A model generated the notes under the pieces. That model did no database searches. It had not been told where the DNA came from and was given only the letters and a program-made list of their open reading frames with translations. A stretch of DNA of 64,000 nucleotides, taken from NCBI RefSeq assembly GCF_013003965.1, contig NZ_CP053069.1, positions 2,821,419 through 2,885,418 of the forward strand. The letters run 5' to 3'. Positions 1 to 64,000 of the stretch are shown here, piece by piece. The stretch is from Usitatibacter rugosus (lineage in GTDB: Bacteria; Pseudomonadota; Gammaproteobacteria; Burkholderiales; Usitatibacteraceae). A program made the translations under genes and the position numbers. Positions within the stretch are counted from its first letter, which is position 1. The number at the start of each line of letters is the position of its first letter.

Positions 1-337
1 GCGCGTCCATGTGCTCGGCGATGTTGCGCGCGGCCGCGAGCACGTGCGAGAGGTCGGCCGAGCCGTCCTCGCCGGGCGGCGTCCCCACGGCGATCATCTG
101 GATGCGGCCATGGCGCGTGGCCTGCTTCGCATCGGTGGTGAACGTGAGGCGGCCGGCGGCGGCGTTGGCGCGCACGATCTCGCGCAGGCCCGGTTCGTAG
201 ATGGGGATCTCGCCGCCCTCGAGCATCGCGATCTTGCGCGCGTCCACATCGAAGCAGAGCACATCGTTGCCCACGTCGGCCAGGCAGGCACCGGTGACGA
301 GGCCCACGTAGCCGGTGCCGATCAGGGTGACCTTCAC
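1..337 (-). CDS. ugd: UDP-glucose 6-dehydrogenase, N-terminal part (truncated by window edge)
   Basis: Oxidises UDP-glucose to UDP-glucuronate with NAD+, supplying acid sugars for surface polysaccharide. The visible 112 residues begin [14 protein letters not shown], the GxGxxG Rossmann motif of the family, followed by [10 protein letters not shown], an acidic end of strand 2 (FDVD) and the family stretch IPIYEPGL. The GTG start at 337 overlaps the pyrF stop as GTGA, which fixes the start. It is the last visible gene of the lapA-lapB-pyrF-ugd run. The catalytic Cys lies beyond the edge and cannot be checked. GDP-mannose dehydrogenase is a relative, but the IPIYEPGL stretch favours UDP-glucose. 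Confidence 0.9.
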
Positions 338-1044
338 GCGGCCTCCTGCGACAGGCCCAGCTCGCGGCGGATGCCCTCGAGCACGGCGACGGGATCCGTC
401 GCGCGCGTGATGGGACGGCCGATCACCAGGTAGTCGGCGCCGAGCTTCACCGCCTCGGCCGGCGTCACGGTGCGGACCTGGTCGCCCTTCGCGTCGGTGG
501 CGAGGCGGATGCCGGGAGTGACCAGGGTGAACGATGTTCCCGCGGCAGCGCGCACCCACGGCGCTTCCTGTGCGGAGCAGACCACGCCATCCAGCCCGCA
601 CTCCTTCGTGAGGCGGGCGAGCCGCTCGACGTTCTCGCGCACCGAGCCGCTGAAGCCGACGCGCGCGATCGATTCGTCGTCGAGGCTCGTGAGGATGGTG
701 ACGCCGATGAGCAGCGGCGGCTTGGTGACCGAGGCCACGGCTTCGCGCGCGGCTCGCAGCATCGCCTCCCCGCCGCTTGCGTGCACGTTCATCATCCACA
801 CGCCCAGGCGCGCGGCCGACTTGCAGGCGCCCGCGACGGTGTTCGGGATGTCGTGGAACTTGAGGTCGAGGAAGACTTCGAAGCCGCGCTGGTGGAGCTG
901 CTCGACCACCGCGGGTCCGGCGGCGACGAAGAGCTCCTTGCCGACCTTTACGCGGCACAGCCGCGGATCGAGGCGCGCGGCCATCGCGAGCGCGCTCGCG
1001 GCATCGGGGAAGTCCAGGGGGACGACGACGATCTTATTGTCCAA
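334..1044 (-). CDS. pyrF: orotidine 5'-phosphate decarboxylase
   Basis: Converts OMP to UMP, the last step of de novo pyrimidine synthesis, in the cytoplasm. The 236-residue protein starts [12 protein letters not shown] and carries the catalytic D-x-K-x-x-D motif as DLKFHD (Asp60, Lys62, Asp65), then IPNTV. The phosphate-binding end is seen in LVTPGIR and YLVIGRPIT. Length matches the short (class I, E. coli-like) family. The start lies 11 bp inside lapB and the stop overlaps ugd, so it is almost certainly cotranscribed with both. The lapB-pyrF pairing is common in proteobacteria. Confidence 0.97.
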
Positions 1045-2239
1045 TCTGCATCCTTGCGAGGTGGCGGCCCGCGGTGTCCAGCTCGGCGGTGCGCCGCGGC
1101 GGGAAGGTCTCCCAGCCGCCGCAGGCCGGGCACTGCCAGAAGAACTGGCGCGCCTTGAAGCCGCAGGTGCCGCAGAGATAGACCGACAGGGCCTGGGCGT
1201 GCGAATGCACCAGGTTCTTCATGAGCTGCAGGTCCTGGCGGCGCTCGGGCGGGGCGCGCAGCAGCTCCGCGTCGATGAGGCGGTCCAGCCCGACCAGCGT
1301 GGGGTTGCGCCGGACTTCCTCGCGCACCAGGCGCCAGGCGGCCTCGTCGCCCTCCGCCTCGGCCGTGGCCTGGTAGACGACGTTCAGGAGGTCCAGCCCC
1401 GGATAGCGGTGCTGCAGGCCGCGCAGCAGCGTGAGGCCCTCGGTAAGCTTCCCGAGCGCCTTGAAGCTCTCGACCATGCCTTCGGCGGCGAGGCCCAGGT
1501 ACGCCGGGTCCTGCTCCTCGACCTTCTTCCACGCCTCGATGGCGCCGGCATGGTCGCCATCGCGCGAGCGCCATTCGCCGCGCAGCAGGTTCGCGCGGAC
1601 GCATTTGCGGTTCGACTCGAGCGCGCGGTCGAGGTAGGCATCCGCGCCCTCTTTCCGGCCGTGGATCTGCTCGGTGATCGCGAGCTCGCAGTAGTAGTTC
1701 GCGATCTCCTTCTGGTAGTTGCGCTTGGCGCTCACCTCGAGCTTCTTGGCCGCCTCGATGGCCTTCGCCCAATCCTTCTCCTGGATGTAGATGTCGAGGA
1801 GGTTGCGATGCACGCTCGGCGTGGGATCGACCTCGGCCAGCTTCGTGAGGACTTCCTCGGCATGGTCCAGGAGGCCGGCCTTGAAGTAGTCCTCGGCCAG
1901 CTCGAAGGAGGCCTTGCGACGTTCTTCCGGCGGGAGGTCCTCGCGGTTCATGAGGTCCTGGTGCATGCGGATCGCGCGGTCCACCTCGCCGCGGCGCCGG
2001 AAGAGGCTCCCCAGCGCGAACTGCAGCTCGACCGTCTGGGGATTCTCCTTGGCCACCTGCAGGAACGACTCGATCGCCTTGTCGGGCTGGTCGTTCAGCA
2101 TGAAGTTCAAGCCGCGGAAATACGAGGTGGGCAGCGCGCGCGATTCGGACAGGAGCGACTTCAGGTCCACCCTCGCCGCCACCCAGCCCATGCCGAAGAA
2201 GACCGGCAGGGCGAGGAGCCACCAGAACTCAAATTCCAT
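1034..2239 (-). CDS. lapB: lipopolysaccharide assembly protein B (TPR protein with rubredoxin-like zinc site)
   Basis: LapB (YciM) is an inner-membrane-anchored TPR protein facing the cytoplasm that links LPS synthesis to FtsH proteolysis of LpxC. The 401 residues show one N-terminal membrane helix (about 4-21), a long array of TPR-like helix pairs (about 35-320), and a C-terminal metal site CxxC...CxxC (Cys356, Cys359, Cys370, Cys373). This is the family architecture at the usual length. The start overlaps lapA by 11 bp and the stop overlaps pyrF by 11 bp. Function is inferred from the family; the architecture is directly visible. Confidence 0.95.
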
Positions 2240-2534
2240 GAACGTCGACGCGCGGGGGATCCGCCGGGGGCGGGTTGGCCGCTCCGAGGGAAAGCACGTC
2301 GTTGGCCTTGCGCAGCCGCGCCATCTCGCGGCGCTGGCGCACGACCGTCGGAAGCCACGCGAGCAGCCCGATCACCACGCCGGCGATGAAGACCACCAGC
2401 AGGACGAACACGAGCGGGGCCTGCCACGTCTGGTCCGGCAGGCCGTGCAAGGTCACCGGCTGCGCGTTCTTGACCGCGAACCAGACCAGCACGAGGACGA
2501 TCGCGAAGCGGAAAAGCCAGACTAGGACTTGCAT
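2229..2534 (-). CDS. lapA: lipopolysaccharide assembly protein A domain protein (DUF1049)
   Basis: A small 101-residue inner-membrane protein with two hydrophobic helices (about 4-20 and 40-62) separated by a short polar loop, then a basic helical tail. This matches LapA/YciS, which works with LapB in LPS assembly. It lies directly upstream of lapB with 11 bp overlap, the universal arrangement. No Shine-Dalgarno sequence precedes the ATG; only 16 bases separate the start from the U-run of a strong terminator at 2551-2587. Expression may therefore depend on readthrough from ihfB or an unseen promoter. Confidence 0.9.
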   Translation of the reverse strand: MQVLVWLFRFAIVLVLVWFAVKNAQPVTLHGLPDQTWQAPLVFVLLVVFIAGVVIGLLAWLPTVVRQRREMARLRKANDVLSLGAANPPPADPPRVDVHGI

Positions 2535-2550
2535 GGTTTGGGTGCCGGCG

Positions 2551-2587
2551 AAAAAAAAGCGGCAGGGCGCATTCTACCCTGCCGCTT
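2551..2587 (-). terminator. rho-independent terminator between ihfB and lapA
   Basis: Read on the minus strand, a 9-bp perfect stem GCGGCAGGG/CCCTGCCGC (2577-2585 with 2559-2567) encloses a 9-nt loop and is followed by eight T residues (2558 down to 2551). It lies 28 bp after the ihfB stop and 16 bp before the lapA start. It should end most ihfB transcripts, or act as an attenuator for lapAB. Confidence 0.9.
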
Positions 2588-2615
2588 CCGGTTTCATGCC
2601 GGGGATGATGGCCGA

Positions 2616-2903
2616 TTACCCCTCGTGGAAATCCACTCGCTCGCGCAATTCCTTGCCCGCCTTGAAGTGCGGGACGTACTTGCGCGGAACCTGGACCTTC
2701 TCGCCGGTCTTCGGGTTGCGTCCGACTCGTGGTGGCCGGTAGTTCAACCCAAAGCTTCCGAAACCGCGGATCTCGATGCGGTTCCCGGAGGCGAGCGTGT
2801 GCGCCATGGCGTCGAGCATCGTCTTCACGGCCAGCTCGGCGTCCTTCGGTGCCAGCTGGCTATGACGCGCGCTCAACAGCTCTATGAGCTGTGACTTGGT
2901 CAT
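2616..2903 (-). CDS. ihfB: integration host factor subunit beta
   Basis: DNA-bending HU/IHF-family protein that pairs with IhfA and acts in replication, recombination and sigma-54 promoters. The 95 residues start [10 protein letters not shown] and contain the family core IEIRGFGSF and the DNA-intercalating arm [16 protein letters not shown], with its conserved proline. Length matches IHF-beta, and the position downstream of rpsA is the classic order in beta- and gammaproteobacteria, which separates it from HU. A 40-bp gap from rpsA suggests cotranscription; a strong terminator follows. Confidence 0.97.
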
Positions 2904-2943
2904 CGCCTGGGTTTCTCCCCTTGTTGTAATGGCCGTGCTCCCC

Positions 2944-4650
<1,707 letters not shown>

Positions 4651-4769
4651 TGGGAGGTGCTTTCGGTTGGTTGAGGCCGGATGGCCGGTGGATCTTGGCC
4701 AGGGAGTGGCGGCTTGCCGCCTAACTCACTGACACCCTTGGGCTTTTGCCCGGCGTAGCGAACTGCACT

Positions 4770-5432
4770 TCATTTTCCGGAGCGATTTCTCCACTCTGCG
4801 AGGACGCTTGCGACGGCCTCGTCGACCGAAATGGCCGTGGTATCGAGAAAAACCGCGTCGGGATAATGCTTTAGCGGCGCGACGGTCCGTTTCATATCCC
4901 GGTCATCACGCTGCCGCAGTTCCTCCACGACGTCCGGCATTTTGGCATACATTCCCTTTTCCATCAACTGCTTATGTCTCCGCTGGGCACGTATCTCCAC
5001 GCCCGCGGTGAGAAACACCTTCAGGGCCGCGTCCGGGAACACCACGGAGCCCATGTCGCGGCCGTCGGCGACCAGGCCGGGAGGCGCCCGGAAGCCCCTC
5101 TGGCGGTCCAGGAGGCACGCGCGGACCTCGGGGGCGGCCGCCACCCGGGACGCGGCGACGCCGACCGCCTCGGCCCTCAGGGCCTCGCTCACGTCCTCTC
5201 CGGAAAGCCAGGCCCGGCCCTCCCGGAACTCGATCTGCATGGCGCCCGCGGTTCGGGCGAGGCCGGGCACGTCGTCGAGGGCGATGCCGCCGCGCTGCGC
5301 CGCGAGGGCCACCAACCGATACAACGCCCCGCTGTCGAGGTAGTGGAAGCCCAGGGCTCGCGCCACCCTTTCGGCGACCGTGCCCTTCCCGGAGGCCGAG
5401 GGGCCGTCGATCGCGATGACGGGCGCGGTCAT
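4770..5432 (-). CDS. cmk: cytidylate kinase
   Basis: Phosphorylates CMP and dCMP with ATP. The 220-residue protein starts [17 protein letters not shown], the P-loop of the (d)CMP kinase family, followed by [11 protein letters not shown]; later [13 protein letters not shown] and RDDRDMKR supply the CMP-binding and lid motifs. The start at 5432 overlaps the aroA stop as ATGA. The position aroA-cmk-rpsA is conserved in proteobacteria. Length fits the short family. Confidence 0.97.
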
Positions 5433-6748
5433 GACACCACCTTCGCGAACGCCTGGAAGTAGGTGGGGAAGGTCTTGGCCACGCAGCCCGGATCGTTGAT
5501 ACGGATGCGGCGCGGGCCGAACGAGGCGAGCGAGAAGCACATGGCCATGCGGTGGTCGTCGTAGGTGTCGATGGCGACAGGCTCGCCGATGGCGGGCGCA
5601 CCCCGCGCGTAGTTCGGCGGCGCCTGGACGCGGATCCAGTCGGGTCCCTCCTCCACCGTGGCGCCCAGCTTGCGAAGCTCCGTCGCCATCGCGGCGATGC
5701 GGTCGGTCTCCTTCACGCGCCAGCTCGCGATGTTGCGCAGCATGCACGGCCCGCTTGCGAAGAGCGCGGCCACGGCCGCGGTCATCGCCGCGTCGGGGAT
5801 GCGGTTCATGTCGAGGTCGAAGGGCTTCAGCGGCGCATGTCCGCTCGCTTCGATCCAGTCGTCGCCGCGCGTGATCGTGGCACCCATCGCTTCCAGCACC
5901 TCCGCGAACGCGATGTCGCCCTGCAGGCTCGTGCGGCCGACGCCCTCGATGCGCACCGGGCCGCCGGCGATCGTGCCCGCGGCGAGGAAATACGAAGCGG
6001 AGGACGCATCGCCTTCGACCGCGAGCTTGCCGGGCGAGACGTAGGCCGCACCGGCGGGAATGTCGAACACGCTCCAGCCTTCGCGCCGCACGCGAACGCC
6101 GAAGCGCTCCATCAGCCCCAACGTGAGGTCGACGTACGGCTTGGAAATCAGCTCGCCGTCCACCTCGACGCGCGCTCCTCCGCCGGCCCACGGCAGCGCC
6201 ATCAGCAGGGCCGAGAGGAACTGGCTCGACACGTCGCCGCGGACTTTCAGCCGATACGGGCCCCGGCCCTCGAAGGGCGCGATGGCGAGCGGCGGATAGC
6301 CGGGATTGCCGCGGCTCTCGATGCGCGCACCCGCGGGGCGCAGGCCCTCGACGAGGTCGCCGATCGGGCGCTCATGCATGCGCGGGACGCCGGAGAGGAT
6401 GTAGTTGCCGTCGGCGAACGCGAGCGCGGCCGTGAGCGGGCGGAACGCGGTGCCCGCATTGCCGAGGAAGATCTCGGCGCGCTTCACCGGGAAGCCGCGG
6501 GCGGCTCCGATGCCGGTGACCTTCACGTGCTCGACGCCGCCCAGCTCCTCGACCGCGACGCCCAGCGTGCGAAGCGCATCGCGCATCACGCGGGTGTCGT
6601 CGGAATCGAGCAGCGCCGTGAGCTCGGTGGTGCCGCTCGAGAGCGCGGCGAGCAGCAGCGTGCGGTTCGAGATGCTCTTCGAGCCCGGAAGCCGGATCGT
6701 GCCCGCGGCGCGGCGAACCGGCGGGAGGTCGAGGGCTGCCGTGGTCAT
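5429..6748 (-). CDS. aroA: 3-phosphoshikimate 1-carboxyvinyltransferase (EPSP synthase)
   Basis: Condenses phosphoenolpyruvate with shikimate 3-phosphate in the sixth step of the shikimate pathway. The 439 residues show [10 protein letters not shown] (about 20-29), the PEP-site motif [10 protein letters not shown], the helix [20 protein letters not shown] and the C-terminal TYDDHRMAM, all hallmark EPSPS motifs; the alanine after the GNAGT block matches class I enzymes. The start at 6748 overlaps the tyrA stop as ATGA, and the stop overlaps cmk. Confidence 0.98.
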
Positions 6749-7635
6749 TCGTTCGAGGCGCTGCGGCGCGTGCCCGCGATCCATGCGGCGCGGGCTCCCT
6801 TGGCCTCGCGCATCAGGCGCTCGAGGGCCGGGCCGTCGCCGCGCTCGATCAGCTCCCGGAAGACGGCGAGCCGCCCGGCGTAGCTGTCCAGCTCGAACAG
6901 CAGCGCCTCGCGGTTCTGCAGCGCGATGTCGCGCCACATCTCGGGCGAGCTGCCGGCGATGCGCGTGAAGTCGCGGAAGCCCCCGGCCGCGAAGCCGAAG
7001 AGATCCTGCGAGTTGCCGCGCGAGGCGATCTCGGAGACGAGCGCGAAGGCGAGCAGGTGCGGCAGGTGGCTCACCGCGGCGAAGATCTGGTCGTGCTCCT
7101 CGGGCCTGGTGATCGCCACGCGCCCGCCGGCGGCTTCCCAGCAATCGCGCGCGACATCGAGGGCATCGGGTGCGGTCTCGGGCATCGGCGTGAGGACGAT
7201 GCGAGCGCCGCGGAAGAGCTCGGGTGTTGCCGCATCGACGCCGCTCGATTCGCGTCCCGCGATCGGATGGCCGGGGACGAAGCGCGGCAGGCGGTCCTTG
7301 AGCGCATCGCGCGCGATGCGGACGACTTCGGCCTTCGTGCTGCCGGCATCCGTGACGATCGCATCGGGACCGAGCGAGGACGCCACGTCGCGAAGGATGG
7401 CGCCGATCTGGCGCACCGGCACGGCGATGAAGACGAGATCCGCACCGCGTGCCGCCTCCGTAGCGGATTCGGCGGCCGTGTCGATCACACCCAGGGCGAT
7501 GGCGCGCTCCAGGGCGCGCGGGTCGCGGTCGAAGCCGACGACGGTGGTGCCCGCGTCGGCGCGCTTCAGCGCCTGCGCGAACGAGCCCCCGATGAGGCCC
7601 ACGCCGACGACCGCGAGGGTTTTCAGGCGACGCAT
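6745..7635 (-). CDS. tyrA: prephenate (or arogenate) dehydrogenase
   Basis: Oxidative decarboxylation toward tyrosine. The 296-residue protein begins [19 protein letters not shown] with the GxGxxG nucleotide motif; strand 2 ends in GFDRD, where an acidic residue favours NAD+ over NADP+. Later [11 protein letters not shown] and [10 protein letters not shown] supply conserved histidines. It is a monofunctional form with no chorismate mutase or ACT domain, as expected in this supraoperon. The start is 5 bp after the hisC stop and the stop overlaps aroA. Prephenate versus arogenate specificity cannot be told from sequence. Confidence 0.94.
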
Positions 7636-7640
7636 CGCCG

Positions 7641-8759
7641 CTAGCCCTTCAGGGCCTGCTCGAGCGCTTCGAGGAAGCGGGCGTTGTGCTCCGGCAGCCC
7701 TACCGTCACGCGCAGGTGGTCGGGCATGCCATAGCCGGCGATCGGCCGGACGATCACGCCCTTGGCGAGCAGCCGCTGGTAGACCTTGGCCGCATCGCCG
7801 ACGCGCACCGTGATGAAGTTCGCGCGCGACGGGATGAACTCCAGGCCGAGGCGCTTGAAGCCCGCCTCGAGCTGCGTGAGCCCGGCGGAATTGTTGGCGC
7901 GGCTCTTCGCGATGAAGTCGTGGTCCTCGAGGGCAGCCGCCGCGGCGACGAGCGCCAGGTGATTCACGTTGAAGGGCTGCCGCACTCGGTTCATCACATC
8001 CGCGACCTCGGGATTCGCCACGCCGTAGCCCACGCGCAGGCCCGCGAGGCCATAGGCCTTCGAGAGCGTTCGCGACAGCACGACGTTCGGATATTGCTCG
8101 ACCCACGACACCGCGGGCGACGCGAGCTCCGGCGGGAGGTACTCGCCATACGCTTCATCCACGACGACGAGGACGTTCGGCGGCACGCGCGAGATGAAGT
8201 CGCGCAGCTCCTGCCACGGCGTGAAGGTGCCGGTCGGATTGTTGGGGTTCGCCACGAACACCATCTTGGTATCGGGGCGGATCGCGGCGAGGACAGCGGC
8301 AAGATCCGTTTCGTAGCCTTGCGTGGGGACCTCGATCGCTTTCGCGCCGATCGCCTGTATCGCGAGCGGATAGACCATGAAGCCGTGGCGCGAGTAGATC
8401 GCCGAATCGTCGCGCGTGAGGAAGGCGCGCGCCGTGAGCTCGAGCACGTCGTTCGAGCCGTTGCCCAGCACCAGGTTCCCGGGCTTCACGCCGAAGACGC
8501 GCGAGATCACGCCCTTCAGCTCGTAGCCGGCGCCGTCGGGATAGTAGGCGAGATCGTCGAGCGCGCCACGGATCGCCGCCACCGCCTTGGGAGACGAGCC
8601 CAGCGGGTTCTCGTTGGAGGCCATCTTGAGGATGGCCGACTCCTCGAGGCCGAGCTCGCGCGCGGTCTCGGCGATGGGCTTGCCGGGGACATACGGCGCG
8701 ATGGCCCGCACGTTCGCGGGGGCGAGGTCCTTCAGGCTCACGGGACGCGTTCCTTCCAT
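7641..8759 (-). CDS. hisC: histidinol-phosphate aminotransferase (broad aromatic aminotransferase)
   Basis: PLP enzyme of fold type I that transaminates histidinol phosphate and often aromatic keto acids. The 372 residues show [13 protein letters not shown] near the N terminus, the Asn/Asp/Tyr cofactor contacts in [10 protein letters not shown] and [10 protein letters not shown], and the Schiff-base lysine in [18 protein letters not shown]. It abuts pheA with no spacing. In the supraoperon this paralogue usually serves phenylalanine and tyrosine synthesis as well as histidine; that broader role is inferred from context. Confidence 0.95.
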
Positions 8760-9827
8760 TCAGAGCACCGCGGCGGGATAGGAGCCGAGCACCTTGATGT
8801 AGCCGGCGATCTTGCCGACCTCGGCGAGCGCGGCGGCGACGTTGGCGTCGTCCCGGTGGCCCTCGATGTCGACGAAGAACAGGTAGTCCCACAGCGCGAC
8901 GCGCGAGGGGCGGGACTCGAATTTGGTCATGGACACGCCGCGCGTGGCGAACGGCGTGAGCATCTCGTAGACGGCGCCGGCGCGGTTGTTCGCGGAGAGC
9001 ACGAGCGAGGTCTTGTCCTTGCCGCTCGGCATCGGCTCGTAGTCGCCGAGCACGAGGAAGCGCGTGGTGTTGTTGGGCTCGTCCTCGATGTTGGAGGACA
9101 GCACGTCGAGCCCGTAGTGAAGCGCCGCGGCTTCTCCGGCCACGGCCGCCGTGTCCGGCTCCTCCGCCGCGCGGCGCGCCGCCTCGGCGTTGCTGGCGAC
9201 CGCGATCCGCTCGGCGCCCGGCAGGTTCGCATTCAGCCATTCATGGCACTGCGCGAGCGACTGGCTGTGCGAGAAGACGCGCGGGATCGAGGCGAGCTCG
9301 CGCTTGCCCTTCGACATCAAATGATGGTGGATCGGGATCAGCACCTCGCCGCAGACCTTGAGCGGCGTGTTGGGCATGAGGTCGAGCGAACGGCCGACCG
9401 CGCCTTCGGTGGAGTTCTCCACGGGGACCACGCCGAAATCCGCCTCGCCCGACTGCACCTTGCGATACACCTCGTCGATCGAAGGGGTGGGCGTACCGAC
9501 GCCCGCGTGGCCGAAATGCTTCATCGCCGCGGTCTCGCTGAACGTGCCCTTGGGGCCGAGGTAGGCCACGGTGATCGGGCGCTCGATCGCGAGGCACGCC
9601 GACATGATCTCGCGGAAGAGGAGCGCGACCGTTTCATCCGACAACGGGCCCTGGTTCTGCTCCTTGATGCGGCGCAGGACCTGCGCCTCGCGCTCCGGGC
9701 GATAAGCCTGGCCCACCTTCAGCGTGCCGATGGCGCGGGCGAGCTTGGCGCGCTCGTTCAGGCTCTCGAGGATGCGGACGTTCAATTGGTCGATCTGCTC
9801 GCGCAGCCGATCGAGCTCGGCGCTCAT
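8760..9827 (-). CDS. pheA: bifunctional chorismate mutase / prephenate dehydratase (P-protein)
   Basis: Makes phenylpyruvate from chorismate. The 355-residue protein has an AroQ chorismate mutase domain (about 1-90, starting MSAELDRLREQIDQLNVRIL), a prephenate dehydratase domain (about 95-270, with GPKGTFSETAAMKHFG, VENSTEGAVG and the catalytic TRFLVLG) and a C-terminal ACT domain with ESRPSR, the phenylalanine-feedback motif. The ATG at 9827 overlaps the upstream dehydrogenase stop as ATGA, which settles the start. All three domains look intact. Confidence 0.97.
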   Translation of the reverse strand: MSAELDRLREQIDQLNVRILESLNERAKLARAIGTLKVGQAYRPEREAQVLRRIKEQNQGPLSDETVALLFREIMSACLAIERPITVAYLGPKGTFSETAAMKHFGHAGVGTPTPSIDEVYRKVQSGEADFGVVPVENSTEGAVGRSLDLMPNTPLKVCGEVLIPIHHHLMSKGKRELASIPRVFSHSQSLAQCHEWLNANLPGAERIAVASNAEAARRAAEEPDTAAVAGEAAALHYGLDVLSSNIEDEPNNTTRFLVLGDYEPMPSGKDKTSLVLSANNRAGAVYEMLTPFATRGVSMTKFESRPSRVALWDYLFFVDIEGHRDDANVAAALAEVGKIAGYIKVLGSYPAAVL

Positions 9828-11011
9828 TTCGCGGAACCGGAGATGGGCGGGATCGCCCGGATGGAGAGCACGCCGGGAATGTGCGCGATGCGTGCGAGGA
9901 GATCGGGCGCGGCTTCGCTGTCGAGGTCGACGAGCGTGTACGCCATCTCCCCTTTCGACTTGTTGACCATGTTGTGGATGTTGAGACCTGCTTGCGCCAT
10001 CGTAGTGGAAATCTGCCCGACCATGTTGGGCACATTGGCGTTCGCGATGGCGATGCGGTGCGGCGATTCGCGCGCCATCTCCACCGAGGGAAAATTCACC
10101 GCGTTCGCGACCGACCCCTCCTCGAGGAAGGCCTTCAGCTGGTCCACGACCATCACGGCGCAGTTCTCTTCGGCCTCCTCCGTCGAGGCTCCGAGGTGCG
10201 GCAGCGTCACCACGCCCGCGTGGCCCTGCAGCTTCGGGCTGGGGAAGTCGCAGATATAGGCGCGCAGGCGCTTGTCCGCGATCGACGCGAGCACCGCTTC
10301 CTCGTCGACGACGGCGTCGCGCGAGAAGTTGAGGAGCGCCATGCCTTTCTTGGCGACGGCGAGCCGCTCGCGGCCGATCATGTGGCGCGTGTGGTTGTTC
10401 AGGGGCACGTGGATCGTGACGAAATCGGAGGACTTCAGCACGTCCTCGATCGACGCGGCGCGCTTCACCGAACCCGGGAGGCGCCACGCATTGTCCACGG
10501 TGATCTCCGGGTCGTATCCCGTGACCTTCATGCCGAGGCGGATCGCCGTCTCGGCCACGAGACCTCCGATGGCGCCCAGGCCGATGATGCCGAGCGTGCG
10601 GCCGGGCAACTCGACACCGGCGAACTGCTTCTTGCCGTCTTCGACGCGCTTCTCGAAATCGGGCGACGCGGCGAGCGACTGCACGTAGCCGATGGCCGGG
10701 ACCACGTTGCGCGCCGCGAGCAGCACGGCGGCGATCACCAGCTCCTTCACCGCGTTGGCGTTGGCGCCCGGAGCGTTGAACACGGGGACGCCTCGCTTGC
10801 TCATCTCATCGACCGGGATGTTGTTCACGCCCGCGCCGGCGCGCGCGATCGCCTTCACCGTGGCGGGAATCTCGGACAGCTGCAGCGCGTGGGAGCGAAG
10901 CAGGATCGCATCCGCGTCGGCGAGGGCCTTGCCCACCGCGTAATGCGGCGCGGCAAAACGCCCGAGCCCCGAGGCGGAGATCGCGTTGTAGACGGCGACT
11001 CGGTAGGCCAA
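9824..11011 (-). CDS. serA: D-3-phosphoglycerate dehydrogenase, short ACT-domain type
   Basis: Oxidises 3-phosphoglycerate in the first serine step, the substrate source for the adjacent SerC. The protein of about 395 residues has a 2-hydroxyacid dehydrogenase fold: Rossmann motif LGIIGLGAIGG, catalytic Arg in NFSRDAVVDEEAV, catalytic His in LPHLGAS, and a C-terminal ACT domain (HNMVNKSKGEMAYTLVDLD). No ATG or GTG fits; TTG at 11011 gives the family-like start AYRVAVYN, while TTG at 11026 would overlap the serC stop as TTGA like other junctions here. The gene is an addition to the usual serC-pheA order. Erythronate-4-phosphate dehydrogenase is less likely. Confidence 0.9.
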   Translation of the reverse strand: MAYRVAVYNAISASGLGRFAAPHYAVGKALADADAILLRSHALQLSEIPATVKAIARAGAGVNNIPVDEMSKRGVPVFNAPGANANAVKELVIAAVLLAARNVVPAIGYVQSLAASPDFEKRVEDGKKQFAGVELPGRTLGIIGLGAIGGLVAETAIRLGMKVTGYDPEITVDNAWRLPGSVKRAASIEDVLKSSDFVTIHVPLNNHTRHMIGRERLAVAKKGMALLNFSRDAVVDEEAVLASIADKRLRAYICDFPSPKLQGHAGVVTLPHLGASTEEAEENCAVMVVDQLKAFLEEGSVANAVNFPSVEMARESPHRIAIANANVPNMVGQISTTMAQAGLNIHNMVNKSKGEMAYTLVDLDSEAAPDLLARIAHIPGVLSIRAIPPISGSAK

Positions 11012-11022
11012 GGGCGCGCCGC

Positions 11023-12109
11023 TCAACCGTTGGCGCGCGCGAACTCTTGCATGTACCCGACGAGCGCCTCGACGCCTTCGTACGGCAGCGCGTTGTAGAT
11101 CGACGCGCGCATGCCGCCCACGGAGCGGTGGCCCTTCAGCTGCGAGAGGCCCCGCGCCTCGGCCTGCTCGAGGAATTTCGCGTCGAGCTTTTCGTCGCGC
11201 AGCCGGAACGGCACGTTCATGCGCGAGCGGTCTTCCTTCGCGATCGGGTTGGAGTAGAAGTCCTGGCTGTCGATGTAGTCGTAGAGCAGCTTCGCCTTGC
11301 GGACGTTGACCTTCTCCACCGCGGCCAGGCCGCCGCGCTCGAGCAGCCACTGGAACGTGAGGCCCGCGAGGTAGACGGCGAAGGTGGGCGGCGTGTTGAT
11401 CATCGAGTCGGCCTCGGCCATCTTCTTGTAGTCGAGGACGGTCGGCGTGCCGGGAAGCACGTTGCCGATCAGGTCCTCGCGCACGATCACGACGACCAGG
11501 CCCGCCGGGCCGATGTTCTTCTGGGCCCCGGCATAGATGCAGCCGTACTTCGAGACTTCCACCGGGCGCGACAGGATGTGCGAGGACATGTCCGAGACGA
11601 GCGGGACCTTGCCTGTCTCCGGCGTCCACTGGAATTCCACGCCGCCGATCGTCTCGTTGGAGCAGTAGTGGACGTAGGCCGCGTCGGCAGAGAGCTTCCA
11701 CGTGGATTGCTTCGGCGCGTAGGTGAAGTTCTTGTCCTCGCTCGAGGCGACGACGTTCACTTCGCAGAACTTCTTCGCCTCGGCGATGGCCTTCTTCGAC
11801 CATTCGCCGGTGTTCACGTAGTCCGCCTTCTTCATGCCGCGCAGCAAGTTCATTGGCACGGCGGCGAAGTGCATCGAGGCGCCGCCCTGCAGGAAGAGAA
11901 CCTTGTAGTTGCCCGGGATCGCCAGCAGCGTGCGGAGGTCGCGCTCCGCATCCGCGGCGATCTTCGTGAACTCGGCGCCGCGATGGCTCATCTCCATCAC
12001 GGACATGCCGGCGGCGTTGTGCCAGTTGGTGAGCTCGCCCTTCGCCTTCTCCAGCACCTCGACCGGGATCGCGGCCGGTCCGGAGCCGAAGTTGTAGACG
12101 CGCTCCACG

Positions 12110-12123
<14 letters not shown>
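11023..12123 (-). CDS. serC: phosphoserine aminotransferase
   Basis: PLP-dependent transamination of 3-phosphohydroxypyruvate to phosphoserine, also used in pyridoxine synthesis. Family motifs are [15 protein letters not shown] near the N terminus, MEMSHRG, and the PLP lysine in [15 protein letters not shown] at 12123 gives 366 residues and overlaps the end of gyrA by 14 bp; GTG at 12108 gives MERVYNF and 361 residues, closer to the usual length, so the start is uncertain by five codons. It follows gyrA and precedes the SerA-type gene, so the two serine enzymes are translated in tandem. Confidence 0.95.
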
Positions 12124-14797
<2,674 letters not shown>

Positions 14798-15097
14798 GGG
14801 CTCCTGGATCTTCCCCGGCGTGCGGGAAGCTATATAAGTGCTTGTTATTTAGGGCGTTTTTCGACGCGGCGAAGCCTCAATCCTAGCACACGGGAGGCCC
14901 TCCTTCCAACCTCCCGAAGCCGGCCCGGGTTGTTGCAGATCTGCAACGGCCGGCCCACGGAGTGTTGTGAAAAGCGCAGTCTTGGTTGTGGAACCAAAAG
15001 CCCTTTGTGTATGATGCAGCGAGAACTTTTGGCGGCAGGCCTCCTCACAAAAAGCCAAGCGGCAAAACAACCACCTACATCTCTTGGGAGTTCCGTT
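14798..15097. promoter_or_regulatory. divergent gyrA/ompA intergenic region with palindrome
   Basis: This 300-bp gap carries the control signals of two divergent genes. A perfect 16-bp palindrome GTTGCAGATCTGCAAC lies at 14932-14947, and an inverted repeat CGGGAGG-N12-CCTCCCG at 14891-14916. Toward ompA there is a -10-like TATGAT at 15010-15015 with a weak -35 TTGTGG at 14986-14991 (18-bp spacer), and a ribosome site (TTGGGAG) near 15084-15090. Toward gyrA an AT-rich stretch near 14833-14850 may hold the -10 box. I see no gene in it. The palindrome could be an operator; its regulator is unknown. Confidence 0.45.
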
Positions 15098-15733
15098 ATG
15101 AAGATTTCCTTGCTTGGGAAGCTGATGCTCGGTACCGCTGTGATGGCGTTTACCGGCACTGCTTTCGCCGGCGCCGTCCCCAATGCCACCGATTCTTCGG
15201 GAGCCCCGATCCGCGACGCATCCGGCGCTTGCGTCGTGTCTTCCGGCATCGAGCACCCCGATTGCAAGCCGAAGGCCGCCGCTCCGGCGCCGACCCCGGC
15301 CGCCCCCGCATCGCCTGCGGCTCCGTCCGCCCCGGCGACGCCTGCTGCCCCGGCTGCCAAGCCCGCCCCGTCGTCCGTCCGCCAGTCGATCGTCATCCAG
15401 GCCGACGCGCTGTTCGACTTCGACAAGTCGGTCGTCCGTCCGGATGGCAAGAAGAGCATCGATGAGGCCCTCGCCAAGCTGAAGGGCGTCGATCTCGAAA
15501 TGGTCATCGCCACGGGCCACACGGATTCGGTCGGCTCCGACGCGTACAACCAGAAGCTGTCCGAGCGCCGCGCTGCCGCGGTCAAGGACTACCTGGTGAG
15601 CAAGGGCATCCCGGCCTCGAAAGTCACGACCATCGGCAAGGGCGAGAGCCAGCCGGTCGCGACCAACAAGACCGCGGAAGGCCGCCAGAAGAACCGTCGC
15701 GTGGACATCGAGTTCAAGGGCGTCCGCCAGTAA
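15098..15733 (+). CDS. OmpA-family peptidoglycan-binding protein
   Basis: A 211-residue exported protein. It has a signal peptide (about 1-25, ending AFA), a short N-terminal region with two cysteines (VVSS and HPDC context), a Pro/Ala-rich flexible linker (about 60-95) and a C-terminal OmpA domain with FDFDKSVVRPDGKK, GHTDSVGSDAYNQKLSERRA and the Arg/Asp residues that bind diaminopimelate. There is no N-terminal beta-barrel, so it is a soluble or surface-tethered OmpA-C protein rather than the porin. A strong terminator follows directly, implying abundant single-gene expression. Confidence 0.9.
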   Translation: MKISLLGKLMLGTAVMAFTGTAFAGAVPNATDSSGAPIRDASGACVVSSGIEHPDCKPKAAAPAPTPAAPASPAAPSAPATPAAPAAKPAPSSVRQSIVIQADALFDFDKSVVRPDGKKSIDEALAKLKGVDLEMVIATGHTDSVGSDAYNQKLSERRAAAVKDYLVSKGIPASKVTTIGKGESQPVATNKTAEGRQKNRRVDIEFKGVRQ

Positions 15734-15754
15734 CAGGCTCCAACAGTCCGGCAG

Positions 15755-15780
15755 AAAACCCCGCTCCGGCGGGGTTTTTT
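15755..15780 (+). terminator. rho-independent terminator after the OmpA-family gene
   Basis: Stem CCCCGC/GCGGGG around a short TCCG loop, with a preceding A-run and a following run of six T residues (15775-15780). It ends only 10 bp before the mtaD start codon, so the mtaD operon either has an internal start or relies on readthrough. Confidence 0.92.
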
Positions 15781-15789
15781 GTTCCTACC

Positions 15790-17106
15790 ATGCAAACGAT
15801 CGACACCCTCCTCGTCGCTTCGCACGTGATTCCCGTATCGCCCTCGCCGGCGGTGCTGGCCGACCATGCGGTGGCGATCGACGCGGGCCGCATCGTCGCC
15901 GTCGTGCCCGCGGCCGAGGCCCTCGCGCGCTTCGATGCGAAGAAGGTGGTCCGCCTCGACCACCACGCGCTCATCCCCGGGCTCGTGAACCTGCACTGCC
16001 ATGCGGCGATGACGCTGATGCGCGGCCTGGCCGACGACCAGCCGCTGATGACGTGGCTGCAGGACCACATCTGGCCCGCCGAGGGCAAGCACGTGGGCGA
16101 CGCGTTCGTGCACGACGGCAGCCTGCTCGCGATGGCGGAGATGCTCCGCGGCGGCGTCACGTGCGTGAACGACATGTACTTCTTCCCCGAGGCGACGGCC
16201 CGCGCCGCACTGCGCGCGAAAATGCGCGCCTGCCTCGGCATCATCGCCATCGAATTCCCCAGCGCCTATGCGCCGGATGCGAACGGTTATCTCGCCAAGG
16301 GCCTCGCCACGCGCGACGCCTATCGCGACGAGCCACTGCTGGCTTTCTCGCTGGCGCCGCACGCGCCGTACACGGTGGGCGACGAGACGCTGAAACGCAT
16401 TGCCGTGCTCTCCGAAGAGCTGGACCTTCCCATCCACACCCACGTGCACGAGACCCAGGACGAAATCGCGCAGGGGCTCGCGCAACACGGCGTCCGTCCG
16501 CTCGAGCGGCTGCGCAAGCTCGGCATCGTGGGCCCGCGGCTGATCGCGGTGCATGCGGTACACCTGGAGCCGATCGAGATCGAGCTCCTCGCGCGCGAAG
16601 GGGCGAGTGTTGCGCACTGCCCTTCGTCGAACCTGAAGCTCGCGAGCGGCTTCGCACCGATCGCCGCGCTTCGTGCGAAAGGCGTGAACGTCGGCGTGGG
16701 CACCGATGGCGCCGCGAGCAACAACCGCCTCGACGTGTTCACCGAGATGCGCACGGCTGCCCTGCTCGCCAAGGCCGTGTCGGGCAATGCCGCGACGGTG
16801 ACTGCCCACGAGGCGCTGCGCATGGCGACCCTCGACGCGGCGCGCGCCATCGGCCTCGAGCGCGAGATCGGCTCCATCGAGGTGGGCAAGCAAGCCGACC
16901 TCGCCGCGGTGGAACTTTCGTCGCTCGAGACCCTCCCTTGTTTCGATCCCGTGTCGCATCTCGTCTACGCCGCGGGCCGTGAGCATGTCTCCCACGTCTG
17001 GGTCGCCGGCGAAGCGCGGCTGGAAGAGCGGCGGCTGCTGGACCTGGACGAAACCGAACTGCGCGAAAAGGCACGATGGTGGCAACGCAAACTCCAGGCC
17101 CCGTGA
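15790..17106 (+). CDS. mtaD: TRZ/ATZ-family amidohydrolase, likely 5-methylthioadenosine/S-adenosylhomocysteine deaminase
   Basis: Zinc-dependent cytoplasmic deaminase of the amidohydrolase superfamily. The 438 residues carry the metal motif [14 protein letters not shown], substrate-side HAPYTV, metal His in HTHVHE, and catalytic Asp in [12 protein letters not shown]. The order with ubiG and gph matches Pseudomonas, where the homologue deaminates methylthioadenosine; the substrate here is inferred from that. No clear ribosome site precedes the ATG, which follows the previous terminator by 10 bp. The 3' end overlaps ubiG. Other TRZ/ATZ deaminases (guanine, 8-oxoguanine) are possible alternatives. 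Confidence 0.85.
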
Positions 17107-17795
17107 ACGCGGATCCCGCCGAGCTCGCGAAATTCAGCGCGCTCGCGCATCGCTGGTGGGACCCCACGAGCGAGTTCCGCCCGCTGCACGAGATCAATCC
17201 GCTGCGCTTGGCGCACATCGAGAAGCTGGCGGGCGGCCTCGCCGGCAAGCGCGTGCTCGACGTCGGCTGCGGCGGCGGCATCCTCGCCGAAGCGATGGCC
17301 GCGCGCGGAGCGCAGGTGATCGGCATCGACCTCGCCGAGAAACCGCTCCAAGTCGCCACGCTCCACAAGATCGAAACCGGCAGCAGCGTCGAATACCGCC
17401 TGGTCGCGGCCGAAGCGCTCGCCGAGGAAATGCCCGGCGCCTTCGACGTCGTCACGTGCATGGAGATGCTGGAGCACGTGCCGGAACCGGCGAGCATCGT
17501 CCGCGCCGTTGCGAAGCTCGCGAAGCCCGGCGGCCACGTGTTCTTCTCGACCATCAACCGCAACCCGAAGTCGTTCCTCTTCGCGATCGTCGGCGCCGAG
17601 TACGTGCTGAACCTGCTGCCGCGCGGCACGCACGAGTACGCCAAGTTCATCACGCCCTCGGAGCTGGCCGCGTTCTGCCGCGCCAGCGGCCTCGAGCCCA
17701 ACGACCTCACCGGCATGACGTACAACCCGCTCACCAAGGTGTACGCGCTCGGCCGGGACGTCGACGTGAACTACCTGATGGCCTGCCGTGTTTGA
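17076..17795 (+). CDS. ubiG: ubiquinone biosynthesis O-methyltransferase
   Basis: SAM-dependent O-methyltransferase acting twice in ubiquinone synthesis. It shows the UbiG N-terminal signature EIAKF-like [15 protein letters not shown], the SAM motif [26 protein letters not shown], and the C-terminal [13 protein letters not shown] and [10 protein letters not shown]. The ATG at 17076 gives 239 residues and a 31-bp overlap with mtaD; GTG at 17103 would overlap the mtaD stop as GTGA and give a protein starting [10 protein letters not shown], nearer to characterised homologues. Both remain possible. It overlaps gph by 8 bp at the other end. Confidence 0.96.
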
Positions 17796-18474
17796 GGCCG
17801 TCCTCTTCGATCTCGACGGCACGCTCGCCGACACGGCGCCGGACATGGCGCTCACGGTGAACCGCATGCTCGTCTCTCGCGGCCAGCCGAAAGTGGGCGT
17901 CGAGAAGGTGCGGCCGTATGTTTCCTCCGGGGCGCGCGGCATGATCAAGGCCGCCTTCGGCATCGGCACCGATCATCCCGACTTCCCCGGCATGCGGCAG
18001 GAATTCCTCGACCTCTACGCCGAGAACCTGTGCGTGGACTCGGTCCTGTTTCCCGGCACCAACGAGCTGCTCCATCGCCTCGAGAAGGCCGGCATTCCCT
18101 GGGGCGTGGTCACCAACAAGTACGAGCGGCTGGCGCGTCCCGTGCTGGAAGGCCTCGGTGTCGCGAGCCGTGCTCGCGTGATCGTGGGCGGCGATACGAC
18201 GCCTCGGCCGAAGCCCTCGCCGGATCCGTTGCTGCATGCCGCGCTGGCCATGCAGGTCGCCCCGATGCGCACGCTTTACGTGGGTGATGACGAGCGCGAT
18301 GTGCAGGCTGCGCGCGCAGCAGGAATGAAAGTCGTCGTCGCGGGCTACGGCTACCTCGGCGACGGAGCGCCCCCCGCCATGTGGGGCGCGGATGCGATCC
18401 TCGATTCGCCGCTCGCGATCGCCGCCTGGATCGGCCTGCCCGCCGTCCTACACAGCGCCTCGCAGCGCCCCTGA
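17788..18474 (+). CDS. gph: phosphoglycolate phosphatase
   Basis: HAD-superfamily phosphatase that removes 2-phosphoglycolate. The 228-residue protein begins with GTG ([20 protein letters not shown]), giving the nucleophile motif DxDGT; later WGVVTNK supplies motif II Thr and [17 protein letters not shown] motif IV Asp pair. A four-helix cap lies between motifs I and II. The start overlaps ubiG by 8 bp. The ubiG-gph pairing is typical of proteobacteria and supports the substrate call. Confidence 0.92.
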
Positions 18475-18494
18475 GCCGCCGTATCATGGCAACC

Positions 18495-19661
18495 ATGAAG
18501 CGCCGCGATTTCCTCCAGCTCCTCGGCAGCGTGCCCCTCGCGGCATCGATGCCGTCGCTCGCGGGCACGCCGGGCTCGAATCGCCTGCTGGTCCTCGTGT
18601 ACCTCTACGGCGGCAACGACGGCTACAACACCTGGGTGCCGTACGAGACGCCGCTCTACTACAAGCTGCGCCCGACGATCGCCGTGCCGCGCGACGCCGT
18701 GCTCAAGGTCACCGACCGCAACGGCTTCCATCCGTCGCTGGCTCCGCTCGTGCCGCTGCTGGAGCGCAAAGAGCTCGCGGTGATCCAGGGCATCGGCCTT
18801 CCCGAGATCACGCAGCAGCACTATCGCGATTCGGAGCGCGCCTTCACCGGCAGCGATCCCGATGAGTTCCTCACCGAGGGCTGGCTCACGCGTGCGTTGA
18901 AGCGCCGCACGCTGGATTCGAATGCGTATGCGGACGCCGTGGCCCTCGGCCTGCTCGACATCCGCGAGGCGGATCCCATGGGCCCGCTGCGCGGCAACAA
19001 GCAACGCGTGGTGCAGGTTCACTACCCGGAGGAGTTGCTCGCGAAGCGCCGCGTCGCCGACTGCGTCGTCGAGGCAAACGACCCCGGGCAAGCGAGCCTC
19101 AAGCGCGCCTCGCTCGTGCTGCCCGCGACACCTCTCAAGACCGCATTCCCCACCGATCAATTCGGCAACTCCGTGCGCGCTGCCGTCGAGCTCGCCGCGG
19201 CCGACCGCTCGATCCCGGTGATCCACGTCGCGCTGAACGGCCCGGACGGAGACAAGCACCATTCGGTCGATTGCCATTGGGAGCAGCAGAAGTATCACGG
19301 CGATGCGCTAAAACGCCTCGCCGAAGGCCTCGTCGCACTCCGCGCCGGACTGGTGGAAATCGGCCGCTGGGACGAGACGCTCGTGGTCACCTACGACGAG
19401 TTCGGCCGAGCGCCGCCGGAGAACGAGGACAAGGGCACGCACCACGGTCTGGCCACGACGCACTTCGCGATGGGCGGCCGCGTAGCCGGCGGCTTGTATG
19501 GAGAAGCCCCGCGTGTGATCAACGTGCACGAGATCGGCGGGCCCCCGCCGGGCATCGATACGCGCCGGCTCTGGACCACCGTGATGGAGCGCTGGTGGGG
19601 CTCCGACGCGCAGGGCGTCTTCACGCGCCGCTACGCCCCGCTGGACCTCATTCGCGCCTGA
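18495..19661 (+). CDS. DUF1501 family protein with twin-arginine signal
   Basis: A predicted exported protein of 388 residues starting MKRRDFLQLLGSVPLAASMPSL, a twin-arginine leader (RRDFLQ) typical of DUF1501. The body has GGNDGYNTWVP, YRDSERAFTG and, near the end, TYDEFGRAPPENEDKGTHHG, the conserved alkaline-phosphatase-superfamily-like metal region of the family. Enzymatic activity is unknown for most members. An in-frame ATG at 18486 would add three residues. It lies 20 bp after gph on the same strand, so may be cotranscribed. No partner DUF1800 gene, often found with DUF1501, is next to it. Confidence 0.88.
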   Translation: MKRRDFLQLLGSVPLAASMPSLAGTPGSNRLLVLVYLYGGNDGYNTWVPYETPLYYKLRPTIAVPRDAVLKVTDRNGFHPSLAPLVPLLERKELAVIQGIGLPEITQQHYRDSERAFTGSDPDEFLTEGWLTRALKRRTLDSNAYADAVALGLLDIREADPMGPLRGNKQRVVQVHYPEELLAKRRVADCVVEANDPGQASLKRASLVLPATPLKTAFPTDQFGNSVRAAVELAAADRSIPVIHVALNGPDGDKHHSVDCHWEQQKYHGDALKRLAEGLVALRAGLVEIGRWDETLVVTYDEFGRAPPENEDKGTHHGLATTHFAMGGRVAGGLYGEAPRVINVHEIGGPPPGIDTRRLWTTVMERWWGSDAQGVFTRRYAPLDLIRA

Positions 19662-19733
19662 TTCCCCGGGGCGTTGAATCGGGGGAACCGACCCCCACCT
19701 GATAAGATCGAAGTTGCAGTACACCCCGATTTC

Positions 19734-20105
19734 GGGGGCGACCTGGTTTCGACGCGGGTTCTGAAGCAATGCAGGGCATGCCGAGGCGTGGTTACCTCGT
19801 AAATACAGCCGCAAACACACTATAGTCGCCAACGACGATAGCTACGCTCTAGCCGCCTAATACCGGCTGGACTCTGCACCGGTCTTCTCATGGGCCGGGC
19901 TGGCAGCTCACCGCCAGTGCAGAGTCATATTCATGAGATCGCGAGTTCGTGGGGCCGCTTCACGGACAGCTAAAACCAAGGCGGCTCGCCTTCATCCAGC
20001 TCGCCGGTCTGCGGGGTGCGGGTTAATACAAATGGCCTGGCTACGCATGTAGAACTGCTTGTGAACGGCTTGCGGACGCGGGTTCGATTCCCGCCGCCTC
20101 CACCA
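19734..20105 (+). ncRNA. ssrA: transfer-messenger RNA (tmRNA)
   Basis: Rescues stalled ribosomes and tags the peptide for proteolysis. The 5' end GGGGGCGACC pairs with the 3' CGCCTCC to form the acceptor stem (one G-U), followed by an encoded A-CCA (20102-20105), with the T-arm GGTTCGATTCC. The tag reading frame runs 19828-19857 with TAA at 19858: tag ANDDSYALAA. It is the one-piece form of about 372 nt. The conserved upstream TATAGTC positions the resume codon GCC. A bidirectional hairpin terminator follows. Ends are placed from pairing, within a base or two. Confidence 0.97.
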
Positions 20106-20108
20106 CCT

Positions 20109-20139
20109 CAAAGGCCAGCCTTGCGCTGGCCTTTTTCTT
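20109..20139. terminator. hairpin terminator between tmRNA and the racemase gene
   Basis: Inverted repeat AAAGGCCAGC...GCTGGCCTTT with a short CTTGC-type loop and a T-rich tail on the plus strand (CCTTTTTCTTT). It ends the tmRNA transcript; the A-run on its left lets it also serve the convergent minus-strand racemase gene, whose stop codon is at 20141-20143. Confidence 0.88.
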
Positions 20140-20140
20140 T

Positions 20141-20869
20141 CTAGCGCTGGTGCGAGGCGCCGGCGAAAGCCTGCTTCACGATCGCGCGGGCGAGCGTCTC
20201 GTTCGTGTCGATGCAGTGCCCCGCCATCGTCCCACCCGGCAGCAGTAGCGGCAGCTCGGTGCAGGCGAGCACCAGCACGCCGCAGCCGCGATCCAGCATC
20301 GCCTGCGCCACGCCCTCGAAGATCGGCCGTCCTTCGCTCGCACGATTCACCTTCACCTGGCGAATCGCCGCGTCGATCTCGGCCTGCTCGCGATCGTCGG
20401 GACATTGCACACGGAAGCCTTGTGCTTCGAGCGCGCGCTGGTAAAACCCCGACTGGAGCGTGCCGCGCGTGGCGAGCAGTCCCACGGTGTCGGGCCGAGG
20501 CGTGCGATGCGCCAGGGCTTCAACCGCGACCTCCGCGATATGCAGCAGCGGAATGCGCACCGCGGCGCGCAGCTCGTCCGCCCAGTGGTGCGCCGTGTTG
20601 CACGCGACGGCGAGCGCCTCGCAGCCCACGGACTCCAGCGCTCGAGCGCCCTCGATCATCCCTGGAAGCGGCGACGGTCCTTCGCCGCGCATCGCAGCGA
20701 GGCGTTCCGGAATCTGGGGCACGTTCCACACGACCGTGGGTACGTGATCCTGGTCGCGCGCGGCGGGTGTCGCGTCGATGATCTTCTGCAGGAGGTCCAC
20801 CGTCGCGGCGGGGCCCATGCCTCCGAGGATCCCGATGCGGCGGGGATGGGCTGCGAGCGTCGTATCCAT
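20141..20869 (-). CDS. aspartate/glutamate racemase family protein
   Basis: Cofactor-independent amino acid racemase of the RacX/YgeA type. The 242-residue protein starts MDTTLAAHPRRIGILGGMGP and has both catalytic cysteines: Cys90 in VACNTAHHW and Cys203 in LACTELPLLL. Length and motifs fit aspartate racemase; the exact amino acid (Asp, Glu or others) is not decidable. It is divergent from the glycosidase-like gene (43-bp gap) and convergent with tmRNA. A D-amino acid for a surface polymer would fit the neighbouring glycan genes, but this is speculation. Confidence 0.9.
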   Translation of the reverse strand: MDTTLAAHPRRIGILGGMGPAATVDLLQKIIDATPAARDQDHVPTVVWNVPQIPERLAAMRGEGPSPLPGMIEGARALESVGCEALAVACNTAHHWADELRAAVRIPLLHIAEVAVEALAHRTPRPDTVGLLATRGTLQSGFYQRALEAQGFRVQCPDDREQAEIDAAIRQVKVNRASEGRPIFEGVAQAMLDRGCGVLVLACTELPLLLPGGTMAGHCIDTNETLARAIVKQAFAGASHQR

Positions 20870-20912
20870 TTCCGAATCGTAGCGGTTTCGCAACCCGGCG
20901 GATTCGTCTATC

Positions 20913-22484
20913 GTGGCACCCGTGATTCTGTCCTTTGGCTGGCGCACGCCTTACCTGCGCGCCGTGCACTACTTCGGCCGCGCCCAACCCCTGAACTTCT
21001 GGGACAGCGCCATCCTCGACGAAGCGCCGGCGCACCTGGCGCAAATACGTCGCGATGGCTTCAATGCGGTCATCCTCGTCGTGCCCTGGCGCGGCTTCCA
21101 GCGCACGGTGGTTCCCTCCACGTTCGACGACCAGAATCTCGCGCGCCTTCGCCGGCTGGTCGCGATGGTCCAGGCCGCGGGTCTCCAGTCCATCATTCGC
21201 GTCTCGTTCCCCTGGAACAACGATCCGGACAGCGTCGGCGACTTCCACGAACGCACGATCCGGCTCTTCAGCGACCGCGAGTACCGCAAGGGATGGCTCC
21301 TCTACCTGAAGGAGATCCGGCGCATCTGCGAGGCGCACGCCGGCTTCCGCTTCGCGTTCTTCTCGTGGGAGGAGTTCCCGTCCCTTCGCGAGCTGATGGT
21401 CTATCGGACTCCCGAAGAACGCCTCGCGCTTGCGGAGACTCTCGGGTTCCGCCGCTACCTCGCCGAGCGCTTCGAACTTGCGGAAATCTCCCGCCTCTTC
21501 GGCAAGCCATTCGCAAGCCTCTCCGAAGTGCATGTCCCGATAGGCGACTGCGAGGCATACCGTGTGTTCGTCGACTTCGTGAACCACGTACTGGGATTGC
21601 TCCTGGCCGAGGGCCGTGCGGCATGGCCGCACCTCGCGATCCAGCTTCGCGTCGACATGGACCGCATGGAGGTCGACGGCGAGAACTTCTGGATCGACAA
21701 TGACCTGCGCCTGCGAGACGCGGGCATGCGCGTGACCTACTTCTTCCCGTCCATGTACACGGCCGGCACGGGACTCGTCCTGTCCGCGGCCCAGGTGCTG
21801 GCGAACCTCACGCTCATGCTCCGGCGCGTGACCGATGAGCGGAGAAACATCCGGCACTTCATCGACCAGTTCATCTTTCACGACGAGTCACCGCAGTTCG
21901 CCTCGTGGGCCAAGATCAAGCCCGCGGAGATCCCCGAATACCTCCTCGGCTCGGCAGCACTCCTCAAGCGCTATTCGCGCGGCTTCGCGTTCTGGAACTA
22001 CCGCGACTATCGCGTGAACCACCTCTACAACGCCGCCTTCATTCGGGGGCTGGAGGGATGGAAGGTCCAGGGCCGGGCCACGCTCGGCCCCGAGGGCGAG
22101 CCTCGCATTGTCACACTCGGACCGGGTGCGGCGGTGTCGCAGCGCATGCAGCCGGACCGCGTCGGCTGGGGCACGCCGCACTACGAGACGATGCGTTTCG
22201 CCGCGAAGGTACGTGGCCCCGGCCGCTTGAAGCTCACGACCAGCGGCGTGACCGAGGTCGAGTTCGAGGTCGCGCCCGGCGACGCGAGGGTCCTGGAGGT
22301 CGCGTTCCCCGCCGACCGGCATCGCGACGGCGTGATCGAGTTCGCGATCGAGAACACCGGGAACGAGCCCGTGGACATCACCGATCTCTTCCTCTGGGGC
22401 TTCGTGTACCGCTGCCGCCTCTACGATGAGCACGGCAATCCCGGGGATCACCTCGAAGCCGTGCGCGCGATGCTTCGCGTATAG
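20913..22484 (+). CDS. glycosidase-like TIM-barrel protein with C-terminal beta-sandwich
   Basis: A 523-residue cytoplasm-like protein (no signal peptide) starting with GTG. The first 380 residues read like a (beta/alpha)8 glycoside hydrolase related to the GH5/GH42 clan: GFNAVILVVPWRGF, IIRVSFPWNNDP, FRFAFFSWEEFPS (a candidate acid Glu in SWEE) and a later YFFPSMYTAGTG strand. Residues about 395-523 look like a beta-sandwich or carbohydrate-binding domain. I do not recognise a named family. The lack of export suggests action on an intracellular glycan or a synthetic rather than degradative role. It begins the glycan-related gene group. Confidence 0.6.
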   Translation: MAPVILSFGWRTPYLRAVHYFGRAQPLNFWDSAILDEAPAHLAQIRRDGFNAVILVVPWRGFQRTVVPSTFDDQNLARLRRLVAMVQAAGLQSIIRVSFPWNNDPDSVGDFHERTIRLFSDREYRKGWLLYLKEIRRICEAHAGFRFAFFSWEEFPSLRELMVYRTPEERLALAETLGFRRYLAERFELAEISRLFGKPFASLSEVHVPIGDCEAYRVFVDFVNHVLGLLLAEGRAAWPHLAIQLRVDMDRMEVDGENFWIDNDLRLRDAGMRVTYFFPSMYTAGTGLVLSAAQVLANLTLMLRRVTDERRNIRHFIDQFIFHDESPQFASWAKIKPAEIPEYLLGSAALLKRYSRGFAFWNYRDYRVNHLYNAAFIRGLEGWKVQGRATLGPEGEPRIVTLGPGAAVSQRMQPDRVGWGTPHYETMRFAAKVRGPGRLKLTTSGVTEVEFEVAPGDARVLEVAFPADRHRDGVIEFAIENTGNEPVDITDLFLWGFVYRCRLYDEHGNPGDHLEAVRAMLRV

Positions 22485-22506
22485 CCGGCAATAGTAAGAT
22501 CGCTCC

Positions 22507-23454
22507 ATGTCCCGCCTGCCACCGGCCCTCGGCTTCCTGCGCAAGTGGCGCCACCGCCTCGGCGGGGCGCTCGCGGGAGCTCCCGTGGAAGCGCCACCGC
22601 GGCTCGCCGTCCATCGGATCGAGAACCTCGCGGCGTATCGCGACCACATCGCTCGCATGGGACAGGACGCATGGGTCCAGGAGCTCGCACTGGCGGATGC
22701 GAATCCCGACAAGCCGTTCAAGGTCGAGGGCCGTTGTTGGGTGGACGATGCGACGGTCGGCTTCGCGGTCGACTACCTGTACGCGGAGGACCTCGGCACG
22801 CGCCGCATCCCCAACTGGCGGGAGCGCCTTGTCTGCCCGCTCTGCCAGATGAACAGCCGCCAGAGGGCCTGCGTCCACCTCGCCACCGAGTACTTGCGCC
22901 TGGGCCCCGACTCCCGCATCTACATCACCGAGCAGGTCACGCCGTCCTATGCCGCGTTGCGCGCACGCCATCCGGGCATCGTCGGCAGCGAGTTCCTCGG
23001 GCCGGGTATTGCACCGGGAAGCGTCAACGAAGCGGGCCTGCGCCATGAGGACGTGACGCAGCTCTCGTTCCCCGACGCCACTTTCGATGCGATCCTCAGC
23101 TTCGACGTCTTCGAGCACGTTCCGGGGATTCGCAAGGCGTTCGCCGAATGCTGCCGCGTACTGAAGCCGGGCGGGACGCTGCTGTTCAGCATCCCGTTCA
23201 TGCAGGACTCACCGGTCACGCGTACGCGCGCGCGCTTCGACGCCGCTGGCCAGCTCGTGCACGATCACCCGCCGACGTACCACGGGGATCCCGTGAACCC
23301 TGCGGAGGGCGTGCTCTGCTTCCACGATTTCGGCTGGGACATCCTGGACCACGCGCGCGAGGCTGGTTTCGCCGACGCGACGGCGCTGGTCTATCGCGAT
23401 CCTGCCTACGGTTACCTCGGCGGCTGGCCGATCCTCTTCGCCGCCACGCGCTGA
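22507..23454 (+). CDS. class I SAM-dependent methyltransferase with Cys cluster
   Basis: A 315-residue cytoplasmic protein. The second half has a Methyltransf_11 pattern: LSFPDATFDAILSFDVFEHVPGIRKAFAECCRVLKPGGTLLFSIPF. Before it lies LVCPLCQMNSRQRA, a CxxC pair that may bind zinc together with other residues. The N-terminal 110 residues are of unknown fold. The final TALVYRDPAYGYLGG loop resembles methyltransferases encoded next to glycosyltransferases. It follows the glycosidase-like gene by 22 bp and is convergent with the next methyltransferase (1-bp gap). The acceptor, probably a sugar, is not known. Confidence 0.8.
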   Translation: MSRLPPALGFLRKWRHRLGGALAGAPVEAPPRLAVHRIENLAAYRDHIARMGQDAWVQELALADANPDKPFKVEGRCWVDDATVGFAVDYLYAEDLGTRRIPNWRERLVCPLCQMNSRQRACVHLATEYLRLGPDSRIYITEQVTPSYAALRARHPGIVGSEFLGPGIAPGSVNEAGLRHEDVTQLSFPDATFDAILSFDVFEHVPGIRKAFAECCRVLKPGGTLLFSIPFMQDSPVTRTRARFDAAGQLVHDHPPTYHGDPVNPAEGVLCFHDFGWDILDHAREAGFADATALVYRDPAYGYLGGWPILFAATR

Positions 23455-23455
23455 G

Positions 23456-24304
23456 CTAGCCCGCGCCGAAAAGCCGGCGCCAGAGCGAAGGCCGCTTGCC
23501 TGGCGGCGTGAGCCAAGCCTCGAACGCCTCGCCCCCCTCGTGATCGTGCGACCAGTACGCGAGCTCGCATCCGACCGACTCCGCGAGCTTTCGCATGCTG
23601 CCCTCGGAGAAGTACTGGATGTGCGCGGGTACGTGGTTGTACGAGTACTTCCGCCAGGCTTCGAGATCGCCTTCGCGCCACTCGCGCGGGCGATGCGGGG
23701 CGGTGATGAAGATCACGCCATCGGGTGCAAGCCGCGCGCGGCATTCGGCCAGCACCGAGCGCGGATCGACGAGATGCTCGATCACGTGCGTCATCGAGAT
23801 GAGCTGGAACGGCGCGTAAGGGTCGATGGCCGCGTCGGACACGTAGCCGTGCACGTACTTGTCGACCCAGGGGCACGCCTCCACCGCTTCGGGCGAGACG
23901 TCCTGCGCCACGGTCTTGTGCTGGGCCCCGCGAAGCTTTGCCGCGCGGCACATCCATGCCAACCCCGCACCCACCTCGAGCACGCGAACGCCGGCGGACA
24001 TGTTCCAGCCGCGTTCCTTCGCGAGGCGGTCGAAGCAGTGGCCGATGTACTCGAGGATCGCCTCGACGCGCTTCGGATCCGTGTATTCGTCGCCGAACTG
24101 GCCGTTCTCGACGTAGAGCGCGCGAAGATCGGCATCGGTCGGCGCGGGCGAGAGGTAGATCAGCTTGCAGCTGCCGCAGCGCGCGAGGTCGTAGCCCTTG
24201 CGCGAGAACGCGTAGCCGACCGTGTTCTCCAGGGTGCCGTACGAAGTGCCGCGCTCCGCGCAGCCGAGCGGACACGGGCGGACGACGGGATCGTCAACGC
24301 CCAC
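23456..24304 (-). CDS. class I SAM-dependent methyltransferase with N-terminal zinc ribbon
   Basis: A 282-residue protein with CPLGC...CGSCKLIYLSP at the N terminus, the zinc-ribbon head typical of sugar C-methyltransferase-like proteins, followed by the SAM fold: VLEVGAGLAWMCRAA, then ISMTHVIEHLVDPRSVLAECRARLAPDGVIFITAP. A loop with YNHVPAHIQYFSEGSM matches methyltransferases from O-antigen or glycan clusters. The start lies 11 bp inside the upstream oxygenase gene on the same strand. The target is probably a nucleotide-sugar or glycan residue; this rests on context. Confidence 0.82.
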   Translation of the reverse strand: MGVDDPVVRPCPLGCAERGTSYGTLENTVGYAFSRKGYDLARCGSCKLIYLSPAPTDADLRALYVENGQFGDEYTDPKRVEAILEYIGHCFDRLAKERGWNMSAGVRVLEVGAGLAWMCRAAKLRGAQHKTVAQDVSPEAVEACPWVDKYVHGYVSDAAIDPYAPFQLISMTHVIEHLVDPRSVLAECRARLAPDGVIFITAPHRPREWREGDLEAWRKYSYNHVPAHIQYFSEGSMRKLAESVGCELAYWSHDHEGGEAFEAWLTPPGKRPSLWRRLFGAG

Positions 24305-25292
24305 GAAGCCCCATCCGGCTCAGCATCGTGGTCATGCGGTACTTGATCCGGTGCAGCATCATGATGAAGCGCCACGAGCGCGAGGCGAGGATCCGGTTGT
24401 AGTCGTGCATCGGCGTCGCGAGCGCATCGCGCCGCATCGTCACGATGTCGCGCAAGCGCTGCTCCTTCTCGACCAGCAGCTTCTGGTACATGCGCAGGAG
24501 CCCGTCGCGGCTGGCGAGCGCGACCTGGATGTCCTCGGCGTCCTTGGCGGTGAGCGTCGTGCCCGCGGCAACGCGCTCCGGGGGAGGCGCGGGCACGTAG
24601 AACGTCGTGTGCGGCGCGACGACCTCCTCGGCCGGGCGATCCTTTGTGTACAGGTAGATGGAGAAGGACTTGCGCGAGATCCCCTTCTTCGCTTCCGGCA
24701 GCACGATGCGCTTGAAACCGTGCCACGAGTATTCGTTGGTCTCGAAGATCACGGCGCGATTGAAGAGCGGGAGGAAGGATTTCACCTGATTCGCCTTGGG
24801 CGTCCACGGATCGGAGTGCAGCTCGATCAACCCGCCCCAGGACTCTTCCCACTCCTTGTTGAGATACACGAGCAGGTTCACCCGGCGATGCAGCATGCGC
24901 CGCTCGTCGATGTTGAAGTCAACGTGCACGTCGAGTCCCTGGCCGTCGAGATTTTCGTGCGTGCCGCCCCCGAAGAGCGCCTCGTCGGCAATGAGGTCCG
25001 GGATGCCGGTGAGCTCCGACATCGCATCCAGGAACGGCTTGGAGTTGATGTACCGGTAGAAGTCGCGGTAGCCGGAACTGATGCCGCTCACGTGCTCGAA
25101 CACCGCCTTGCGGCCCACCTCGCCATGCTCGTTCAGCGCCTTGCGCGTGTCGAACGGCGGGAAATCGCGGAGCAGCCCTTCGGCCACCGCGGGATCGAGG
25201 AAGTCCTCGACGACCACGTGGCGGAAGGGAGTGGCGCCCTGGAAGGAATGCTGGGTGTCGAGGGCGTTCGAGAGGACTTCGGTGCGGATCAT
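24294..25292 (-). CDS. 2-oxoglutarate/Fe(II)-dependent dioxygenase with C-terminal helical tail
   Basis: Predicted non-heme iron oxygenase of the 2OG-FeII_Oxy (prolyl hydroxylase-like) family. The metal triad is visible as HVD (His123, Asp125) and His191 in EYSWHGF, and the 2-oxoglutarate-binding Arg207 in SRKSFSIY. The 332-residue length includes an extra basic helical tail (about 255-332) ending ASRSWRFIMMLHRIKYRM, which resembles the SWR-type tails of glycosyltransferase-associated proteins. It is transcribed with two methyltransferases on the minus strand. Hydroxylation of a sugar or lipid-linked glycan is plausible but not shown. Confidence 0.82.
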   Translation of the reverse strand: MIRTEVLSNALDTQHSFQGATPFRHVVVEDFLDPAVAEGLLRDFPPFDTRKALNEHGEVGRKAVFEHVSGISSGYRDFYRYINSKPFLDAMSELTGIPDLIADEALFGGGTHENLDGQGLDVHVDFNIDERRMLHRRVNLLVYLNKEWEESWGGLIELHSDPWTPKANQVKSFLPLFNRAVIFETNEYSWHGFKRIVLPEAKKGISRKSFSIYLYTKDRPAEEVVAPHTTFYVPAPPPERVAAGTTLTAKDAEDIQVALASRDGLLRMYQKLLVEKEQRLRDIVTMRRDALATPMHDYNRILASRSWRFIMMLHRIKYRMTTMLSRMGLRGR

Positions 25293-25326
25293 CGGGAGCC
25301 TGTTTGTTCGCCTGGGAATGCGTCCG

Positions 25327-26154
25327 TCAAAAGGTGGGGGCGATGACGATGCCCTTTTCCTTGCTCGGCAGCGTCACCTCGATGTGGAGGTTGCGCTGCA
25401 ACACGGGGAACTTGCGTTCGAAGAATCGAAGGATCGCCGATATCTTGGGCCCTGCGTAGTAGTCGTCCACGTAGATCGCCTTGTGGATCTTGAAGTCCGG
25501 GGACAACAGCGAGAAGTACACCCACAGCTCGCGCAGGGAGAACTCCTTCCAATGGGGCCCGTACGTGGGCACCCGGAGGATTTCCTCCACGGGCAGCGCG
25601 CTTCCATATCCATGCAAGGTACGGCGGAATCCCCACGCGCGCCCCTTCACCGAATAATAGTTGGGTGTCGTCACGACGATGACGCCGCCGGGAGCGAGCA
25701 GCCGGTACATCTCCTTCCACATCGCGACCGGGTTGAAAGTGATGTGCTCGATGATCTCCGTGAAGAGGATCACGTCGAAGGTGCCATCCGGGATCGCGCT
25801 GAAAGCGGTGGGCGCCTCGAGGTCCTCGTAGGAAATCCGCTCGATGCCGTGCGCGGCCGCCAGGGACTTGACGGCCGGATTCTCGATCGTGATCGGAAAA
25901 TCCGCCGCCGTGACCCGGTAGCCGTCCTGTGCGTACAGGAGGGCCTGGTGCAGCCAATGGGCACCGACATCGAGGACCCGCTGCCCGCGGCGCTCGTGGG
26001 TCTCCTCGAAGATGCGCTTCGTTTCCTTGAAACGGCGGAAGTGCCAGGCGAGATAGCCGAAATCGGTTCCACCGTGGTCACGGAAGATCCATGCCACGCG
26101 ATCGAGTTCCGGGTCAAAGGTCGCGGCCAGTGCCGCGTCGGGCGTTTCGGGCAT
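25327..26154 (-). CDS. class I SAM-dependent methyltransferase
   Basis: A 275-residue protein starting MPETPDAALAATFDPELDR. SAM motif I is RVLDVGAHWLHQALLYAQDG, with histidine in place of the usual glycines; later TFDVILFTEIIEHITFNPVAMWKEMYRLLAPGGVIVVTTPN gives motifs II-III. A C-terminal extension with PTYGPHWKEFSLRELWVYF is shared with methyltransferases of capsule and LPS clusters. It precedes the oxygenase by 34 bp on the same strand, and is divergent from the large glycosyltransferase at 26243. Substrate unknown. Confidence 0.82.
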   Translation of the reverse strand: MPETPDAALAATFDPELDRVAWIFRDHGGTDFGYLAWHFRRFKETKRIFEETHERRGQRVLDVGAHWLHQALLYAQDGYRVTAADFPITIENPAVKSLAAAHGIERISYEDLEAPTAFSAIPDGTFDVILFTEIIEHITFNPVAMWKEMYRLLAPGGVIVVTTPNYYSVKGRAWGFRRTLHGYGSALPVEEILRVPTYGPHWKEFSLRELWVYFSLLSPDFKIHKAIYVDDYYAGPKISAILRFFERKFPVLQRNLHIEVTLPSKEKGIVIAPTF

Positions 26155-26242
26155 AGATGGTGGCGAATGACGATCCGCGCGTGCCGGGAAATCCAGGGCG
26201 GATCGGATAAAATTACCGTTTATCTCAAGAGAATCGACGGCC

Positions 26243-28105
26243 TTGCTGACGGTCATTATCCCGGTTTTCCTCGGGCTGCGCGAAACGCAACGGTGCATCG
26301 AGAGCGTCCTCGCCGCGCGTTGCGAAACGGCGCACGAAGTGACCGTGGTCGACGACGCGAGCCCCGACGCGGAGATCTCCGCCTGGCTGGGGAAGGTCGA
26401 ACGCAGCGGCCGCATCCGCCTCATCGTGCACCCCGCCAACCGCGGCTTCGTGGCCTCGGTGAACGAGGGCATGGAGGGCGCGTCGGGCGACGTGGTGCTG
26501 CTGAATAGCGATACCGAGGTCGCCGACGGCTGGCTCGATCGCCTCGTGGCCTGCGCGAAGCGCGAGTCGCGCGCAGGCACCGTCACGCCCTTCTCGAACA
26601 ACGCCACCATCTGCAGCTATCCGCGCTCGGGCGAGTCGAACGCGCTACCCGCGGGAACGACCACCGCGGCCATGGACCAGTTGTTCGCCACGACGAACGC
26701 CGGCCAGTCCATCGACATTCCCACCGCGGTGGGCTTCTGCATGCTCATCACCCGCGAATGCCGCGAGGCGGTGGGGCCATTCGACGAAGAGGCCTTCGGC
26801 CAGGGCTATGGCGAGGAAGTGGACTTCTGCATGCGCGCCACGCGGCTGGGCTTCCGTAACCTGCTCTGCGCGGACACGTTCGTGTTCCACGAGGGCGAGG
26901 TGTCGTTCGGCAAGTCGGGGACCGAACGGCGCCTGGCCGCGCAGAATATCGTGGACGGGCGCTACCCCGAGTTCCAGTCGCGGTTGCGGGAGTTCCTCGA
27001 GCATGAGCCTGCGCGGGCGCTGCGCCGTGGCGTGGACCTCGAGCGGCTGCGCACGTCCCAGAAGCCCGTTGTCCTGTTCGTCTCGCACGATTGGGGCGGC
27101 GGCGTGCAAAAGCACGTGGACGCGCTCGCCGACCTCGTATCGGCCGATGCCGAGGTTCTGCTGCTGCAGCCGACGCATGGCGGAAACCTCACGCTCAAGT
27201 GGCTCCGCCGCGGCGAGGAGTTCCGCGCCTGGTTCGATCGCCTGGAGCCGGACCTCGTGGCGCTGCTCCGCTCGCTCGCCGTATCGCGCGTGCACTACCA
27301 CCACGTGCACGGCCTGCCGCGCGAGATCCTCGGGCTGGCCGACCGCCTCTCGGTCCCCTTCGATGTCACGCTGCACGACTACACCGCGTATTGCCCGCAG
27401 TACCACCTCGGCGACGAACGCGGCCGCTACTGCGGCGAGCCCGACACCGCGGGCTGCGAAGCCTGCGTGCGCCGCCGGCCGCATGCGTGGGGCATCAGCG
27501 TCGTGCAGTGGCGCGAGACCTTCGAGGCCTTCCTGCGCCGCGCCGATCGCCTGCTCGCGCCCTCGCACGATCTCGCCTTGCGCATCGTCGCCCGCTATCC
27601 CGGCCTTCCCGTGCAGGAATGGCCGCACTTCGAGGCCGTGCCGGAAGCGATGCCTCCGGCGTTTCGCATCGTGCTGCTGGGCGGCCTGTCCACGGTGAAG
27701 GGTCTCGACGTCCTCGAAGCCTGCGTGCACGACGCGATCCGTCGCCGCCTGCCGCTGCACTTCCGCGTGATCGGCCACCTCGGCAGGGGGCTCGCGCAGT
27801 GGCCCGAAGCCCCGCTGTCGATCACGGGCTCGTACCCGGACGCGCGCCTCGACGAGTTGCTGTCGCTCGAGCGCGCCGATGCCGTGCTCTTCCTGTCCCA
27901 GGTCCCGGAGAGCTATTCGTACACGCTCACCGTGGCCATGCGCTCCGGCGCCCCGATCGTGGCACCCGATTTCGGAGCCTTCCCCGAGCGGCTCAAGGGC
28001 TCGCGCTCGGCCGTGCTGTTCCCGCTCGCGACGCCGCCCGCGGGCATCAACGATCTCCTCCTCGATCTCCTGAGCCCCGCGGTGCGCACCGCGGCGGGCG
28101 ACTGA
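26243..28105 (+). CDS. bifunctional glycosyltransferase: GT2 domain fused to GT4-like domain
   Basis: A 620-residue cytoplasmic enzyme with two catalytic modules. Residues 1-240 form a GT2 domain: [29 protein letters not shown], an S-D-T metal motif in LLNSDTEV, and a late [12 protein letters not shown]. Residues about 265-615 form a GT-B fold domain: [36 protein letters not shown], with a small Cys group ([16 protein letters not shown]), and a C-terminal [22 protein letters not shown] nucleotide-sugar site. The only start fitting the frame is TTG at 26243. It probably adds two successive sugars to a surface glycan. The next gene is 4 bp downstream. Confidence 0.88.
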
Positions 28106-28109
28106 CGCG

Positions 28110-30641
28110 ATGCTGCCAGAGGCCTACCGCCGCCAGTATCTCCAGCCGCTCGGCCCTCGCCGCACTCCGGACCCCACGCTTCCGAATGTGACGCCCGTGC
28201 ATTGGTACGCCCTGCGTGAGCCGCCCCGTCCCGTGAGCCTCGGCGATCTCTACGACGCGGGCGTGCGTTCGGGCCACGGCGAATCGCGCGCGCTGCTCGC
28301 CGATCGGGCGCATGGCCACGACGCCCACGACGCGTTCATGCAGCAGCGCATCGGCGAGCTCCACCAGCAGCTGAGGGATCGGGATCGAATCCTCGCCGAG
28401 TTCGGCCAGTCGCACGCGGTGCAGATCGCGCACCTCGAAGCCGCAGTGACCGCCTCTCGCGACCACGTCGCGCGTTTCCAGCAAAGCACCAGCTGGCGCA
28501 TCACGGCGCCTCTGCGCTTTGCCGTCCGGGGCGCCCATCGGGTAGCCCGCATGGGCCGCAGCGCTGCCCACCAGGCGCGGCTGCTGCCGATCCGCATGGC
28601 CACCGCGCGCCAGATCCTTCGCAATGAAGGCGCCGGCGCCCTCGCCCGCAAGGTGACGCGCTTCCTGCTCGAGGACCGCGCCGCCGTCGGCTCCCTCGCC
28701 CCGCGTGCCGGGCTCGAGCCGGCGATCGGCCCGCTCGTCGTCTCCTCCTCGCAAACGCCGCGCGTCTCCGTGATCGTCCCGACGTACGGCCAGGACCTCC
28801 ACACGTTCACGTGCCTGAAGGCACTCGCCCGCGAAGCCGCGAAAGTTCCGCTCGAGGTGATCGTAATGGACGATCACGCGCCGAAGCCCGCCGCGGAAGC
28901 GCTCGCCTCCGTGCAGGGCGTTCGCTTCGAGCGCAACCCGCAGAACCTGGGCTTCCTCGGCAACACCAACCGCGGCGCCTCATTCGCGAGCGGCGAATAC
29001 CTCCTCTTCCTGAACAACGATGCCGTCGTCGCCGAGGGCGCGCTGCAAGCGATGCTCGACGTATTCGATCGTGAAAAGGACGCCGGCGCGGTGGGCGCGA
29101 AGCTCGTCTTCCCGGACGGACGCCTGCAGGAAGCCGGCGGCATCGTCTGGCGCGACGGGTCCGCCTGGAACTACGGCCGCGGCGACAACCCGGCCAAGCC
29201 CGAGTACTCGTACCTGCGCGAGGCGGACTACTGCTCGGGCGCCTGCCTGATGGTGCCGCGCGCGCTCTTCGAAAAACTGGGCGGCTTCGACGCGCGCTAC
29301 CAGCCGGCCTACTACGAGGACACGGACCTCTGCTTCCAGGTCCGCGCCGCGGGGCTGAAGGTCTACTACCAGCCCGCCGCCGAAGTGGTGCACTTCGAGG
29401 GCGTGTCGCACGGCACGGGTCTCGACACCGGCATCAAGCGCTACCAGGTGGTGAACCGCGAGCAGTTCCACGAGAAGTGGCGCACGGTGCTCGCGAGCCA
29501 CGGCGTGAACGGCCTGCTGCCCCGCCTCGAGCGCGACCGTGCTGCCAACCGCCGCATCCTGTTCATCGACGCCTGCATGCTCACGCCCGACCACGACTCG
29601 GGCTCGGTGCGCACCTGGCAGCTCCTGCGCGTGATGCGGGCGATGGGCTGCAAGGTCACGTTCGTCGCCGACAACCTCGAGTACCGCGCGCCCTATACCG
29701 CGGACCTCGCGCAGGAAGGCGTGGAGGTGCTGCACGCGCCGCACATCGGCTCCATCGAGGCCTACATCGAGGAGCACGCCAGCGAGTTCGACGCGATCGT
29801 GCTGGTGCGCTACTACGTGGCGCTGCGCTACATCGACGCCGTGCGCCGCCACGCTCCGCACGCCCAGCTCATCTTCGACACGGTCGACCTCCACTTCCTG
29901 CGCACCCGACGGCAAGCGGAGCTCGACGGCGATCGCGCCGCGGCGCGCCAGTCCCAGGTGATCCACGACCAGGAGCTGGACTGCATCCGGCGCTGCGACG
30001 TCACTTGGGTCGTGAGCACCGTGGAGCAGGAGGTCCTCGCGCGCGAGGCGCCGGCCGCCCGCGTGATCATCCAGACCAACATCCACGAAACGGCGCCGGA
30101 TGTGGCCCCGTTCGCGGGCCGCGAAGGCCTGCTCTTCGTCGGCGGCTACCGCCATCCACCGAACGTCGACGCGGCCACCTGGTATGCCCGCGAGATCCTC
30201 CCGCACATCCGCCGCCTGCTGCCCGGCGTGACGAGCTATTTCATCGGCAGCAACCCGCCCCAATCCGTCCTCGACCTTGCGCAGGAAGGCCTGGAGGTAG
30301 TCGGCTTCGTCCCCGAGCTGGAGCCGTGGTTCTCGCGCGTGCGCCTGTCGATCTCGCCGCTGCGCTACGGAGCGGGCGTCAAGGGCAAGGTGAACCAGGC
30401 CATGAGCCACGGGCTGCCGATGGTCGCCACGCACGCCTCCGTGGAAGGCATGCACCTGGAGGACGGCCGCGAGGTGCTCATCGCCGAGACGCCCGAGGCC
30501 TTCGCCGAGGCCGTCGCCCGCCTGTACCGGGACGAGGCGCTGTGGGGCCGCCTTTCGGAGGCCGGCCGCGCCAATGTGCGCGACCATTTCTCGCCGGACG
30601 TCGCGGCGCGGGCGCTGGAAGCGACGTTCGCCGCCCGCTAG
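28110..30641 (+). CDS. large fused glycosyltransferase: coiled-coil, GT2 and GT4 domains
   Basis: An 843-residue protein. Residues about 80-125 form a coiled coil followed by [11 protein letters not shown], a motif common in rhamnan and capsule glycosyltransferases. Residues about 217-450 are GT2 ([38 protein letters not shown]). Residues about 480-843 are GT-B family 4 ([54 protein letters not shown]). It follows the other fused transferase after 4 bp, so the pair is one operon. Such triple-module enzymes often build repeat-unit polysaccharides; the sugars cannot be named from sequence. Confidence 0.88.
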
Positions 30642-30749
30642 GGCAGCGGCAGCGCCGACCTTCGCGTATCATCGCCGGCAGGGACCCAAGGCCGGAATCC
30701 AACATCGGTCGCCGGGCGTAGAAGACAAGAATATGAGGCCGCACACCCC

Positions 30750-33011
30750 GTGAAGATCGGCTCCTTCATCCCCCGCTTTTCCTTCCGCGAGCTGCTGCGC
30801 ATCGGCATCGGCGTGCTCGTGGTCCTCATGTTCGTGGCGCACGAAGCGGAATGGTTTCCGATGCGCCTCATCACGCAGATGGAGCTCATCACCTACGACG
30901 CGAGGCTGAGGGCCTTCATGCCCAACCGGCCCGACAGCCGCGTGGTGATCCTGGACATCGACGAGAAGAGCCTCAACGCCGAGGGCCGCTGGCCCTGGAG
31001 CCGCGACAAGCTCGCGATGATGGTGAAGCAGCTCTTCGATACGTACAAGATCAAGGTCGTCGGCTTCGACGTGGCGTTCGCCGAAGCGGACAACAGCTCG
31101 GGGCTGAACAGCCTCGAGGCCCTGGGCAAGGCGGAGCTGCGCGACACCCCCGGCTACCAGGCCTTCCTCGAGCGGGCGCGCAAGACGCTCAACTACGACG
31201 CGCTCTTCGCCGAAGAGGTCTCCAAGTACCCCGTGGTGCTGGGCTTCTTCCTCGGCGGCAAGACGGACAAGTCGGGCGTGCTGCCCCCGCCGGTGCTGAA
31301 CACCGACGCGCTTCCGATCACCGACTACCGCCACCACGCGGCCTCGGGCTATAGCGGCAACATCCAGCTGCTGCAGGACGCCGCCACGGCCTCCGGTCAC
31401 CTCTACCCCGCGCTCGATTTCGACGGCACCACGCGGCGCGTCCCGATGTTCATGCGCTACGACAAGGGCTACTACGAAGCCATGTCGCTCGCCGTGACGC
31501 GCACCTACCTCGGCAACGTGCCGGTGAAGGTGCGTACCGAGACCCGGGGCACCAAGGGCACGGGCGTGGGCTGGATCCGCGAGCTGCAAGTGGGCGACCT
31601 CACCATCCCGCTCGACGACTCGATGACGGCGCTGATTCCCTACCGCGGCGCCAACGGGATGTTCCAGTACGTCTCGGCCACGGACGTGATCCACGGCGTG
31701 AAGCCGCTCACGGACAACAAGGGCGCCCCGCTCGACCTGAAGGACAAGATCGTCATCCTGGGCACCTCGGCCCAGGGCCTGCTCGACCTTCGCGCCACAC
31801 CCGTGCGCGAGGACTTCCCCGGCGTCGAAATCCACGCGAACCTCATCAGCGGCTTCCTCGACCGCACCATCAAGCACCGCCCGTTCGAGGTGCTCGGCAT
31901 CTCGGTGCTCACCATCGTGCTGCTGGGCTTCCCCTTCGCCGTGCTGATGCCGCGCATGAGCGCATTGGTCGGCACGGCCGTGATGTTCGGCCTCATCGTC
32001 GCGGTGATCGGCTTCAACGTGTACGAGTGGAAGGCGAACAACTACGTGCTGCCGCTGGCACCTCCCTTGTTGATGCTGGTCTTGCTGTACTTCATCAACA
32101 TGGCGTGGGGCTTCTTCGCGGAAGCGAGATCGCGGCGCCTCATCACGGGGCTGTTCGGCACCTACGTGCCGAAGGAGCTCGTGGCCGAGATGTCGAAGAA
32201 CCCCGGCGAATACTCGATGCGCGGCGAGACGCGCGAGATGACGGTGCTCTTCTCCGACGTGCGCGACTTCACCTCGATCTCGGAAGGCCTCACCGCCGAG
32301 CAGCTGAAGGACATGATGAACGCCTACCTCACCTCCATGACGGAGGAGGTGCAGGGCCACCGCGGCACGATCGACAAGTACATCGGCGATGCCATCATGG
32401 CCTTCTGGGGCGCCCCGCTGCCGGACAACGAGCATGCGAAGCACGCGCTGGAGACGGCGCTCGCCATGCAGAAGAAGATCCGCGACCTGGACGAATCCTT
32501 CATCAAGCGCGGCTGGCCGATCCTGCACATCGGCGTAGGCCTCAACTGCGGCCCGATGAACGTGGGCGACATGGGCTCGGCCTTCCGCCGCGCGTACACG
32601 GTGCTGGGCGACGCGGTGAACCTCGCGGCGCGCCTCGAGGGCCTCACCAAGCAATACGGCGCCAAGATCCTGGTCTCCAGCAACATCGTGACCGCCGTGG
32701 GCGGCTACGTGTACCGGGAGATGGACAAGGTCCGCGTGAAGGGCAAGAGCGAAGGCGTGGCGATCTACGAGCCGATCGGGCTCGCGAGCGAAGTCGGCGA
32801 CACGATGATGAAGGAAATCGATTCGTGGCACCGCGCGCTCGACCTCTACCGCAAGGCCAAGTTCGAGGAAGCGAAGGACGTGATCAAGCCCCTCGCCTAC
32901 GCCAACCCCGAGACCAAGATCTACAAGGTCTACCTCGAGCGCATCATCCACTTCCGCACGAATCCGCCCCCGGCCAACTGGGACGGCGTGTTCACGTTCA
33001 CCACGAAGTGA
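30750..33011 (+). CDS. CHASE2-domain class III adenylate cyclase
   Basis: A 753-residue inner-membrane signal protein starting with GTG. A first membrane helix (about 14-32) precedes a periplasmic CHASE2 sensor (about 40-360); further helices (about 370-445) lead to a cytoplasmic cyclase domain (about 480-680). The cyclase has metal motif LFSDVRDFTSISEGL, GDAIMAFWGAP, the substrate Lys region VRVKGKSEGVAIYEP and NLAARLEGL. The Lys favours ATP over GTP. A six-codon ORF (MRPHTP) ends on its start codon as GTGA. Its ligand is unknown. The downstream gene overlaps as GTGA, implying one operon. Confidence 0.92.
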   Translation: MKIGSFIPRFSFRELLRIGIGVLVVLMFVAHEAEWFPMRLITQMELITYDARLRAFMPNRPDSRVVILDIDEKSLNAEGRWPWSRDKLAMMVKQLFDTYKIKVVGFDVAFAEADNSSGLNSLEALGKAELRDTPGYQAFLERARKTLNYDALFAEEVSKYPVVLGFFLGGKTDKSGVLPPPVLNTDALPITDYRHHAASGYSGNIQLLQDAATASGHLYPALDFDGTTRRVPMFMRYDKGYYEAMSLAVTRTYLGNVPVKVRTETRGTKGTGVGWIRELQVGDLTIPLDDSMTALIPYRGANGMFQYVSATDVIHGVKPLTDNKGAPLDLKDKIVILGTSAQGLLDLRATPVREDFPGVEIHANLISGFLDRTIKHRPFEVLGISVLTIVLLGFPFAVLMPRMSALVGTAVMFGLIVAVIGFNVYEWKANNYVLPLAPPLLMLVLLYFINMAWGFFAEARSRRLITGLFGTYVPKELVAEMSKNPGEYSMRGETREMTVLFSDVRDFTSISEGLTAEQLKDMMNAYLTSMTEEVQGHRGTIDKYIGDAIMAFWGAPLPDNEHAKHALETALAMQKKIRDLDESFIKRGWPILHIGVGLNCGPMNVGDMGSAFRRAYTVLGDAVNLAARLEGLTKQYGAKILVSSNIVTAVGGYVYREMDKVRVKGKSEGVAIYEPIGLASEVGDTMMKEIDSWHRALDLYRKAKFEEAKDVIKPLAYANPETKIYKVYLERIIHFRTNPPPANWDGVFTFTTK

Positions 33012-34033
33012 CCGCCGCCGAGTACGTCTTCGGCGACGCCATTCCCGCCCCCGGCGAGTCGTTCGAGGCTGCGCCGGGGATCCGCTGGATCCGCATGCCC
33101 CTGCCGTTCGCGCTCGACCACATCAACCTGTGGCTGCTCGAGGACGGCGACGGCTGGACGATCGTCGACACCGGCTTCGGCACGCAGGTCACGTGGGACC
33201 TCTGGCTGCGGCATTTCGAGGGCACGATGGCCGGGCGCCCGGTGAAGAACGTCATCGTCACGCACTACCACCCGGATCACCTCGGCAGCGCTTCGTGGCT
33301 CGTGGAGCGCACCGCCGCGCCATTCTGGATGACCCTCGGTGAATACCTCTCGGGCCATGCGGCGCACGACGACACCGCGGGCTTCGACCGGCCCACGGGC
33401 ATCGAATTCTTCCGCGTGAATGGCCTCGACACTTCGCGCTTCCCCGAGAAGATGAAGAGCGGCAACGGCTACCGCCGCGGCGTGCCCACGATCCCGACGC
33501 AGTACCGCCGCATGATGGATGGCGACAAGCTCTCCATCGGCGGCCACGAGTGGCAGGTGATCACGGTCTTCGGCCATGCGCCCGAGCACGCCGCGCTCTA
33601 CTGCGCCTCGAAGAACGTGCTGATCTCCGGCGACCAGGTCCTGCCGCGCATCACGACCAACGTGGGCGTGTGGGGCAACCAGCCCGAGTCGAACCCGCTC
33701 GCGCTCTTCCTCGATTCCATCGGGCGCTTCCTGCCGCTGCCCGGGGATGCGCTGGTGCTGCCGTCGCACGACCGCGTGTTCCACGGATTGCATGGCCGCA
33801 TCGCGGAGCTGCGGGCCCATCACGCGGAACGGCTTGAGCGCCTCGTGGAGGCCTGCGCGAGTCCCGTGACCGCGCATGACGTCCTGCCGGTGCTCTTCAA
33901 GCGCACGCTGGACGACCACCAGCTGATGTTCGCCATGGGCGAGGCCATCGCGCATCTCCACTACCTGCAGTTCCGCGGGCAGCTGAAACGCGAGACGAGC
34001 AGCGACGGCGTGCGGCGTTTTTCTCGCGCCTAG
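33008..34033 (+). CDS. metallo-beta-lactamase-fold hydrolase
   Basis: A 341-residue cytoplasmic MBL-fold protein, GTG start overlapping the cyclase stop as GTGA. It has the zinc motif THYHPDHLG, then GHAPEHAAL (His), ISGDQVLPR (bridging Asp) and a distal PSHDRVF. The sequence between, with FPEKMKSGNGYRRG, is an insertion of unknown role. It belongs to the glyoxalase II-like branch; the substrate is not known. Coupling to an adenylate cyclase raises the idea of a signalling-linked hydrolase, but this is only context. The stop lies 11 bp before a large inverted repeat. Confidence 0.85.
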   Translation: MTAAEYVFGDAIPAPGESFEAAPGIRWIRMPLPFALDHINLWLLEDGDGWTIVDTGFGTQVTWDLWLRHFEGTMAGRPVKNVIVTHYHPDHLGSASWLVERTAAPFWMTLGEYLSGHAAHDDTAGFDRPTGIEFFRVNGLDTSRFPEKMKSGNGYRRGVPTIPTQYRRMMDGDKLSIGGHEWQVITVFGHAPEHAALYCASKNVLISGDQVLPRITTNVGVWGNQPESNPLALFLDSIGRFLPLPGDALVLPSHDRVFHGLHGRIAELRAHHAERLERLVEACASPVTAHDVLPVLFKRTLDDHQLMFAMGEAIAHLHYLQFRGQLKRETSSDGVRRFSRA

Positions 34034-34081
34034 TTTCTCGCTCGCGCTGTACCCGCAGATGTACCCCTTAGAGGCCAGAAG

Positions 34082-34103
34082 AAAGCCGCCCGAAGGCGGC
34101 TTT
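34082..34103 (-). terminator. hairpin in left arm, terminator for the minus-strand VWA operon
   Basis: AAAGCCGCC-CGAA-GGCGGCTTT. Read on the minus strand the loop is TTCG and the stem is followed by TTTCTTCT, a terminator-like U-rich tail. It is distal for the minus-strand gene, so that transcript would cross both inner repeat arms first. Confidence 0.7.
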
Positions 34104-34248
34104 GGTCAATGCGGAACCGCAGATGGCCGCCGATAACCCCTGTTTGTGTGTCATGTCGACGAGACAACGATGGATGAGCCACCGCTCGGCGACGCTGCGA
34201 ACTCACAAGGGTTTTATCGGCGGCCATCTGCGGTTCCATGCCTCACCT

Positions 34249-34270
34249 AAAGGCGCCTGCGGGCGCCTTT
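34249..34270 (+). terminator. hairpin in right arm, terminator for the plus-strand MBL gene
   Basis: AAAGGCGCC-TGCG-GGCGCCTTT followed on the plus strand by CTTCTGG, giving a U-rich TTTCTTCT tail. Its stem sequence differs from that of the left hairpin while keeping pairing, so the two hairpins look like compensated versions of the same structure. Confidence 0.7.
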
Positions 34271-34317
34271 CTTCTGGCCTCTAAGGGGTACATCTGCGGG
34301 TACAGCGCAGCGAGAAG

Positions 34318-35490
34318 CTACGCCAGCGACTTCATCGCCTTCTCGAGCCCCGCCACGGTGACGGGGAACATCCGCCCGTCCATGATCCGCTGCACGTTCT
34401 GGGTGGAGGTGGTCCAGCCCCAGTGGCGCTCGTCGACGGGATTCAGCCACGCGGCATGCGGCCAGGTGCGCAGCAGCCGCTCCAGCCACAGGCGCCCCGG
34501 CTCGTCGTTCCAGTGCTCGACGCTGCCGCCCTTCTGCTCCAGCTCGTAGGGACTCATGGCGGCATCGCCCACGATGATCAGCTTGTAGTCGTGCCCGTAC
34601 TTGCGCATCACCTCGACCGTGTTGATGCGGTTCTGGCGGCGGCGGTTGTCCTTCCACACCGTCTCGTAGACGCAGTTGTGGAAATAGAACTGCTCGAGGT
34701 TCTTGAACTCACTCTTCGCGGCGGAGAAGAGCTCCTCCACCATCAGCACGTGGTCGTCCATCGAACCGCCGACATCGAGGAACAGCAGCACCTTCACCGC
34801 GTTGTGCAGCTTGGGCACCATCTTGATGTCGAGCCAGCCGGCGTTGCGCGCGGTGGAGCGGATGGTGTCGGGAAGATCCAGCACCTCGGGCGCGCCGTCG
34901 CGCGCAAAGCGACGGAGGCGGCGGAGCGCCATCTTCGCGTTCCTCACGCCGAGCTCGCGGTCGCTGTCGTAGTCCTTGAACTCGCGGCGGTCCCACACCT
35001 TCACCGCGCTGCGGTTGCGCCCGCCCTCCTGGCCGATGCGCACGCCTTCGGGATTGAAACCGTAGGCGCCGAAGGGTGAGGTGCCGGCGGTGCCGATCCA
35101 CTTCGAGCCGCCCTGGTGGCGCGCCTTCTGTTCCTCGAGACGCTGCTTCAGCGTCTCCATGATCTTTTCCCAGCCGCCCAGCGATTCGATCTTCGCCTTC
35201 TCCTCGTCGGTGAGCCAGCGCTCGGCGATCTTCTTCAGCCACTCCGCGGGGATGTCCTTCAGCAGCGCGTCGGGAATGGCCTGCACGCCCTTGAAGTAGG
35301 ACGCGAAGGCGAGGTCGAACCTGTCGAAGTACGCCTCGTCCTTCACCATGCACGTGCGCGCGAGGACGTAGAAGTCGTCCACGCTGCCGTACACCACGCC
35401 TTTGTCGAGGCATTCCAGCAGCGTGAGGTGCTCCTTCACGCTGACGGGAATGCCCGCCTCGCGGACGGCGAAGAAGAAATCGAAGAGCAC
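34318..35490 (-). CDS. VWA-domain protein (CoxE-like) of a MoxR system
   Basis: A 390-residue cytoplasmic protein starting with GTG (MLFDFFFAVREAGIPVSVKEHL). The C-terminal half carries a von Willebrand A fold with the metal-site start LLFLDVGGSMDDH, where the canonical DxSxS is DxGGS, and later LIIVGDAAMSPYELEQKGG. The N-terminal half is helical and charged. With the MoxR ATPase two genes upstream it matches MoxR-VWA chaperone pairs that help assemble or activate protein complexes; the target is unknown. The start overlaps the SRPBCC stop by one base. Confidence 0.85.
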   Translation of the reverse strand: MLFDFFFAVREAGIPVSVKEHLTLLECLDKGVVYGSVDDFYVLARTCMVKDEAYFDRFDLAFASYFKGVQAIPDALLKDIPAEWLKKIAERWLTDEEKAKIESLGGWEKIMETLKQRLEEQKARHQGGSKWIGTAGTSPFGAYGFNPEGVRIGQEGGRNRSAVKVWDRREFKDYDSDRELGVRNAKMALRRLRRFARDGAPEVLDLPDTIRSTARNAGWLDIKMVPKLHNAVKVLLFLDVGGSMDDHVLMVEELFSAAKSEFKNLEQFYFHNCVYETVWKDNRRRQNRINTVEVMRKYGHDYKLIIVGDAAMSPYELEQKGGSVEHWNDEPGRLWLERLLRTWPHAAWLNPVDERHWGWTTSTQNVQRIMDGRMFPVTVAGLEKAMKSLA

Positions 35491-35930
35491 TACTGCGGTC
35501 GGGCGGCGGCGAGCCAGGCGTTCAAGCGCTCCAGGCCCGCATCCCAATAGGCCTTCTGCGCGGCCACGGCCTCGGCGCCGGAGAGCTTCGAGTGCTCGAC
35601 CTCCACCGCGCTCGAATTGGGGCCGTCGGCCTTGAAGCTCACCTCCACGCGCGAGTTGCCGAGCGTCCAGGTGACGGTCATCGACTTGCCGTCGGTCGAG
35701 CGCTCCACTTGCATCGGCGCCCCGGGCAGCCAGATCTCCCTCAGCCGCGGGTCGTGGAACGCGGTGTACACGCGCTCGAGGTTGGCCTGGAAGGCGCGCG
35801 TCACGGACGCCGAGCGCTTCACCGGAGCGCGCTTCGACGCGGAACGCTTCACCGCCGTGCCCTTCACCAGCGGGCGCTTCAGCGCCGTGCGCTTCGCGAC
35901 CGCCTTGCGAGTGGACTTGCCCGTTGCCAT
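35490..35930 (-). CDS. SRPBCC-domain protein with Lys/Arg/Ala/Ser-rich N-terminal tail
   Basis: A 146-residue protein. Residues 1-43 form a highly basic, low-complexity tail with repeats of the kind VKRSASKRAPVKRSAS, resembling histone H1-like bacterial tails. Residues about 45-146 form a Bet v1/AHSA1-type (SRPBCC) domain: FQANLERVYTAFHDPRLREIWL, MTVTWTLGNSRVEVSFKA and a C-terminal helix with WDAGLERLNAWLA. It sits between MoxR and VWA genes with near-zero spacing. The tail may bind nucleic acid; the SRPBCC ligand is unknown. Confidence 0.82.
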   Translation of the reverse strand: MATGKSTRKAVAKRTALKRPLVKGTAVKRSASKRAPVKRSASVTRAFQANLERVYTAFHDPRLREIWLPGAPMQVERSTDGKSMTVTWTLGNSRVEVSFKADGPNSSAVEVEHSKLSGAEAVAAQKAYWDAGLERLNAWLAAARPQ

Positions 35931-35949
35931 GCGCGCCTCCTTGACGGTG

Positions 35950-36795
35950 TTATGAGCGTCCGCGCCGCTGCAGGAACAGCAGCTGCTCGAACAGGTGGAC
36001 GTCCTGCTCGTTCTTCACCAGGGCTCCGTAGAGCGGCGGGATCGCGGCCTGGTGGCCCTCGCTCCGCAACGCCTCGGGCGGGATGTCTTCGGCCAGCAGG
36101 AGCTTCAGCCAGTCCAGCAGCTCCGAAGTGGACGGCTTCTTCTTCAGGCCCGGCATCTCGCGGATCTCGAAGAAGACTTCCATCGCGGCCTGCAGCAGGC
36201 GCTTCTTGATCCCCGGGAAGTGCACGTCGACGATGGCTTCCATCGTCTCCTTGTCGGGGAAGCGGATGTAGTGGAAGAAGCAGCGGCGCAGGAACGCATC
36301 CGGAAGCTCCTTCTCGTTGTTCGACGTGATGAGGATGATCGGGCGATGGAGTGCCTTCACCGTCTGGCGCGTCTCGTAGACGTGGAACTCCATGCGGTCC
36401 AGCTCGCGCAGCAGGTCGTTGGGGAACTCGATGTCGGCCTTGTCGATCTCGTCGATCAGCACCACCGCCTGTTCCGGCGACTCGAAGGCCTGCCACAGCA
36501 CGCCCTTCAGGATGTAGTTCGCGATGTCGGCCACGCGGCCGTCGCCGAGCTGCGAATCGCGCAGGCGCGAGACGGCGTCGTATTCGTAAAGGCCCTGCTG
36601 CGCCTTCGTCGTGGACTTGATGTGCCACTGGTAGAGCGGCTTGCCGAGGGCTCTGGCCACTTCCTCGGCGAGCATGGTCTTGCCCGTGCCCGGCTCGCCC
36701 TTGATCAGCAGCGGGCGCTGCAGCGTGATGGCCGCGTTGACGGCGATCTTGAGATCGTCGTCGGCGACGTAGGTGTCGGTGCCCTGGAATTTCAT
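35950..36795 (-). CDS. MoxR-family AAA+ ATPase
   Basis: A 281-residue cytoplasmic AAA+ protein. Walker A is GEPGTGKT, Walker B VVLIDEIDKAD, sensor 1 ILITSNNEKELPD, and the arginine region AFLRRCFFHYIRFPD; the C-terminal lid follows. Members act as chaperone-like ATPases with VWA-domain partners, here the gene at 34318-35490. It is the first gene of the minus-strand operon, divergent from the DUF4139 gene (64-bp gap). Length and motifs are complete. Confidence 0.93.
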   Translation of the reverse strand: MKFQGTDTYVADDDLKIAVNAAITLQRPLLIKGEPGTGKTMLAEEVARALGKPLYQWHIKSTTKAQQGLYEYDAVSRLRDSQLGDGRVADIANYILKGVLWQAFESPEQAVVLIDEIDKADIEFPNDLLRELDRMEFHVYETRQTVKALHRPIILITSNNEKELPDAFLRRCFFHYIRFPDKETMEAIVDVHFPGIKKRLLQAAMEVFFEIREMPGLKKKPSTSELLDWLKLLLAEDIPPEALRSEGHQAAIPPLYGALVKNEQDVHLFEQLLFLQRRGRS

Positions 36796-36859
36796 TCCCG
36801 GATTCTAACCCCCCGCGGAACCTCGGACGTTAGTATCCGGACCAACCCCCGGAGCCCCC

Positions 36860-38365
36860 ATGAAAACGACCCTGCTTCCCCTTGCCGCCGCCCTCGCCAC
36901 CGCCCTGGCACTTCCCGTCCAGGCCGAAAGCGCCATCACCATCTACTCCAGCGCGCGCCCCGGCACGCTCGACCCGCAGGTCTTCAAGTCGGGCGGCGAA
37001 GGCGTGGCCGTTCCGGGCTACGCCCTGGTGCGGGAGGAGCGCGATTTCGCGCTCAAGTCCGGCCGCACCGTGATCCGCATCACCGACGTGCCCGCGCTCA
37101 TCGACCCGACCACGGTGTCGTTCGCCTCGCTCACCGATCCCAAGGGCACGAGCGTCGTGGAACAGAGCTTCGAGTTCGACCTCACCAGCACGCAGAAGCT
37201 CCTGTCGCGCTTCATCGACCGCGAGATCACCGTCGAGCAGTCGCGCGGCAACTCCGTCGAGACGATCACCGGCACCCTCATCGGTACGCAAGGCGGGCTC
37301 ACGCTGCGCAATCCCGACGGAAGCCTGCGCGTCCTGCCAAGCTACGCCGGCGTGAAGCTCCCCAGCCTTCCCGGCGGGCTCATCAGCAAGCCCACGCTCG
37401 TGTGGGACATCGCCGCGACCACGGCGGGCACCCACAAGGCGCGCTACAGCTACCAGACCGGCGGCGTCACCTGGTGGGCCGACTACAACCTCACCTACAC
37501 CGAGCCCGCGCCGGAGCAGTGCAAGGTCAACGTCGGCGCCTGGGTCACGATCGTGAACCAGTCGGGCGCCTCGTTCACGGATGCGAAACTGAAGCTGATC
37601 GCCGGCGACGTGCAGAAGATCCAGCCGCAGCCCCAGAGCCTGTCGTATGCCGCGCCGGCCGCGGTGCGCTCCGAGGTGATGCGCAAGGACGCGGGGTTCA
37701 CCGAGAAGGCGTTCTTCGAATACCACCTCTATACGCTCGGCCGCCCGGCTTCGCTCGCGCAGAACTCGATGAAGCAGATCGAGCTCTTCCCGCTCGCCGC
37801 GTCCGTGGGCTGCGAGAAGAAGCTCGTGTACTTCGGCCAGGGCTACGCGTATCCGTACGGCGGCGGGCCGGCCCTCGACCGCAACTACGGCCAGACGGGC
37901 AACAAGAAGGTCGATGTCTACCTGCGGGTGAAGAACGCGAAGGCCAACGGCCTGGGCGTGCCCCTGCCCGCCGGCAAGGTGCGCGTCTCCAAGATGGACG
38001 AAGCCGACAAGAGCCTCGAGTTCATCGGCGAGGACGTGATCGACCACACGGCGCGGGATGAAACGGTGCAGGTGAAGCTCGGCAGCGCCTTCGACGTCGT
38101 GGGCGAGAGGAAGCAGATGGACTTCCGCATCGACACCAGCGCCAAGTGGATCGAGGAGGACATCGAGGTCCGCGTGAGGAACCAGAAGCCCGACGAGACC
38201 GTCACCGTGCTCGTGCGGGAGAACCTCTACCGCTGGAGCCAGTGGAGCATCACCAAGAAGACCACCGAGTTCACGAAGGACGATTCGCGCACGGTGCACT
38301 TCCCGGTGCGCATCGCCCCGAAGGGAGAGGCGGTGGTGCGCTACACGGTGCGCTACACCTGGTGA
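36860..38365 (+). CDS. DUF4139 domain-containing exported protein
   Basis: A 501-residue protein with a signal peptide (about 1-22, LPVQA cleavage) and a DUF4139 body. Visible family features are FALKSGRTVIRITDVPALIDPTTVSF near the N terminus, the long beta-rich YSYQTGGVTWWADYNLTY segment, and the C-terminal GEAVVRYTVRYTW. Members are periplasmic or surface beta-rich proteins of unknown activity. It begins a plus-strand run: the stop overlaps the following 65-residue gene as GTGA. The ribosome site is GGAGCCCCC-like and weak. Confidence 0.85.
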   Translation: MKTTLLPLAAALATALALPVQAESAITIYSSARPGTLDPQVFKSGGEGVAVPGYALVREERDFALKSGRTVIRITDVPALIDPTTVSFASLTDPKGTSVVEQSFEFDLTSTQKLLSRFIDREITVEQSRGNSVETITGTLIGTQGGLTLRNPDGSLRVLPSYAGVKLPSLPGGLISKPTLVWDIAATTAGTHKARYSYQTGGVTWWADYNLTYTEPAPEQCKVNVGAWVTIVNQSGASFTDAKLKLIAGDVQKIQPQPQSLSYAAPAAVRSEVMRKDAGFTEKAFFEYHLYTLGRPASLAQNSMKQIELFPLAASVGCEKKLVYFGQGYAYPYGGGPALDRNYGQTGNKKVDVYLRVKNAKANGLGVPLPAGKVRVSKMDEADKSLEFIGEDVIDHTARDETVQVKLGSAFDVVGERKQMDFRIDTSAKWIEEDIEVRVRNQKPDETVTVLVRENLYRWSQWSITKKTTEFTKDDSRTVHFPVRIAPKGEAVVRYTVRYTW

Positions 38366-38559
38366 GCGGCGGGCCGGAGATCGAAGACGACCCGCGGCCC
38401 GAGCCGCCGCGGGAGCCGCCCCTGGAGGAATGCTGCGGGTCGGGGTGCGATCCCTGCGTCTTCGACCGCTACGACGACGCGCTGGTCCGCTACCGCGCCG
38501 CGCTGGAAGCGTGGAATATTCGTCACCCCGGCGAAACCGCCGGCGGGCAGAATACGTAG
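38362..38559 (+). CDS. small Oxidored-like domain protein
   Basis: A 65-residue protein with GTG start overlapping the DUF4139 stop. The core CCGSGCDPCVFDRYDDAL matches the oxidoreductase-like N-terminal domain (Oxidored-like, PF09791), a short Cys-rich motif widespread in proteobacteria with unknown biochemical role. The N terminus is acidic and Pro-rich. Four cysteines in CCxxxCxxC could bind metal. The next gene starts two bases later. Confidence 0.8.
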   Translation: MSGGPEIEDDPRPEPPREPPLEECCGSGCDPCVFDRYDDALVRYRAALEAWNIRHPGETAGGQNT

Positions 38560-38560
38560 C

Positions 38561-39424
38561 ATGACGATGCCGACCCGCCGTGCTTTCGCCCTCCTCCTCG
38601 CAGTCCTTGCCGCCGGCCTCGCCGGATGCTCGGCACTTTCCGCCCTCAATGCCCTCACGCCGGTCTCCGACCTCGAGATCCGCCGCGACATCGCCTACGG
38701 CGACGGCCCGCGCGGCAAGCTCGACGCCTACCGCCGCCGCGACACGCCGCCCAACGCGCCGGTCATCGTGTTCTTCTACGGCGGCTCGTGGGACTCGGGC
38801 GAGCGATCGAGCTACCTCTTCGCGGCCGAGGCGCTCTCCTCGCGCGGCTTCGTGGTCGTCGTGCCGGACTACCGCGTGTACCCGGCGGTCACCTTCCCCG
38901 GATTCCTCGACGACGCGGCCGCCTCGGTCGCATGGACCCGGGCCCATGCCCGCGAGCTCGGGGGCAATCCCGACAAGCTGTTCCTGATGGGCCATTCGGC
39001 CGGAGCGCACCTGGCCGCGATGATCGCGCTGGATCCGCAGTACCTGGCGCGCGTGGGCCTCACGCCGAAAGCCGTCTCGGGCTTCATCGGGCTCGCGGGG
39101 CCTTACGACTTCCTGCCGCTGAAGAGCCCCACGCTGAAGACCATCTTCGCGCCCGAGGAAACCATCGCCCGCACCCAGCCGATCACCTTCGCGAGCGCGA
39201 GCGCTCCGCCCGCCCTGCTCATCACGGGCGATGAAGACACGACGGTCTCGCCGGGGAACACCACGCGCCTGGCGCAGCGGCTGCGCGAGAAAGGCGCCTC
39301 GGTGACGGAAGTGCACTATCCGACCGAGAACCACTACACGATCGTCGGACGCCTCGCCGCGCCGTTCCGCAGCGGCGAGCCCCTGCTGGACGAAGTCGAC
39401 CGCTTCGTGCGCGCTCCGCGCTAG
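38561..39424 (+). CDS. alpha/beta-hydrolase lipoprotein (esterase/lipase-like)
   Basis: A 287-residue protein with a lipoprotein signal (LAAGLAGC lipobox, Cys at about 25) and a BD-FAE/HSL-like esterase fold: FFYGGSWDSG as the oxyanion loop, nucleophile Ser in GHSAGAH, Asp in GDEDTTVSPG and His in ENHYTIVG. Catalytic triad complete. Substrate is likely an acyl ester; the cell location is the envelope. It is translated straight after the Oxidored-like gene. Kynurenine formamidase-like proteins are relatives, but export argues against that role. Confidence 0.85.
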   Translation: MTMPTRRAFALLLAVLAAGLAGCSALSALNALTPVSDLEIRRDIAYGDGPRGKLDAYRRRDTPPNAPVIVFFYGGSWDSGERSSYLFAAEALSSRGFVVVVPDYRVYPAVTFPGFLDDAAASVAWTRAHARELGGNPDKLFLMGHSAGAHLAAMIALDPQYLARVGLTPKAVSGFIGLAGPYDFLPLKSPTLKTIFAPEETIARTQPITFASASAPPALLITGDEDTTVSPGNTTRLAQRLREKGASVTEVHYPTENHYTIVGRLAAPFRSGEPLLDEVDRFVRAPR

Positions 39425-40008
39425 CCGCGCGGCCTGTCCAGCTGCCAGCGCAGGTGCGTGCGCACCACCGGCCATTCCTCGCGCGTGATGCTGTAGACGC
39501 AGGTGTCGCGCAGCGTTCCGTCGGCCATGCGCTGGTGGCTGCGGAGGATCCCGTCCAGCTGCGCGCCCAGCCGCTCGATGCCCTTGCGGCTCTGTTCGTT
39601 GAAGCGGTGCGTACGGAACTCCACCGCGATGCACTCCACCTTCTCGAACGCGTGCGTGAGCAGCAGGAGCTTGCACTCGGTATTGAGGGCGCTCCGCTGC
39701 ACGCGCTTCGCATACCACGTGCTGCCGATCTCCACGCGCTTGTGCACGGCGTCCACGTTCATGTAGGTCGTCATCCCGACCGGGATGCCCTGCGCATCGA
39801 GCACGGCGAAGGGCAGCATCCTGCCGTCGCGCTGGAGCCCGAGTCGGCGCTCGATCTCGGCGGCCATGCCCTCGGGCTTGGGGATCGCGGTGTACCAGAG
39901 GCGCCAGAGCTCGCCGTCGCGCACCGCCTCGGCGAGCGCGACGGCGTGCGAGGCCTCCAGCGGAACCAGCCGGGCGTGCGTCCCGGCCAGCGTGACCGGC
40001 GAGAGCAT
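39421..40008 (-). CDS. GNAT-family N-acetyltransferase
   Basis: A 195-residue protein of the RimJ/RimL-like GNAT type: LVPLEASHAVALAEAV at the start, MTTYMNVDAVHKRVEIGSTWYAKRVQRS, then the acetyl-CoA region with NTECKLLLLTHAFEKV and AVEFRTHRFNEQSRKGIERLGA. The start codon overlaps the sodC stop by one base (TGATG), so the two are an operon. The 3' end overlaps the convergent esterase stop by four bases. Substrate unknown. Confidence 0.88.
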   Translation of the reverse strand: MLSPVTLAGTHARLVPLEASHAVALAEAVRDGELWRLWYTAIPKPEGMAAEIERRLGLQRDGRMLPFAVLDAQGIPVGMTTYMNVDAVHKRVEIGSTWYAKRVQRSALNTECKLLLLTHAFEKVECIAVEFRTHRFNEQSRKGIERLGAQLDGILRSHQRMADGTLRDTCVYSITREEWPVVRTHLRWQLDRPRG

Positions 40009-40547
40009 CAGGACTTCTGGATCACCGCGCAGGCGATGCGCGGCCCGGCATTGCCCGTGGGCTGGGTCGTGTAGTCGTCCGGGTTGGCGTGGACGATGAG
40101 GCCCTTGCCGACCACGTCCGTGGGCTGGCCGCTGTCGACGCCGATTGCCTTCGTCTCGAACTTGAGCGAGGCCTTGCCCTGCGCGTCGGCGATCAGGCTC
40201 GGCAGGTCGCCGGCATGGTGCGCGGCGGCATCGTGGGCCGCGTGGGGCGAGCCGGTGGGATTGAAGTGTCCTCCGGTGCTCATGCCGTCGCCCGAGCTGC
40301 AGTCCCCCTTCTCGTGCACGTGGAAGCCATGCGTCGCGTTGGGCTTCAGCCCCGAGACGTTCGCCGTGACCCACGTCGTATCGCCGCGCTGGGTGAACGT
40401 CACCGTGCCCGAGGTCTCGTTGCCCTTGGTGGGCTCGAGCTTCGCGGTGGCCAGGCGGCCCGGAATGTAGGGGGACTCGTAGTTCGTGTGCGAGGCACAA
40501 CCGGCCGCGGCGAGGGCGGTGGCGAGCGTGAGGGCGAGGCGGATCAT
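40008..40547 (-). CDS. sodC: superoxide dismutase [Cu-Zn], lipoprotein
   Basis: Dismutates superoxide in the periplasm. The 179-residue protein has a lipobox (ALAAAGC, Cys at about 17), so it is probably membrane-tethered. Metal ligands are visible: GFHVHEKGDC (two Cu His and the disulfide Cys), GGHFNP, a His/Asp zinc loop near HHAGDLPSL, and the C-terminal GLIVHANPDDY with NAGPRIACAV. All are conserved. It is cotranscribed with the GNAT gene and separated from the formate dehydrogenase operon by a terminator. Confidence 0.95.
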   Translation of the reverse strand: MIRLALTLATALAAAGCASHTNYESPYIPGRLATAKLEPTKGNETSGTVTFTQRGDTTWVTANVSGLKPNATHGFHVHEKGDCSSGDGMSTGGHFNPTGSPHAAHDAAAHHAGDLPSLIADAQGKASLKFETKAIGVDSGQPTDVVGKGLIVHANPDDYTTQPTGNAGPRIACAVIQKS

Positions 40548-40594
40548 GGCGTCACTCTTTCCGGGTATGGGGGGACTTGATCGATGATACGCGC

Positions 40595-40626
40595 CAAGAG
40601 AAAGGGCCGGATTCGACCCGGCCCTC
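40595..40626 (-). terminator. terminator at the end of the formate dehydrogenase operon
   Basis: Minus-strand stem GGGCCGG/CCGGCCC (40618-40624 with 40604-40610) around a 7-nt loop, followed by TTTCTCTT. It lies 23 bp after the stop of the Pro/Ala/Lys-rich gene and just upstream of sodC, splitting the two units. Confidence 0.82.
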
Positions 40627-40648
40627 TCGTCGGCGGGATGTCGAAGGC

Positions 40649-41098
40649 CTACTTCTTCTTGGCGTCCGTGGGCGTGTCGTTGCCCTTGGGTGGCGTGTTG
40701 CCGGAGGGGGTCATCGCGCCCTTCTCGTGGCCCTTGGCGGACGCAGCGCCGGCCGCACCTGCTGCGGGTGCACCCGATCCACCGGGCGTCGGCGCGGCCT
40801 TGCCACCGGCGGGCGGCGGCACGATTTGCGGCGGCGTTGCAGCGGCCACCGGCGTGGGCTTCGGAATCGGCTTCCCGGCCTTCTTCATGTTGCCCTGGAA
40901 GTTCTTGACCGCCTTTTCCTCGGCCGCGACCTGGTCGGCCTTGGCCTTCTCGGCCGCGACGGCGTCCTTGGCCTTCTTCTCCTCGGCGGCGGCCTTCTGC
41001 GCGTCGGTCGGAGGCGGGGGCGGCGGGATCTTCGCCCAGGCGGCCGAAGCCGCGAACGCGAGGGCCAGGGCGAGCGATGCCGTGTGGAATCTCGTCAT
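40649..41098 (-). CDS. secreted Pro/Ala/Lys-rich low-complexity protein of the formate dehydrogenase operon
   Basis: A 149-residue protein with a signal peptide (about 1-22, ending AWA) and no globular domain. Residues 25-35 are Pro-rich, 35-75 form a charged Ala/Lys/Glu helix, and 80-149 are Pro/Gly/Ala/Lys-rich. I recognise no family. It is the last gene of the formate dehydrogenase operon, starting 2 bp after the cytochrome b gene stop. Composition suggests a periplasmic spacer or charged tail. It lacks cysteines or histidine clusters apart from one His. Confidence 0.7.
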   Translation of the reverse strand: MTRFHTASLALALAFAASAAWAKIPPPPPPTDAQKAAAEEKKAKDAVAAEKAKADQVAAEEKAVKNFQGNMKKAGKPIPKPTPVAAATPPQIVPPPAGGKAAPTPGGSGAPAAGAAGAASAKGHEKGAMTPSGNTPPKGNDTPTDAKKK

Positions 41099-41100
41099 GG

Positions 41101-42237
41101 TCAGTCCCCCACCGCCGGCTGGGCCGCACCGGTGGCCGTGCCCGTGATCCGCTCGGGGCGCTTGCCGGCCTTCACTTCGTCGTACCAGAGCGCGTGGTGC
41201 TCCTTGGCCCACGTCTCGTCGACGAAGCCGTGGCGCATGCCCTCGTAGGCGCCTTCCATGCCGATCGTGCCCAGGTAGATGTGCGCGAACGAGGCGGAGA
41301 TGAAGAGGATCGCCGCGATCGCGTGGATCACGTTGGATTGCTGCATCACCTCGCGGCCCTGGTTCCAGTTGGGGAAGTCGAGGATGAGGCCCGTGATGCT
41401 GACGGCGAGGCCCAGGAACACGAGCCCGCCCCAGAACCACGCCTTCTCGCCGCCGTTGAAGCGGCCCGAGGGCACCTCGTCGTGCGACTTCGAGAACATG
41501 CCGCCCAGGCGCACGAGCCACTTGATGTCGCCGGCGTTGGGCCAGTTGTCCTTCACGTAGAGCAGGAACATCACCACCAGCGAGAAGATGAAGAGCGGCC
41601 CCACGAAGTTGTGCACGGTCTTGCAGGCGATGGTGACGGTCGAGAAGGCCGCGTGGCCGAGCCAGGGCATCACGATGTACTTGCCGAAGAGGATCACGAT
41701 GCCCGAGATCGCCAGCACCACGAAGCTGATCGCCATGGTCCAGTGCGACAGGCGCTCGATCGAATTGAAGCGCTCGATCAGCCTGCCGGTGCGCGGGCCC
41801 TGCAGGCGGACCTTGCCCTTGATGAGGTAGAAGACCGCGATCGCGGCCAGCACGATCACCATGAGCCACCCGCCGTACTGCGTGAGCGGGCCATTGCGGA
41901 ACTTGCGCCACTCGTGACCCGAGCCCTGGATGAGGACGTTGGTCTCGCGGCCCGGGACGGACGCGTATTGGGGCTTGCGGTCCACGCGGTCCCAGTCCTG
42001 CGGCGGATTGTTCCATCCCGGCACCGCGGTGGAGCCTGCGGCCGGCGTCGGCGCGACGGGCGCGGGCTTCGCGGCCTCGACGGCCGGCTTGGCCGCATCG
42101 GGCGCCGCGGGCGCCGGCGATGCTGCGGGCGGCGATGCCGCGGGCGCTGCAGGGGGCTGCTGGGCGCCCACGCCCAGCGGGAGGTACAGGAACGCGCCCA
42201 GCAGCAGCGCGCCCAGCTTGGCTTGGCTTGCCTTCAT
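41101..42237 (-). CDS. fdhC: formate dehydrogenase cytochrome b556 subunit (gamma)
   Basis: Membrane subunit that passes electrons from the enzyme to quinone. The 378-residue protein has a signal-like N terminus, a Pro/Ala-rich stretch (about 25-70) and membrane helices (about 125-143, 165-190, 215-240, 285-302, 325-345) with heme-ligand histidines in RLSHWTMAISF and CKTVHNFVGP and near NVIHAIAAILF. It is FdnI-like but longer at the N terminus, as usual in this betaproteobacterial type. It lies between the small lipoprotein gene and the Pro/Ala/Lys-rich gene. An upstream GTG could add two residues. Confidence 0.92.
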   Translation of the reverse strand: MKASQAKLGALLLGAFLYLPLGVGAQQPPAAPAASPPAASPAPAAPDAAKPAVEAAKPAPVAPTPAAGSTAVPGWNNPPQDWDRVDRKPQYASVPGRETNVLIQGSGHEWRKFRNGPLTQYGGWLMVIVLAAIAVFYLIKGKVRLQGPRTGRLIERFNSIERLSHWTMAISFVVLAISGIVILFGKYIVMPWLGHAAFSTVTIACKTVHNFVGPLFIFSLVVMFLLYVKDNWPNAGDIKWLVRLGGMFSKSHDEVPSGRFNGGEKAWFWGGLVFLGLAVSITGLILDFPNWNQGREVMQQSNVIHAIAAILFISASFAHIYLGTIGMEGAYEGMRHGFVDETWAKEHHALWYDEVKAGKRPERITGTATGAAQPAVGD

Positions 42238-42260
42238 GAATACGCCTCCTCGAGAGTTCG

Positions 42261-42488
42261 TCACGGCTTCTTCCCGGCGGCGCGGGAAGGCGCGTAATCG
42301 TTCTGGAACCCGTTGCGCGCGGCGAGCGCGGCTTCCCACTTCGCCTTGTCGCCGCGGAATGCGTCTCCCGCATAGGCCTTCGCGTCTTCCTTGCCCGCGT
42401 AGCTGCGCGCCGGGTCCTGCGAGGGCTCGCTGCACGCGGCGAGCAGTGCTGCGGCGGCGACGGCCGCGAGGCTGGCGTGTTTCCTCAT
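42261..42488 (-). CDS. small lipoprotein of the formate dehydrogenase operon
   Basis: A 75-residue protein with a lipoprotein signal: MRKHASLAAVAAAALLAACSEP, Cys at about 19. The mature part is hydrophilic and includes RSYAGKEDAKAYAGDAFRG and a helix WEAALAARNGFQNDY. It has no known domain. The ATG overlaps the fdhB stop as ATGA and fdhC starts 24 bp later, so it is fixed in the operon between the iron-sulfur and heme subunits, suggesting a structural or docking role in the complex. Confidence 0.82.
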   Translation of the reverse strand: MRKHASLAAVAAAALLAACSEPSQDPARSYAGKEDAKAYAGDAFRGDKAKWEAALAARNGFQNDYAPSRAAGKKP

Positions 42489-43126
42489 GCCTTGCCTCCC
42501 GGTGCCGGCGAGTCCGCGACCTTCTGGTCGGAGAGCTTGTCGCTCCCGCCGTAGGCCATGGCCCATCCCCAGATTTCCTCGCCCTTGCCGCGGGTCGTGA
42601 CGCGCGTCTTGTAGATGGCGGTGATCACCGGCGCGTCGCCGGCCAGCAGCGCCTTGGTCGAGCACATCTCCGCGCAGGCGGGGAGCTTGCCCTCGGCGAG
42701 GCGGTTGCGGCCGTACTTGCGGAACTCCTCCGCGGAGTGGTTCTCCTCGGGGCCGCCGGCGCAGTAGGTGCACTTGTCCATCTTGCCGCGCAGGCCGAAG
42801 GCGCCCGCCTGCGGGAACTGCGGGGCTCCGAACGGGCAGGCGTAGAAGCAGTAGCCGCAGCCGATGCAAAGATCCTTGTCGTGGAGGACCACGCCCTCGT
42901 CGGTCTTGTAGAAGCAATCGACGGGGCAGACCGCCATGCAGGGCGCGTCCGAGCAGTGCATGCACGCGACCGAGATGGAGCGCTCGCCGGGAACACCGTC
43001 GTTCACGGTCACGAGCCTGCGGCGGTTCACGCCCCAGGGCACCTCGTGCTCGCTCTTGCAGGCGGTCACGCAGCCATTGCACTCGATGCAGCGCTCGGCG
43101 TCACAGATGAATTTCATTCGTGCCAT
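42485..43126 (-). CDS. fdhB: formate dehydrogenase iron-sulfur subunit (beta)
   Basis: Electron-transfer subunit with four [4Fe-4S] sites in 213 residues: CIECNGCVTACK, CMHCSDAPCMAVCP, CIGCGYCFYACP, and a last site split between CTYCAGG and CAEMCSTKAL. It is DmsB/FdnH-like but lacks a C-terminal membrane anchor, which the cytochrome b subunit supplies. It follows fdhA by 10 bp. It carries electrons from FdhA to FdhC. Confidence 0.95.
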   Translation of the reverse strand: MARMKFICDAERCIECNGCVTACKSEHEVPWGVNRRRLVTVNDGVPGERSISVACMHCSDAPCMAVCPVDCFYKTDEGVVLHDKDLCIGCGYCFYACPFGAPQFPQAGAFGLRGKMDKCTYCAGGPEENHSAEEFRKYGRNRLAEGKLPACAEMCSTKALLAGDAPVITAIYKTRVTTRGKGEEIWGWAMAYGGSDKLSDQKVADSPAPGGKA

Positions 43127-43136
43127 GGTCTTCTCC

Positions 43137-46064
43137 TCAGGCCCGCTCGATGTTGCACAGCGTGGTCTTGGTCTCCTGCATCATCGTGACCGAGTCGTAG
43201 CCGTACGTGGTTGCCGTGTTCACCGCTTCGCCGCGCACGATCGGCGCGGAGCCGTCCGGATACTTCCCGACCAGGTCCTTGCCCTGCCACCAGCCGGCGA
43301 AGTGGAACGGGATGAAGCTCGTGCCCGGGCCGACGCGCTCGGTGACGAGCGCCCGCACCTTGATCTTGGCGCCCGAGGGCGTGGAGACCCACGCGAAGTC
43401 CCAGTACTTGATGCCGCGCGATTCGGCGTCCTTCGTGTTGATCTCGACGAAGTTCTCCTGCTGCAGCTCGGCCAGCCACGGGTTGGAGCGCGTCTCGTCG
43501 CCGCCGCCTTCGTATTCGACGAGGCGGCCCGAGGTGAGGATGATCGGGTACTTCTCGTGCACCTTGTCCGCGACGGCCTTCTGCTGCACCGTCTTGAAGA
43601 GCGTCGGCAGGCGCCAGAAGGCCTTCTTGTCGTCGTGGGTCGGGTACTTCGCCACGAGGTCGGCCCGCGGGCTGTAGAGCGGCTCGCGGTGCTGCGGAAT
43701 GGCATCCGGGAAATTCCACACCACGGCGCGCGCCTTGGCGTTGCCCCAGAAGTGCACGTTGTGGTTGACCATGCAGACGCGCTGGATGCCGCCGGAAAGG
43801 TCGGTCTTCCAGTTCTTGCCCTCGGCTTCCTTCGCCTCCTCGGGCGTGAGCTCGCTCCACCAGCCGAGCTTCTTCATGAGAACGTGGTCGAACTCGGGGA
43901 AGCCCGTCGTGATGTCGGAATCCTTCGAGTGCGAGCCGTCCTCCGCGAGGAGGTTCACGCCGTCCTTGCTGACGCCGAAGTTGGCGCGGAAGCAGCCGCC
44001 GCCGTCCATCATCTTGAGGTCGGTGCGATAGAGCACCGGCGAGCCCGGGTGCTTCAGCTCCGGCGTTCCGTAGCAGGGCCACGGCAGGCCGAAGTAGTCG
44101 CCCTTGATGTCGTAGCCGGTTTCCTTGTCGATCACCGACTCGGTGGCGCGAAGCGTCTTCACGTCGAAGTGGCCCATCAAGCGCATGTGGGCCTTCAGCC
44201 GCTCCGGCGACTGGCCGGTGTAGCCGATGGTCCACGAGCCCTTGTTGAACTCGCGCGTGACGTCCTCGATCAGCGGCTCGTCCCAGCCGGTCTTGTCCTT
44301 CACCAGCTTCACGTTCTTCACGAACTGGTCCGCGAAGCCGAACTTCTTGGCGAAGGCGTACATGATCGTGTGGTCGGGCTTCGACTCGAACAGCGGCTCG
44401 ATGATCTTCTCGCGCCACTGGAGGGAGCGGTTGGAGGCCGTGACCGAGCCCGAAGTTTCGAACTGCGTCGCGGCCGGCAGCAGGTAGACGCCGTCTTGCC
44501 GATCCGGCATCGCCGCGGCGGCGGTGGGGTACGGGTCGATGATGACCATCATGTCGACCTTCTCCATCGCCTGCTTCATCTCGAGGCCGCGCGTCTGCGA
44601 GTTGGGCGCGTGGCCCCAGTAGACGATCGCCCTCAGGTTGCTGTCCTGGTCGATGAGCTCGTTCTTCTCGAGCACGCCGTCGATCCAGCGCGAGACGGTC
44701 ATGCCCGGCTTCTCCATCATCGCCACGTTCTGGAACTGGCTCTTCATCCACTCGTAGTCCACGCCCCAGACGCGGCACCAGTGCTTCCAGGCGCCGGCGG
44801 CGATGCCGTAGTAGCCCGGCAGCGAATCGGGGTTGGGGCCGATGTCGGTCGCGCCCTGCACGTTGTCGTGGCCGCGATAGATGTTGGCGCCGCCGCCCGC
44901 GATGCCGATGTTGCCGAGGGCGAGCTGCAGGATGCAGGAAGCGCGCACGAAGGCGTTGCCGATCGAGTGCTGGGTCTGGCCCATGCACCAGATGATCGTG
45001 GAGGGCTTGTTCTTCGCCATCGTCTCGGCGGCCTTGTACACGTCGGCTTCCGACACGCCGGTCACGTCGGTGACCTTGTCCGGCGTCCACTTCTTCATGA
45101 CGTCTTCGCGGACCTTGTCCATGCCGTAGACGCGGTCGTTGATGTACTTCTGGTCTTCCCAGCCGTTGTTGAAGATGTGGTACAGCATGCCGAAGAGCAG
45201 CGCCACGTCGGCCCCGGAGCGGAAGCGGATGTACTGGTCCGCCTTGGCCGCGGTGCGCGTGAAGCGCGGGTCGGCCACGATCATCTTGGCGCCCGTCTCC
45301 TTGGCATGGAGCGCGTGCAGCATCGACACCGGGTGCGCCTCGGCGGCGTTGGAGCCGATGAAGAACATGCACTTGGTGTTCTGCAGGTCGTTGTACGAGT
45401 TCGTCATCGCCCCGTAGCCCCAGGTGTTCGCCACGCCCGCGACCGTGGTCGAGTGGCAGATGCGCGCCTGGTGGTCCATGTTGTTGGTGCCGAACATGGA
45501 GACGAACTTGCGGAAGAGATAGGACTGCTCGTTGTTGTGCTTGGACGAGCCGATCCAGAACGTCGCGTCGGGGCCGCTCTCCTTGCGGATCTTGAGCAGC
45601 TTGTCGCCGATCTCGTTGATGGCCTGGTCCCAGGAGATGCGCTTGTACTTGCCGCCCTCCAGCTTCATCGGGTACTTGAGGCGGTGCGAGTGCTCGACCA
45701 TGCCGTGCTCGCGCACCGAGGCGCCCTTGGCGCAGTGCGCGCCCAGGTTGAGCGGCGAATCGAACACGGGCTCCTGGCGGACCCACACGCCGTCCTGCAC
45801 CACGGCGTCGATCGAGCAGCCGACCGAGCAGTGGGTGCAGACGCTTCGCTTCACCTCCGTCTTGCCGGCCTTGGGCGCCTGCGCCTGGGCCTCGCCGATG
45901 AAGTTGAGCGGCAGCTGGCTCGCGAACGCGGCGGTGCCGGCCGCGATGCCCGAGCCCTTCAGGAAGGCGCGGCGGTCGACGGTCTTCGCGGCGAGCGAGG
46001 ACATGGCGCGCGAGAGCGGGTTGCGGGCTTCGGCGCGGCCTTCGGATTTTCTCGTGAGTAGCAT
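43137..46064 (-). CDS. fdhA: formate dehydrogenase catalytic subunit (alpha), cysteine form, Tat-exported
   Basis: Molybdopterin guanine dinucleotide enzyme oxidising formate to CO2. The 975 residues start with a Tat leader (DRRAFLKGSG, about 30-39), then a [4Fe-4S] site (Cys76, Cys79, Cys83, Cys111). The residue aligned with selenocysteine of E. coli FdnG is Cys203 in RICHSTTVAG, so it is a cysteine enzyme. Downstream of it lie MoCo-binding motifs such as FFIGSNAAEAHPVSM. It sits in an operon with a Tat leader gene, TorD chaperone and polyferredoxin, and near moaA, mobA, moeA and fdhD, which make and load its cofactor. Confidence 0.97.
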   Translation of the reverse strand: MLLTRKSEGRAEARNPLSRAMSSLAAKTVDRRAFLKGSGIAAGTAAFASQLPLNFIGEAQAQAPKAGKTEVKRSVCTHCSVGCSIDAVVQDGVWVRQEPVFDSPLNLGAHCAKGASVREHGMVEHSHRLKYPMKLEGGKYKRISWDQAINEIGDKLLKIRKESGPDATFWIGSSKHNNEQSYLFRKFVSMFGTNNMDHQARICHSTTVAGVANTWGYGAMTNSYNDLQNTKCMFFIGSNAAEAHPVSMLHALHAKETGAKMIVADPRFTRTAAKADQYIRFRSGADVALLFGMLYHIFNNGWEDQKYINDRVYGMDKVREDVMKKWTPDKVTDVTGVSEADVYKAAETMAKNKPSTIIWCMGQTQHSIGNAFVRASCILQLALGNIGIAGGGANIYRGHDNVQGATDIGPNPDSLPGYYGIAAGAWKHWCRVWGVDYEWMKSQFQNVAMMEKPGMTVSRWIDGVLEKNELIDQDSNLRAIVYWGHAPNSQTRGLEMKQAMEKVDMMVIIDPYPTAAAAMPDRQDGVYLLPAATQFETSGSVTASNRSLQWREKIIEPLFESKPDHTIMYAFAKKFGFADQFVKNVKLVKDKTGWDEPLIEDVTREFNKGSWTIGYTGQSPERLKAHMRLMGHFDVKTLRATESVIDKETGYDIKGDYFGLPWPCYGTPELKHPGSPVLYRTDLKMMDGGGCFRANFGVSKDGVNLLAEDGSHSKDSDITTGFPEFDHVLMKKLGWWSELTPEEAKEAEGKNWKTDLSGGIQRVCMVNHNVHFWGNAKARAVVWNFPDAIPQHREPLYSPRADLVAKYPTHDDKKAFWRLPTLFKTVQQKAVADKVHEKYPIILTSGRLVEYEGGGDETRSNPWLAELQQENFVEINTKDAESRGIKYWDFAWVSTPSGAKIKVRALVTERVGPGTSFIPFHFAGWWQGKDLVGKYPDGSAPIVRGEAVNTATTYGYDSVTMMQETKTTLCNIERA

Positions 46065-46073
46065 GGCCGTCTC

Positions 46074-46268
46074 CTAGACCTTCGTGGTCTCGTAGTACTT
46101 GCGGATGTGCTCGGAGTCGCGATAGCCGGAAGAAGTGTCGGGCGAAGCCGCCTCCTTCGCGCCCTTCACCCCGCGCGTGGCGGTCGCCACGGCCGCGGCT
46201 GCGCCGGCGGTGCCCAGGCCCGCTGCGAGCAGGAAGTTCCTGCGGGTGTTCGGTTTTGCGCTTTTCAT
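46074..46268 (-). CDS. formate dehydrogenase region TAT-target small protein
   Basis: A 64-residue protein nearly all leader: MKSAKPNTRRNFLLAAGLGTAGAA carries a twin-arginine motif (RRNFLL), and the short tail ends YRDSEHIRKYYETTKV. It matches the small TAT-target family found beside formate dehydrogenase genes. It lies just upstream of fdhA and just downstream of the TorD gene. Its role is not known; the leader may occupy or prime the Tat system. Confidence 0.88.
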   Translation of the reverse strand: MKSAKPNTRRNFLLAAGLGTAGAAAAVATATRGVKGAKEAASPDTSSGYRDSEHIRKYYETTKV

Positions 46269-46296
46269 GTCACGCCTCCTGTTTGACTTCGCGAAT

Positions 46297-46929
46297 TCAA
46301 TCCAGACGGAATGCTTCGGTCTCGAGGGCCTCGAACGCGAGTCCGAGGTCCGCGACCTTGCGGTAGAAGTTGGCGCTCGGGGCGGCCAGCGTCGCCTTGC
46401 AGAAGGCGGCGAGCCCGGGCTCCACGTGCGCCTGGTAGAAGCGGCGCTGCTCCGCGACGGTGGCGGCACTGCGCCCCGCTCCACCGGCGATCAACACGCG
46501 CATCACGTCGAGGAGCGCGGCCCAGTGGTCATCGGGCTCCGTCACCGTTTCGCGGCGCGCGAGGCCGAGGTCGGCGAGGTCGCCCAGGAGCTTCACGCGC
46601 GGATGGTCCACGGCGGACGCGCCGATGTAGAACGCGGAGTAGATGGAAACCTCCGCCGCGCCCACGCCTTCGAAAACCTTGTGGTACTCGTCGGACCCCG
46701 CGTCGGCATCCATCACCGAGGCGGCGGAGACGAGCACGTTCCACGCGCGAGCGAGGGCCGGATCACCCTCCGCGGGGAATTCGCCCGCGGCGGCGATGGA
46801 AGCCAGCAACTCGTTGTCCGGCGAGCCGCGCAGCAGGCGTGCGAGGAGCGCGTAGAAATCGGCGCGCGCCTGGTCCTCGGGCGCGAGGCTGCGATGCATC
46901 TGGACGCGGGCGGGGGCGGCAACGGTCAT
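46297..46929 (-). CDS. TorD-family molybdoenzyme assembly chaperone
   Basis: A 210-residue helical cytoplasmic protein of the TorD/DmsD superfamily: DFYALLARLLRGSPDNELL near the start, YHKVFEGVGAAEVSIYSAFYIG (the family's E-x-x-x-Y region), and AFCKATLAAPSANFYRKVADLGLAFEAL near the end. It should bind the FdhA Tat leader and apoenzyme while cofactor is inserted. The ATG overlaps the upstream polyferredoxin stop as ATGA, and the Tat leader gene follows by 28 bp. Confidence 0.9.
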   Translation of the reverse strand: MTVAAPARVQMHRSLAPEDQARADFYALLARLLRGSPDNELLASIAAAGEFPAEGDPALARAWNVLVSAASVMDADAGSDEYHKVFEGVGAAEVSIYSAFYIGASAVDHPRVKLLGDLADLGLARRETVTEPDDHWAALLDVMRVLIAGGAGRSAATVAEQRRFYQAHVEPGLAAFCKATLAAPSANFYRKVADLGLAFEALETEAFRLD

Positions 46930-48608
46930 AGCTTCAGCACCGACGCTTCCTGCTTGTTGGACATCATGTCGACCACGCGGCAGTCGGCGCACATCTGCAG
47001 CCGGCGGCGGGCCTCCTCGGTGGCGAACATCGAATGCCCTGCGAGCCGTCCGATCATCGTGGAGACCATCCGCTCGGTACCGAAGGGCTTGGCGCACAGC
47101 ACGCAGTGGAACGGACGCGTCTCGTTGAGGACTCGCACCTCGCGCACCGCGGGCGTGAGCAGCAGCCGGGGGTTGAGCGTGATCGCGTCTTCCGGGCACG
47201 TCTTCTCGCACAGGCCGCACTGGACGCAGTTGCGCTCCAGGAAGCGAAGCATCGGCTGGTCGCCGCCATCCATGAGGGCCGAGGCCGGGCACGCGCCCGC
47301 GCAGGCCAGGCACAGCGTGCATTTCTTCGCATCGACGAGCACCTCGCCGTAGGCCGCGCCCGGGGCGAGCGCGATCTCCTGCTGCGGCTGCGGTGCATGG
47401 CGGACAAGATGCTCCACGGCGAATTCGATCGCCGTGCGCTTGTCGTTCGACATCATATAAGTGGCCGGAACGCTCACGGCCGTATTGGCTGCCCCGGCTG
47501 CGAGCGCCGGCGACTCGACGACCGCGAAGTGCGTTCCCGCATACCCGAGGGCCGAGAGGACCGTCTGCGCGAACGCCATCTGCTCCTCGAGCGCGCGCAC
47601 GTATTCGGGCGTTTCCGAGCCGGCGCACAGCACCGCGACGCGGCTCGCGCCGAATGCGATGGCGCCCAGCAACAGGTCCGGACCGATGGCGGCCACATGC
47701 CAGGTTTCCAGCGGAATCACATTCGCCGGAAGCCCCTCGCCCGTCGAGGCGCTCTGCTGCAGTGCCTCGCGGCCATCGGTGCCGTTGTGGAAGAGGATGC
47801 ACGCGTCCTTGCCGCCGGCATGGCGATACGCGGAGAGCACCGACTTCAGCTGCGCTCCGCGGTCCGCGGGACGCGGGTACTGGTAGCCCATCGCACCCGA
47901 CGGGCACACCGTCGAGCAGGCGCCGCATCCCATGCACAGGTGCGGATCGACCTTGACCTTGTCGCCGTCCGCCGCGATCGCGGAGGTGGAGCACACCTCG
48001 ATGCACGCGTTGCACCCGGTGATGCTGGAACGCTCGTGCGCGCAGAGGCTCTCGCGGTAGGCGAAGTAGCGCGGCTTCTCGAACTCGCCGACGGCTTCGC
48101 GCAGCTCCTGCAATACGGCCTCGAGGGCGCCAGCATCGGCGGGCGCGCGGTAGTAGCCCTGCGGCGGCTGGTGCATCCCGAAGAGAGGCGGCACCGAGAA
48201 ATCGAGGACGAGGTCGAACTTCGCATGCGTGCCGCGCGCGGCCATGCCGGGATCAAGCTTGGAGAACGTGGCGACGAACTCGCCCAGGTAGCCCGCCAGC
48301 GACTCGACGCTGCCCCCCCAGACCGCATAGGCGTCATCGACGCGGGCCGGGCCGGCGTCGAGCAGCGTGACGTGAAGATCGGATGCGACGCTCGCGGCGC
48401 AAAGACGGGCGCGCGCGCTGTCGCGGCCGGCAACGATGAGGACGTTGCCGTGCGAGACGTAGGTGACGCTGGCGATGGCGGCGGGCGGTTCGAGGTTCGC
48501 GAGGGAGGCCAGCGCGTGGCGCTTGACCTCTCCGGAATCGGGGTCAATCGTCCAACCCCGGCTCTCGAGGGAAAGCCGGTCGTCGAGTGCGATCCCCGTC
48601 GACGCCAT
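46926..48608 (-). CDS. 4Fe-4S polyferredoxin of the formate dehydrogenase operon
   Basis: A 560-residue cytoplasmic protein. The N-terminal third (about 1-180) has no cysteine motif; then CNACIEVCSTSAI and CMGCGACSTVCPSG (about 195-235) form one ferredoxin pair, and CTLCLACAGACPASAL and CVQCGLCEKTCPEDAI (about 425-475) form another. More Cys follow in FHCVLCAKPF and MCADC. Between them is a Rossmann-like segment. It is the first gene of the fdh operon and likely supplies or takes electrons with the dehydrogenase. An ATG at 48608 follows a gap that also holds the terminator of DUF3305/3306. Confidence 0.88.
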   Translation of the reverse strand: MASTGIALDDRLSLESRGWTIDPDSGEVKRHALASLANLEPPAAIASVTYVSHGNVLIVAGRDSARARLCAASVASDLHVTLLDAGPARVDDAYAVWGGSVESLAGYLGEFVATFSKLDPGMAARGTHAKFDLVLDFSVPPLFGMHQPPQGYYRAPADAGALEAVLQELREAVGEFEKPRYFAYRESLCAHERSSITGCNACIEVCSTSAIAADGDKVKVDPHLCMGCGACSTVCPSGAMGYQYPRPADRGAQLKSVLSAYRHAGGKDACILFHNGTDGREALQQSASTGEGLPANVIPLETWHVAAIGPDLLLGAIAFGASRVAVLCAGSETPEYVRALEEQMAFAQTVLSALGYAGTHFAVVESPALAAGAANTAVSVPATYMMSNDKRTAIEFAVEHLVRHAPQPQQEIALAPGAAYGEVLVDAKKCTLCLACAGACPASALMDGGDQPMLRFLERNCVQCGLCEKTCPEDAITLNPRLLLTPAVREVRVLNETRPFHCVLCAKPFGTERMVSTMIGRLAGHSMFATEEARRRLQMCADCRVVDMMSNKQEASVLKL

Positions 48609-48700
48609 GTTCGTGGTTACAGGGTTTGCCTGCGCGGCTGCCTGCCGCGTGGGAACCCGCTCCTCTGTTTGTGACTTCCTATGAAGCCGAGTTTACACCC

Positions 48701-48727
48701 AAAGAAACGCGCACTAGGAGAGTGCGC
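48701..48727 (-). terminator. terminator after DUF3306
   Basis: Minus-strand stem GCGCACT/AGTGCGC (48721-48727 with 48709-48715), loop of five, followed by GTTTCTTT. It lies 8 bp after the DUF3306 stop and separates that pair from the polyferredoxin operon. Confidence 0.78.
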
Positions 48728-48734
48728 AGGGCTG

Positions 48735-49274
48735 TTATTGGCTCACCGGGGGTGGTGGGGTTCCGGCACTCCGGGTATCGGATTCATATCCCCCGGAGTC
48801 ACCCTCAAGCCCCTGTTCGGGAGAGGGTTTTTCGGGTTTTTCGAGCTCTGCTGCAGGTGTGGAAGTGGGATCTGGGTCGCGCTCTCCCGCAGCCTCCGGC
48901 TTGGGCTCCTGGTAGTCGCCCAGGCGGGCCACCTGATTCATCTTTGCAAGCCAGCCTTCAGGCAGCGGGTCGGGTTTCGAGTAGTCGTCGATGTAGACAT
49001 CGAGCCCGTCCATCACGTTGAAATGGGGGTCCTGGAACAGCGTCTTGAGGGCCCTGCGCTTCAGCCCCTCGTCGACCTCGGGCTTCATGAAGCCGGTGAA
49101 GTCGGATTCGGGCGTGAGCGATTCGACCGGAGGCAGCGGTTCGGCCGCGGCCGCGGGCGGGGCGGTAACGACGGCCTCCGCAGGCGCGGGCGCGGCGGGC
49201 GGCGGGGGCTCCGCGCCGCTGCGCGATTCCTTCTTGCGCCGCGACCAGCGTGAAAGGAAGGGCTCGTCCGTCAT
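48735..49274 (-). CDS. DUF3306 domain protein
   Basis: A 179-residue protein starting MTDEPFLSRWSRRKKESRSG, the family signature, followed by a Pro/Ala/Glu-rich linker (about 25-65), the conserved VESLTPESDFTGFMKPEVDEGLKRRALKTLFQDPHFNVMDGLDVYIDDY and a low-complexity acidic tail. DUF3306 genes accompany formate dehydrogenase and DUF3305 in betaproteobacteria; function unknown. The ATG overlaps the DUF3305 stop as ATGA. Start chosen because the leading 40 codons of the open frame lack conservation. Confidence 0.9.
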   Translation of the reverse strand: MTDEPFLSRWSRRKKESRSGAEPPPPAAPAPAEAVVTAPPAAAAEPLPPVESLTPESDFTGFMKPEVDEGLKRRALKTLFQDPHFNVMDGLDVYIDDYSKPDPLPEGWLAKMNQVARLGDYQEPKPEAAGERDPDPTSTPAAELEKPEKPSPEQGLEGDSGGYESDTRSAGTPPPPVSQ

Positions 49275-49756
49275 TCGTTCGTGCCCCGCAACCGCCCCTC
49301 CTTGCCCTTGAAGGAGCGCGGCTTCTGCCGCCGCTTGGGTTCCGGCTTGTAGTTGGCCGCGACGTACTCCGAGAGCCAGGCCGCGAGATCCGGCCACGCG
49401 CTCGTGCGCTCCACCTGCTCGCCACCGTCCATGCGGCGCGCCGCCTCGTTGTACGAGAGGGTCGCCATGAAGGGATAGGGCTCGCCGGTCGCCTCGTCCT
49501 TGCGAAGGGAGATGAAAACGCTGGGATCGTCGCTTCCCGAGTTGAGAAAGTAGCCTTCGGCCTCATCTTTGTAGAGGACGAGCTCGAAGCCCGGGAAGAT
49601 GCGCTGGCGCAACGACTCGTGCATCACGATGTCGCGGGGCTCGCCGCCCACGTCGGGAACGACGCCGGCAATGCGCCATTGGTGGTCCTCCCAGCGGCTC
49701 TCGACGGCGATGCGCTCGAGGATCACCGAAACCTTCACCGACGGGCGATCGATCAT
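49271..49756 (-). CDS. DUF3305 domain protein
   Basis: A 161-residue protein, start MIDRPSVKVSVILERI, with the family pattern VESRWEDHQWRIAGVVPDVG, FPGFELVLYKDEAEGYFLNSGSDDPSVFISLRK and WPDLAAWLSEYVAANY, ending in a basic tail. It occurs as a pair with DUF3306 near formate dehydrogenase genes; the role is unknown, possibly in maturation. An earlier ATG at 49780 would overlap the moaA start codon; 49756 leaves 22 bp between the divergent genes. That gap carries overlapping -10-like boxes for both. Confidence 0.88.
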   Translation of the reverse strand: MIDRPSVKVSVILERIAVESRWEDHQWRIAGVVPDVGGEPRDIVMHESLRQRIFPGFELVLYKDEAEGYFLNSGSDDPSVFISLRKDEATGEPYPFMATLSYNEAARRMDGGEQVERTSAWPDLAAWLSEYVAANYKPEPKRRQKPRSFKGKEGRLRGTNE

Positions 49757-49778
49757 CGGGACACTATAATTCAAGGCC
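49757..49778. promoter_or_regulatory. overlapping divergent -10-like boxes for DUF3305 and moaA
   Basis: The 22-bp gap reads TATAAT at 49765-49770 on the plus strand, 8 bp before the moaA ATG, and TATAGT on the minus strand (49763-49768), about 7 bp before the DUF3305 ATG. No good -35 box is seen on either side. If both are real, each transcript would start at or near its start codon. Suggestive only. Confidence 0.35.
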
Positions 49779-50864
49779 ATGTCGAAAACCGTCATCCCGC
49801 TCGTGCAAGTGGCCCGCCATGCCAGCGCGCCGCCGCTCAGCGCGCCCGTCACCCCTGGCCGCCTCGCCGACACGCTCGCGCGGCCGCTGCACGACCTGCG
49901 CATCTCGGTCACGGACCGCTGCAACTTCCGCTGCGTCTACTGCATGCCGAAGGAAGTGTTCGACGCGAACTACGCCTTCCTTCCCCAGGGAGAGCTGCTC
50001 ACGTTCGAGGAGATCGTGCGGTTGGCGCGCATCTTCCGCGGCCATGGCATGGAGAAGATCCGCCTCACGGGTGGCGAGCCGCTGCTGCGCCACGGCATCG
50101 AGAAGCTCGTGGGAATGCTCTCGGAGGCCTTCCCCGACGTCGACCTCACGCTCACCACCAACGGCTCGGCGTTGAAGGCCAAGGCCGCTGCGCTGAAGGC
50201 CGCGGGATTGAAGCGTGTCACCGTGAGCCTCGATTCGCTGGACGAGGCGACCTTCCGGAAGATGAACGACGTGGACTTTCCCGTCGCCCGCGTGCTCGAG
50301 GCGATCGACGTCGCCGCGAGCGCCGGACTCGGGCCGATCAAGGTGAACATGGTGGTGAAGCGTGGCGTGAACGATCCCGAGATCGTGGACATGGCGCGCC
50401 GTTTTCGCGGCACGGGCCACATCGTTCGCTTCATCGAGTTCATGGACGTGGGCTCCACGAATCACTGGCGGATGGATGACGTCATTCCCTCCTCCGAGGT
50501 GATCCGCCGCATCCATGCCGTGTTCCCGCTGGAGCCGGTGGATGCGAACTACACCGGCGAGGTCGCCGAGCGCTGGCGCTACAAGGATGGCCAGGGCGAG
50601 ATCGGCGTGATCTCCTCGGTCACCGAGGCTTTCTGTTCGACCTGCACGCGCGCCCGGCTCTCCACCGACGGCGCGCTCTACACCTGCCTCTTCGCGCAGA
50701 AGGGCTTCGACCTGAAGACGCTGCTGCGCGGCGGTGCGAGCGATGCCGCCATCTCGGAGGCGGTCGCCGCGGTGTGGCAGCGGCGCGAGGACCGCTACTC
50801 GCAGGTCCGCACCGAGGAAACGGCGAAGGCCCGCAAGGTCGAGATGTCGTACATCGGCGGCTAG
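49779..50864 (+). CDS. moaA: GTP 3',8-cyclase (molybdenum cofactor biosynthesis)
   Basis: Radical SAM enzyme that begins molybdopterin synthesis from GTP with MoaC. The 361 residues have [10 protein letters not shown] (CxxxCxxC, SAM cluster), TGGEPLLR, and the second cluster [18 protein letters not shown] near the C terminus. The body is complete. It starts the plus-strand moaA-fdhD-mobA-2H-moeA-hotdog unit divergent from DUF3305. No Shine-Dalgarno precedes the ATG, and a TATAAT box lies only 8 bp upstream, so a leaderless start is possible. moaC, moaD and moaE are not in the window. Confidence 0.96.
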
Positions 50865-51692
50865 ATGGCCTACAAACCGCAGCTTTCGCACGCGGCCCGC
50901 CCCGCCACGTACACGGTCGACGCGCGTGACGAGACCGGCGCCATCGTCCCGACGCCCATCGCCGGCGAGCATCCCCTCACGCTCTACGTCGACAAGAAGG
51001 AAGTCATCACGATGATGACCCTGGGCGCGGCCCCCGAGGCGCTGGCGCTCGGGTTCCTGCGCAACCAGCGGCTCGTGAAGTCGATCGAGGAGATCGTCGC
51101 CGTCAACGTCGACTGGGAAGTGAACGCGGTGGCCATCACCACCAGGAACGGCCTCGAAGACCTCGATGCCCGCACCGAGAAGCGCACCGCGACCACCGGC
51201 TGCGGCCAGGGCACCGTGTTCGGCGACCTGATGGAAGACATCGACTCGATCAAGCTCACGGACGACGTGAAGCTCGAGGAGGAAACACTCTTCGCGTTGC
51301 TGAACGCCGTGCGCCTGCACGAATCCATCTACAAGCAAGCGGGCGCCGTGCACGGCTGTGCGCTCGCGAAGGGTAGCGAGATCCTCACGTTCGTCGAAGA
51401 CGTCGGCCGCCACAACGCCGTCGACGCGATCGCGGGATGGATGTGGCTGGAGGGCGTGACCGGCGAGGACAAGGTGTTTTATACGACCGGCCGCCTCACT
51501 TCCGAGATGGTGATCAAGGCAGCCCAGATGGGCATTCCCTTCCTCGTCTCGCGCTCGGGCCTCACGAAGATGGGCCACGAGATCGCGGAGAAGGTCGGCA
51601 TCACCATGATCGGGCGCGCGGTGAACAAGCATTACCTGCTTTTCACCGGGGAGCATCGCTTCGTGAAGAAGGCCGCTCTCGCGCATGGTTGA
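50865..51692 (+). CDS. fdhD: formate dehydrogenase accessory sulfurtransferase
   Basis: FdhD transfers sulfur from IscS to the molybdenum cofactor of formate dehydrogenase, needed for activity. The 275 residues align with the family: TPIAGEHPLTLYVDKKEV, LGFLRNQRLV, AGAVHGCALA and the C-terminal VEDVGRHNAVDAIAG. The family CxxC is CGQG here (Cys113), so only one of the two cysteines is present. It abuts moaA with no gap and overlaps mobA by 8 bp. Confidence 0.93.
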   Translation: MAYKPQLSHAARPATYTVDARDETGAIVPTPIAGEHPLTLYVDKKEVITMMTLGAAPEALALGFLRNQRLVKSIEEIVAVNVDWEVNAVAITTRNGLEDLDARTEKRTATTGCGQGTVFGDLMEDIDSIKLTDDVKLEEETLFALLNAVRLHESIYKQAGAVHGCALAKGSEILTFVEDVGRHNAVDAIAGWMWLEGVTGEDKVFYTTGRLTSEMVIKAAQMGIPFLVSRSGLTKMGHEIAEKVGITMIGRAVNKHYLLFTGEHRFVKKAALAHG

Positions 51693-52269
51693 GGTCACGG
51701 GCCTCGTCCTCGCCGGCGGCCAGGGCAGCCGCATGGGCGGCGTCGACAAGGGGCTGCAGCCGTTTCGCGGCAAGCCGATGGTCGAGCACGTGCTGGAGCG
51801 CCTCGTTCCCCAGGTCGACGAAGTGCTCGTCAACGCGAACCGCAACCCGGAGGCCTACGAGCGCTTCGGGCACCGCGTGATTGCCGACGAGATCCCCGGC
51901 TTCGCCGGTCCGCTCGCGGGGTTCGAACGCGGCCTCGCCCACGCGAAGGGCTCCCTCGTCGTCACCGTGCCGTGCGATTCGCCTTTCCTGCCGCGCGATC
52001 TCGTCGAGCGCCTGCGGGGCGCCCTCGAGGGGCGCAATGCCGAGCTCGCCGTCGCGAAGACCGGCGACCAGGCCCATCCCGTCTTCTGCCTCATGCGCCG
52101 GGAGGTCCACGCGTCGCTCACCGCATTCCTCGCCTCGGGCCAGCGCAAGATCGACCGCTGGTACGCGAGCATCCGCTTCATCGAGGTCGCGTTCGACGAC
52201 GAGCCCGACGCCTTCCTCAACATCAACACGCGCGAAGAGCTCTCGAGCCTCGAGCCTCCCAAGGGCTAG
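51685..52269 (+). CDS. mobA: molybdenum cofactor guanylyltransferase
   Basis: Attaches GMP to molybdopterin to make the MGD cofactor of FdhA. The 194 residues start VTGLVLAGGQGSRMGGVDKGL, the nucleotidyltransferase signature, with LVPQVDEVLVNANRNPEAYE and VTVPCDSPFLPRDL (metal Asp). Overlap with fdhD is 8 bp, so translation is coupled. Length fits the family. The next gene starts 2 bp after the stop. Confidence 0.93.
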   Translation: MVEVTGLVLAGGQGSRMGGVDKGLQPFRGKPMVEHVLERLVPQVDEVLVNANRNPEAYERFGHRVIADEIPGFAGPLAGFERGLAHAKGSLVVTVPCDSPFLPRDLVERLRGALEGRNAELAVAKTGDQAHPVFCLMRREVHASLTAFLASGQRKIDRWYASIRFIEVAFDDEPDAFLNINTREELSSLEPPKG

Positions 52270-52271
52270 CG

Positions 52272-52823
52272 TTGGGCCGAGCGCTGCGTGCGCCCCGGCC
52301 GCCGCTGCCCCGCTTCGCGGTCGCGTGGTTTCCCGCATTCGAAGACCTGGAGAGCATCGAGTCGTATCGGCGGCGCCACGACCCGCAGGCCACGACGATC
52401 GCCGCGCATCTCACGCTCGTCTTCCCCTTCCCCACCGCGCTCACGGCCTTGCAAGTGGAGACGCACGTGCGCAAGGTCGCCTCCGGTTGGCCGCCGATCG
52501 CGGTCACGTTCCGGCCCGTGCGCGGGGTCGGCAACGAGTTCGTGATGCTGATGGCCACGCGCGGCGCCGCCGCGGTCATGCAATTCCACGACACCCTCTA
52601 TACGCGCTCGATCCGCCCGCATCTTCGCAAGGACATCCCCTACGAGCCCCACATCACGATCGCCCGCCAGCCCGAGCCGGAGCGCTACGAGGCGGCGCTC
52701 GCGGAGGCCGAGGCCGAATTCCACGGCGAGTTCAGCAGCGTGCTCCGCGAAGTGACGCTGCTTTCGTGGCGTGCGGACGGTAAAATCGAACGTCTGAACA
52801 CCCTGCCTCTGGATTCCCGCTGA
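52272..52823 (+). CDS. 2H phosphoesterase (2'-5' RNA ligase-like)
   Basis: A 183-residue cytoplasmic protein with two HxT motifs, HLTLVFP and HITIAR, about 90 residues apart, the signature of the 2H (LigT/2'-5' RNA ligase) superfamily. The only codon fitting the frame near mobA is TTG at 52272, 2 bp after its stop, so the true start is not certain. It sits between mobA and moeA and is not a known molybdenum cofactor gene. It may be a cyclic phosphodiesterase acting on RNA or nucleotides. Confidence 0.75.
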   Translation: MGRALRAPRPPLPRFAVAWFPAFEDLESIESYRRRHDPQATTIAAHLTLVFPFPTALTALQVETHVRKVASGWPPIAVTFRPVRGVGNEFVMLMATRGAAAVMQFHDTLYTRSIRPHLRKDIPYEPHITIARQPEPERYEAALAEAEAEFHGEFSSVLREVTLLSWRADGKIERLNTLPLDSR

Positions 52824-52824
52824 C

Positions 52825-54093
52825 ATGGCCACGCTCACGATTGCCCAGGCTTCCTGCGCCGACGACTACGACCCCAACTCGATGCCCGTCGCGAAGGCGC
52901 GCGAGTTCATCTTCCGGTTCCTCGAGCCCGTGCGCGCCACCGTGCGCGTGCCGATCCGCGACGCGCTGGGCCGCGTGCTCGCCGAGGAGGTGATCTCGCC
53001 TGTCGACGTGCCCTCGCATCGCAACTCCGCGATGGACGGCTGGGCGGTGCGCGGCGCGGACCTCGCGGCCACGGGCGATACCACGCTGACCGAGATCGGA
53101 GCCTCGTTCGCGGGCCGTCCCTTCAAAGGCACGCTCGGCGCCGGACAATGCGTGCGCATCATGACGGGCGGCGTCGTGCCCGAGGGCGCGGATACGGTCG
53201 TGATGCAGGAGCGCGCGAAAGCCGAAGGCACGAAGGTCGCGATGGCCGCGGGCCAGAAGACCGGGCAGAACGTGCGCGAGGCCGGCGAGGATCTCAAGCG
53301 CGGCTCGGTGGCGCTCGCGAAGGGCCGCGTGATCCGCCCGTCGGAGCTGGGGCTCATCGCCTCCCTCGGCATCGGCGAGATCGCCGTCTACCGGAAGCTG
53401 CGCGTCGCGTTCTTCTCGACCGGCGACGAGCTGAAGGGCATCGGCACGACGCTCGGCGAAGGCGAGATCTACGACTCCAACCGCTACACGCTCTACGGAA
53501 TGCTCACGCGCCTGGGCTGCGAGGTGCTGGATCTCGGCGTCGTCCGCGACGACCCCGCGTTGATCGAGCGCGCGTTCCAGGAAGCGGCCGCGAGCGCCGA
53601 CGTCGTGATCACCAGCGGCGGCGTCTCGGTGGGCGAGGCGGACTTCGTGAAGGCCATGCTCGCCAAGCTGGGCGAGGTCGTCTTCTGGAAGATCGCGATG
53701 AAGCCGGGCCGCCCGCTCGCCTACGGAAAGATCGGCAGCGCGCACTTCTTCGGCCTGCCCGGCAACCCCGTCTCGGTGATGGCCACTTTCTACCAGTTCG
53801 TGCGCGAGGCAATGCTGATCCTCATGGGCGCGAACCCGGTCGATCCCGTGCCGTCCTTCAAGGCCGTGTGCACGTTGAAACTGAAGAAGGCTCCCGGACG
53901 TACTGAATTCCAGCGGGGCATCCTCACGCGTGGCGCCGACGGCAGCTGGACGGTGCGACCCACGGGCGAGCAGGGCTCCGGAATCCTGAAATCGATGAGC
54001 GATGCCAACTGTTTCATCATCCTCGGCGACGACGTGGGCAACGTCGAAGCCGGATCGACCGTCGACGTCCAGCTGCTGGAGGGCGTCGTTTGA
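52825..54093 (+). CDS. moeA: molybdopterin molybdenumtransferase
   Basis: Inserts molybdate into adenylylated molybdopterin. The 422 residues have SAMDGWAVR, VRIMTGGVVPEGADTVVMQE, STGDELKGIG, the molybdopterin-binding TSGGVSVGEADFV and GLPGNPVSVMATF of MoeA/MogA-type domains, and a C-terminal domain IV. It starts 1 bp after the 2H gene stop, and its stop overlaps the hotdog gene as TTGA. Complete and typical. Confidence 0.95.
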   Translation: MATLTIAQASCADDYDPNSMPVAKAREFIFRFLEPVRATVRVPIRDALGRVLAEEVISPVDVPSHRNSAMDGWAVRGADLAATGDTTLTEIGASFAGRPFKGTLGAGQCVRIMTGGVVPEGADTVVMQERAKAEGTKVAMAAGQKTGQNVREAGEDLKRGSVALAKGRVIRPSELGLIASLGIGEIAVYRKLRVAFFSTGDELKGIGTTLGEGEIYDSNRYTLYGMLTRLGCEVLDLGVVRDDPALIERAFQEAAASADVVITSGGVSVGEADFVKAMLAKLGEVVFWKIAMKPGRPLAYGKIGSAHFFGLPGNPVSVMATFYQFVREAMLILMGANPVDPVPSFKAVCTLKLKKAPGRTEFQRGILTRGADGSWTVRPTGEQGSGILKSMSDANCFIILGDDVGNVEAGSTVDVQLLEGVV

Positions 54094-54545
54094 AGGCCGT
54101 GTCCGCGCTGGACCGCACGGGCACCGGCCTCGAATACCTGCAGAAGATCGTCTCCGGCGAGTACGGCAACGTGCCGATCGGCGACCACGTGGGCTTCCGG
54201 ATGGTCGAGGTGTCGAAGGGACGGATCGTCTTCAGCGGGGATCCGGGCGAGAACGTCCTCAACCTCATCGGCACGGTCCACGGTGGCTATGCGGCCACCA
54301 TCCTCGACAGCGCGCTCGCCCTCTCGGTGCTCTCCTCGCTCGACGCCGATTCCAACTTCACGACCCTCGAGATCAAGGTGAACTACGTCCGCCCGATCAC
54401 CCCGGGCATGGCCGTGCGGGCCGAGGGCAACGTGGTCCATGCCGGCCGCCGGGTAGCCACCTCGGAGGCCCGCCTGACCGACTCGGAAGGGCGTCTTTTG
54501 GCCCATGGAACGACTACCTGCCTGATCCTTCCCCGGAAACAGTGA
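54090..54545 (+). CDS. PaaI-type hotdog thioesterase
   Basis: A 151-residue cytoplasmic protein starting with TTG that overlaps the moeA stop as TTGA. Hotdog motif GTVHGGYAATILDSALALSV gives the conserved catalytic Asp; later LEIKVNYVRPITPG and GRRVATSEARLTD fit PaaI/YdiI-like acyl-CoA thioesterases. GTG at 54099 is an alternative start. It closes the plus-strand unit. Substrate unknown; its place in a Mo-cofactor run is not functionally explained. Confidence 0.87.
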   Translation: MKAVSALDRTGTGLEYLQKIVSGEYGNVPIGDHVGFRMVEVSKGRIVFSGDPGENVLNLIGTVHGGYAATILDSALALSVLSSLDADSNFTTLEIKVNYVRPITPGMAVRAEGNVVHAGRRVATSEARLTDSEGRLLAHGTTTCLILPRKQ

Positions 54546-54652
54546 TTTTTCTCCTTGTAATGCATGCAGGGGTGGGGTAAAAACACAGTCGAATCAGCTA
54601 AAAACGCAGTCGAATCAATAAGAAATACAGGCCCTTGGGAGGGCACAAGAAC
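54546..54652 (+). promoter_or_regulatory. leader region of the heme-repeat-barrel gene with 21-bp-spaced direct repeats
   Basis: A 19-mer TAAAAACRCAGTCGAATCA occurs twice (54578-54596 and 54599-54617), exactly 21 bp apart, followed by a looser third copy of its first half near 54620. Two helical turns separate the copies, so a protein would bind one face. An 8-bp palindrome TGCATGCA lies at 54561-54568. A strong ribosome site GGGAGGG (54637-54643) precedes the ATG at 54653. No clear sigma-70 promoter is seen. Confidence 0.6.
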
Positions 54653-57600
54653 ATGCAGAAGGCCCCGCGCACCCCCGCCGTCCATCTCGGTCGGCTCCTC
54701 CGGCTCGTCACCCCGGGCTTCGCCTTCGCGCTGGCCCTGGGCGCTGCCCTCCCCGCCGCCGCCGTGCCCCCCGCCACGCCGAACTGGGACGCCCAGCTCT
54801 GCGCCAACTGCCACGGACTGAACGGCGCCCGCGTCAATGCGGCAGGCGCCTCAACGGTCATCGTCCGGGCGAACGACGCGACGCCCACGGGACATGGAAT
54901 GGGCCTCTCCGCGGGCCAGCTCGCGGCCGTGGGCGCGATCGCCACCGAGCTCAACACCTACTTCCAGCACCCCGAGGTGCTGGGACCGTTCGTCCAGTCG
55001 CGGTCGGTGGCCTTTGGAGACACCACCAACGCCATCCTCATCGACAACCTGGTCAACGACGGCGGCGCCCCGGGGGGCGCCGTCATCCTCACGACCAAGG
55101 CCGGAACCCTCGCGCCCTCGCATGGCACCCTCACCACGGGCACGCCCAGCAGCTTCAACATCAACTACTCGCACCGGGCTTCCGACAACACATGCGCCTC
55201 CGATGCCTTCGACATCCAGGGCACGGGACGCGCGGATACGTCGAATCGCCGGGTCAACATCACCGTCACCGCTCCCTCGTTCTCGGCCAACGCGGCGAAC
55301 ATCGGGCCGATTGCTTATTCCACTTCGCAGCAGACCTTCAACATCGGAGGTTCCATCGCAGTCGGCGGCGGCGGCACGCCGACGGGCATCTCGCTGGGCG
55401 CCGTGACCGGCGTCGGCACGCTCGTCACAACCGGAACCAGCTCGGTGCGCTACACCGCCACCGGCAACACTTACTCGGGCACCGTCAGCGCGACGTATAC
55501 CGCGACGGGCCCGACCGCCTGTGGCCTCTCCGATTCGGCAACGGTGACGATCACCGTGAGCCAGCCGGCGAATCCCACGGCCAACTCCTTCACCGCACCC
55601 GCGATCCCCGCATCCGCCGGCAGCGTGAGCAACATCAGTGCCCTGGCCCAGTACGCGGGCTTCACGCGCACGTCGCCCCTTTCGATCGTGACCCAGCCGC
55701 CTCCGGGCGAAGGCACCGTGACAGTCCTGGACGCCACCACGTTCCAGTACACGGCGAGCGGCTTCTCCGGCACGACGTCGTTCACCTACCAGGTCCTCGG
55801 CCCGACGGGAAGCACTGCCGCCTCGACCATCCGCACCATCACGCTCAATCCCACCGATGCCCCGGTCGCGGGCAACGGCACATCGGCGGCGACGCCGTTC
55901 AACACGTTCATCGACGTGGATGTCTCGTCGTTCATCGCCGGCTCCTTCACGAGCGTCGCGGTCGCCGGAGCGGCGACCAACGGCACGGCCGTCTTCCAGG
56001 CCGGCAACGTGATCCGCTTCACGCCGACCGCTGGCTTCTTCGGCACGGGCACCTTCCAGTTCACGGCCACCGGCTCGGGCGGTCCTTCGCCCACGCTGGG
56101 CACCATCTCGGTCCCCGTCAATCCCCCGGCTCCGACGGCCGCCGCCACGACGGCCAACGTGGCGTACAACACCGCCACGCCCATCGACGTCGCGACGTTG
56201 ATCGCGCCGTCCACGATCCTCGTGCCGACCACCGTGACGACGCAGAACGCCACGAACGGCACCGTCGGTGTCGTCGGCACCGTCGTCACGTTCACGCCGA
56301 CCGCCGGATACATCGGCGCGGCAAGCTTCCAATACCGCGCCACCAACGCCACCGGCCAGTCGGCGTTCGCGACCGTGACCCTCACGGTGCAGCCGCCGGC
56401 GGCCCCCACCGCGACCGCCATCGACGTGAACGTCTCGGCGACGCTGCCGACGCCGATCGACGTCTCGGCACTGATTACGAGCGTCGTCTCGAGCCTCACG
56501 ATCAGCACCCAGGCCACGAGCGGCACTGCCAGCGTGACTTCGCCCACGGTGATCACCTACGCGCCGGGCGCCAACTTCGTGGTGTCGGACACGTTCTTCT
56601 ACCAGGCGGTCGGCCCCGGCGGCACGTCGGCCCCGGCGCGCATCCGCGTCTTCTACAGCAACGCGCCGATCACGCCGGATGTCACGATCACCGTGCCGTT
56701 CAACACGCTGGTCGACGTCGACCTCGCCTCGCGCATCACCGGCACGTACAGCGGGACGATCAACTTCCCGCAGGTCCCCGCGAATGGCGAGCTCATCGTT
56801 CGCGGCAGCGTGATCAGCTACCGTCCGAATGCGAACTTCACCGGTTCCGACACCTTCACCTACATGGTGACCGGCACCGGCGGCCCCTCGCGCGCCGGCA
56901 CCGTGCGCATCACGGTGAACCCGCAGATCGCCCAGACGACGGGCGGCATGGTCACCACGTCGTTCAACACGCCGACGCAGATCGACCTCACGCGCTTCGT
57001 GACCGGCATCACCACCGGATACACGATCACGGTCGCGCCGGAGCACGGCAGCCTCACCGTGTCGGGCAACATCGCCACCTACACCCCCGCGCCTGGCTAC
57101 TTCGGCCCGGACCAGTTCACGTTCGTCGCGCGCAACGGCGCCGGCACCTCGCCTCCGGCAACCGTCACGATCACCGTCGGGTCCCTGAGGCCGGTGGCCA
57201 ACCCGGCCTCCCTGGTCGTCGACCTGAACTCGTCGCGCTCGATCGACACGGCGTCGCTCATCTCCGGTTCCGGCGTCACGGGCGTCACCGTCACGCGCAA
57301 GCCCGCCCACGGCACGATCGAAGTGAACGGCACCACGTTCACGTACACGCCGAACCACAACTTCTTCGGCAGCGACTCGTTCCAGTACGTCGCGTTCGGC
57401 AACCTCGGCTCGTCGACGCCGGCCACGATCAGCATCACGGTCACGGGCCGCCCCGACCCGCGCGACGATCCGGATGTCCGCGGACTCGTCGATGCGCAGT
57501 CCCAGGTGCCCTCGCGATTCACGCGCGCGCAGGTGTCGAACTTCCAGCGCCGCATGGAAACCCTCCACCGCGGCCCGGACTCGGCCTTCCCCGAGAAGCC

Positions 57601-59494
57601 GGTGAAGCCCGAAGCGGCTCCGGCCGGCGGCGCGACCGCCCCCACCAGCAGCGCTCCGGCTCCCGCGGGCGCACCCACCTCGCTCGTCCCGAGCGCGGAC
57701 GGCAGTGCTTCGCCGAGCGCCGGCGCGACGATTCCGGGCATGAGCCCGCTCGTGAGCTCGCTCATCAGCCTCGCCGCCTCGCAGACCGTCGGGCTCAACG
57801 GCGCCACCGAGATCCGCAGCGGCCTGAGCGTCTGGATCGCGGGCCTCGCGACCTTCGGCGAGCTGGACAGCGAAGGCGGCCGCAGCGGCTCGCGCTTCAG
57901 CACCGACGGCATGAGCGCGGGCATCGACAAGCGCCTCGCCGACAACCTCGTGGTCGGCCTGGGCGGCGGCTACGCGCGCGATCGCACCGGCGTGGGCAGC
58001 AACGGCACCAACAACAAGTCGCGCGGCTCGTCGTTCGCCCTCTACGGCAGCTTCCAGCCCTCGGCGCGGACCTACCTCGACATGATGGTGGGCCTGGGCA
58101 CGATCGACATGGACAGCCAGCGCTACGTGACCGAGCTCGGCCAGTTCGCGACCGCCACGCGCAAGGTGGACCAGGTGTTCGGCTCCCTCGCCGGCGGCTA
58201 CGAATGGCGCCAGGACGGCATCCTCGTCTCGCCGTACGGCCGCCTGGACTTCGCGCAGGACAAGTTCAAGACCGCGACCGAAACGGGCGCCGACCAGTAC
58301 AACCTCGTCTTCAACGGCCAGACGCAGAAGAACTCCGCGGGCGCCGTCGGCCTGCGAGCCGAGTCGCAGCACGAGATGGACTACGGCCGCGTCATCCCGC
58401 GCCTGCGCGTCGAGTATCGCCGCGAGTTCCAGGACGACAAGACCACGGTGCTCAACTACGCCGACCTCTTCGGGGGACCGGAGTACTCGGTCTCGAGCAA
58501 GGGCACCAGCCGCAACTCGGTGCTGCTCGGCATCGGCTCCGACTTCCTCGTCTCCGGCGGCCTCAAGCTCGGGTTCGACTACACGGTCGAGCGCAACTCC
58601 GGCTCGAAGAACGTACAGTCGGTGCGCCTGGTCGCCGTGCAGGATCTGGACTTCAAGGACCTGCCGCCGTTCCGCTTCACGTCCTCGTCCCTGGCGCGCC
58701 CCATCTCCGTCGATTTCGGCGCGAGCTACGACGACAACGTGAGCCGCGGCCGCCTCGACAGCGAGAAGCGCTCCGACAGCCTCTTCAGCCTCGGCGTCGG
58801 CCAGGAATACGTGGTCCCGATCGGCACCAACTTCCGCCTGGTCGCCACGCCGCTCGTCACCGGCGAGAAGTTCCGCCGCTGGGCCGGCCTGGGCCGCTTC
58901 TCCGGCGGCGCGTCGGGCGAGGTCCAGTACCGCACCTCGGGCGCCTTCGACGCCACGACCTTCGCCATCAAGGGCAGCGCGATCTACGACCAGTACGAGT
59001 CGAGCCTGCGTACCGGCGGGCGCTACTTCCTCGGCGTGAACGCGCGGCGCTCGATCACCGACAAGATCGACCTCTTCGCCGAAGCCGGCGGCAACCGCCG
59101 CGAGGGCAAGAGCGAGGTGTTCCAGCTTCGCGACTGGGTGGCCAAGGCGAACCTCGACTACTCGCTGGGCCGCAACGGGCTGGTGTACGTGTCGGGCGAA
59201 TACCGCAAGGGCGACACCTTCGCCTCGGGCCTGCCTTCGCTCACCAACGCCGCGATCGCCGACGTGTTCGTGATCGACGACGCGTTCGAGAACCAGCTCG
59301 TGGCCTACCGCCTCGATGCGCGCACCGTGCTCGGCACCGTCGGCTACAACCGGCCGCTGGGCCCGCGCGACTCGCTCGACTTCTCGTATCGCCGCGTGCA
59401 GACCGATCCGTCGCACAAGCCCAGCTTCGACGCCGGCGGCCCGCTGAAATACATCGATAACCAGTATTCCATCGTGTACCTGCTCCGCTTCTAG
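54653..59494 (+). CDS. exported heme-c / Ig-repeat / double beta-barrel autotransporter-like protein
   Basis: A 1613-residue protein. After a signal peptide (about 1-38, ending AAA) come a class I cytochrome c-like mini-domain with CANCH at 50-54, a candidate distal Met83 and a C-terminal-type helix SAGQLAAVGAIATELNTYF (86-104). Residues 105-303 are beta-rich with a Cys pair. Seven tandem Ig-like (Big_9/cadherin-like) repeats of 86-95 residues run from about 304 to 931 with starts near 304, 399, 490, 580, 670, 756 and 843, each ending in a PTAGFFGTGTFQF-like motif. After a Pro/Ala linker comes an autotransporter-type barrel (about 1033-1340), then a second barrel-like region (1345-1613) ending in LLRF, an outer-membrane C-terminal signature. 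The start was chosen over an upstream TTG for its ribosome site. Confidence 0.82.
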   Translation: MQKAPRTPAVHLGRLLRLVTPGFAFALALGAALPAAAVPPATPNWDAQLCANCHGLNGARVNAAGASTVIVRANDATPTGHGMGLSAGQLAAVGAIATELNTYFQHPEVLGPFVQSRSVAFGDTTNAILIDNLVNDGGAPGGAVILTTKAGTLAPSHGTLTTGTPSSFNINYSHRASDNTCASDAFDIQGTGRADTSNRRVNITVTAPSFSANAANIGPIAYSTSQQTFNIGGSIAVGGGGTPTGISLGAVTGVGTLVTTGTSSVRYTATGNTYSGTVSATYTATGPTACGLSDSATVTITVSQPANPTANSFTAPAIPASAGSVSNISALAQYAGFTRTSPLSIVTQPPPGEGTVTVLDATTFQYTASGFSGTTSFTYQVLGPTGSTAASTIRTITLNPTDAPVAGNGTSAATPFNTFIDVDVSSFIAGSFTSVAVAGAATNGTAVFQAGNVIRFTPTAGFFGTGTFQFTATGSGGPSPTLGTISVPVNPPAPTAAATTANVAYNTATPIDVATLIAPSTILVPTTVTTQNATNGTVGVVGTVVTFTPTAGYIGAASFQYRATNATGQSAFATVTLTVQPPAAPTATAIDVNVSATLPTPIDVSALITSVVSSLTISTQATSGTASVTSPTVITYAPGANFVVSDTFFYQAVGPGGTSAPARIRVFYSNAPITPDVTITVPFNTLVDVDLASRITGTYSGTINFPQVPANGELIVRGSVISYRPNANFTGSDTFTYMVTGTGGPSRAGTVRITVNPQIAQTTGGMVTTSFNTPTQIDLTRFVTGITTGYTITVAPEHGSLTVSGNIATYTPAPGYFGPDQFTFVARNGAGTSPPATVTITVGSLRPVANPASLVVDLNSSRSIDTASLISGSGVTGVTVTRKPAHGTIEVNGTTFTYTPNHNFFGSDSFQYVAFGNLGSSTPATISITVTGRPDPRDDPDVRGLVDAQSQVPSRFTRAQVSNFQRRMETLHRGPDSAFPEKPVKPEAAPAGGATAPTSSAPAPAGAPTSLVPSADGSASPSAGATIPGMSPLVSSLISLAASQTVGLNGATEIRSGLSVWIAGLATFGELDSEGGRSGSRFSTDGMSAGIDKRLADNLVVGLGGGYARDRTGVGSNGTNNKSRGSSFALYGSFQPSARTYLDMMVGLGTIDMDSQRYVTELGQFATATRKVDQVFGSLAGGYEWRQDGILVSPYGRLDFAQDKFKTATETGADQYNLVFNGQTQKNSAGAVGLRAESQHEMDYGRVIPRLRVEYRREFQDDKTTVLNYADLFGGPEYSVSSKGTSRNSVLLGIGSDFLVSGGLKLGFDYTVERNSGSKNVQSVRLVAVQDLDFKDLPPFRFTSSSLARPISVDFGASYDDNVSRGRLDSEKRSDSLFSLGVGQEYVVPIGTNFRLVATPLVTGEKFRRWAGLGRFSGGASGEVQYRTSGAFDATTFAIKGSAIYDQYESSLRTGGRYFLGVNARRSITDKIDLFAEAGGNRREGKSEVFQLRDWVAKANLDYSLGRNGLVYVSGEYRKGDTFASGLPSLTNAAIADVFVIDDAFENQLVAYRLDARTVLGTVGYNRPLGPRDSLDFSYRRVQTDPSHKPSFDAGGPLKYIDNQYSIVYLLRF

Positions 59495-59505
59495 GGGATG
59501 ACCGC

Positions 59506-61449
59506 ATGACCGCAAGACACCTTCCCGCTCGCGCCGCGGCGCTCCTCGCCGCAGTGCTCGTCGCCTCGTGCGGCGGCGGCGGCAGCCCGGGCGACACGCC
59601 GACCCAGTTCACCCCGCCCCCCGTGGCGCCGGTGTCGGGTCCCGACAAGTTCCTGATGTTCCCGAACCCGCAGGTGCAGGACTCCGGCGTGGTCCAGACC
59701 ACGGTGGACGACTATGCCAACGCCTACTACCGCGCGATCGATCCCAACAACGAGCGCGACACGCTCGCCAAGTGGAAGGTGAAGAACGGCTTCGAGACCG
59801 GCACGGGGCAGGAGATCACGGTCGTCTTCGGCGACCAGCGCGACCTGGGCTACGGCCGGCGCATGAATGCGCGCCGCAACCCGGACGGCACGCTCGCCTT
59901 CTACGTCGAGAACTACCTCGTGCGCACCGGCGCGGACTACGCGTACTCGAACCTGAACCTCGAGGCGGCGATCGTGCGCGACCCGAGCCGCTTCATCGGC
60001 GTGAACGCGATCGAGTTCAGCCCCGGTCCCAACGGCGGCGTCGCCTTCGCCAAGTGGTACAACTTCAGCTCCACCACGGGCATCCGCGCCACGCAGGTCG
60101 ACCTCGATGGCCGCGGCACCAAGGCCATGCCCGGCCCCTGCATCACCTGCCACGGCGGCCGCGGCGACGCGCTCACGCCGCCGGATGCCACCGGCAAGCC
60201 GCGCTTCAACCTCGTGCGCTTCTCCGAATCGAAGAGCCGTGGCGACGTCGAAGGCCACATGCATCCGTTCGAACCCGATGTGTTCGGCTTCAGCGACCGT
60301 GCGGGCTTCACGCGCTCCGAGCAGGAAGCGGCGATCAAGATCATCAACAAGTGGATCCTGTGCACGTATCCGCTGCCCACGGCTTCCACGGCGCCGGAAG
60401 ACCAGTGCCGCCGCCCGGCCAGCCCGAGCGAATGGCAGGGCACCGCGGCCTCGCTCATCAAGGCCTACTACGGCGGCGACGGCCTGCCCGACGCGACGTT
60501 CAAGGACGAATACGTGCCCACGGGCTGGGTCACCGCGGGCCAGTCCACGCTCTACGAGAACGTGGTCAAGCCCTCCTGCCGCACCTGCCACATCATGCGC
60601 GGCAGCGGCGGCAACTCGGACCTCGACTTCGACTCGTACGAGAAATTCCGCGCGTTCAACGACCGCGTGAAGGTCCACGTGCAGGAGCGCGGCAACATGC
60701 CGCTCGCGAAGATCGTCTACGACGCGTTCTACGTCGCAGGCGCTCCCGGCCCGAATTCCGTGGCCACGTTCCTCGCCGCCCAGGGCCATGCGTCGCGCGA
60801 CGCGGCCGGTGCGCCGCTGCTGCCCGGCCGCCCGATCGCGCGCCTGGGACCCACGCGCGTGGTCGCGCCCGGCTCGACGACGCTCATCTCCAGCGACAGC
60901 GTCTTCGCGAGCACCTATCAATGGTCGGTCGTGTCGGGCAACGCGACGCTCGCCAACCCGACGACGGCCTCGCCCACGTTCACGGCGGCGGCACCCGGCA
61001 CCTATGTCGTGCGCCTGGTGATCACGGGCAACAACCTCACCAGCGCCCCGGCCCAGCAAACGATCGTCGTGCAGGAAGGCCTTCCCGTCGCGCCGGCCAA
61101 CATCCGGTTCTCGCACATCAAGGAGATCCTGCAGACGGCGGGGTGCACCAACTGCCACGCCCCCGATGGGCAGCTGCCGCGGCCGCCGCTCTTCTACTCG
61201 AACATCGACCGCAACGACGACGGCATCGTGGGCGACGCGACCGACGACCTCTGGTTCTACGCCGAGGTCCGCAGCCGCGTGAACTTCACCGAGCCCAGCG
61301 CGAGCGCGCTGCTGCGCAAGCCCTCGGGCAACCACCACGGCGGGCTGCTCCAGCCCGGCTTCGCGGTGGACGCCGAAGCCGGCAGCGGGGCGCGGGCGCG
61401 GTACGAGACGTTCTATAACTGGATCGCGAACGGCGCGCCTTACCAGTAG
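59506..61449 (+). CDS. triheme cytochrome c lipoprotein with PKD-like domain
   Basis: A 647-residue exported lipoprotein: lipobox LAAVLVASC (Cys at about 22), then a Gly-rich stretch. Three CxxCH heme sites are CITCH (212-216), CRTCH (358-362) and CTNCH (547-551). Residues about 430-520 form a PKD/Ig-like domain. The N-terminal third (FPNPQVQDSGVVQTTVDDY) is of unknown fold. The ATG is 11 bp after the previous stop with an AGGGGA ribosome site, so both are one operon. Surface or outer-membrane electron transfer is the likely role; the partner is the upstream heme-repeat protein. Confidence 0.85.
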   Translation: MTARHLPARAAALLAAVLVASCGGGGSPGDTPTQFTPPPVAPVSGPDKFLMFPNPQVQDSGVVQTTVDDYANAYYRAIDPNNERDTLAKWKVKNGFETGTGQEITVVFGDQRDLGYGRRMNARRNPDGTLAFYVENYLVRTGADYAYSNLNLEAAIVRDPSRFIGVNAIEFSPGPNGGVAFAKWYNFSSTTGIRATQVDLDGRGTKAMPGPCITCHGGRGDALTPPDATGKPRFNLVRFSESKSRGDVEGHMHPFEPDVFGFSDRAGFTRSEQEAAIKIINKWILCTYPLPTASTAPEDQCRRPASPSEWQGTAASLIKAYYGGDGLPDATFKDEYVPTGWVTAGQSTLYENVVKPSCRTCHIMRGSGGNSDLDFDSYEKFRAFNDRVKVHVQERGNMPLAKIVYDAFYVAGAPGPNSVATFLAAQGHASRDAAGAPLLPGRPIARLGPTRVVAPGSTTLISSDSVFASTYQWSVVSGNATLANPTTASPTFTAAAPGTYVVRLVITGNNLTSAPAQQTIVVQEGLPVAPANIRFSHIKEILQTAGCTNCHAPDGQLPRPPLFYSNIDRNDDGIVGDATDDLWFYAEVRSRVNFTEPSASALLRKPSGNHHGGLLQPGFAVDAEAGSGARARYETFYNWIANGAPYQ

Positions 61450-61470
61450 GCGCTGCGCGACCCGGGAGAA

Positions 61471-61495
61471 GCCCGCTTCGGCGGGCTTTTTCTTT
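61471..61495 (+). terminator. terminator after the triheme lipoprotein gene
   Basis: GCCCGC-TTCG-GCGGGC stem with a UUCG tetraloop and TTTTTCTTT tail, 21 bp after the stop codon. It is matched, in mirror image, by the FecR-side terminator at 61727-61750. Confidence 0.92.
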
Positions 61496-61532
61496 GCGGG
61501 CTGGCGCCCGGACCTGGACCTCAAACCCCTAG

Positions 61533-61693
61533 AGCTTTTCACCACGGAGGCACGGAGAACACGGAGGGCCACGGAGAAACACGTGAATGAATCTCAAGTA
61601 ACGCGATCCTGATCGCTACACGGTGACCGCAACTGCGATTTCAAGATTCCTCCGTGGCCCTCCGTGTTCTCCGTGCCTCCGTGGTGAAAAGCT
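61533..61693. repeat. large inverted repeat with CACGGAG units between convergent genes
   Basis: Arms of 44 bp are perfectly complementary (61533-61576 with 61650-61693) around a 73-nt unique centre; pairing continues outward with one indel through CCCCTAGA. Each arm holds four copies of CACGGAG (61543, 61551, 61560, 61570 in the left arm) at 8-10 bp steps. It lies between two terminators, so it may be little transcribed. No ORF or transposase is inside. The layout parallels the repeat at 34036-34316. Confidence 0.94.
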
Positions 61694-61726
61694 TAGGGGG
61701 TTGGGGTCTAACAAGAAACAAGAGCG

Positions 61727-61750
61727 AAAAAAAAGCCCGCCGAAGCGGGC
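61727..61750 (-). terminator. terminator after the FecR-like gene
   Basis: Minus-strand GCCCGC-TTCG-GCGGGC stem (61735-61750) with eight T residues after it (61734 down to 61727). It lies 21 bp past the stop codon of the FecR-like gene and has the same stem and loop sequence as the opposite terminator. Confidence 0.92.
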
Positions 61751-61771
61751 TTTCTTCTTGCGCGAGCGAGA

Positions 61772-62497
61772 CTAGTACCCGCGCCGCGGCCCCATGTAGT
61801 CGCTCTTCGGGAAGACGAAAGGCGGCTGTCGCCCCACCAGCGTCTCGATCAGCGCCAGCTCCTGGTCCGTGTGGTTCACGAACGGCGCGGGACGGATGTT
61901 CTTGCCCTTCTGCTCGTTCGCGAGGATGTAGAGCGGACGGTCGTGGTGCTTGGCGGCCACCGTTTCCTTGCTCTCCGGATCGTTGAGGGCAGAGACGTCG
62001 GCCACGCCGTAGCAGGTGCAGAAATAGGTCTGGTCGGGTTCGGCTTCCATGTAGACGCCCGTGCCGCGGATGCCGATGGAGGCGATGCGCGTCGTGAGCG
62101 ACACCGGGCGGCGGCTCGGGAACACCGAGAGCAGCTTGCCGGTAAGGAGCTTGATGCCCGTGACCACCAGGGAATCGGCGGGCGGAGCTTCCACCAGCAC
62201 GTTGCTGTCCGCGCGCAGGATGAAGGCGCTCTCGCCCACCGCGTAGACGACTTCGCTGTTCTTGCCCGTCTGGATGGTCGAGCCGGCGCCGATCTTCGAC
62301 TCCGTGGTGGCGGCCTGGCCGTTGATGAGGACCGTGCCGTTCACGCGGTAGACGGACTTGCCGGCGGGCAGCTTGGAAGGCGCACTGCCCAGGACTTGCG
62401 CGAGGGCCTCGATTCCCGCCCCCGAAAAAGCACCCATCGCCAGGGCCTGGATCAGCCAACGGCGCCGAGGATCTTCGGCTTCACCGAATCGCTTCAT
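61772..62497 (-). CDS. FecR-domain protein with twin-arginine-like leader
   Basis: A 241-residue protein. The N terminus PRRRWLIQALAMGAFSGAG resembles a Tat leader. A FecR domain (about 45-150) follows: GKSVYRVNGTVLINGQAA, TIQTGKNSEVVYAVGESAFILRA, and KLLSVFPSRRPVSLTTRIASIGIRGTGVYME. The tail has CTCYG and HHDRPLYI, a possible metal or disulfide site. It is not next to a FecI sigma factor or TonB receptor. It is convergent with the heme protein operon. It may be a periplasmic sensor or binding protein; function unknown. Confidence 0.85.
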   Translation of the reverse strand: MKRFGEAEDPRRRWLIQALAMGAFSGAGIEALAQVLGSAPSKLPAGKSVYRVNGTVLINGQAATTESKIGAGSTIQTGKNSEVVYAVGESAFILRADSNVLVEAPPADSLVVTGIKLLTGKLLSVFPSRRPVSLTTRIASIGIRGTGVYMEAEPDQTYFCTCYGVADVSALNDPESKETVAAKHHDRPLYILANEQKGKNIRPAPFVNHTDQELALIETLVGRQPPFVFPKSDYMGPRRGY

Positions 62498-62659
62498 GTG
62501 CGCTTACCTCTTCTTTTCGTATGAGGGCTATACGGCCACCCTCCTCCCTTAGATGTTTGCATTATCACAGCTAAGTCGCTGTTCCCCAATGCTGAAAATC
62601 ACACTTGACCAGTGACCGCGGGTCATTTATTCTGGCCGTCAACTGACCCGGAGTCATTT
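62498..62659 (+). promoter_or_regulatory. TetR promoter with two operators
   Basis: TTGACC (62605-62610) and TATTCT (62628-62633) form a -35/-10 pair with 17-bp spacing. Operator 1, TGACCGCGGGTCA (62613-62625), fills the spacer; operator 2, TGACCCGGAGTCA (62644-62656), lies just before the ATG and covers the GGAG ribosome site. The centres are 31 bp apart. Both are near-perfect TGACC/GGTCA palindromes, so the regulator probably represses its own gene. The FecR-like gene start is upstream at 62497; its promoter is not clear. Confidence 0.68.
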
Positions 62660-63340
62660 ATGGCCGTCAAGCAACGCGCCGTCGCGGAGGCGGACAAGGA
62701 GGAGCGGCGTAACGCCATCCTCGACGCGGCCGAAGCGCTGTTCAACGAGCACCCCACCCGCGTCGCCAACGTCGCCGAGGTCGCCGCGGCGGCCGGGCTC
62801 GCCAAGGGCACGGTCTACCTGTACTTCCCCAGCAAAGAAGAGATGCTTCTGGCGCTCCATGAGCGCCACGTCGCGCGCTTCTTCGCCGAGGTGATGCGCC
62901 TGCTGGACGGACCGGGCGAGATCGACTTCGATGCCGTATTCGAGGTGACGCGCAAGCACTTCATCCGCGCGCCCGGCTGCCTCGCCCTCACCAGCCGCTG
63001 CTTCGGGTTGATGGACCGCGAGATCCCGCTCGAGACGGCCCTGGAGTTCAAGATCCGCGTCGCGCAGACCCTCGCCGCCGCGGGTACCGCGCTCGAGCGG
63101 CACTTCCCCGCGCTCTCCCCGGGCCAGGGCATCGTGGTCTTCCTGCACAGCTACGGCCTGATCGTCGGGCTGTGGCAGCTCCTGCATCCCAACGAGCGGT
63201 TCGGCGCGGCGATGAATCGTCCGGAGCTGAAGCTCATCAAGCGCGACTACGAGCGCGACATCGAGGCGGCGCTGCGCGCCCTGTGGTCGGGCATGACCGC
63301 GGGCAGCGTTCCGGCCACGCCGAAAAGGAAATCGCGATGA
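62660..63340 (+). CDS. TetR/AcrR-family transcriptional regulator
   Basis: A 226-residue repressor. The N-terminal HTH reads ERRNAILDAAEALFNEHP and VAEVAAAAGLAKGTVYLYFPSKEEML, the classic TetR pattern. The C-terminal ligand domain (about 70-210) is helical. It overlaps the adaptor gene start as ATGA, so it is the first gene of a regulator-efflux operon. The two operators at its promoter and the TetR class predict ligand-relieved autorepression. Ligand unknown. Confidence 0.92.
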   Translation: MAVKQRAVAEADKEERRNAILDAAEALFNEHPTRVANVAEVAAAAGLAKGTVYLYFPSKEEMLLALHERHVARFFAEVMRLLDGPGEIDFDAVFEVTRKHFIRAPGCLALTSRCFGLMDREIPLETALEFKIRVAQTLAAAGTALERHFPALSPGQGIVVFLHSYGLIVGLWQLLHPNERFGAAMNRPELKLIKRDYERDIEAALRALWSGMTAGSVPATPKRKSR

Positions 63341-64000
63341 AGCACGTCCTTTCGCTCGCCGCGCTCGCGGCGGTGCTCGCCGCGTGCGGCGGCAGCAAGA
63401 CCCCGACCGAAGCCGTCCGTCCGGTGCTCACGCAGAAGGTCGCGGCCGGCGCCGCGGCAGCGCGCGACGTGTATTCGGGCGAGGTGCGCGCGCGCTACGA
63501 GACCGACCTCGGCTTCCGCATCGCCGGCAAGATCCTCAAGCGCGAGGTCGACGCGGGGGCCCGCGTGAAGAAGGGCCAGGTGCTCGCGCGCCTCGATCCC
63601 GAGGACGCCAAGCTCGCCGCCGATGCCGCGCGCGCGCAGACCGCCTCCTCCGAGAGCGACCTCGCGCTCGCCAAGTCCGAGCTCGACCGCAGCGCCGACC
63701 TGCTCGACAAGAAGTTCATCAGCCAGAGCGCGTACGACGCGAAGAAGAACATCTACAACGCGGCCCAGGCGAAGCACGACCAGATGAAGTCGCAGGCGGC
63801 GATCTCCACGAACCAGGCCGGCTACACGACGCTCACCGCGGATGCCGATGGCGTCGTGCTGGTGGCGATGGCCGAGCCGGGACAAGTGGTCACCGCGGGA
63901 CAGGCCGTGCTCAAGCTCGCGCACGCCGGCGAGAAGGACGTGGTGCTGAACGCACCCGAGGGCCAGCTCGCGCGCTTCCGCGTCGGCGAGGACGTCGGCA
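63337..64000 (+). CDS. HlyD-family RND efflux periplasmic adaptor, N-terminal part (truncated by window edge)
   Basis: Membrane-fusion subunit linking an inner-membrane pump to an outer-membrane channel. The visible 221 residues have a lipobox (LAACGG, Cys at about 17), then the biotinyl-lipoyl-like strand LGFRIAGKILKREVDAGARVKKGQVLARLDPED, an alpha-hairpin (about 85-150) and the returning strand TADADGVVLVAMAEPGQVVTAGQAVLKL. The ATG overlaps the TetR stop. The pump gene presumably follows beyond the edge. Confidence 0.92.
   Translation, partial: MKHVLSLAALAAVLAACGGSKTPTEAVRPVLTQKVAAGAAAARDVYSGEVRARYETDLGFRIAGKILKREVDAGARVKKGQVLARLDPEDAKLAADAARAQTASSESDLALAKSELDRSADLLDKKFISQSAYDAKKNIYNAAQAKHDQMKSQAAISTNQAGYTTLTADADGVVLVAMAEPGQVVTAGQAVLKLAHAGEKDVVLNAPEGQLARFRVGEDVG

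Follow-up and report, generated by a model that had tools for sequence, protein, structure and literature searches.

A predicted heme-bearing Ig stalk fused to two barrels beside a triheme lipoprotein in Usitatibacter rugosus: a candidate surface redox system

The fused gene, the triheme lipoprotein and the FecR-like gene

The window, which is the whole stretch of 64,000 nucleotides of Usitatibacter rugosus DNA analysed here, contains an open reading frame on the forward strand (54653-59494) encoding a protein of 1613 residues. The signal peptide (residues 1-37, 54653..54763), recognised by eye from its hydrophobic core and AxA-type end, is followed by a mini cytochrome c-like domain with approximate limits of 54773..54958, placed from the sequence and a profile of six such N-termini. 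This domain carries a CANCH motif at residues 50-54 (54800-54814) and Met83 (54899-54901) as a candidate distal ligand. Tandem Ig-like repeats of the Big_9 / tandem-95 type make up a stalk at about 55274..57448, with eight stretches matched by Pfam Big_9 (4.1e-51) and eight by NCBIfam tand_rpt_95; seven repeats had been counted in a previous sequence-only reading. A linker, partly rich in Pro and Ala (57449..57829), connects the stalk to an autotransporter beta-domain (PF03797, residues 1060-1311, 57830..58585), which matches positions 1-255 of the 255-position profile (Pfam E 4.7e-45). The beta-domain is internal rather than C-terminal, and about 300 residues of another barrel-like family lie beyond it. 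They include a second beta-barrel of family A2 (residues about 1338-1613, 58664..59491), the barrel nature of which is predicted from sequence alone. The fused protein has four Cys residues, and at least one CxxCH motif appeared in 4 of 50,000 shuffles.

The lipoprotein gene (59506..61449), assigned from sequence and Pfam, starts 11 bp downstream on the same strand. GC contents at third codon positions are nearly the same in the two genes (0.931 in the fused gene and 0.934 in the lipoprotein gene). The lipobox Cys22 (59569-59571) was identified by eye. A diheme N-terminal domain, placed at about 59653..60795 by sequence comparison and from stand-alone relatives (L044-L046), contains CITCH at residue 212 (60139-60153) and CRTCH at residue 358 (60577-60591). 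These two motifs are 146 residues apart, and Met398 lies after the second one in a GNMP segment that is invariant in 10 sequences. The domain also exists alone, in proteins of about 340 residues, and in other architectures. It is followed by a PKD-like domain with approximate limits of 60823..61080 (Pfam K319L-like_PKD, residues 464-522) and by a C-terminal heme domain (61093..61446), delimited by sequence comparison, with CTNCH at residue 547 (61144-61158) and KPSGNHH and WIxxGAP segments. Three or more CxxCH motifs occurred in none of 50,000 shuffles. A terminator-like hairpin with a T run, read from the sequence, lies just 3' of the gene (61469..61497, plus strand). The signal peptide, CANCH with Met83, Ig repeats, autotransporter barrel, second barrel ending in LLRF, 11-bp gap and triheme PKD lipoprotein of the sequence-only reading are thus all confirmed by sequence and Pfam.

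On the opposite strand, a gene at 61772..62497 encodes a FecR-like protein with a Tat-type RR start, for which the Pfam FecR match (E 0.0029) is below the family cut-off. Its CTCYG segment is encoded at 62006-62020. Cys160, Cys162, His185 and His209 of this protein form a CxC...H...H pattern that is invariant in 18 sequences.

AlphaFold models from only the window and L033 rows are uninformative on fold, with a mean pLDDT of 32.5 for the lipoprotein, in which the PKD region alone is confident, and of 25.9 for the two barrels. We infer that heme is attached to both the stalk protein and the lipoprotein and that the lipoprotein is located at the cell surface.

Conservation of the heme motifs and of the barrel–lipoprotein pair

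Every one of the 12 heme-Ig proteins whose N-terminus is visible keeps a CX2-4CH motif; with the short passenger of L104, which has no heme motif, the count is 12 of 13. The lipoprotein gene follows 10 of the 11 autotransporter-barrel fusions with a visible 3' side, and the exception is again L104, an autotransporter-barrel fusion without a heme motif. Homologues therefore do not usually lack the motif or the partner, and the earlier proposal that a heme-bearing Ig stalk is paired with a triheme lipoprotein is supported in that the pair recurs in relatives. Its account of the set changes in two respects: sequence relatives indicate that the second barrel derives from a partner gene now fused to the stalk gene, and the FecR-like protein joins the set.

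The heme carrier domain varies among the stalk proteins, being either cytochrome c-like or of the choice-of-anchor V type (five of six separate stalk proteins scanned). All six cytochrome-type members have a candidate Met 25-42 residues past the heme motif, the pattern of a class I cytochrome c. A Pfam scan of the stalk N-terminus gave no cytochrome match. A profile of the six N-termini gave weak matches in the PDB; at E up to 10, 52 of 55 matched sequences carry the name of a cytochrome or heme enzyme. The best match (E 6.9e-5) covers a short stretch only. Eight cytochromes align across almost all of the profile with E values of 0.028-4.5, and so does one non-heme protein, UvrA (0.39).

A lipoprotein was counted as full-length when a single A1 match reached at least 378 bits and covered 557 or more of the 648 positions. 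PKD-only and diheme-only matches, the divergent or split three-heme relatives L157, L158 and L159, the G312 fragment (L103) and a second partial copy in G513 were left out of this set, and L033 was not counted because it lies on the same chromosome as L035. L106 is included in the stalk-motif tally and excluded from the 26 full-length and 18 complete loci because its lipoprotein falls off the contig. Among the 26 full-length lipoproteins, heme site 1 is present in 26, site 2 in 25 and site 3 in 26. Site 3 is CX2CH in 19, CX3CH in one and CX4CH in six, the last two spacings having been counted after the fact. That the heme sites are kept despite changed spacing suggests that heme binding is under selection.

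The second barrel of the window aligns with the products of separate genes (311-323 residues) in distant relatives, which have a signal peptide by eye and a C-terminal F. Porin_4 matches weakly in two of nine A2 members. In 25 of the 26 full-length lipoprotein loci, the A2 barrel sequence immediately precedes the lipoprotein gene in the same orientation; in the remaining locus (L037), a transposase gene is followed by only the end of the barrel before the lipoprotein. Because A2 is often a separate gene in this position, the window gene is a fusion of two partners, and a barrel that is fused here and separate elsewhere argues for a direct partnership. In a class sample excluding the genome of U. 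rugosus, the barrel was found in all eight genomes with a full-length lipoprotein (Fisher p 2.6e-11), and in 8 of 11 when split or divergent three-heme relatives were included (p 3.9e-9). One of the scans behind this sample scored only two candidates per genome, so that absence there is not firm. No barrel of this kind lies near the three-heme genes of L157, L158 and L159.

Loci with a cut stalk N-terminus (L036, L095, L096, L097, L099, L101 and L108) and the disrupted L037 were excluded from the heme and four-heme tallies. Four heme motifs are present in 15 of 18 complete loci, one on the stalk and three on the lipoprotein in 10 of them and all four on the lipoprotein without a stalk in five; three motifs were counted in L102 and in L113, and five in L155. 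The stalk protein is absent from 7 of the 18 loci (L039-L043, L102 and L113). In five stalkless relatives, the longer lipoprotein carries a fourth heme domain, which looks duplicated because its profile aligns with that of the third heme domain (hhalign 99.2%). It probably did not move over from the stalk: only 13 columns around the motif align with the stalk mini cytochrome. The profile of the C-terminal heme domain also matched FoxE, but too weakly to be given any weight (E 0.055 for the whole sequence and i-Evalue 4.9 for the best stretch). The plasmid collection yielded no relative, and no description of the heme-stalk, barrel and triheme-lipoprotein set was found among the literature matches listed.

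The FecR-like protein is a further partner of the set. The co-occurrence is biased because the A4 (FecR) rows were chosen beside A2 barrels; outside A4, the barrel is present in five of six genomes with a strong FecR match, 310 bits or more being our own line. Specificity of the FecR-like protein for this set was rejected, since paralogues occur without a recognised barrel neighbour (L195-L200). One A2 barrel lineage adjoins FecR genes without any cytochrome. This lineage, the stalkless loci and the heme-less L104 suggest that the basic job of the barrel family may not be redox. In L097, the FecR gene has as its neighbour a cyclase gene judged by eye to be of the CHASE2 type.

A search of the open reading frames picked from the window and the module flanks gave no candidate for a periplasmic multiheme cytochrome; the picking favours GC-rich third positions, and flank lengths are unequal. 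CxxCH motifs in flanking genes are partly non-heme, for example in the nrdR-like genes, recognised by eye, of L098 and L103.

The stalk appears to reach the surface in different ways. In relatives outside the order, a separate heme-Ig gene encodes a GlyGly-CTERM-like tail, hydrophobic and basic by eye, in place of the autotransporter barrel; the GlyGly-CTERM model was not among the NCBIfam matches of the six separate stalk proteins scanned. Rhombosortase scored above its cut-off in all nine searched genomes outside the order (eight with a separate stalk gene, and G513) and in none of six inside. This split agrees with the swap of export route and is confounded by phylogeny, which it tracks. 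By sequence comparison, the same cargo is assigned to different export routes in the window lineage and in these relatives.

A possible redox complex and its alternatives

On balance, the locus probably encodes the outer parts of a four-heme redox complex of the outer membrane and cell surface, and the recurring set seems to be a system, not described so far, that handles electrons on the outside of the cell. It would consist of three parts that are separate proteins elsewhere: a one-heme Ig stalk, a small outer-membrane beta-barrel and a three-heme lipoprotein. In the window lineage, the stalk and the small barrel are fused, and the autotransporter barrel would bring the stalk to the surface. 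The second barrel would be the dedicated partner of the lipoprotein, serving as anchor, exporter or electron path, and the four hemes would jointly trade electrons with something outside the cell, presumably with transfer among them. The FecR-like protein with its conserved CxC/His/His residues is a candidate periplasmic partner. Passage of a folded heme domain through an autotransporter pore is awkward, and this speaks against the redox complex, as do the negative search for a multiheme cytochrome among the picked frames and three kinds of counter-example, namely the barrel-free divergent three-heme relatives, the stalkless loci and the heme-less L104 fusion. A more detailed and more doubtful version is that the autotransporter exposes the mini cytochrome at the end of an Ig arm, that this cytochrome is electrically connected with a surface triheme lipoprotein seated on its dedicated small barrel, and that the Tat-exported, metal-binding FecR-like protein replaces a multiheme cytochrome as the periplasmic partner; the tiny cytochrome would fit the autotransporter pore, and the larger heme domains of relatives would take the type II route.

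The sequence-only reading inferred a conduit unlike MtrCAB, with the triheme lipoprotein bridging electrons at the outer membrane. Such a new type of conduit, in which the lipoprotein would lie within or beneath the second barrel and connect the periplasm with the stalk heme, is a rather unlikely reading. The pairing and fusion of barrel and lipoprotein favour it. PMC6148476 names an outer-membrane barrel, a redox-cofactor lipoprotein and a periplasmic multiheme c-type cytochrome as the marks of a conduit, and sequence predicts the first two here. However, the third is missing from the picked frames, the genome has no match to the MtrB/PioB family PF11854 (one match below the cut-off, 15.7 against 23 bits, falls in the barrel of L117), and seven loci do without the stalk. 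Moreover, the second barrel has about 280 residues and 12 strands by eye, too narrow for a heme chain; a rough strand script gave 13-14 peaks for it and 16 for the autotransporter control, too rough to set the strand number. Neither barrel looks large enough to hold a multiheme cytochrome such as an MtrA-like wire.

Other readings move the function elsewhere. If the diheme domain were catalytic, peroxidase- or oxidase-like, and fed by the stalk and C-terminal hemes, the lipoprotein would be an extracellular enzyme; the free-standing occurrence of the domain and its motif pair with the invariant Met agree with this, but CCP_MauG was not matched beyond chance (E 0.23 in one of six members), and we regard the enzyme as unlikely. 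It seems equally improbable that the set is a surface adhesin, in which the Ig stalk adheres, the heme is structural or an oxygen or redox switch, and the barrel and FecR-like protein act in assembly or signalling. Ig/tandem-95 stalks, choice-of-anchor domains, the cytochrome-free FecR-side barrel lineage and the cyclase of L097 would suit an adhesin, yet four heme motifs kept while both spacing and carrier domain change exceed a structural need. Attachment of heme c takes place in the periplasm, and the N-terminus of classical autotransporters is exported last. The N-terminal heme domain might therefore stay in the periplasm, where the autotransporter barrel opens inwards; a periplasmic position is also proposed for the cytochrome of Cyc2 (PMC8406198). 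This is the least probable reading, as similar proteins of relatives carry the GlyGly-CTERM-like tail, a type linked to type II secretion (PMC3237569), which exports folded proteins (PMC10128026).

Comparison with known systems

If the redox complex is real, genomes that, like this one, have no MtrB/PioB barrel would possess a heme system of the outer membrane that dispenses with the usual multiheme wire. The A2 barrel, the diheme-PKD lipoprotein and the FecR-like CxC protein would serve as marker families for search and knockout. The locus would also be a natural test of whether an autotransporter can display a covalent heme domain, and a natural experiment in which the export route of one surface cargo was switched.

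Like MtrCAB, OmbB-OmaB-OmcB and Ext, the locus encodes a predicted outer-membrane beta-barrel beside a heme lipoprotein. Unlike these porin-cytochrome conduits, it has no local periplasmic multiheme cytochrome among the picked frames and far fewer hemes than MtrCAB, and it has instead a small barrel of another family, a one-heme Ig stalk and a fused double barrel. Cyc2 likewise joins a single N-terminal CxxCH domain and an outer-membrane barrel in one polypeptide, and is described as one 16-stranded porin (PMC8406198). By that description, the window protein differs in its intervening Ig repeats, in having an autotransporter and a second barrel, both smaller, and in its triheme lipoprotein partner. 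The signal peptide, passenger and PF03797 beta-domain are those of type Va autotransporters; however, the passenger here is a heme-motif Ig protein, and the beta-domain is internal with a second barrel after it. The choice-of-anchor V or GlyGly-CTERM-type proteins in the matching operons of relatives share the N-terminal CxxCH domain and long repeats, whereas in the window protein an autotransporter barrel replaces the tail and a cytochrome c-like segment stands where they have choice-of-anchor V.

A fused, predicted surface protein and its heme motif

The gene at 54653-59494 encodes, by ORF translation, a protein of 1613 residues with a CANCH heme motif (residues 50-54), Ig-like repeats, a complete autotransporter beta-domain (residues 1060-1311; Pfam Autotransporter) and, 3' of this barrel, a second barrel-like domain whose last residues are LLRF. 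The ORF and Pfam thus bear out the combination described by the sequence-only reading, including the candidate ligand Met83, which is the sole Met 15 to 65 residues past CANCH. The Ig repeats also stand, with eight Big_9 stretches in Pfam instead of the seven first counted. The protein has four Cys residues in total, and CxxCH arose by chance in 4 of 50,000 shuffles. Pfam matched no cytochrome family at the N-terminus. Just upstream (49779-54093) lie MoaA-, FdhD-, MobA- and MoeA-like genes, which by eye resemble genes of molybdenum-cofactor functions; the order of the MoaA-, FdhD- and MoeA-like genes is shared with the GR16-43 chromosome.

Heme-motif loss was looked for among homologues of this stalk protein, and a CX2-4CH motif is kept in all 12 with a visible N-terminus (nine CX2CH, two CX4CH and one CX3CH, the CX3CH and CX4CH spacings being admitted post hoc, after inspection of the data). 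A Met follows the motif by 25 to 42 residues in 6/6 cytochrome-type members. Searched against the PDB with E up to 10, a profile of six mini-cytochromes matched 55 sequences, and the names of 52 identify them as cytochromes or heme enzymes. The strongest match (6.9e-5) covers a short stretch; near-full-profile matches comprise eight cytochromes at E 0.028-4.5 and one non-heme protein at 0.39, and much of the signal comes from the heme motif itself. The profile matches support, but do not prove, a predicted cytochrome fold at the stalk N-terminus. One fusion of an autotransporter barrel with the second barrel (locus L104, 7956-10370) lacks a heme motif, its passenger is short, and its contig stretch shows no lipoprotein match; its genome, G411, also holds a separate three-gene set (L105).

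The second barrel and the triheme lipoprotein

The lipoprotein gene starts eleven bases past the fusion gene, and its product has 647 residues, a PKD-like domain (Pfam) and CxxCH sites at 212, 358 and 547, in line with the PKD-like domain and the three sites read from the sequence; a terminator-like hairpin follows at 61469-61497. Including the window, 26 loci with a full-length lipoprotein, taken from order, family and class searches, were examined. Heme site 1 is CxxCH in all 26 and site 2 in 25 (the exception is L037), and site 3 is CX2CH in 19, CX3CH in one and CX4CH in six. The heme motifs total four in 15 of the 18 complete loci, those with an uncut stalk N-terminus or without a stalk. 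Ten of these divide them as one on the stalk and three on the lipoprotein; the other five, L039-L043, have no stalk protein and carry the fourth in an extra C-terminal domain of a longer lipoprotein, which resembles the third heme domain (hhalign 99.2%). L102 and L113 have three motifs and L155 has five.

In the more distant relatives L039-L043, a gene of its own (311-323 residues, signal peptide judged by eye) encodes the second barrel and immediately precedes that of the lipoprotein. The barrel lies immediately 5' of the lipoprotein on the same strand in 25/26 loci. Where the start could be placed, the two genes overlap by 4 bases at one extreme and stand 28 bp apart at the other, 11 bp being a frequent value. 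L037 is the exception: a transposase gene (Y2_Tnp, 2.4e-39) precedes what is left of its barrel, the last strands. In the class sample without the window's own genome, the barrel occurs in 21/368 genomes and in 8/8 of those with a full-length lipoprotein (Fisher p 2.6e-11), or in 8/11 (p 3.9e-9) once the split relative in G634 and the divergent ones in G523 and G602 are added. No A2-type barrel, the family of the second barrel, was found near the three-heme relatives in these three genomes. In L102, which comes from the same genus as the window, the barrel is unfused and there is no stalk gene. Judged from sequence, the lipoprotein has the second barrel as its partner, which in the window is fused to the stalk protein.

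On the barrel tree, loci without a lipoprotein group together (support 79/94), apart from L123 and L104. A single change accounts for the fused state on this tree (weakly supported, 46/27, and leaving ungrouped rows out of the count); the lipoprotein tree needs four, with L037 and L101, of unknown state, scored as unfused. The fusion likely, though not provably, arose once and was later lost in some lineages. That an outer-membrane protein can carry two or more barrels is known. In the window, the second barrel is about 280 residues long and has 12 strands by eye; a rough strand script gave 13-14 peaks for it versus 16 for an autotransporter control (12 strands expected). Such a barrel could hardly have room for a heme chain.

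Several relatives of these genes occur in other settings. Stand-alone diheme proteins akin to the lipoprotein N-terminal domain (L044 8642-9670, L045 8469-9488, L046 8254-9852, L156 7296-8624) have weak, mostly motif-sized cytochrome matches in a Pfam scan of members other than L156. Divergent three-heme lipoprotein relatives, one split by an insertion, lie at L157 3331-7260, L158 7369-9333 and L159 5962-7923, and no A2 barrel was found near them. A FecR-like gene adjoins an A2-family barrel in nine loci (L112, L115, L116, L118, L120, L121, L123, L124, L125), whose fetched flanks hold no recognised multiheme lipoprotein; in them the barrel family is put to a second use. Genes for proteins of 786-788 residues (L119 8927-11287 and L122 5502-7868) directly precede such barrels, the one in L119 encoding a dCache-HAMP-GGDEF-EAL protein.

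The FecR-like gene of the window (61772-62497) runs in the opposite direction, with a below-cut-off Pfam FecR match (E 0.0029). Its family, represented by 18 sequences, begins with a Tat-type RR and keeps Cys160, Cys162, His185 and His209 invariant, a set that looks like a metal site. The gene is found in the fetched flanks of 18/26 lipoprotein loci. Leaving out the own genome, 15/16 class-sample genomes with a strong FecR match contain the barrel, a figure biased by the selection of the family; among those not used for the family, 5/6 do. Paralogues with no recognised barrel next to them exist, one in the own genome. A gene at L097 1-2049, adjoining the FecR-like gene there, is CHASE2-type cyclase-like by eye. 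Between the lipoprotein and FecR-like genes, a 56-nt inverted repeat, 93% complementary, spans 61524-61702. Because 44 places in the own genome (one contig, 4.56 Mb) match a 74-base query taken from it, many of them as paired arms some 100 bp apart, it is a member of a dispersed palindromic repeat family.

Possible export routes of the stalk and a putative outer-membrane heme complex

Seven class-sample loci (L105, L106, L107, L109, L110, L117, L155) have, directly 5' of the barrel, a separate protein with a heme motif close to its N-terminus; L108 also has such a protein, its start lying past the fetched stretch. The six scanned (all of the seven except L155) contain tandem-95 repeats, below cut-off in L105, and five (L106, L107, L109, L110, L117) have an N-terminal choice-of-anchor V domain above cut-off; L105 has a cytochrome-like segment by eye. 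Their C-termini, a hydrophobic stretch with basic residues, are GlyGly-CTERM-like by eye, and the GlyGly-CTERM model is absent from the matches of these six. Rhombosortase, the partner enzyme of GlyGly-CTERM tails (PMC3237569), is above cut-off in 9/9 searched genomes outside the order and 0/6 inside. Eight of the nine have a separate stalk gene, none was seen in G513, and G411 also has the fusion of L104. The split tracks phylogeny and for that reason is no more than suggestive. Most simply read, the heme-motif Ig stalk would have to reach the surface, with the route differing between lineages. It would be unusual for a heme domain to pass through the pore of an autotransporter; in a less likely alternative, that of the autotransporter fusion may stay periplasmic.

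These genes seem best read as encoding a heme complex at the outer membrane, because the barrel is paired with the lipoprotein, a fusion exists and the heme motifs are kept. If either a surface stalk or the lipoprotein can carry the fourth heme, the lipoprotein hemes probably also lie on or near the outer face. The barrel would then serve as anchor, exporter or electrical connection of the lipoprotein. As for the electron conduit first proposed, candidates for the redox lipoprotein and the barrel are present in the sequence, and no periplasmic multiheme cytochrome was found among the picked ORFs of the loci; MtrB/PioB has no match in the own genome.

Comparison with known systems

Among the literature matches listed, a coverage in which subscription papers are mostly absent, there is no description of an autotransporter-borne cytochrome or of this domain set, and in PMC3543383 the mentions of autotransporters and heme motifs are unrelated. 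The published conduit type (PMC6148476) requires three parts, namely a redox lipoprotein, a barrel and a periplasmic multiheme cytochrome; the loci described here differ in that the last was not found among their picked ORFs. The window fusion also differs from Cyc2, which carries a monoheme domain on a single 16-stranded porin (PMC8406198).
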